Shown: positions 1 through 20,824 of the stretch, in pieces | Layout of the letters: each line of letters starts with the position of its first letter | Position numbering within the stretch: the first letter of the stretch is position 1 | Virus record (IMG/VR): IMGVR_UViG_3300030116_003619 | Coordinates: 1-20,824 of that record | Direction: 5' to 3' (one strand) | Source of the DNA: a virus | Length of the DNA: 20,824 nt | Program-made: the position numbers and the translations under genes | The notes under the pieces: model-generated | The model's database searches: none | What the model saw: the letters and a program-made list of their open reading frames with translations, nothing else | What the model was told of the DNA's origin: nothing

Positions 1-173
1 CCTAGTTCATCTTCATTAATCAATCCCGTTAAATTATTTCTATGAGCATCAACACATCCTGGAATATCAACAACTGGTTTAGTGATTAAATCTAATATTG
101 GTGGCTGTATTTCCCATGTTCTTATTTTTGGAACGTAAACCTCTTTTATTTCAATTTTTGGTATCTTTGTCAT
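1..173 (-). CDS. Small phage protein with VVDIPGCV motif, C-terminus cut by window edge
   Basis: The frame starts with ATG at 173 and stays open for 57 codons to the window edge, so the C-terminus is missing. It begins MTKIPKIEIKEVYVPKIRTW, continues through a proline-rich QPPILDLITKPVV segment, and then has VVDIPGCVDAHRNN. From memory, short proteins with a VVDIPGCV-like core and a conserved Cys and His occur in marine cyanophages; no function is known to me. The ATG lies inside the preceding gene (23-nt overlap with the 77-residue ORF), which fits the packing of this end of the window. Codon choice matches its neighbours. It has no membrane segment or signal peptide in the visible part. The assignment to a phage family rests on recollection of the motif, not on a search. 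Confidence 0.6.
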   Translation of the reverse strand, partial: MTKIPKIEIKEVYVPKIRTWEIQPPILDLITKPVVDIPGCVDAHRNNLTGLINEDEL

Positions 174-384
174 CTATATCTCCGATAGAAATAGACCAGC
201 CATCTTCTCCAAACGTACCTTTTTCTATTACTTTAGGTTTTTCTTTTGCATTTTCTCTTAGCCAATCTTTGTGATATTTTTTTATTTGAGTTTCTAATTC
301 TAAATCAAATTTAACCATACGCATCCAATTAATAAATTTATCTATGTAATGTTTAATTAGTTTTTTAAAAAATCCAAATATCAT
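151..384 (-). CDS. Hypothetical 77-residue phage protein with amphipathic N-terminus
   Basis: This 77-residue ORF starts with ATG at 384, where the start overlaps the TAA stop of the zinc-ribbon gene by one base (TAATG), so its start is well placed for translational coupling. The first 25 residues (MIFGFFKKLIKHYIDKFINW) are aromatic and basic and would form an amphipathic helix. The middle (LELETQIKKYHKDWLRENAKEK) is charged and helical. The C-terminus turns acidic (GDIDDKDTKN). There is no clear transmembrane span. I do not recognise the family. Its membership in the small-gene string downstream of the fibre is the only clue to role. It could be a peripheral membrane protein, but that is a guess from the N-terminal composition. 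Confidence 0.6.
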   Translation of the reverse strand: MIFGFFKKLIKHYIDKFINWMRMVKFDLELETQIKKYHKDWLRENAKEKPKVIEKGTFGEDGWSISIGDIDDKDTKN

Positions 385-545
385 TAATCAAAAGCATCTC
401 TTTTCTTTAATACCTCTACTTCTGAAAAACACTTAGGGCATGACAAGTTAGTCATTACAGAATACTCAGGATAAGTTGGCATGGATTCATCTATATCAAT
501 ATCACCACCCCAGATTAATTCAGTTTTACAGTGCCAGCAGTTCAT
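384..545 (-). CDS. Small zinc-ribbon protein (CxxC...CxxC)
   Basis: This is a 53-residue protein. It starts MNCWHCKTELIWGGDIDIDE and ends with NLSCPKCFSEVEVLKKRDAFD-like sequence. Two CxxC pairs, C3/C6 and C36/C39, are spaced as in a small zinc ribbon that binds one Zn ion, with acidic residues between them. From memory, short MNCWHC-x-TELIWGGD proteins with this layout are common in marine cyanophages and related marine phages; their role is not known to me. The start codon overlaps the preceding stop as ATGA (545-542) and the stop overlaps the next start as TAATG (386-382), so both ends are fixed by context. The coding call is strong because of the conserved metal-ligand layout and the exact overlaps on both sides. 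Confidence 0.85.
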   Translation of the reverse strand: MNCWHCKTELIWGGDIDIDESMPTYPEYSVMTNLSCPKCFSEVEVLKKRDAFD

Positions 546-865
546 TGTTCCCACTTACCTTTTGTTTCCCATTCTATATACTCTTTATTTCTTTGCTCTA
601 TATAATCCCAAAACCATTTATTTGGATCGTTTGCATCTGCTACAGGTCTTGGTTTTAGCTTTCTTATTTGCTTTTCAAACTCATCAGCAATAATCCAATC
701 CATATGTTTCATTACCTGTCCAAGTAATTGATTTTCAAAAGCTGGACTTTTCATGTATAGAAACACTATAAACCCCGATCCAAATGTAATTCCTGATGTT
801 ATCAATGCCAAGACAGCTATAAAACGTGTTCTTATACGACTAGGTGTGCGTTGTAATTCTGTCAT
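542..865 (-). CDS. Single-pass membrane protein, paralogue of the preceding gene product
   Basis: This 107-residue protein has a basic N-terminus (RTPSRIRTR), one hydrophobic span at about residues 15-37, then SPAFE and a hydrophilic, charged C-terminus rich in W, K and E. The predicted topology by the positive-inside rule is N-in, C-out. It is visibly related to the next gene upstream (862-1125): both have a membrane helix followed at once by Y-x-x-SP-x-FE-x(6)-VM. The C-terminal half (EFEKQIRKLKPRPVADANDP onward) is unique to this copy. ATG at 865 overlaps the preceding stop as ATGA. Small membrane proteins next to a secreted basic protein at the end of a late region could belong to lysis or superinfection control, but no holin or spanin motif is evident, so I leave the function open. 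Confidence 0.75.
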   Translation of the reverse strand: MTELQRTPSRIRTRFIAVLALITSGITFGSGFIVFLYMKSPAFENQLLGQVMKHMDWIIADEFEKQIRKLKPRPVADANDPNKWFWDYIEQRNKEYIEWETKGKWEQ

Positions 866-1125
866 AAAGGCAACATTGGACCAGTTACTTTTGGTAGTTT
901 TTTATCTATCTGATTAGGTAATATCTTGCCTACACCTTCCATAACCTTTTCCATCATCATCGCTTCAAACTGTGGACTTGTAATGTAACGATAACCTGCA
1001 TATCCAGCAGCAATAGTTGTGACGCTAATGATAAAAGATAAGATAGATAGTACAGATGAGATTTTATTTAACATGAGAGATGCGTTTGCAAAAGCATTAG
1101 TTCCTGTCACTATTATAACCTTCAC
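862..1125 (-). CDS. Single-pass membrane protein, paralogue of the following gene product (start uncertain)
   Basis: The longest reading begins with GTG at 1125 (87 residues); an ATG at 1074 gives 70 residues and puts the membrane helix close to the N-terminus, as in the paralogue at 542-865. The hydrophobic span covers about residues 25-46 of the long form and is followed by YRYITSPQFE and VMEGV, matching MKSPAFE and VMKHM of the paralogue. The C-terminus ends LPKVTGPMLPL. An AAAGGAG Shine-Dalgarno-like site at 1149-1143 lies 17 nt before the GTG, too far for ideal use, and 8 nt before an in-frame ATA (1134-1132), an unusual possibility. The stop overlaps the next start as ATGA. Function is unknown; a lysis-linked or membrane-protection role is only a context guess. 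Confidence 0.7.
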   Translation of the reverse strand: MKVIIVTGTNAFANASLMLNKISSVLSILSFIISVTTIAAGYAGYRYITSPQFEAMMMEKVMEGVGKILPNQIDKKLPKVTGPMLPL

Positions 1126-1210
1126 AGGAATTATGGCTTTAGCTCCTTTATATGTAACTTTAGGAATTATGACCCGTCAACTCAATACAAAAACTATCTC
1201 ATTGGAATAA
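1073..1210 (+). CDS. Possible plus-strand small membrane ORF (45 aa)
   Basis: The frame open from 1019 to 1210 has an internal ATG at 1073 giving 45 residues: MRDAFAKALVPVTIITFTGI, then a second hydrophobic part (MALAPLYVTLGIM) and a polar tail TRQLNTKTISLE. It would make one strong membrane helix with a basic or amphipathic lead. Codon use looks normal for this genome, and the stretch 1126-1193 is otherwise unassigned on the minus strand. Against it: every other gene here is on the minus strand, the Shine-Dalgarno is weak (GAG 12 nt upstream), the first part overlaps the N-terminal extension of the minus-strand membrane gene, and complements of membrane-helix codons often stay open. The + ATG and the alternative - ATG share the CATG at 1072-1075. 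Treat it as a candidate only. Confidence 0.3.
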   Translation: MRDAFAKALVPVTIITFTGIMALAPLYVTLGIMTRQLNTKTISLE

Positions 1211-1457
1211 ATCTTGGAGGGCCTGGTCTGTAATATCCTGGAGGAATACAAGGCATAATTCCACATCTTTTAGGTTTTCTATATCTAGGCATACGACATA
1301 CCGTTACACCTCCACTACCTTTACATCTTTTCTTTCTTGGTCTACCTTCTGGAAAGTGATTTCTTGGTCTGTTTGGATTGGCTGAAGAAACACCAGCTTC
1401 AGCTACTACAGGAAGAAATAAACCTATAGCAAAAATTGTTGCAATTAATTTTTTCAT
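1194..1457 (-). CDS. Secreted, very basic Cys-containing small protein
   Basis: This is an 87-residue protein, starting at ATG 1457, where the start overlaps the preceding stop as ATGA. The longer reading from 1514 would put 19 residues in front of a classic signal peptide and overlap the upstream gene by 61 nt, so it is rejected. The N-terminus is MKKLIATIFAIGLFLPVV followed by AEA|G, a good signal peptidase I site, giving a mature chain of about 66 residues. That chain has about 17 Arg/Lys, one Glu, four Cys (KRC, TVC, KRC, MPC) and many Pro, Gly and Tyr, ending in GYYRPGPPRFIPMR. It is predicted to reach the periplasm and perhaps form two disulfides. I do not recognise a family. Possible roles are binding to anionic envelope polymers, lysis help or an antimicrobial-like activity; none is shown by the sequence. 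Confidence 0.75.
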   Translation of the reverse strand: MKKLIATIFAIGLFLPVVAEAGVSSANPNRPRNHFPEGRPRKKRCKGSGGVTVCRMPRYRKPKRCGIMPCIPPGYYRPGPPRFIPMR

Positions 1458-1798
1458 GATAACCAACTTGAAGGTGCTGTTGAAATACTTGCAGGTGTTC
1501 TTTGATCTATACATTGTTGTTTTACAGCAGTTTCTAACTTTGATACTTCATCTGAACCAAGTTTTGTTTTTATCCAACCAATAACCTGATCTTTTGACAA
1601 ATCTTTTAGAGGAATAACAGAACTACCTTTTTCTAAAGTCATGCAGTCGTATGTATAACCACTGAAACCATCACTGGAATCACAGGTTAAAGCCCAATGA
1701 ACATTAGTGACAAGACCATCATCATCGCCACCATTGATAACTTCTAATGGTTTATCGCCTTGAAATCCCCAAGTTGTTGTATAAGTAGGATCAGCCAT
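1454..1798 (-). CDS. DUF7936-like conserved phage protein
   Basis: This is a 114-residue protein. It starts MADPTYTTTWGFQGDKPLEV, with VTNVHWALTCDSSDG in the middle and IPLKDLSKDQVIGWIKTKLG toward the C-terminus. The pattern (Y-T-x-x-W near the start, V-x-x-V-x-W beta segment, then a P-x-x-x-L-x-x-x-x-V-x-x-W-I helix) is what I recall for a protein found near tail fibre genes in cyanophages and other marine phages (DUF7936-type); that label is from memory. There is a Cys at TYDCMT and another at QQCIDQ. It lies two bases after the coiled-coil gene and overlaps the secreted-protein gene by 4 nt. The role is unknown; a virion or fibre-associated role would suit the location. Confidence 0.7.
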   Translation of the reverse strand: MADPTYTTTWGFQGDKPLEVINGGDDDGLVTNVHWALTCDSSDGFSGYTYDCMTLEKGSSVIPLKDLSKDQVIGWIKTKLGSDEVSKLETAVKQQCIDQRTPASISTAPSSWLS

Positions 1799-1800
1799 GA

Positions 1801-2025
1801 TTAGTTGTCAGCGAAACCTGCTAGTTCTGTTTTTACAGATTCTTCTGGTAAGTATTTCTTATTAACATCTATTGCAGCTTGTATGGCAATTATTCGATCT
1901 CTACAGTTTTTCATCACTTGATCTGCGTTCTTCTTTTGATTTTCTGCCTGTAAATAATTATCTTGCATTGTTTTTAAATCACTTTCAAGTTTTGTGATTT
2001 CTTCTGCTGGATTAGGTGCTGACAT
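1801..2025 (-). CDS. Small coiled-coil protein downstream of the fibre gene
   Basis: This 74-residue protein is nearly all helix: residues 7-58 (EEITKLESDLKTMQDNYLQA and onward) carry heptad-like hydrophobic spacing and many K, E, Q and N, so a coiled coil is expected. It has no membrane span. ATG at 2025 has no clear Shine-Dalgarno; the leader is A/T-only for about 20 bases. It is the first gene after the fibre stop and sits directly under a candidate promoter (2044-2072), so it may open a separately expressed transcript of small genes. The family is not recognised. Small coiled-coil proteins after a fibre gene sometimes act as fibre assembly chaperones; this is only an analogy. Confidence 0.65.
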   Translation of the reverse strand: MSAPNPAEEITKLESDLKTMQDNYLQAENQKKNADQVMKNCRDRIIAIQAAIDVNKKYLPEESVKTELAGFADN

Positions 2026-2040
2026 AAAAAGAAACTTTTT
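2026..2040 (-). other. Short A/T hairpin before the coiled-coil gene start
   Basis: On the minus strand AAAAAG-TTT-CTTTTT forms a 6-bp perfect stem immediately in front of the ATG at 2025. It is weak (five A-T pairs and one G-C). It may be incidental in AT-rich DNA or may affect ribosome access. Confidence 0.3.
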
Positions 2041-2043
2041 CTT

Positions 2044-2072
2044 ATTGTATCTATATTTTTTAAAAAAGTCTA
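2044..2072 (-). promoter_or_regulatory. Candidate sigma70-type promoter for the small-gene string
   Basis: On the minus strand TAGACT (2072-2067) matches the -35 TTGACA at 4 of 6, and TACAAT (2049-2044) matches the -10 TATAAT at 5 of 6, with exactly 17 bp between. The spacer holds the palindrome TTTTTTAAAAAA. The -35 begins at the fibre stop codon. The inferred start would leave a leader of only about 10-12 bases before the ATG at 2025. AT-rich DNA gives chance matches, so confidence is modest. Confidence 0.35.
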
Positions 2073-4547
2073 CGCAGCTTCTAACGCTGCAACTTTAGCA
2101 CTTAATTCTTGAATTGCTTTTATTATTGGTGCAATAAATTCTATATATCTGAGTCCATAAAGAGGTGTTTCTAAATCTACCCCATCATCATCTTTTTCAT
2201 CTTTACAAAATCCTCCAAAATCTGTTGCTGGTTTGCTTATAGCACCAAGAACTGTCTCTATCTCCTGTGCAATTAACCCGTAGTGCGTTCTTGTTTTGCC
2301 ATTAAATTTATAAGAAACAGGATTTAATCTATTGATAAAGTCTAAACCCAAATCACTTGTTGCTATGGTGTTTTTAAAATTTTGATCTGATGAGCTAACT
2401 GTGCCACTTGTAGCAAAAATATTATCAAATTTAAAATTTGAGGAACCTAAATCAAGATCATCATGTATTAAAGGACCAAATTGATTGTTTGTAAATCGAA
2501 ATCGACCTGCACCACCTATAGAAACACCAATTTGGTTTGATGTATGTCTATAAAATCCCATATTATTGCTATTTGTAAATGAATAAGCGGGATAGGCAGC
2601 CGAATTATTTGCTATAACCATTCGCTTAGAAATGTGCAAATCTCCAGTGCTGTCAATTCTAAGTCTTTCCGTTCCAACATTACTTTGCCCTGCTGTCTCA
2701 CCATCTCTATCTTTACCTGCTGTACCAGTACAAAATACTAGATCGGTTGGCATATCAGATTTAGAATCAAAATTTCCACTAGCTTGTGCTCTTATGCAAG
2801 CTGTATAAGAAATATTACTTTCATTTCCATTGGTATGATTACCGCCAAAATTAACATTTCCTAATATATTATTTGTTACAACTTTTGCATCTGTTCTATT
2901 TTTTCCTAAAAATATGTTGGCAGCAAAAGCTGTATTATTATTTGAATCTGATCTTTTTCCTATTATCTCAAGGTTTGGCGCACCACTTGAAGTACTACTA
3001 TCTATTAATCTAATACTTCCAAGAGCACCACTACCTGCAATGTGTAATGCTGCTTGTGGGTTTGTAACTCCAAGACCTAATCTTCCTTCTGCTGTGACAC
3101 GGAATCTTTCATTATAACCATTGGTCATAAATGCTATGTGGTTATCACCGTGACCATAAACAACAGCACCTTGATGAGGGCTACCAGTTCCGTCAGAAAA
3201 GAAAAGATTACCCGTATCTGAAGTTGAACTAACTATCGTAATTCCTCTTGCACCTGATGTGTCTCCAACGATTAAATCATCTGCATCATTATTAGCAAGT
3301 GCCTCATTAGTATTGTTAATTAATACGCTACCAGCCGTGGTTATGCTAAACCTATCTGCTGCATTATCAGTATCTCTTATTCTAAATCTGCCACCAGCGT
3401 TGCCTATTTGAAAATCACTTTCATTATTGGTATCGTCAAATTGTATAAAAGGCTGAATATTTGAAATTGTCAAATTTCCTGTTTGCTGTACATCTCCATC
3501 TGCTTCGAGAGTCCATTTTTCACTACCATCAATTTGAAGCCTTATTTCACTACCAGCAATATTATTTTGGGTATCAGCCTCTATAAGCAACCTGCCGTCA
3601 ACTGCTCTAAATTTACTTTCTGTATCATTATCAAGTAATAAAATATTTGCTCCATTTACTGTTGTTTGTACTGAAAGAGCATTTGAACTTCCGCTATATA
3701 TATGAAGTTTATTAGATGGATTGGTAAGACCAATACCAACATCACCGCCTGATAATATGCGAAGTCTTGCCAAATTGCTTGTTCTTAATGTTACTTGTCC
3801 AGCGTCTACTGCATTTATATCTAAACTTTGAGTTCCTCTATGTAGAAGCTCTGTTTTTGAATTTGCTCCACCGTTTCGTATTAATCTTCCACCATAAGTT
3901 GTATTAGTATCATCTCCGACTAAATCAATAAAACTATTTCCATCTGCTGTTCTACCATCACCTATACTTACTTGTCTGCCACCACCAGCAGATCCGTCTA
4001 AAATAGCATTAACACCGATATTAGCTGAACCTGTGGTCGTTAAGTCCCCTGTTACAGTTGCTCCGCTTGATGTTGTTTCTAATCTAGTGGTTGCTCCATG
4101 TTTAAAAGTACAAGCACCACCTGTATTGAACTCAGCCATTGTTCTATTATTGGCACTGTCATACATTTCAACTCTGCTGCCATTACTTTGAAGGCTCAAA
4201 TATCCACTACCCGACTCACTAATTATTGAAAGATTATCTGAAGCTCTGTGAAAAAGTTGAAAATCCTGTGAATCTCCTAATCTTACGGCCTCATCATCAC
4301 CTAAATTAAGCTGATTTACATTTACAGCAGCATTTAAGTCATAAGTACCTGTTAAATCTACGTAAGCACTTCCATTATATTTTTTCCATCTATTAGCACT
4401 TAAATCAAACTTTATCGCACCAGTTGGTACGTTGCTTGGACTGCCTACTGATAACTGCTGTAAAGCTGCATCAATATTTTCTATTATCTGGGTCGGAAAC
4501 GCAGTATATGTTGTATCTACCGTGGGTAAGTTAAAATCTACAGCCAT
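2070..4547 (-). CDS. Tail fibre with C-terminal S74 intramolecular chaperone
   Basis: This 825-residue protein is a trimeric-fibre type. The N-terminus (MAVDFNLPTVDTTYTAFPTQ, then GAIKFDLSANRWKKYNG at 43-59) is likely the virion-attachment part. The body is a beta-repeat region with modules such as RLRILSGGDVGIGLTNPSNK (261-280) and RFRVTAEGRLGLGVTNPQAA (481-500), each followed by LHI, typical of marine phage fibres. The last 106 residues are a Peptidase_S74 domain: SSDQNFK contains the Ser720/Lys725 pair expected for self-cleavage before Ser720, followed by INRLNPVSYKFNGKTRTHYG and GLIAQEI. In the family this domain trimerises the fibre and is then released. The C-terminal helix (IKAIQELSAKVAALEAA) is a coiled coil. 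The Shine-Dalgarno AAAAAAGG is unusually close to the ATG. The product probably binds the host surface. Confidence 0.92.
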   Translation of the reverse strand: MAVDFNLPTVDTTYTAFPTQIIENIDAALQQLSVGSPSNVPTGAIKFDLSANRWKKYNGSAYVDLTGTYDLNAAVNVNQLNLGDDEAVRLGDSQDFQLFHRASDNLSIISESGSGYLSLQSNGSRVEMYDSANNRTMAEFNTGGACTFKHGATTRLETTSSGATVTGDLTTTGSANIGVNAILDGSAGGGRQVSIGDGRTADGNSFIDLVGDDTNTTYGGRLIRNGGANSKTELLHRGTQSLDINAVDAGQVTLRTSNLARLRILSGGDVGIGLTNPSNKLHIYSGSSNALSVQTTVNGANILLLDNDTESKFRAVDGRLLIEADTQNNIAGSEIRLQIDGSEKWTLEADGDVQQTGNLTISNIQPFIQFDDTNNESDFQIGNAGGRFRIRDTDNAADRFSITTAGSVLINNTNEALANNDADDLIVGDTSGARGITIVSSTSDTGNLFFSDGTGSPHQGAVVYGHGDNHIAFMTNGYNERFRVTAEGRLGLGVTNPQAALHIAGSGALGSIRLIDSSTSSGAPNLEIIGKRSDSNNNTAFAANIFLGKNRTDAKVVTNNILGNVNFGGNHTNGNESNISYTACIRAQASGNFDSKSDMPTDLVFCTGTAGKDRDGETAGQSNVGTERLRIDSTGDLHISKRMVIANNSAAYPAYSFTNSNNMGFYRHTSNQIGVSIGGAGRFRFTNNQFGPLIHDDLDLGSSNFKFDNIFATSGTVSSSDQNFKNTIATSDLGLDFINRLNPVSYKFNGKTRTHYGLIAQEIETVLGAISKPATDFGGFCKDEKDDDGVDLETPLYGLRYIEFIAPIIKAIQELSAKVAALEAA

Positions 4548-4568
4548 TACCTTTTTTCTTTAATAATA

Positions 4569-5978
4569 CTACGTTCCACGACATTGCCAAGTAAAGTTAC
4601 CGCTTACTCTAGTTCCTGATGTATTAAATAAATAGACTTTAAAGCTAGTAGGATTCGGACTATCTACGAAATCAACAACTGAAACAATACCTTCAGCAGT
4701 TGCTCCATTTACATTTGGAGTTACTGCTATTCCCTGTACATCTACAAAAGATACATTGAAGTTAACAGTTGTTCCACCACTATCACTGGCGTTTGCTGTG
4801 CCAATACCAGTATCATTAAGAATTTTAGTGTCCAGTTTTAGATTTAATGATGTAATTTTTCTATATCTTCCATCTATAGAATTTACAATAGTTCTATATT
4901 TTACCCTTCTAAATTGCGTACCAAATCTAAAAAAACTCTGTCCATTTTGTGTTACGCCATCTGTTGTAAATGCTCCACTCGTTCCAGATGCAGTATTGAT
5001 AATACCTTGATTTTGAATACCTCCCGAACCTATACCACCACCACCTTGTATAACTGAAATTTTTGTAGATGCTAAATTAGTTCCATAATCAAAAACCTCT
5101 TCATAAAATCCAATAGAAGGTGCTGGTTCTAGATAATTTAAGTTTGTAGGGTTTGCAGTTATCAAAGCAGTCATAGTATTAAATTGTGGACTGGAAGAAG
5201 ATCCTGTACCTATAAAATGTTCTGCCCAGGTTTCTGTTGTGTTAACTGGGATGTAAGCAGCGTCATTAGCAAGCAAGCAGTTACTTAAGTTATTACTTAA
5301 AACTTCTGCTGGACTTGTTGTGAAGTTAGAAAAGAAATTAGCATTTAATACGAAATCAGGTGGTTGTGATACTTGTTGTACAGTTTGGAATGACGGTCCA
5401 ATATTTCCAGCAGTATCTACAGCAGCGATATGATATGTGTAAATGTCAGAAGCCTGTTCAAATACAACATTAAATACACCATCAACTCTACCTATAACTG
5501 TTGCAGAAGCAAAATCAGTTGTATCGTTTGCATTACTCTTATGTTTGCGAATTTCAAAAGCTGCAATTTTTAGTTGGTTATTTTCATTAATACTGCCAGC
5601 TTTCCAACGGAGTAAAACATTATTATCAATAACTTCTGTTGTACCTGTATCTGATGCCTGTGGAGTACTTGGCACATTTATTGTGGCTAGTATTTGCAAG
5701 GCAGTTGTTGATAAATTATCATTCACGTCCCTAGTCTGAACATAATAATATCTTTGTCCCTGTGAGACAAGCCAACTTACCTCTTCTTTAAATGACTCTG
5801 AATTAGTAAAAACAACTAAATCTGTATTTCCATTTGTGATACCAGCAAAGGTTGAAGAAGTTGATCTTGTTATTTTATAGTCTTTAAAAGATAGATTTTC
5901 TGTTTTATTTCTGGTTGGTTTGCCATAGCTAATGGTAACAAAACCTTGTCCTCCTTCATTTCCTAATTTATAACTCAT
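4569..5978 (-). CDS. Fibronectin-III-like tail tip accessory protein
   Basis: This 469-residue protein starts seven bases after the J stop, with GAGG inside the end of J as a possible ribosome site. Residues about 10-100 (FVTISYGKPTRN ... FKDYKITRS ... GQRYYYVQTRDVNDN) and 105-205 (NNVLLRWKAGS ... FEIRKHKSN ... YTYHIAAVDTAGNIGP) look like two fibronectin-III-like sandwiches, continuing the series at the end of J. The rest is a distinct beta-rich domain with a GGGGIGSGGIQNQG turn (about 320-333), ending GNFTWQCRGT. It looks like the distal part of a long J protein encoded as a separate gene. It probably sits at the tail tip between J and the fibre; that is inferred from order and domain type. 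The family of the C-terminal half is not recognised. Confidence 0.75.
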   Translation of the reverse strand: MSYKLGNEGGQGFVTISYGKPTRNKTENLSFKDYKITRSTSSTFAGITNGNTDLVVFTNSESFKEEVSWLVSQGQRYYYVQTRDVNDNLSTTALQILATINVPSTPQASDTGTTEVIDNNVLLRWKAGSINENNQLKIAAFEIRKHKSNANDTTDFASATVIGRVDGVFNVVFEQASDIYTYHIAAVDTAGNIGPSFQTVQQVSQPPDFVLNANFFSNFTTSPAEVLSNNLSNCLLANDAAYIPVNTTETWAEHFIGTGSSSSPQFNTMTALITANPTNLNYLEPAPSIGFYEEVFDYGTNLASTKISVIQGGGGIGSGGIQNQGIINTASGTSGAFTTDGVTQNGQSFFRFGTQFRRVKYRTIVNSIDGRYRKITSLNLKLDTKILNDTGIGTANASDSGGTTVNFNVSFVDVQGIAVTPNVNGATAEGIVSVVDFVDSPNPTSFKVYLFNTSGTRVSGNFTWQCRGT

Positions 5979-5985
5979 AGTAAGG

Positions 5986-8900
5986 CTAATCCTCGATTAA
6001 AGTGGGCGGAATAAATGGTAATACTGTAACTGTTTGAGTGACAAACTCACCTCTAAAATAATTTTTTACTGTTTGATTATCTTCATTAACATACCCAGAA
6101 TCTAAAGCTGCTATTTTAAAATTTTTAGACATATTGTTATTGTTTTTAGCAAAATCTAATTCAAAAGTAAAAGATGTCGCATTAGTCTCAAACAATAAAT
6201 TATTTGAATTATCATAAATTCCATATTTATGAATTTTAAATATTGCTACATTTGTCGTTGAATTAAAACCACCTTCAACTGGATTCCATTTTAATGTGAC
6301 CTGATCTCCTGTGAAAATAAATGGTGTTCCTTTCATAGTAGGTGCTGGCGGGCGTTGGAAAGTTATAGTTTTTGTTAATGTAGAATCTGCTCCTGATGCA
6401 ACAATTCCAGTATCGGGAAAATCTACTCTTTCATAAACAGGATTTATAGTAAATGTTCTTACTTTATTAGTAGCATTGTTATTTCTATTAATATTTGCAG
6501 CAGTTATAGGAATAAATAATTTTGAATCTTGCACAGTTATTGGAAAAATATTATCTTCTCCGTTAACTTGTGATTCGGCGTAATTTGTTGTTACTTTATA
6601 ACCAAGAACGTTAGGCATATTAGTTTGCTTTGTTACATTAGGCCAGTTAAGAATTATATTTTCTTTTGTGATTTTTACTTTAACTTCAGCACCATTTGGA
6701 AAAACTGGTTCTGGAACATTAATTGAATAAGTTAAAGCTGGACTTTCAGCACCAGCACGATTGATAGCTTTTATTGTAAAAGTTTTTGTCCCAGAGAAAT
6801 TTAAAGGTGTTTCGTAAGTAGTGACATTAGATTTAATTTTCTTTGTTGTATTAGACCCATCTGAAACTTCATAACGTTTTATTGCATAAGAACCTATCGT
6901 TGATGGTTCATCCCAATTTAAGACAACTGTATTATTTTCTATTGCTGGAAAACCTGATACTGCCTGTGGTGCAGAAGGGGCTACAGGTGTAAATACAAAA
7001 CTAGCAGCGTTTACACTATATCTTCCTCCTGTATCTCTGGCTTTTACATAATATGTATGAGCTACAGACAGAAAATCTTTTGTTATACGAGTAGATCCCG
7101 AAGTCCTACCAACAAAACTTGAACCTTTAGTTCCAAAAAGTGCATTTATCTGTGCCGTATCTAAACTTGAACTTGATTTGTGTATTTCGTAAAAAGCAAT
7201 ATCTAAATCTTTAAATTCCACTTGTACATTAGTACTGCTATTAATATCAGGGTTAGGGTCGTTTTCATTAAAAGAAACAATATTTCCAACTGTTGTTCCA
7301 TCCGCAGTAACACTTAAACCTGTAACATCATTTGGAGGTTCTGTCTTACCAACAGTATCTATGCCAACATTCCTAGATTTACCTGATAATTTTCCGCTTC
7401 CTGGGCCGATAGAAAATATTTTTACATCATATCTATTTTCAGGGCTTACATTGAGAATATCAAAACTTTGTCCTTGTACTTCTTCTATCTTTTCAGTTCC
7501 ATCTTTATTTATTTTCAATAAAAACTTACTGACATCTTCAACTTGTTTCCATTGAATAATTAATTTTGATCTAATTACAACTTTATTTGAATTAGTGTCA
7601 CTTTGATTTATGGATTGCTTATAAAGTCTTTCAGTAATTGTTGCTCCTGATGGTCTTTTTGGTTTTTTATCAATGTTTGTAGCATCTCTAAAAGTAACTT
7701 CAGATCCAGTTTCAACCGCAGAGTAAATACTATGATTGTATAAAAGTGCAGTTATTTTATAATTTATTTTCTCTTCTTCCGTTACTACCAAAACTCTATA
7801 AAGTTGATTTTGTAAATTTTGATTTGAATTACCTCCCGAAGTCTCAAGAATCCAAGTAGACATTACATTTGGTGCTGTATTTGCAAAGGTTTCTGTATAA
7901 TCTGGATGACCAGGTGCGTTTCCATCTGAATCATTCACTTTTATCTGAAAATTACCATTAACTGTTATAACCGCACCACTGATGTCAGATACAGTCTTTT
8001 TGCTAACGCTGCCATCTGGCATTAATACATTAAGAGTTCTTGTGTAACTGACAGAGTTTCCAGGTAAGTTTGATGCACTTGCATCATCAACTGTTATTTT
8101 GTTCGTTCCAGTAACAGCAAAAATTCGACCACCTCTTCTTGATCCAGTTTTTACTTGATCGTTTATAGCAATAACTTGTCCTGGTCTTACTATTACACCT
8201 GTATCAAGAGAAACTGTAAAAGTAACAGTTTCGGTAAGTAACTGTTCTGATTCTCTAGTCCACTTAGCTAATCTGTAAGCTTGTCCTGCACTTGTGCAGC
8301 CATAAGCCTGTATCTGTTTTTTAACTATTCCGTATTTAGCAATGGCAATATCCCCATTGGCATTAGTTGTTGCAGTTACATCTCCTATTGTTGTGTTTGC
8401 AATAACATTGTCAGTTGGAAATTGTATATAAGATATTTTTCTTTGATTATTGTCGTAATATTTTGCTATTACTAATGTCGATCTAGTTTTTATGTCACTT
8501 CCTTCGTATGTAAAATTACCTTCAACTACATTTGCATTAGTAAAAATATATGCTGGTAATACATCTTGATCTTTGTCATAGTCTCCACCATTAACTTGTG
8601 GTGCTGGTTTGTCTTGTGATAAAAATAACGTGCCAGATGCCCAATATGGCATAACACGCATATTGCTACAAATGGCATTTATCAGGTCGTATGCTCTAAA
8701 TTCTCTATTTATTAATTCATTAAATGAAAATCTGGCCTCTAGACGAGTTTCAAAAAAACTACAAGTTCCACTTAAAGCAACAGGATTAGATGTAACTTTT
8801 AATGCTCTAAAACGCCTTCTGCTTAATTTTCTAATTTTAAAAACTACAGCAGTATCTAAAGGTGCTGGTGAATTTGTTGGTGCGTTGTTTGCTGAATTTG

Positions 8901-10218
8901 AAAACGTAATACTTACTAAATCATCTGTTTGGTATTTGTGATCTTCTGTACAAGTTATCACTGCATTAGATTTATTTGCTTCTAATGTCCAAGTACCATT
9001 TTTTGTACCAAGATCATCCCGTTGGTTTGAAACAAGCTCATTATTATATTTACTTATATTCCAAAAACTATATTCATCAAGTGCTGTTTCTGGTATAGAT
9101 AATCCGTATCTTTCATTAATTAAAAGATCGTAAAGACAAAACGCTGGATCGTTTGTATAAAGTTTTTGCCATGTACTACTTATAGCTCCGTTTACATTTA
9201 AAGAATTACCGCCATTCCAAGTTGCAGAAGAGTTATAAACAAGTCTTCCAGGTCTGTCTGCATCAGTTGGATTATTGTCATCAATATAAACACCTTTTGG
9301 TACTGCCACTCTTGTCCCTCTGAGCCTGTAATAACGTCTTGGTATTGATGAAAAACTTTCGCTTGAAGCAGTAAATCCCACTAAGGATGTATTTGGATAT
9401 GTTCTTGCGTCAGGTGTGATAATTTGATAAGAAAACCATTGAATATCCGATTGGATTTTTGTTGTTGGATCATCAGATATTCTTTTGACTCTTAAATTAA
9501 AAGTAGTACCATCTGCGTAATTATCTGGTAGTTTAAATTTATATTGTCTTTGGTAAGGATCACCAGTTCTACCACTTACCCCAACATCGCCAAGAGAAGC
9601 ATCATCATGTGGGGGGTCATTAGTAGGAAAAGCACTAACAAAATCATTATTAGGATTTGTACCACCATCAATTCTGTATTCAATTCTAAAGAAAACAGCT
9701 AGTCCTAAAATATCTCCTTTATTAGTAAAATTTTGTAAGGCAGGTATGTTAATTGTTACTTTTATGCTGTTTGCATTAGGAAAACTAGCAATAGAAAAAT
9801 TCCTATCCACTGGACTATCTTTTAAAATATTTCCACTATTGACAGTAATTTCCTCTCTTGTTGCATTGAAACCACCTATTACAGTTTGGTTACCAGTTCC
9901 TACTCTTTGAGTAATAGTTACATCCTCAAAGTTAACATCATCTTCATCAAATTCATTCGTTGTTCCGTCTAAATCTGCATCCTCATCAACAAGAGGAGTG
10001 TCATCTAAATAGACATCTTTTTGTGCGTGTTTATTATAATCAGTCTGACCAAAAGCTATTCCTTCGTCTAAAGCAGATGGAAAGCCCTCTATTCGACCTT
10101 CACAAATAGCATCTAATATTTGAGCAGTTGCAAGACTATCTAAATTATCATCAGCAGTTGTAGGGTTACTAGCACCTTTTCCGCTACCACTAATAATGTC
10201 TAGATCTTTTTCTTCCAT
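5986..10218 (-). CDS. J: Central tail tip / host-specificity protein (lambda gpJ-like)
   Basis: This 1410-residue protein has the gpJ pattern: an early Gly/Ser stretch (SGSGKGASNP), DSLATAQILDAICEGRIEGF at about 27-46, and VYLDDTPLVDED at about 69-80 before the beta-rich hub domain. A middle tail-hub region includes LINAICSNMRVMPYWASGTL and a baseplate-like part up to about residue 830 (INYKITALLYNHSIYSAVE). From about 960 on come fibronectin-III-like domains, around 965-1075, 1080-1190 and 1290-1400. In lambda, J trimers form the tip spike and bind the receptor. The ATG overlaps the stop of the I gene by one base (TAATG). The protein is somewhat longer than lambda J (1132 aa) because of the FN3 units, and the chain continues in the next gene. 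Recognition is by order and N-terminal motifs. Confidence 0.9.
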   Translation of the reverse strand: MEEKDLDIISGSGKGASNPTTADDNLDSLATAQILDAICEGRIEGFPSALDEGIAFGQTDYNKHAQKDVYLDDTPLVDEDADLDGTTNEFDEDDVNFEDVTITQRVGTGNQTVIGGFNATREEITVNSGNILKDSPVDRNFSIASFPNANSIKVTINIPALQNFTNKGDILGLAVFFRIEYRIDGGTNPNNDFVSAFPTNDPPHDDASLGDVGVSGRTGDPYQRQYKFKLPDNYADGTTFNLRVKRISDDPTTKIQSDIQWFSYQIITPDARTYPNTSLVGFTASSESFSSIPRRYYRLRGTRVAVPKGVYIDDNNPTDADRPGRLVYNSSATWNGGNSLNVNGAISSTWQKLYTNDPAFCLYDLLINERYGLSIPETALDEYSFWNISKYNNELVSNQRDDLGTKNGTWTLEANKSNAVITCTEDHKYQTDDLVSITFSNSANNAPTNSPAPLDTAVVFKIRKLSRRRFRALKVTSNPVALSGTCSFFETRLEARFSFNELINREFRAYDLINAICSNMRVMPYWASGTLFLSQDKPAPQVNGGDYDKDQDVLPAYIFTNANVVEGNFTYEGSDIKTRSTLVIAKYYDNNQRKISYIQFPTDNVIANTTIGDVTATTNANGDIAIAKYGIVKKQIQAYGCTSAGQAYRLAKWTRESEQLLTETVTFTVSLDTGVIVRPGQVIAINDQVKTGSRRGGRIFAVTGTNKITVDDASASNLPGNSVSYTRTLNVLMPDGSVSKKTVSDISGAVITVNGNFQIKVNDSDGNAPGHPDYTETFANTAPNVMSTWILETSGGNSNQNLQNQLYRVLVVTEEEKINYKITALLYNHSIYSAVETGSEVTFRDATNIDKKPKRPSGATITERLYKQSINQSDTNSNKVVIRSKLIIQWKQVEDVSKFLLKINKDGTEKIEEVQGQSFDILNVSPENRYDVKIFSIGPGSGKLSGKSRNVGIDTVGKTEPPNDVTGLSVTADGTTVGNIVSFNENDPNPDINSSTNVQVEFKDLDIAFYEIHKSSSSLDTAQINALFGTKGSSFVGRTSGSTRITKDFLSVAHTYYVKARDTGGRYSVNAASFVFTPVAPSAPQAVSGFPAIENNTVVLNWDEPSTIGSYAIKRYEVSDGSNTTKKIKSNVTTYETPLNFSGTKTFTIKAINRAGAESPALTYSINVPEPVFPNGAEVKVKITKENIILNWPNVTKQTNMPNVLGYKVTTNYAESQVNGEDNIFPITVQDSKLFIPITAANINRNNNATNKVRTFTINPVYERVDFPDTGIVASGADSTLTKTITFQRPPAPTMKGTPFIFTGDQVTLKWNPVEGGFNSTTNVAIFKIHKYGIYDNSNNLLFETNATSFTFELDFAKNNNNMSKNFKIAALDSGYVNEDNQTVKNYFRGEFVTQTVTVLPFIPPTLIED

Positions 10219-10826
10219 TAGTTATTTGTAACGTTAATTCCTGCTGAGATTACCACAGATCCAACAATACGCTCTCCATATAAAATTGGAACTGGTGCTC
10301 CTGCAAGATTAGTATTTACAGGGCTGTTAAATTGAAAACTATTTGGTTCTTCTTCAGCAGTATCTCCTGGAGTTGGTGTTAGCATTTGTGATACACCACT
10401 TAAAACTAAATATCCACCAACGTAAGCTGTAGATTTAGCTAACAGTCCAACCTTTGCCAATTTTCCTTGTTTTATTCCTTGCATTAAAGTTAAATTACCT
10501 GATGCTGCTGGCATCATAAATGCACCTACTATTAACACAGCACCTAATAAAATTCGACCAAATCCTCTTCCCTGACCACTAATAACAGGTACAATTTTTA
10601 TATCTGATTGACCTGTAGGAAAATGTATTTCCTCTAATGATCTAGACTTTTCATTTACTATAACTTTATAACTTTTGTCCATCATATAATTTTCTGCCTG
10701 TGGATAATTACCAATCAGACATCTAACTGCATTTGCAACTGTATAAGCTTCAGTCTCTATCTCTTTAACGCCTACAAACTCTGCTAAATCTCCATACAGT
10801 TTAATTTTACGAGGACAGTCCAACAT
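10218..10826 (-). CDS. I: Tail assembly protein I-like
   Basis: I place the start at ATG 10826 (202 residues): the protein then begins MLDCPRKIKLYGDLAEFVGV, matching the start pattern of lambda gpI (a short lead, then LYGDL), and AGGGAAG lies 10 nt upstream. A longer reading from 10937 would overlap the K gene by 131 nt with non-homologous sequence. A ubiquitin-like N-terminal fold covers about 1-90 and ends SDIKIVPVISG. Then come two Gly/Ala-rich hydrophobic segments (GRILLGAVLIVGAFMMPAAS and GGYLVLSGVSQML) and the conserved tail PVPILYGERIVGSVVIS. In lambda, gpI is needed for tail tip assembly with K, L and J. It overlaps K by 20 nt and J by one base. Confidence 0.88.
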   Translation of the reverse strand: MLDCPRKIKLYGDLAEFVGVKEIETEAYTVANAVRCLIGNYPQAENYMMDKSYKVIVNEKSRSLEEIHFPTGQSDIKIVPVISGQGRGFGRILLGAVLIVGAFMMPAASGNLTLMQGIKQGKLAKVGLLAKSTAYVGGYLVLSGVSQMLTPTPGDTAEEEPNSFQFNSPVNTNLAGAPVPILYGERIVGSVVISAGINVTNN

Positions 10827-11532
10827 ACCTGATAATCTTCCCTGTAATGCTTCTATAATACCTATTGTACTCTTCTTTGCACGATAATCTTCCCTGCGGA
10901 TGATGCAATAACATATTATTTTCACATAAAACAGCAATGTGATTTAAGCCATTACCAGAAAAGTTCATTAATGGACAGTCATATAATTTCATCGGTTCAT
11001 CATCACCTATAGCTCTAAAACCACCTTTCTCATAACACTCCTCAAATATGGGATTAAAAGCAAAATCCTCTGGATCGTCAGGCTTATCAAAATCAATCAG
11101 ATCAATATTCAGATATGCTTTATAAAATTCTCTGACAAGTTGCCAGCAGTTTGTATGTTCCCAACTCCACGGTCTACCTAATAATGATTGTTTATATTCT
11201 TTTGGGATAAAATCGTACCACTCTTCAGTATGTGGGTTAACAATATACCAATGTTTATTAGTTCTTGCTGCTGATACTCTATCTGCTGGACTAGCATAAG
11301 CACTTGTAGCTGGGTGTGAATGAACTATACCTTGTATTGCATCGTTACCGTATTCATCCTCTATCTCAGCATAATCTGTTGGACTTAAAATAAATTGATC
11401 TGTTGGTATCTGTGCTAGATTTCTACATTTTTTATAAACTAATTTACCCTTTATATTTACTAACAACCCACATATTTCTCTAGGGCTTTCTTTTAAGGCA
11501 TCTTCAATAACTTTTTTCTTCCAGTAAATCAA
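10807..11532 (-). CDS. K: Tail tip endopeptidase K-like, JAMM (Mov34) + NlpC/P60
   Basis: This 241-residue protein has two hydrolase domains. The N-terminal JAMM/MPN part has E19 (PREICGLL) and HSHPATSAYASPAD (71-84) supplying H71, H73, S81 and D84, the full zinc-protease motif. The C-terminal NlpC/P60 part has the nucleophile C129 in HTNCWQLVREFY and H198 in LNHIAVL, with a third residue likely at H210/H211. In lambda this protein acts in tail tip assembly and may cut peptidoglycan at entry. Both catalytic sets look intact. The start codon is TTG (11532-11530), overlapping the L stop as TTGA, with GGAG 10 nt upstream; there is no usable ATG near the conserved N-terminus. The weak start may keep its level low. 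Confidence 0.92.
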   Translation of the reverse strand: MIYWKKKVIEDALKESPREICGLLVNIKGKLVYKKCRNLAQIPTDQFILSPTDYAEIEDEYGNDAIQGIVHSHPATSAYASPADRVSAARTNKHWYIVNPHTEEWYDFIPKEYKQSLLGRPWSWEHTNCWQLVREFYKAYLNIDLIDFDKPDDPEDFAFNPIFEECYEKGGFRAIGDDEPMKLYDCPLMNFSGNGLNHIAVLCENNMLLHHPQGRLSCKEEYNRYYRSITGKIIRYVGLSS

Positions 11533-12149
11533 CTATAAAAATCTCCGATACCAGGGAACTGATCGGGTAAAAACTGACGTTTTGGTAATTTTACATTAAT
11601 ATTATCAATGGCAGCAGCTAATTCAAAAGATACTATATCTCTGGTTTCAACTGATTTTCTTGCTATTTGAAATTCCTCAATAGGAAATTCCTGTGTATTA
11701 TCAGGTGTACCGTATGGATTATTACCTGTAAAATTGCTATTCGGTAAAAATTCAGCAAGTGTTCTTCTTCTTTTTAATGTTGCACCTACTAAATCATTAG
11801 CAAAAGTAACTTGATTTACTGCATTTAAAATACCAGACATATTACCAATATTTGTTGCAATAATCGCTAAATTACTGATGGTCAAGGTAGGTCTTGGTAA
11901 CTGTTGTGGATCATATTTAAAACCAGTTGCCTCTATAGGCATCCTGTAATATGTATTTCCGTTCCAAACTATGCTGTCTTGATTCGTTGTATCTTTTGTA
12001 TTATTGTGAAATCTTATCGTTGTAATATCATTTCCACCAGGATCTTGTATTGTAGTTGTTCCGTGTAGTACAGAATCTAATGTGAGCTCAAATAATTCTA
12101 TAATCGGGCTAGGATTAACAGATTGTAAACTGGAAGTTGGTACTGGCAT
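11529..12149 (-). CDS. L: Minor tail protein L-like, lacking the Fe-S domain
   Basis: This 206-residue protein shows the gpL core: PSPIIELFELTLDS (13-26), IVWNGNTYYRMPIEATGFKY (60-79), LPRPTLTISNLA (84-95) and SFELAAAIDNINVKLPKRQF (about 172-191). In lambda, gpL continues after this point with a C-terminal domain whose four Cys bind a [4Fe-4S] cluster. Here the chain ends 15 residues later (PDQFPGIGDFYS) and has no Cys anywhere. The stop is real in frame, and the next gene starts overlapping it, so no continuation is hidden by a simple frameshift in the visible sequence. The start overlaps the M stop by one base. The role in the tail tip is inferred from homology and order. Confidence 0.88.
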   Translation of the reverse strand: MPVPTSSLQSVNPSPIIELFELTLDSVLHGTTTIQDPGGNDITTIRFHNNTKDTTNQDSIVWNGNTYYRMPIEATGFKYDPQQLPRPTLTISNLAIIATNIGNMSGILNAVNQVTFANDLVGATLKRRRTLAEFLPNSNFTGNNPYGTPDNTQEFPIEEFQIARKSVETRDIVSFELAAAIDNINVKLPKRQFLPDQFPGIGDFYS

Positions 12150-12508
12150 TATGGTTCAAATACTTGTCTAAATGTAACCTGTACTCTTGCTCTGTTTAAA
12201 TAAGGTACAGTTTTGTTATAGCCACCCTCCACCACAAAGTTCATGGCACTTTCACCTGGAACTGTATAAGTAAAGTTTGCTCCACTAACAGCAATAGTGT
12301 CAAAGAAGTTAGTTAGTGTATCAGCATCAGTCTCACTTACTTCAAAAGTAAGATTAAATATTTTTGCATTTTGATTAAGACCAAAGGAAAGTCGATGTTC
12401 GTAACCATCACCAAAAGAAACAACACGAGTCTTTGGTGCGTTTGACTTTTGAAAGTTATATCTTGGTACGAAAGCTGTACCTGCTGCTGTGTTAGGTAAG
12501 TTAGCCAT
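12149..12508 (-). CDS. M: Minor tail protein M-like
   Basis: This 119-residue protein has the Phage_min_tail pattern seen in lambda gpM: residues 20-46 include APKTRVVSFGDGYEHRLSFG followed by LNQ, and then a beta segment FNLTFEVSETDADTLTNFFD and an end of VQVTFRQVFEP. Length is close to lambda gpM (109 aa). It starts overlapping the tape measure stop by one base (TAATG) and stops overlapping the L start by one base, so it is probably translated by coupling. In lambda, M joins the tail tip after the tape measure complex; the position between H and L here matches. Confidence 0.9.
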   Translation of the reverse strand: MANLPNTAAGTAFVPRYNFQKSNAPKTRVVSFGDGYEHRLSFGLNQNAKIFNLTFEVSETDADTLTNFFDTIAVSGANFTYTVPGESAMNFVVEGGYNKTVPYLNRARVQVTFRQVFEP

Positions 12509-15033
12509 TAACTATATAATAACCCTCCTGGTCTTTGTTGCTGTATTAATTCCGCCTGTATAGCCTGTGATATAGCCTGTCCTAACTGCTCTGCCTGTGT
12601 TTCATCACCTTCAACAGACGATCCAGAGGCATCTACATTAACAGTAATATTGGTTGAACCACTTATACCACCTAAATCATGATTTGGAATAATATTGCCT
12701 GACTGGTTAGGCACAAATAATTCTGGTCCACGTTCTCCAACGATATAAGGTTTTCTCATGCCAGCAGGACCACCATTAGCTGCGTATTGTGGAGGAGTAA
12801 AACCAGGTGCAGGACCTTGTATATCATTTCCAAAATTAAATGGACTGAATATATTAGCTAACATTCCCAAAATTCCACGCTGAAATGAGTTAGCCATCAT
12901 TTGTGCAGCCATATCTAAGAAATGATCTGCTATACGCATGAACATATTTCTAAACGCATCAGCAACAGTCATTGTTCCTTTAATAATTCCTTTAAAAGAT
13001 TCTTCAAATGCACCACCAAATGCTTTAGCAAACTCAACTGACTGAAACCTCATATCATTTAATTTTTCCATTTCTTTATTTAAGTCAATCAATGCAGCTT
13101 TAATAGGATCAGACATAATCATGGCTTGTCTTAATAACTCTTCGCTAACTTGTTTTTCAACTTCTAACTTATCTATTGCAAATTCATGTGCTCTTTTTTG
13201 TTCATCCGTCATTATTGTTGTGTCTACTAATCCTTTAACTTTTAATTTTTCTTCTATTTTTAAAACATCTATTCTTCTTTTTAAAACATCTAAATCTTCA
13301 CTTCTCATTGTGAGACTTTCTTTTTGTATTATTAACTGATCTTTCATAGTAGATAATTGAAAGTCTCTTCTTTCTTTAATTATTCTTTGTAAATTTTCAT
13401 TTGAAAAATCTCTTGTTCCTGCTTGACCACCTAATCCTGCTGCGTTCATGTCTCTTTCAAACAATTCAAATGATCTCTGTTTAACATCAGGCATATTTCT
13501 AATTGTGGGTTCAAATAATTGTTTAAGAAAAAACAATGGTCCTCTTGAACCATCTGGCCTTAAAACCCCAAGTTCAATTCTTTTTTCTTTTATAGCCTGT
13601 CCTCTTGCTCGGTCTCTAATTTCATCAACAGTTTGAAAACCTAATGCTGCATTTATTTTTTCTAAGAAAAATGTTAAAGGTCCAGCTACAAATAAACTTA
13701 TTCCTGTTCCTAATTTTGTTAATTCATTGGTAAATCTTATAGATTCTTCTCCTAATTGAGATAACTGTGTTTTATTAGTTCCAAATGTTTTATTAAAATT
13801 ATCTAATACCTGACCTGCTGCCACAGCTTCTAATCCTAAATCTTTTAATGTTGCGACTGTATCTGCAAAAGGTGTATTAGCTTGACCCATTTTAGTAACA
13901 AGCATATCCATATTTTTTATTGGATTTCTTAATGCCTCTCCTAGTTCTCTGGCTGATTGGGCTAATTTATCAAATTGAGCACCCACAACTGTACCCAATA
14001 AAGACAAAGCAAAACCAAATTGTCCGCCTTTCTTACCACCAGCAAAACCACCAGTAGCACCTCCAATAGATGCTCCTAATCCTTGACCAAATAAAAGAGG
14101 AAAAGCACCACCAATAACTGCATTAGAAATAGCAGCTTGATTTTTTTGTTTTATCCTTCTTTGATCTAACATACGATTTAATTTAATTTCAAACTGAAGT
14201 TCTTGATTAGCCATCACCATTCTTTCTCTTCTACCAGCATTTATTTGAATTTCATTTGCTACTTGTTGTTTTGTTTGCTCTACTTCTGTTGCAGCTTGAG
14301 TGATTTCTGCTTGTCTTAAGGCTTTAACTTTTTTAATTTCGTTGTCTAATTGTGTTCGATTTTTTGTTCTTAATAAAAACTTTTCTTCTAACTCTTGAGT
14401 TGATTGTTGTTCTAACTTTAATAAACCATCTTGTAATGCTTTTTCTTCAACAAGTATCTTTTTTATTCGTTCTTCAATATTTACACTTTCTCCTTTTAAT
14501 TTATTATCTCTTTGTTGCATTTGACCTAATTTTTCCTGTAATGCTTGTTCTTCTTTAAGAATTTGCAAAGATCTGCCTTCAATATTTACAGATTGCCCAA
14601 ATAAACTTTCTCCTGGCACAAGCGAAGATCGCTTGCCTTTCATATTTCTATCTTTAAAACTTTGAGGACTACGATCTCTTCCAAGACCTGTACCAGGTAA
14701 AGGTAATGGTGCAGTGCTTAATCTTTGTAAAAGTGCTTCACGTTGTTGAAGTTCTGCATTTAATTCTTTTTCAGCTATAATTAACTGCCTTGCAGCTTTT
14801 TCTTGTAATTGAGTCCCAGAAGCAACAGCATTAAAATTTGCTTTTGCATTTAAAAGAACTTGATTTAAATTATTAAAACTTCTTACTAAGCCATTTCCTC
14901 CTTGTTGAAATTCCTTTAAAAATGTATTTAATTGTTTTACTTCAAAAGCAGTTCCTTTAAGTCTTTCGTTAAATCTAGTTAATTTTTCATTGCCTTTTAT
15001 TTGAGCAACAATATCAATATTATAATTAGCCAC
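12508..15033 (-). CDS. H: Tail tape measure protein (lambda gpH-like)
   Basis: This 841-residue protein has long helical and coiled-coil parts (about 20-300) rich in E, Q, K and L, then a Gly-rich hydrophobic segment (FPLLFGQGLGASIGGATGGF, about 310-345), more helices to about 680, and a hydrophobic stretch with FRNMFMRIADHFLDMAAQMM. The C-terminus has the typical GMRKPYIVGERGPELFVPNQ motif followed by SGNIIPN. At roughly 1.5 angstrom per residue it would set a tail near 125 nm, so this is a long tail. The start is GTG at 15033 with no good Shine-Dalgarno; no nearer ATG exists. It follows the T frame of the tail chaperone by 31 nt. A pair of internal repeats is listed separately. Confidence 0.93.
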   Translation of the reverse strand: MANYNIDIVAQIKGNEKLTRFNERLKGTAFEVKQLNTFLKEFQQGGNGLVRSFNNLNQVLLNAKANFNAVASGTQLQEKAARQLIIAEKELNAELQQREALLQRLSTAPLPLPGTGLGRDRSPQSFKDRNMKGKRSSLVPGESLFGQSVNIEGRSLQILKEEQALQEKLGQMQQRDNKLKGESVNIEERIKKILVEEKALQDGLLKLEQQSTQELEEKFLLRTKNRTQLDNEIKKVKALRQAEITQAATEVEQTKQQVANEIQINAGRRERMVMANQELQFEIKLNRMLDQRRIKQKNQAAISNAVIGGAFPLLFGQGLGASIGGATGGFAGGKKGGQFGFALSLLGTVVGAQFDKLAQSARELGEALRNPIKNMDMLVTKMGQANTPFADTVATLKDLGLEAVAAGQVLDNFNKTFGTNKTQLSQLGEESIRFTNELTKLGTGISLFVAGPLTFFLEKINAALGFQTVDEIRDRARGQAIKEKRIELGVLRPDGSRGPLFFLKQLFEPTIRNMPDVKQRSFELFERDMNAAGLGGQAGTRDFSNENLQRIIKERRDFQLSTMKDQLIIQKESLTMRSEDLDVLKRRIDVLKIEEKLKVKGLVDTTIMTDEQKRAHEFAIDKLEVEKQVSEELLRQAMIMSDPIKAALIDLNKEMEKLNDMRFQSVEFAKAFGGAFEESFKGIIKGTMTVADAFRNMFMRIADHFLDMAAQMMANSFQRGILGMLANIFSPFNFGNDIQGPAPGFTPPQYAANGGPAGMRKPYIVGERGPELFVPNQSGNIIPNHDLGGISGSTNITVNVDASGSSVEGDETQAEQLGQAISQAIQAELIQQQRPGGLLYS
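14422..14592 (-). repeat. Tandem 35-residue repeat inside the tape measure
   Basis: Residues 148-169 (SVNIEGRSLQILKEEQALQE and two more) and 183-204 (SVNIEERIKKILVEEKALQD and two more) match at SVNIE-R---IL-EE-ALQ--L, with a 35-residue period. It is a coiled-coil duplication of the kind by which tape measures change length. Confidence 0.75.
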
Positions 15034-15064
15034 TTACTATAAAAACTAAAACATTTTCTCTATA

Positions 15065-15602
15065 TTACCTTCTTTTGCCTCGTAAAGCACTAACTTTTTG
15101 TGCTTGTTCCTGCTGTTTTTTATATTCGTCATTTTCTAATTCATTATATGCAGCCCAACCTATCATCTCTTCAATAGTCAAAGTTTCACATAATTCAGCT
15201 ACAGTTTTATGTAAAGTCTTTGCTAAAGAAAATAAAAACTGCCAATCTTTGTTAGCTTTTTAAATCGGCTTTAGCCTCTTTTACCTCCTTATCAGCACCA
15301 GCATTTATCATTGCTAATTGTATTTGTTCAAGAACAGAAACTTCAACCTCTCTTCTAAGAGATGCTTTATCTCCATCTTGAAAAATTCTATTTCCATCTT
15401 TATCTAATGCTTTTTCAATCATCATTTGTAACGCATAATCATTTACATCGTCCGATGATTTTTTTTGTATTGCTTCTCGTTCTGCAATAGTTAATGGATG
15501 CCAATAAACAGTAAGAACAATCTCATCATCCTGTTTGATGTCATGCTTGTAAAGTTGAGAAACTCCAAACTTGTTTTTTAAAAGATCAACTGCTCTAGTC
15601 AT
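15065..15602 (-). CDS. Tail assembly chaperone GT-like frameshift product
   Basis: The G-like frame (15602-15252) ends at TAA, but a second frame open from 15259 to the TAA at 15067-15065 encodes KDWQFLFSLAKTLHKTVAEL, then CETLTIEEMIGWAAYNELEN and a basic, Gln-rich end (KKQQEQAQKVSALRGKRR). The E-x-x-x-W-x-A-Y-x-x-x-E pattern is typical of the T part of tail chaperones. No usable start codon lies at its head, and TAA at 15262-15260 closes it upstream, so it can be made only by frameshifting. The needed shift is +1 (or -2): a Lys tRNA on AAA within AAAAA (15261-15257) can slip to AAA and then read GCT AAC AAA GAT TGG. The joint product would be about 178 residues. In lambda, GT binds the tape measure and recruits tail tube subunits. 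Confidence 0.78.
15252..15290 (-). promoter_or_regulatory. Predicted programmed frameshift site with upstream SD-like stretch
   Basis: In the 0 frame the site reads GAT TTA AAA AGC TAA (15266-15252). The A run at 15261-15257 allows the P-site tRNA-Lys to re-pair after a +1 step. AAGGAGGT (15290-15283) and AGAGG further down lie about 20 and 11 nt before TTA and may pair with 16S rRNA during elongation. T TTA AAA is also a canonical -1 heptamer, but the -1 frame meets TAG after 11 further codons, so it does not reach the T frame. Confidence 0.6.
15252..15602 (-). CDS. G: Tail assembly chaperone, G-like (0-frame product)
   Basis: This 116-residue protein lies directly before the tape measure, as lambda gpG does. 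Typical features are YWHPLTIAEREAIQKKSSDD (about 33-52), IEKALDKDGNRIFQDGDKAS (about 62-81) and a C-terminal helix LEQIQLAMINAG. In the family this small protein coats the tape measure before tube assembly; it is not in the virion. It starts at ATG 15602, just after an inverted repeat, with TAGG 12 nt upstream as a weak ribosome site. Most translation should stop at TAA 15252; a fraction probably shifts into the T frame. The family is Phage_TAC-like; the exact Pfam member was not checked. Confidence 0.88.
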   Translation of the reverse strand: MTRAVDLLKNKFGVSQLYKHDIKQDDEIVLTVYWHPLTIAEREAIQKKSSDDVNDYALQMMIEKALDKDGNRIFQDGDKASLRREVEVSVLEQIQLAMINAGADKEVKEAKADLKS

Positions 15603-15606
15603 AAAA

Positions 15607-15632
15607 TTAGTATACCTACTTTAGTATACTAA
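15607..15632. repeat. Perfect 9-bp inverted repeat between tail terminator and chaperone genes
   Basis: Arms TTAGTATAC (15607-15615) and GTATACTAA (15624-15632) are exact reverse complements with an 8-base spacer. The right arm lies in the 12-bp palindrome TTAGTATACTAA and includes the TAG stop of the tail terminator gene. As RNA it would form a hairpin whose loop holds part of the weak ribosome site for the G gene. No T run follows, so it is not an intrinsic terminator. Confidence 0.7.
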
Positions 15633-16057
15633 GCGTTTGCGGTAAATTGGCAAGATATTAAGCCAAGAAAGTGTGAAGAATCATCTAAAACAATAGGTGC
15701 AGGACCAACAACATCAAGCACTCTAGGATCACAACTAAAAGTATCTGTATAATCAGAAGCATTAACAGAAGTAAGACCATCAATAACAGCCTCTCCTAAT
15801 GCAGATAAGGTTGCACTACCTTTTCCTCTGGGAACATAAATATTACATTGAATAACACCAGAATAAAAATCCTGTGATGCACCCTGCGTTTGTGTTGTAG
15901 CCTGTGCAAAATCTATTGACATGATTATATATTTTTTAGTTTTACCAGGTGTCTTATACACCATATTGTCATAAATCATTTCTACAGTTGGATCTACATT
16001 TGCAACTGCATCTGTTACTGCTTTTTCAAAAGCTGCTCTGGTGTTAACTAAAGTCAT
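15629..16057 (-). CDS. Tail terminator protein, DUF4128-like (lambda gpU position)
   Basis: This 142-residue protein starts LVNTRAAFEKAVTDAVANVD and has IYDNMVYKTPGKTKKYIIMS, then GASQDFYSGVIQCNIYVPRG with the K-G-x-A/G turn, and an end of HFLGLISCQFTANA. The order (N-terminal helix, N-x-x-Y/F with P, the GxxQ beta edge, and a helix LSALGEAVIDGL) matches the DUF4128 family of tail terminators, which cap the tail tube and join it to the neck. It overlaps the gpZ-like gene by 4 nt (ATGA). The stop codon lies inside the inverted repeat at 15607-15632. In lambda the next gene would be the tube protein V; none is present here. Confidence 0.8.
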   Translation of the reverse strand: MTLVNTRAAFEKAVTDAVANVDPTVEMIYDNMVYKTPGKTKKYIIMSIDFAQATTQTQGASQDFYSGVIQCNIYVPRGKGSATLSALGEAVIDGLTSVNASDYTDTFSCDPRVLDVVGPAPIVLDDSSHFLGLISCQFTANA

Positions 16058-16623
16058 GGATCAGTATAATCAACAAATCCGTCATTACCACCACCAAATA
16101 AACCAAAACCGTTTAAATCTCTTACATTTGAAGAGTCACCTCTAACACCTGTACCAAAAGTAGCAACACCAAATCTTGGTTTTTTATCTGTAAATATTTG
16201 ATTTATTCTTTTACTCAATTTACCTTGAACATATTGAGGTATTTGACTATTAGAAGAACCTAAAGCTCTAGCTGCATATTGTGATCTATTTCCAATATAC
16301 ACTTTAGAAAAAATTTTAAAATTATATTTTATTGTGTTTATGAATCTAGGTTCAATTACTGCTTGAGGATTATTTTGATTACCAGTTCTTGTAGGTTTTA
16401 TATTACTCCAAGGTGCAACTGATTCTCGTGCTTCATTAGGTCTAGGTCTTTGAGTTCCGGCTGTCCAACTAGAAACAAAAAATCCTGTATCCACTGGACT
16501 GTATTTTTCTGATCCTTGGTTAGATAAATCAAACAAAACTGCTCTTATAAAAATATTAAAATCTTGCTGTAAATTACCAGTAAGATCCTTTTCTATATTT
16601 TCAATACCTCTACTTCTAACCAT
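16054..16623 (-). CDS. Neck / tail completion protein, gpZ- or HK97 gp10-like
   Basis: This 189-residue protein has the family motif SPVDTGFFVSSWTAG (42-56), in which P-V-D-T-G-x-x and W follow a long N-terminal helix. Residues YIGNRSQYAARALG (about 109-123) give the second typical motif (I-x-N-x-x-x-Y-A-x-x-L/A). In lambda, gpZ sits at the head-proximal end of the tail and is needed for the connection of the DNA end and tail. The C-terminal 35 residues are Gly- and Asp-rich and look flexible. The start overlaps the previous stop by one base (TGATG), and the stop overlaps the DUF4128-like gene by 4 nt. Confidence 0.82.
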   Translation of the reverse strand: MVRSRGIENIEKDLTGNLQQDFNIFIRAVLFDLSNQGSEKYSPVDTGFFVSSWTAGTQRPRPNEARESVAPWSNIKPTRTGNQNNPQAVIEPRFINTIKYNFKIFSKVYIGNRSQYAARALGSSNSQIPQYVQGKLSKRINQIFTDKKPRFGVATFGTGVRGDSSNVRDLNGFGLFGGGNDGFVDYTDP

Positions 16624-17006
16624 CAGAACCTCACCAATAATGTAAACAGATAAATCTGTCCACCTTGTTTTGTATCTATGTTAATTATCTGTCCAACCCT
16701 TGTAGATCCAGCATAAGTTAATGTAACCTCATCATCAAAAGTAGGTTGATTATTGCCAATCAAATCGGGTGTAATGTATATCTTTGCTTCTCTTCTTTCT
16801 CTCCCATCATCTTCTGTAGATTGAACAAATTCCACAGGTGCTTTTATGCTATAGCTGGTGTCAGTTGTAGTAAATACTCCTGTGCTTGTGTTATAACTAC
16901 CCGATGCTTTTTTTGTGTAAACAATGGAAGAATCTAAAGAAGAACCTAAATCAGATACAACCTGTTTTGCTACATTTTTTAATAATGTATCTAATTGACC
17001 TGCCAT
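16623..17006 (-). CDS. Head-tail connector (stopper-like) protein
   Basis: This 127-residue protein has a short N-terminal helix (LDTLLKNVAKQVVSDLG) followed by a mostly beta chain: YTKKASGSYNTSTGVFTTTD, VEFVQSTEDDGRERREAKIY with ITPDLIG, and DDEVTLTYAGSTRVGQIINI. The order of a small beta barrel with a long loop, placed between the adaptor and the gpZ-like gene, fits a stopper or head-closure protein (SPP1 gp16 / lambda FII class). The family assignment is by position and fold impression, not by a diagnostic motif. The one-base overlaps at both ends show coupling to both neighbours. Confidence 0.65.
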   Translation of the reverse strand: MAGQLDTLLKNVAKQVVSDLGSSLDSSIVYTKKASGSYNTSTGVFTTTDTSYSIKAPVEFVQSTEDDGRERREAKIYITPDLIGNNQPTFDDEVTLTYAGSTRVGQIINIDTKQGGQIYLFTLLVRF

Positions 17007-17536
17007 TATCCTCTAACTACCCTCATCTGAAAAGTACCTGCTCCACCTAGCATATATGCTCCAAGATAACTTTGTAACCACGGGTAAACATCCATAATAT
17101 TATTTATAGATCCAGTTCCCTGACTAGCTGTATTATATTTTACCTGTATATCTCCTAATTTGACTTCTTCAAAATTACCATCTTTACCTGTAGTTCCTGT
17201 TATTGCATCAGTATCATTTGCCAAAGCTCTGGCTAATTCGTATTGTGCATACTTAATATTGTTTGGAATAGTTGAACAACTTAATTCAACTCTATCTACC
17301 TGATAATTTGTTCTAGGAAATTTAAGTGCTTGATCTTCGTCACATCTATCTCCTTGAAATACAAAAGTATCAATCCATCTTGTAGCTGCTATTAATGATC
17401 TATTTTTTTGATCGTCTGTTTTATTTGTCCAAGTTGAAGAGTCTGGTACTGTTTCAAAATAACTATTAGCTTCTGCCAATGTGACATAGCTATTGGCAGT
17501 TTCACTTTTTATAGTTGCATTTATGGTAGCTGCCAC
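17006..17536 (-). CDS. Head completion adaptor, DnaT-like family
   Basis: This 176-residue protein has ETANSYVTLAEANSYFETVP (12-31), then W-x-x-x-x-x-x-x-K, ALIAAT-type helix (LIAATRWIDTFVFQGDR) and ALKFPRTN (residues about 69-76). This A-x-S-Y-V...A-x-x-Y-F...L-I-x-A-T...F-x-G...F/W-P-R pattern is that of the phage proteins labelled DnaT-like single-stranded DNA-binding in Pfam; despite the name, these lie at the portal-tail junction and act as adaptors (lambda W / HK97 gp6 slot). The start is GTG 17536, with no ATG nearby at the conserved N-terminus. It is the first gene after the terminator that closes the capsid gene, and a candidate promoter overlaps that terminator. Confidence 0.78.
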   Translation of the reverse strand: MAATINATIKSETANSYVTLAEANSYFETVPDSSTWTNKTDDQKNRSLIAATRWIDTFVFQGDRCDEDQALKFPRTNYQVDRVELSCSTIPNNIKYAQYELARALANDTDAITGTTGKDGNFEEVKLGDIQVKYNTASQGTGSINNIMDVYPWLQSYLGAYMLGGAGTFQMRVVRG

Positions 17537-17559
17537 GATTTATAAAGTAATTTAGTTTT

Positions 17560-17588
17560 ATTGTAGCGTAAAGAAAAAACCCCACCAA
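17560..17588 (-). promoter_or_regulatory. Weak candidate promoter for the neck and tail genes
   Basis: On the minus strand TACAAT (17565-17560) is a 5 of 6 match to the -10 box, with TTGGTG 17 bp upstream (17588-17583, 3 of 6). It shares TACAATAA with the candidate at 2044-2072. The -35 lies in the terminator stem. It would supply the tail operon after the terminator, but the match is weak. Confidence 0.25.
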
Positions 17589-17603
17589 TAATTGATGAGG
17601 TTT
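17574..17603 (-). terminator. Intrinsic terminator after the major capsid gene
   Basis: On the minus strand the stem AAACCTCATCAA / TTGGTGGGGTTT (17603-17577, 12 pairs including two G-U, loop TTA) runs directly into a run of six T (17579-17574). It begins 25 nt after the capsid stop codon. This is a textbook Rho-independent terminator. Confidence 0.9.
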
Positions 17604-17628
17604 GATGACCACAATTTAATGTTAACTA

Positions 17629-18708
17629 TTAAAGAGTTGTATTATCAAGTGGTGTGTTAACTGTTAACTGAACAATAGGAATTAAATCAGCATCATAAGT
17701 TAACGCCCACTTAGCTTGTGCTCCTAAGTCAGAGTTAGTTGGGTTGTCAGCAGCATCATTCCACTTAGTACCCATGATGTGATAAGTACTGTGATAATCA
17801 ACAGACATAACATCCTGCTTAGATAAGATGTTTCTTTCTGCTTCAATACCAAGTTCAGATTGAACACCCTCAAGGATTGTTCCAGACTTAATTAAGTAAC
17901 AATAGAACTCCTTGATATGTCCACTTGAACCAGGAACTACAGAGTTAACTGAAGAATCAACAACCACATTCATACCAGCGAATTGACCTACTGATGTATC
18001 AGTAACGCCAACACCACCGCCACCCCACTGGATACCAGTTCCAGTAGATAAAGCAGAAGTAGAAAAAGTTAACATACCAACCTGATATAGGTAGTAAGCA
18101 ACAGATGGATGAACTACGATTGTATCTAGTTCTTCGCCTCTTTCTCCAAGAAGTGATCTTCCTCTGGCAACTGTAGCTGCTGTTAGATAGTTAGCTTCAG
18201 CAGCACCAGAAGATGCAGCAACCGCTAAATCTAATTTGTTAGCAGATAAAGCACTACCAAATAAACCATGAAGTTGATAAAACAAACGTGTTGAGTTTAG
18301 TTTGTTAATTGCATCTGCAAGTTGATTTCTGATATGACCCATTGGATCTTCACCAGCAGCTAATACAGCTACATCATCAACAGCATAAGCAAAACCTCTA
18401 TGACAGATAGTTGCAATCTGTGTTCCTGTACCAATCTTCTGTGGTGTTAAGTAACCATTATTGCTAGTACCCCATGAAGCAGTACCATCAATAATTTCTT
18501 CAGTTGGTGCGATTGGGTTAAATTCTGGAACCTGTATTCTTGTTCCACCTGCACTTGCATCAAGCAAAGCATTACGAACTACAGCACCAGATTGAATAAA
18601 TGCACTACGTTCTTTTATAGCTTCAGAAACGTAAGCACTAAAATTATTTCTTTTAACAATGTCCGCTAATAGGACACCGCCAGAATAATTCTGAAACGGA
18701 GCAGCCAT
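17629..18708 (-). CDS. Major capsid protein (gp13-like family)
   Basis: This 359-residue protein begins MAAPFQNYSGGVLLADIVKR and has ERSAFIQSGAVVRN (33-46), VPEFNPIAP (60-68), and CHRGFAYAVDDVAVLAAGED (102-121) followed by PMGHI. The ERS-x-F-x-x-SG and R-G-x-x-x-x-x-D-x-x-x-x-L-A-G-x-D-P pattern is what I recall for the major capsid protein 13-like family, which has the HK97 fold. Later DTIVVHPSVAYYLYQ and FAGMNVVVDSSV are typical of the core. No long delta domain is present, matching the separate scaffold gene upstream. AAGG lies 11 nt before ATG 18708. Two hairpins precede the gene and a strong terminator follows, so its transcript can be a separate abundant species. Confidence 0.9.
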   Translation of the reverse strand: MAAPFQNYSGGVLLADIVKRNNFSAYVSEAIKERSAFIQSGAVVRNALLDASAGGTRIQVPEFNPIAPTEEIIDGTASWGTSNNGYLTPQKIGTGTQIATICHRGFAYAVDDVAVLAAGEDPMGHIRNQLADAINKLNSTRLFYQLHGLFGSALSANKLDLAVAASSGAAEANYLTAATVARGRSLLGERGEELDTIVVHPSVAYYLYQVGMLTFSTSALSTGTGIQWGGGGVGVTDTSVGQFAGMNVVVDSSVNSVVPGSSGHIKEFYCYLIKSGTILEGVQSELGIEAERNILSKQDVMSVDYHSTYHIMGTKWNDAADNPTNSDLGAQAKWALTYDADLIPIVQLTVNTPLDNTTL

Positions 18709-18737
18709 TCAGATTTACCTTAATTAGTTTTGCGATA

Positions 18738-18756
18738 CCCTAATCACAGATAAGGG
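18738..18756 (-). other. Hairpin in the scaffold-capsid spacer (capsid-proximal)
   Basis: On the minus strand CCCTTATC-TGT-GATTAGGG forms an 8-bp stem with a single T-T mismatch and a 3-base loop. No T run follows. It may be a 5' mRNA stabiliser or processing site for the capsid message. Confidence 0.5.
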
Positions 18757-18760
18757 GGTC

Positions 18761-18775
18761 GATTTCACGGAAATC
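18761..18775 (-). other. Hairpin right after the scaffold stop
   Basis: On the minus strand GATTTC-CGT-GAAATC is a perfect 6-bp stem with a 3-base loop, two bases after the scaffold TAG. It is followed by GACCCCC and then the second hairpin, so two stem-loops stand in tandem in a 69-base spacer. They could limit degradation or read-through between the two genes. Confidence 0.5.
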
Positions 18776-18777
18776 AA

Positions 18778-19512
18778 CTATTTAATTTGAGCCTCTTGTT
18801 TCAGCACTGCTGCCATTTGAGGATCTTGTTCTGATAATAGCATTTGTTGTGTTATATTGCCCGTTTTCCACGGGTTTACCTGACCTCCACCAGCATTTGC
18901 AACTGGGCTTGGTTTTGCACCCATTCCAGCAGCAGAACTAGGTTTAAAATGATGCTCCCAACCACTTCCAGGATTTTTAAGACTTGTAAGGTAATTGGTT
19001 AAATCTTGTTCAACTCCACCGTTAAGAACAACTACTTTACCTTCAGCATTTTTTTGTAACTTACCTTGTAACAATGCTAAAGTTTGTTCTGCATTTATAG
19101 CACCAAGATTACTAATAGCTGCTAATGCTGTTGTTTTTGTAGAAGCTACTTCATTAGAAGTTTTTAAATCCTCTAACTGTTGAGATAAAGTCATTATCTG
19201 TTGTTCTTTTTCTTGGGCTGTTTTATTAGCCTCTTCCCAAAGGGTTTTCCATTGTCCTTGATCTTCTAATTCCTGTTTACGTTGCTGATCTTTTTGCTTG
19301 TAAACATCATCAAGTTTAGTCTTGATACCTTTAAACTTTTCTTGTTCATCTGCAACTTGTTTTCGTAATGCAGATAATTGATTTTCATATTCTGCTTTTA
19401 CAGAATCTAAATTAGGAGCTTGTGGTTGAGTTGGTTGTGAAGCAGTTTCAGCCACAGGCTGTTCAGCAGAAGTCACAGACTCAGGCTGAATTACTTTTTC
19501 TTCGATTGCCAT
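18778..19512 (-). CDS. Head scaffolding-like protein
   Basis: This 244-residue protein lies between portal and capsid genes, the usual scaffold place. Residues 1-34 are polar and rich in E, Q, P and T; residues 35-120 are a long charged coiled coil (SVKAEYENQLSALRKQVADE onward) with the internal break GQWKTLWEEAN; the C-terminal part has GSGWEHHFKPSSAAGMGAKP, VNPWKTGNITQQ and DPQMAAVLKQEAQIK. A C-terminal basic helix-type end is typical of scaffolds that bind the capsid subunit. W87-W91 and NPWK recur in scaffold-like proteins of this type, in my recollection. It has no serine-protease motif, so it does not look like a fused protease-scaffold. Assembly role is inferred from position and helix content. 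Confidence 0.78.
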   Translation of the reverse strand: MAIEEKVIQPESVTSAEQPVAETASQPTQPQAPNLDSVKAEYENQLSALRKQVADEQEKFKGIKTKLDDVYKQKDQQRKQELEDQGQWKTLWEEANKTAQEKEQQIMTLSQQLEDLKTSNEVASTKTTALAAISNLGAINAEQTLALLQGKLQKNAEGKVVVLNGGVEQDLTNYLTSLKNPGSGWEHHFKPSSAAGMGAKPSPVANAGGGQVNPWKTGNITQQMLLSEQDPQMAAVLKQEAQIK

Positions 19513-19519
19513 GAATTAA

Positions 19520-19672
19520 TTAGTCAGATAGTGGGCTAGTAGTTTTCTTTTTTGAAACTTTCTTTTTAGTTTCGGCTGTAGCTTTAGGTTCAGCTACCTC
19601 TGATTGAAATTCAACCATTTCCCATTTATAAGATCCATCAGACTGAAGAACCTTATGTAAAGATTTTGTCAT
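19520..19672 (-). CDS. Small Lys-rich ORF between portal and scaffold (50 aa)
   Basis: ATG at 19672 opens a 50-residue frame that fills the space between portal and scaffold genes, ending at TAA 19520-19522. The N-terminal half (MTKSLHKVLQSDGSYKWEMV) looks like a short beta hairpin with a W; the C-terminal half is EPKATAETKKKVSKKKTTSP, a disordered Lys/Thr/Ala tail. The N-terminal V-x-x-S-D-G-x-Y-x-W-E-x-V pattern is orderly, which favours a real gene over chance. There is no strong Shine-Dalgarno; AAAGAG lies some 17 nt upstream. Function unknown; a basic tail suggests contact with DNA, nucleoprotein or an acidic scaffold N-terminus. Confidence 0.55.
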   Translation of the reverse strand: MTKSLHKVLQSDGSYKWEMVEFQSEVAEPKATAETKKKVSKKKTTSPLSD

Positions 19673-19706
19673 AGTATTTTATGTACTTGCTCTTTAGTTT
19701 ACCAAA

Positions 19707-20824
19707 CTATTCAGTTTTGGCTTCATTAGCTGAAGGTAACACCTCTCCCTGTACCAAAATATCTCTAAATTCTTCTCTGTCTATTACTTGCTGATCGAAT
19801 AGAGATGTTAATGCTGTAATATCTTGTCCAATTAATCTTTCAATATCAAAATCTCTACTAATTTTTACTTCTGGTGGTTCAATTCCTACATATTCTGCTG
19901 AAAAATTAAAACATTTTTGAAGTTTTTGTTCTAATTCCATAGAAACCATAGCAAGCATTGAATTTGTATCAACTCTATCTAATCTTCTGGCATCAGCAGA
20001 TTCAGCTACAAACTTTTGTTGACTTAAAGTACTAATTCCAAGAGTAGCCATTTGCATTTGTAATTCTTTTATCTCAGCAGATTGAGCATCAAAAGCACTA
20101 CTAGCTGGTTCTACATAATAGATCTTGTTACCTGGTTGTGTAGCCATTGCATAATTGACAGATATAGCTAAATCTTTGGTTTGATCGTCATATCCTTCCA
20201 TTACTAGCATTGGTTGGGATGCAACGTGCAAACTATGTATTAAATCAGCCTGTCTTTGAAAATGTGCAAGATTTAAATATGCAATATCCAATAAAGGTGG
20301 TTTACTTACTAAATTTTCTGTTTTTCCAGAATAGATTGTTACTAAAGGTATTTCACCAAGAGAAAAATTACCTGATTCCACTAATTTGTATTCTTGATCT
20401 GTAGTGCCAGTACTGAACTCGCCCATATAAGAACTATCATCAACGTCATACATTGCATCAATTTGATCTTTTTTACGAAATACTCTATAACTTCCAGGTT
20501 CTATAACTCTTACCTGATCGTAAACTTTTTCTCCAAAATCTCCATCAGGTAATACAGCTTTTTCTGCGATTCTAGCCTGTATAAGGTTCCCGTAATTAGA
20601 TTCTCTATCTAATCTCCAACCTAAAAGATTTGTTGGATCCACTTCAATCCAATAAGGTCTACGATTCTGTGACCTTTCCTCAGCCAAACTGAGAGCACCA
20701 GAAGGTGCTGGATAATCAACAAGAATATGACTTTGACCATAAGTAAGAGAACACATCAGTATTCTTCTTGCATATTCGTCTAAATCCGATCCACAACCAT
20801 CTACATCCATTTTAAAAGTCTCAG
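19707..20824 (-). CDS. Portal protein, DUF4055-like (N-terminus beyond window)
   Basis: The frame is open past the ATG at 20810 to the window edge (E-T-F-K before M), and the conserved portal core begins right there, so the ATG is probably internal and the real start is upstream. Visible motifs are VDGCGSDLDEYARRILMCSL, TYGQSHILVDYPAPSG, RRPYWIEVDPTNLLGWRLDR, and QADLIHSLHVASQPMLV, followed by a long helical part EIKELQMQMATLGISTL. The order (G-x-x-x-x-L-V-D-Y-P, then R-P-Y-W-x-x-x-x-x-x-N-x-x-x-W-R) matches the DUF4055 portal-type family. It forms the 12-subunit ring at the vertex through which DNA enters. The C-terminus (QGEVLPSANEAKTE) is complete, with stop TAG at 19707. Confidence 0.88.
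   Translation of the reverse strand, partial: ETFKMDVDGCGSDLDEYARRILMCSLTYGQSHILVDYPAPSGALSLAEERSQNRRPYWIEVDPTNLLGWRLDRESNYGNLIQARIAEKAVLPDGDFGEKVYDQVRVIEPGSYRVFRKKDQIDAMYDVDDSSYMGEFSTGTTDQEYKLVESGNFSLGEIPLVTIYSGKTENLVSKPPLLDIAYLNLAHFQRQADLIHSLHVASQPMLVMEGYDDQTKDLAISVNYAMATQPGNKIYYVEPASSAFDAQSAEIKELQMQMATLGISTLSQQKFVAESADARRLDRVDTNSMLAMVSMELEQKLQKCFNFSAEYVGIEPPEVKISRDFDIERLIGQDITALTSLFDQQVIDREEFRDILVQGEVLPSANEAKTE

What the first reader, a model, noticed from the sequence alone, without database searches (positions are those of the whole stretch)
15065..15602. Hidden T frame: tail chaperone GT made by a net +1 (or -2) frameshift
The frame 15259-15065 is start-less, closed upstream by TAA, yet reads as a clean 63-residue T-type domain (TIEEMIGWAAYNELEN). 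It can be joined to the G-like frame only by a +1 or -2 shift; a Lys tRNA slip within AAAAA at 15261-15257 gives the fusion directly. Most known G/GT pairs use -1, so a +1 site would be a less common variant. The site also contains a canonical -1 heptamer (T TTA AAA), which would give only an 11-codon decoy extension, and it has AAGGAGGT about 20 nt upstream.
Basis: partly seen in the sequence, partly recalled or inferred. Interest (0 to 1): 0.78.

Follow-up and report, generated by a model that had tools for sequence, protein, structure and literature searches.

The report
Tail chaperone made by +1 frameshift
In this marine cyanophage-like virus, a small tail-assembly protein is very probably lengthened by ribosomes slipping one base forward at a fixed spot; hundreds of related phages keep this forward slip while close relatives slip backward, so the direction has flipped several times in evolution.

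Summary
The G ORF (15602-15252, minus strand) is followed by a start-less T frame (15256-15065) that only a +1 or -2 shift can join to it. T is real: it is open in 120/120 distinct relatives, is under purifying selection (dN/dS about 0.23), and matches phage tail-protein profiles. G folds like the HK97 tail assembly chaperone (2OB9, Z 8.5). A wider survey found 452 loci with T in +1 and 114 with T in -1, none fused. All 452 +1 loci share a NTN-AAA-AGN site, and 446 of them have AAA AGC. The TTG variants (only four A's) destroy the -1 heptamer and make transcriptional slippage implausible. The 0-frame stop lies 0 to 7 codons past AGN, so a prfB-like stop-driven shift is not general. The last 11 G codons show about threefold less synonymous diversity, which points to an RNA-level signal that includes AAGGAGGT. 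The tree needs at least three sign changes, and one origin of +1 is rejected (p-AU 0.0023). Best reading: low-level programmed +1 slippage of tRNA-Lys on AAA_A makes a 178-aa GT. That is a new variant of a known kind. No frameshifting was measured.

The parts
15252..15602 (-). G: tail assembly chaperone ORF, 116 aa
   Evidence: phrog_344 tail assembly chaperone 1.8e-5 and phrog_20784 3.5e-23; AF2 model best matches HK97 chaperone 2OB9, Z 8.5; dN/dS 0.14
15065..15256 (-). T frame (63 aa + stop), start-less, +1 relative to G
   Evidence: phrog_337 tail protein 2.5e-6; open in 120/120 distinct relatives; dN/dS 0.23; homologous to -1-encoded T of cultured cyanophages and pelagiphages
15255..15263 (-). 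Shift site TTA AAA AGC (E-site NTN, slip codon AAA, 0-frame A-site AGC; +1 gives AAA GCT)
   Evidence: NTN AAA AGN in 452/452 +1 loci, AAA AGC in 446
15260..15262 (-). TAA closing the +1 frame immediately 5' of the shift site; bounds where the shift can occur
   Evidence: sequence; TRA in all +1 relatives but the CTC variant L504
15252..15254 (-). 0-frame stop of G (TAA), directly after AGC
   Evidence: position relative to the site varies by up to 7 codons among +1 relatives
15283..15290 (-). Shine-Dalgarno-like AAGGAGGT, 22-nt spacer to the slip codon; putative stimulator
   Evidence: G-rich SD-like element at the same spacing in 201/201 distinct window-type sequences
15267..15278 (-). Conserved 5' element GAGGCTAAAGCC (second weak SD-like GAGG with a 14-nt spacer)
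   Evidence: synonymous diversity over the last 11 degenerate G codons 0.11 vs 0.32 upstream, permutation p 1.3e-4
12508..15033 (-). H-like tape measure gene, directly downstream of T
   Evidence: phrog_10574 tape measure 5.4e-11
15629..16057 (-). Tail terminator (U-like), directly upstream of G
   Evidence: phrog_179 tail terminator 1.4e-11

Best explanation
This is a tail assembly chaperone G/GT pair of a lambda-like siphophage tail module in which the long form is made by programmed +1 ribosomal frameshifting. Most ribosomes read GAT TTA AAA AGC and stop, giving G (116 aa). A small share pauses with peptidyl-tRNA-Lys on AAA and the uncommon codon AGC in the A site. The tRNA slips one base forward onto AAA (using the A of AGC), the common codon GCT is decoded, and translation continues through T to give a GT of about 178 aa (...ADLK|ANKDWQ...). 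By analogy with lambda, G coats the tape measure protein and T recruits the tail tube protein. Shown: frames, conservation, selection, homology, site invariance, predicted fold. Inferred: slippage itself, its step size and efficiency, the roles of AAGGAGGT and of the conserved 5' element, and the chaperone function.
For: T is open and conserved in every relative, dN/dS 0.23, with protein conservation beginning at the first T codons, ahead of any start codon. The +1 relation holds in 339 window-type loci and 113 other loci; all 452 carry NTN AAA AGN, 446 of them AAA AGC. The site is bracketed by TRA in +1 and the 0-frame stop, so AAA_A is the only good re-pairing in the window clade. AGC is uncommon while GCT is common: 6.8 vs 33.4 per 1000 codons in the phage, 5.2 vs 22.6 in the Prochlorococcus cell carrying a relative. 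Synonymous diversity drops at the site. The G fold matches the HK97 chaperone. Relatives encode homologous T by -1 at A6N sites, so the family already uses frameshifting to make GT.
Against: No protein or reporter data. AAA AGC is not avoided in host genes (28 seen, 23.8 expected), so the hexamer alone cannot be strongly shift-prone and context must matter. The 22-nt SD spacing is longer than the spacings I recall for known stimulators. No convincing downstream RNA structure (z about 0 to -1.5).
Confidence: 0.86

Rival explanations
1. The T frame is reached by a -2 shift rather than +1; the frames are equivalent.
For: Phage Mu tail genes use -2 (stated in PMC4378225).
Against: A -2 slip of tRNA-Lys from AAA would have to pair with TAA or TGA (TRA), and tandem slips of TTR/AAA do not re-pair; the site is kept whether TTA, TTG or ATG precedes AAA.
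Confidence: 0.05
2. T is made as a separate small protein by independent initiation or by re-initiation after the G stop, and AAGGAGGT is its ribosome binding site.
For: A near-perfect Shine-Dalgarno-like sequence sits upstream.
Against: No ATG/GTG/TTG lies between the +1-frame stop and T codon 26; the TTG at codon 26 is not conserved (59 of 120); conservation starts at T codons 1-7, ahead of any start.
Confidence: 0.04
3. Transcriptional slippage on the A-run makes a mixed mRNA population.
For: The run is AAAAA here.
Against: TTG and ATG variants leave only four A's and keep the same frame relation; known slippage runs are longer (my knowledge).
Confidence: 0.02
4. Sequencing or assembly error, or a dying gene: the true gene is a simple in-frame fusion.
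For: The difference from a fusion is one base in an A-run.
Against: The same relation appears in 452 loci, in a Prochlorococcus single-cell assembly (L157) and in GenBank MH327491; dN/dS 0.23; no locus in the survey is fused in frame.
Confidence: 0.01
5. The -1 heptamer T TTA AAA is the working signal, giving G with an 11-codon tail.
For: The heptamer is canonical and present in this window.
Against: Replaced by TTTGAAA in over 40% of close relatives; the -1 frame of the T stretch has stops in all 120 relatives.
Confidence: 0.02

Closest known systems
Phage lambda G/GT tail assembly chaperones (-1)
   Same: Gene position before the tape measure gene, a short G plus a frameshifted GT, out-of-frame T at the 3' end of G (lambda background: PMC5009743).
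   Different: +1 instead of -1; a single slip codon AAA followed by AGC, no X_XXY_YYZ requirement; no Pfam G family is matched by the window protein.
HK97 tail assembly chaperone (PDB 2OB9) and YqbN (3KLU)
   Same: Predicted G fold: Z 8.5 and 5.5 over 96 and 94 residues.
   Different: About 10% sequence identity.
Cyanophages KBS-S-2A, S-H1, MED4-184/117, S-2L and pelagiphages HTVC202P, HTVC026P, HTVC111P
   Same: Homologous G and T between tail proteins and tape measure.
   Different: T lies in -1 (A AAA AAC in most); T is not annotated as a G extension in these GenBank records.
HSTV-2 (archaeal myovirus) and +1-annotated SEA-PHAGES frameshifts
   Same: HSTV-2 tail chaperone frameshift described as very likely +1 (PMC5009743); the SEA-PHAGES frameshift data include +1 (PMC10885494).
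   Different: Sites not compared here; unrelated phage groups.
Listeria phage PSA/A118/A500 +1 sites and prfB
   Same: +1 P-site slippage in a phage structural gene or a bacterial gene.
   Different: Those use CCC_UGA, CCC_UCC or CUU followed by a stop (PMC5009743, PMC10885494); here AAA_AGC, with no stop required next to it.
Phage Mu tail genes (-2)
   Same: Non-standard sign in a tail chaperone pair.
   Different: -2 by backward slip (PMC4378225); not compatible with this site.

Membership tests
Siphophage G/GT tail assembly chaperone pair | G-type chaperone gene lying upstream of the tape measure gene in a tail module | tested here: met
   Terminator-G-T-tape measure-M order; phrog hits for terminator, G, T, tape measure and M
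Siphophage G/GT tail assembly chaperone pair | G has the tail assembly chaperone fold | tested here: met
   AF2 pLDDT 74.7; 2OB9 rank 1 in Foldseek (E 0.013, prob 0.99) and VIA Z 8.5; YqbN third
Siphophage G/GT tail assembly chaperone pair | T is a start-less out-of-frame extension joined at the 3' end of G, conserved as protein | tested here: met
Siphophage G/GT tail assembly chaperone pair | Two products in a skewed ratio; G binds the tape measure, T binds the tube protein | not testable with these tools
   needs expression data; a tube protein gene of phrog_10528 exists elsewhere in the same genome
Lambda-type -1 GT frameshift | T frame is -1 relative to G with an X_XXY_YYZ heptamer | tested here: not met
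   T is +1 in the window and in all 452 loci of the +1 groups; heptamer not conserved
prfB-like stop-driven +1 frameshift | In-frame stop codon directly after the slip codon, with a Shine-Dalgarno sequence very close upstream | tested here: not met
   AGC, not a stop, follows AAA; stop 0-7 codons after AGN across +1 relatives; SD spacer 22 nt
Mu-type -2 frameshift | tRNA re-pairs two bases back | tested here: not met
   the -2 codon for tRNA-Lys would be TAA or TGA

The most novel reading that the evidence does not exclude
NTN-AAA-AGC with its conserved 5' element is a distinct class of bacterial +1 recoding signal, driven by tRNA-Lys slippage against a slow serine codon and needing no stop codon. 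It arose more than once in one chaperone family by conversion from or to an A_AAA_AAC -1 site, with the sign of the shift switching while the GT product stays colinear.
Probability: 0.5. Interest if true: 0.68.

Novelty: new variant of a known kind. Interest (0 to 1): 0.52.

Why it matters
It shows that what is conserved in tail chaperones is the need for two products, not the direction of the slip: the same G and T domains are joined by +1 in hundreds of marine and freshwater phages and by -1 in their close relatives. It gives a natural set of matched +1 and -1 sites for testing how a ribosome chooses direction at runs of A. Practically, T goes unannotated in the cultured cyanophage and pelagiphage records read here, and frameshift finders tuned to X_XXY_YYZ would miss the +1 form.

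Tried and rejected
RNA structure: an 8-bp stem GCCGAUUU/AGAUUGGC around the slip site looked attractive in the window, but the slip site lies in its loop (a ribosome there would have opened it), the 3' arm breaks in part of the relatives, and shuffles fold nearly as well. Avoidance of AAA AGC in host genes: none seen. Phage-encoded tRNAs that might read AGC or AAA: none. Pfam gives no family for the window G; two of 30 relatives touch Phage_TAC_13 weakly. No solved-structure sequence match. Cultured +1 member: none in the phage collection.

Full report
What was checked. The window is part of a 28,340-base virus record. On the minus strand it carries a lambda-like tail module: tail terminator 16057-15629, G 15602-15252, tape measure 15033-12508, minor tail protein M 12508-12149, then L, K, I and J-like genes (the names L, K, I, J rest on order and size). 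Every coordinate in the finding is right: G ends GAT TTA AAA AGC TAA; the +1 frame has TAA at 15262-15260 and is then open to TAA at 15067-15065.

T is a real coding frame. A first set of 151 loci with both G and T gave 120 distinct sequences. All 151 place T in +1, none of the 120 has a stop in T, and both other frames of that stretch have stops in all 120. Over 52 sequences under 93% identical, dN/dS is 0.23 for T and 0.14 for G. Conservation begins at the first T codons (A, N, x, D, W), ahead of any start codon. T matches phrog_337 and phrog_14766 (tail proteins; in the latter the match lies at 126-163 of 224, as in a fused GT).

G is a tail assembly chaperone. Profiles: phrog_20784 3.5e-23 and phrog_344 (tail assembly chaperone) 1.8e-5. 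The AlphaFold2 model from 30 relatives (pLDDT 74.7) finds the HK97 tail assembly chaperone 2OB9 first in the PDB (Foldseek E 0.013, probability 0.99; VIA-align Z 8.5 over 96 residues) and YqbN third. The T model is three helices (pLDDT 86); its best viral match, D6PII1 (179 aa), is about as long as the predicted 178-aa GT, and another match is a named tail assembly chaperone.

Where the shift happens. In the window clade the only stretch in which a ribosome can leave frame 0 and enter T is between the +1-frame TRA and the 0-frame stop, that is TTR AAA AGC TAA. Only AAA can re-pair fully after a forward step of one. A backward step of two would put tRNA-Lys on TAA or TGA. In the full survey (T frame called with a profile of T) 452 loci have T in +1 and 114 in -1; no locus is fused in frame. 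All 452 +1 loci have NTN AAA AGN (TTA 184, TTG 155, ATG 111, CTC/CTG 2); 446 have AAA AGC, 4 AAA AGT and 2 AAA AGG. TTG and ATG before AAA leave only four A's and destroy the -1 heptamer, so transcriptional slippage and -1 are not the conserved feature. The 0-frame stop follows AGN after 0 to 7 codons, so the stop is not the pausing element in general. AGC is uncommon and GCT common in the phage (6.8 and 33.4 per thousand) and in the Prochlorococcus single cell that carries a 92%-identical G (5.2 and 22.6). That fits P-site slippage with a slow 0-frame A-site codon; the mechanism is inferred.

Extra signal. The last 11 degenerate codons of G have mean synonymous diversity 0.11 against 0.32 for the codons upstream (permutation p 1.3e-4, 76 sequences; the permutation ignores shared ancestry). 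AAG, GAG, GCT, AAA, GCC are nearly fixed although their third bases are free. The G-rich Shine-Dalgarno-like element lies at the same spacing (22 nt before AAA) in 201/201 window-type sequences. A second, weaker GAGG lies 14 nt before AAA. I could not find a supported RNA structure. AAA AGC pairs are not avoided in host genes, so this context probably matters. What the 5' element does is unexplained.

Sign switching. Cultured cyanophages KBS-S-2A, S-H1, MED4-117/184 and S-2L and pelagiphages HTVC202P, HTVC026P, HTVC111P have homologous G and T, with T in -1; 110 of 114 -1 loci carry A6N near the G stop. Contigs 67-73% identical to KBS-S-2A in G have T in +1 at GAC ATG AAA AGC. A tree of 62 GT proteins needs at least three changes of sign, forced by well-supported branches. 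A tree with all +1 rows together is rejected (p-AU 0.0023); keeping the KBS-like +1 groups together is only weakly rejected (p-AU 0.044). Recombination could contribute; the tree does not exclude it.

Literature. -1 is the usual sign for GT and lambda's mechanism is known; HSTV-2 is described as very likely +1 (PMC5009743); Mu is -2 and called exceptional (PMC4378225); a training set of phage frameshifts contains both -1 and +1, and no general motif is recognised for +1 (PMC10885494). Searches for cyanophage tail frameshifts found no description of this site. The library holds only open papers, so absence there is weak evidence. Hence: a member of a known kind of gene pair, with a variant shift; not a new kind of system.

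Verdict. What lifts the finding is scale (452 loci), an invariant and unusual +1 site, and repeated reversal of the sign. What holds it back is that frameshifting was not measured and that +1 chaperone frameshifts are not unheard of.

Noticed in passing
G000:C1:21678-22094 (minus), outside the window; locus L168:1679-2095: The major tail tube protein gene (phrog_10528, 5.9e-22) lies between the terminase and portal genes, not between the terminator and G where MED4-184 keeps the same family. The window itself has no tube gene next to G.
   Followed up: partly
L158, L159, L160-L164, L166 (gap between G and tape measure): In GenBank records of cyanophages KBS-S-2A, S-H1, MED4-184/117, S-2L and pelagiphages HTVC202P/026P the T frame is not annotated as a G extension (S-H1 has a 47-aa ORF there); in HTVC111P an antisense ORF is annotated over it.
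   Followed up: yes
15064-15034: Between T and the tape measure gene, many relatives keep AGGTAATATAGAGAAAATGTTTT, an SD-like sequence and an ATG that opens a very short ORF, before the GTG start of the tape measure. Purpose unknown.
   Followed up: no
T codons 44-63 (15127-15068): Synonymous variation in the 3' third of T is also low (pS about 0.20), as if it overlapped a second signal, perhaps for tape-measure translation.
   Followed up: no
20822-20824 and L168 near the same place: The window ends at a run of masked bases inside the portal gene (XXXX in the translation).
   Followed up: no
L157 (QCMG01000013.1): A 41,291-base contig in the assembly of Prochlorococcus sp. AG-418-M08 is a relative of this phage, so Prochlorococcus is a likely host; 1 of 300 genomes of that family has it.
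   Followed up: partly
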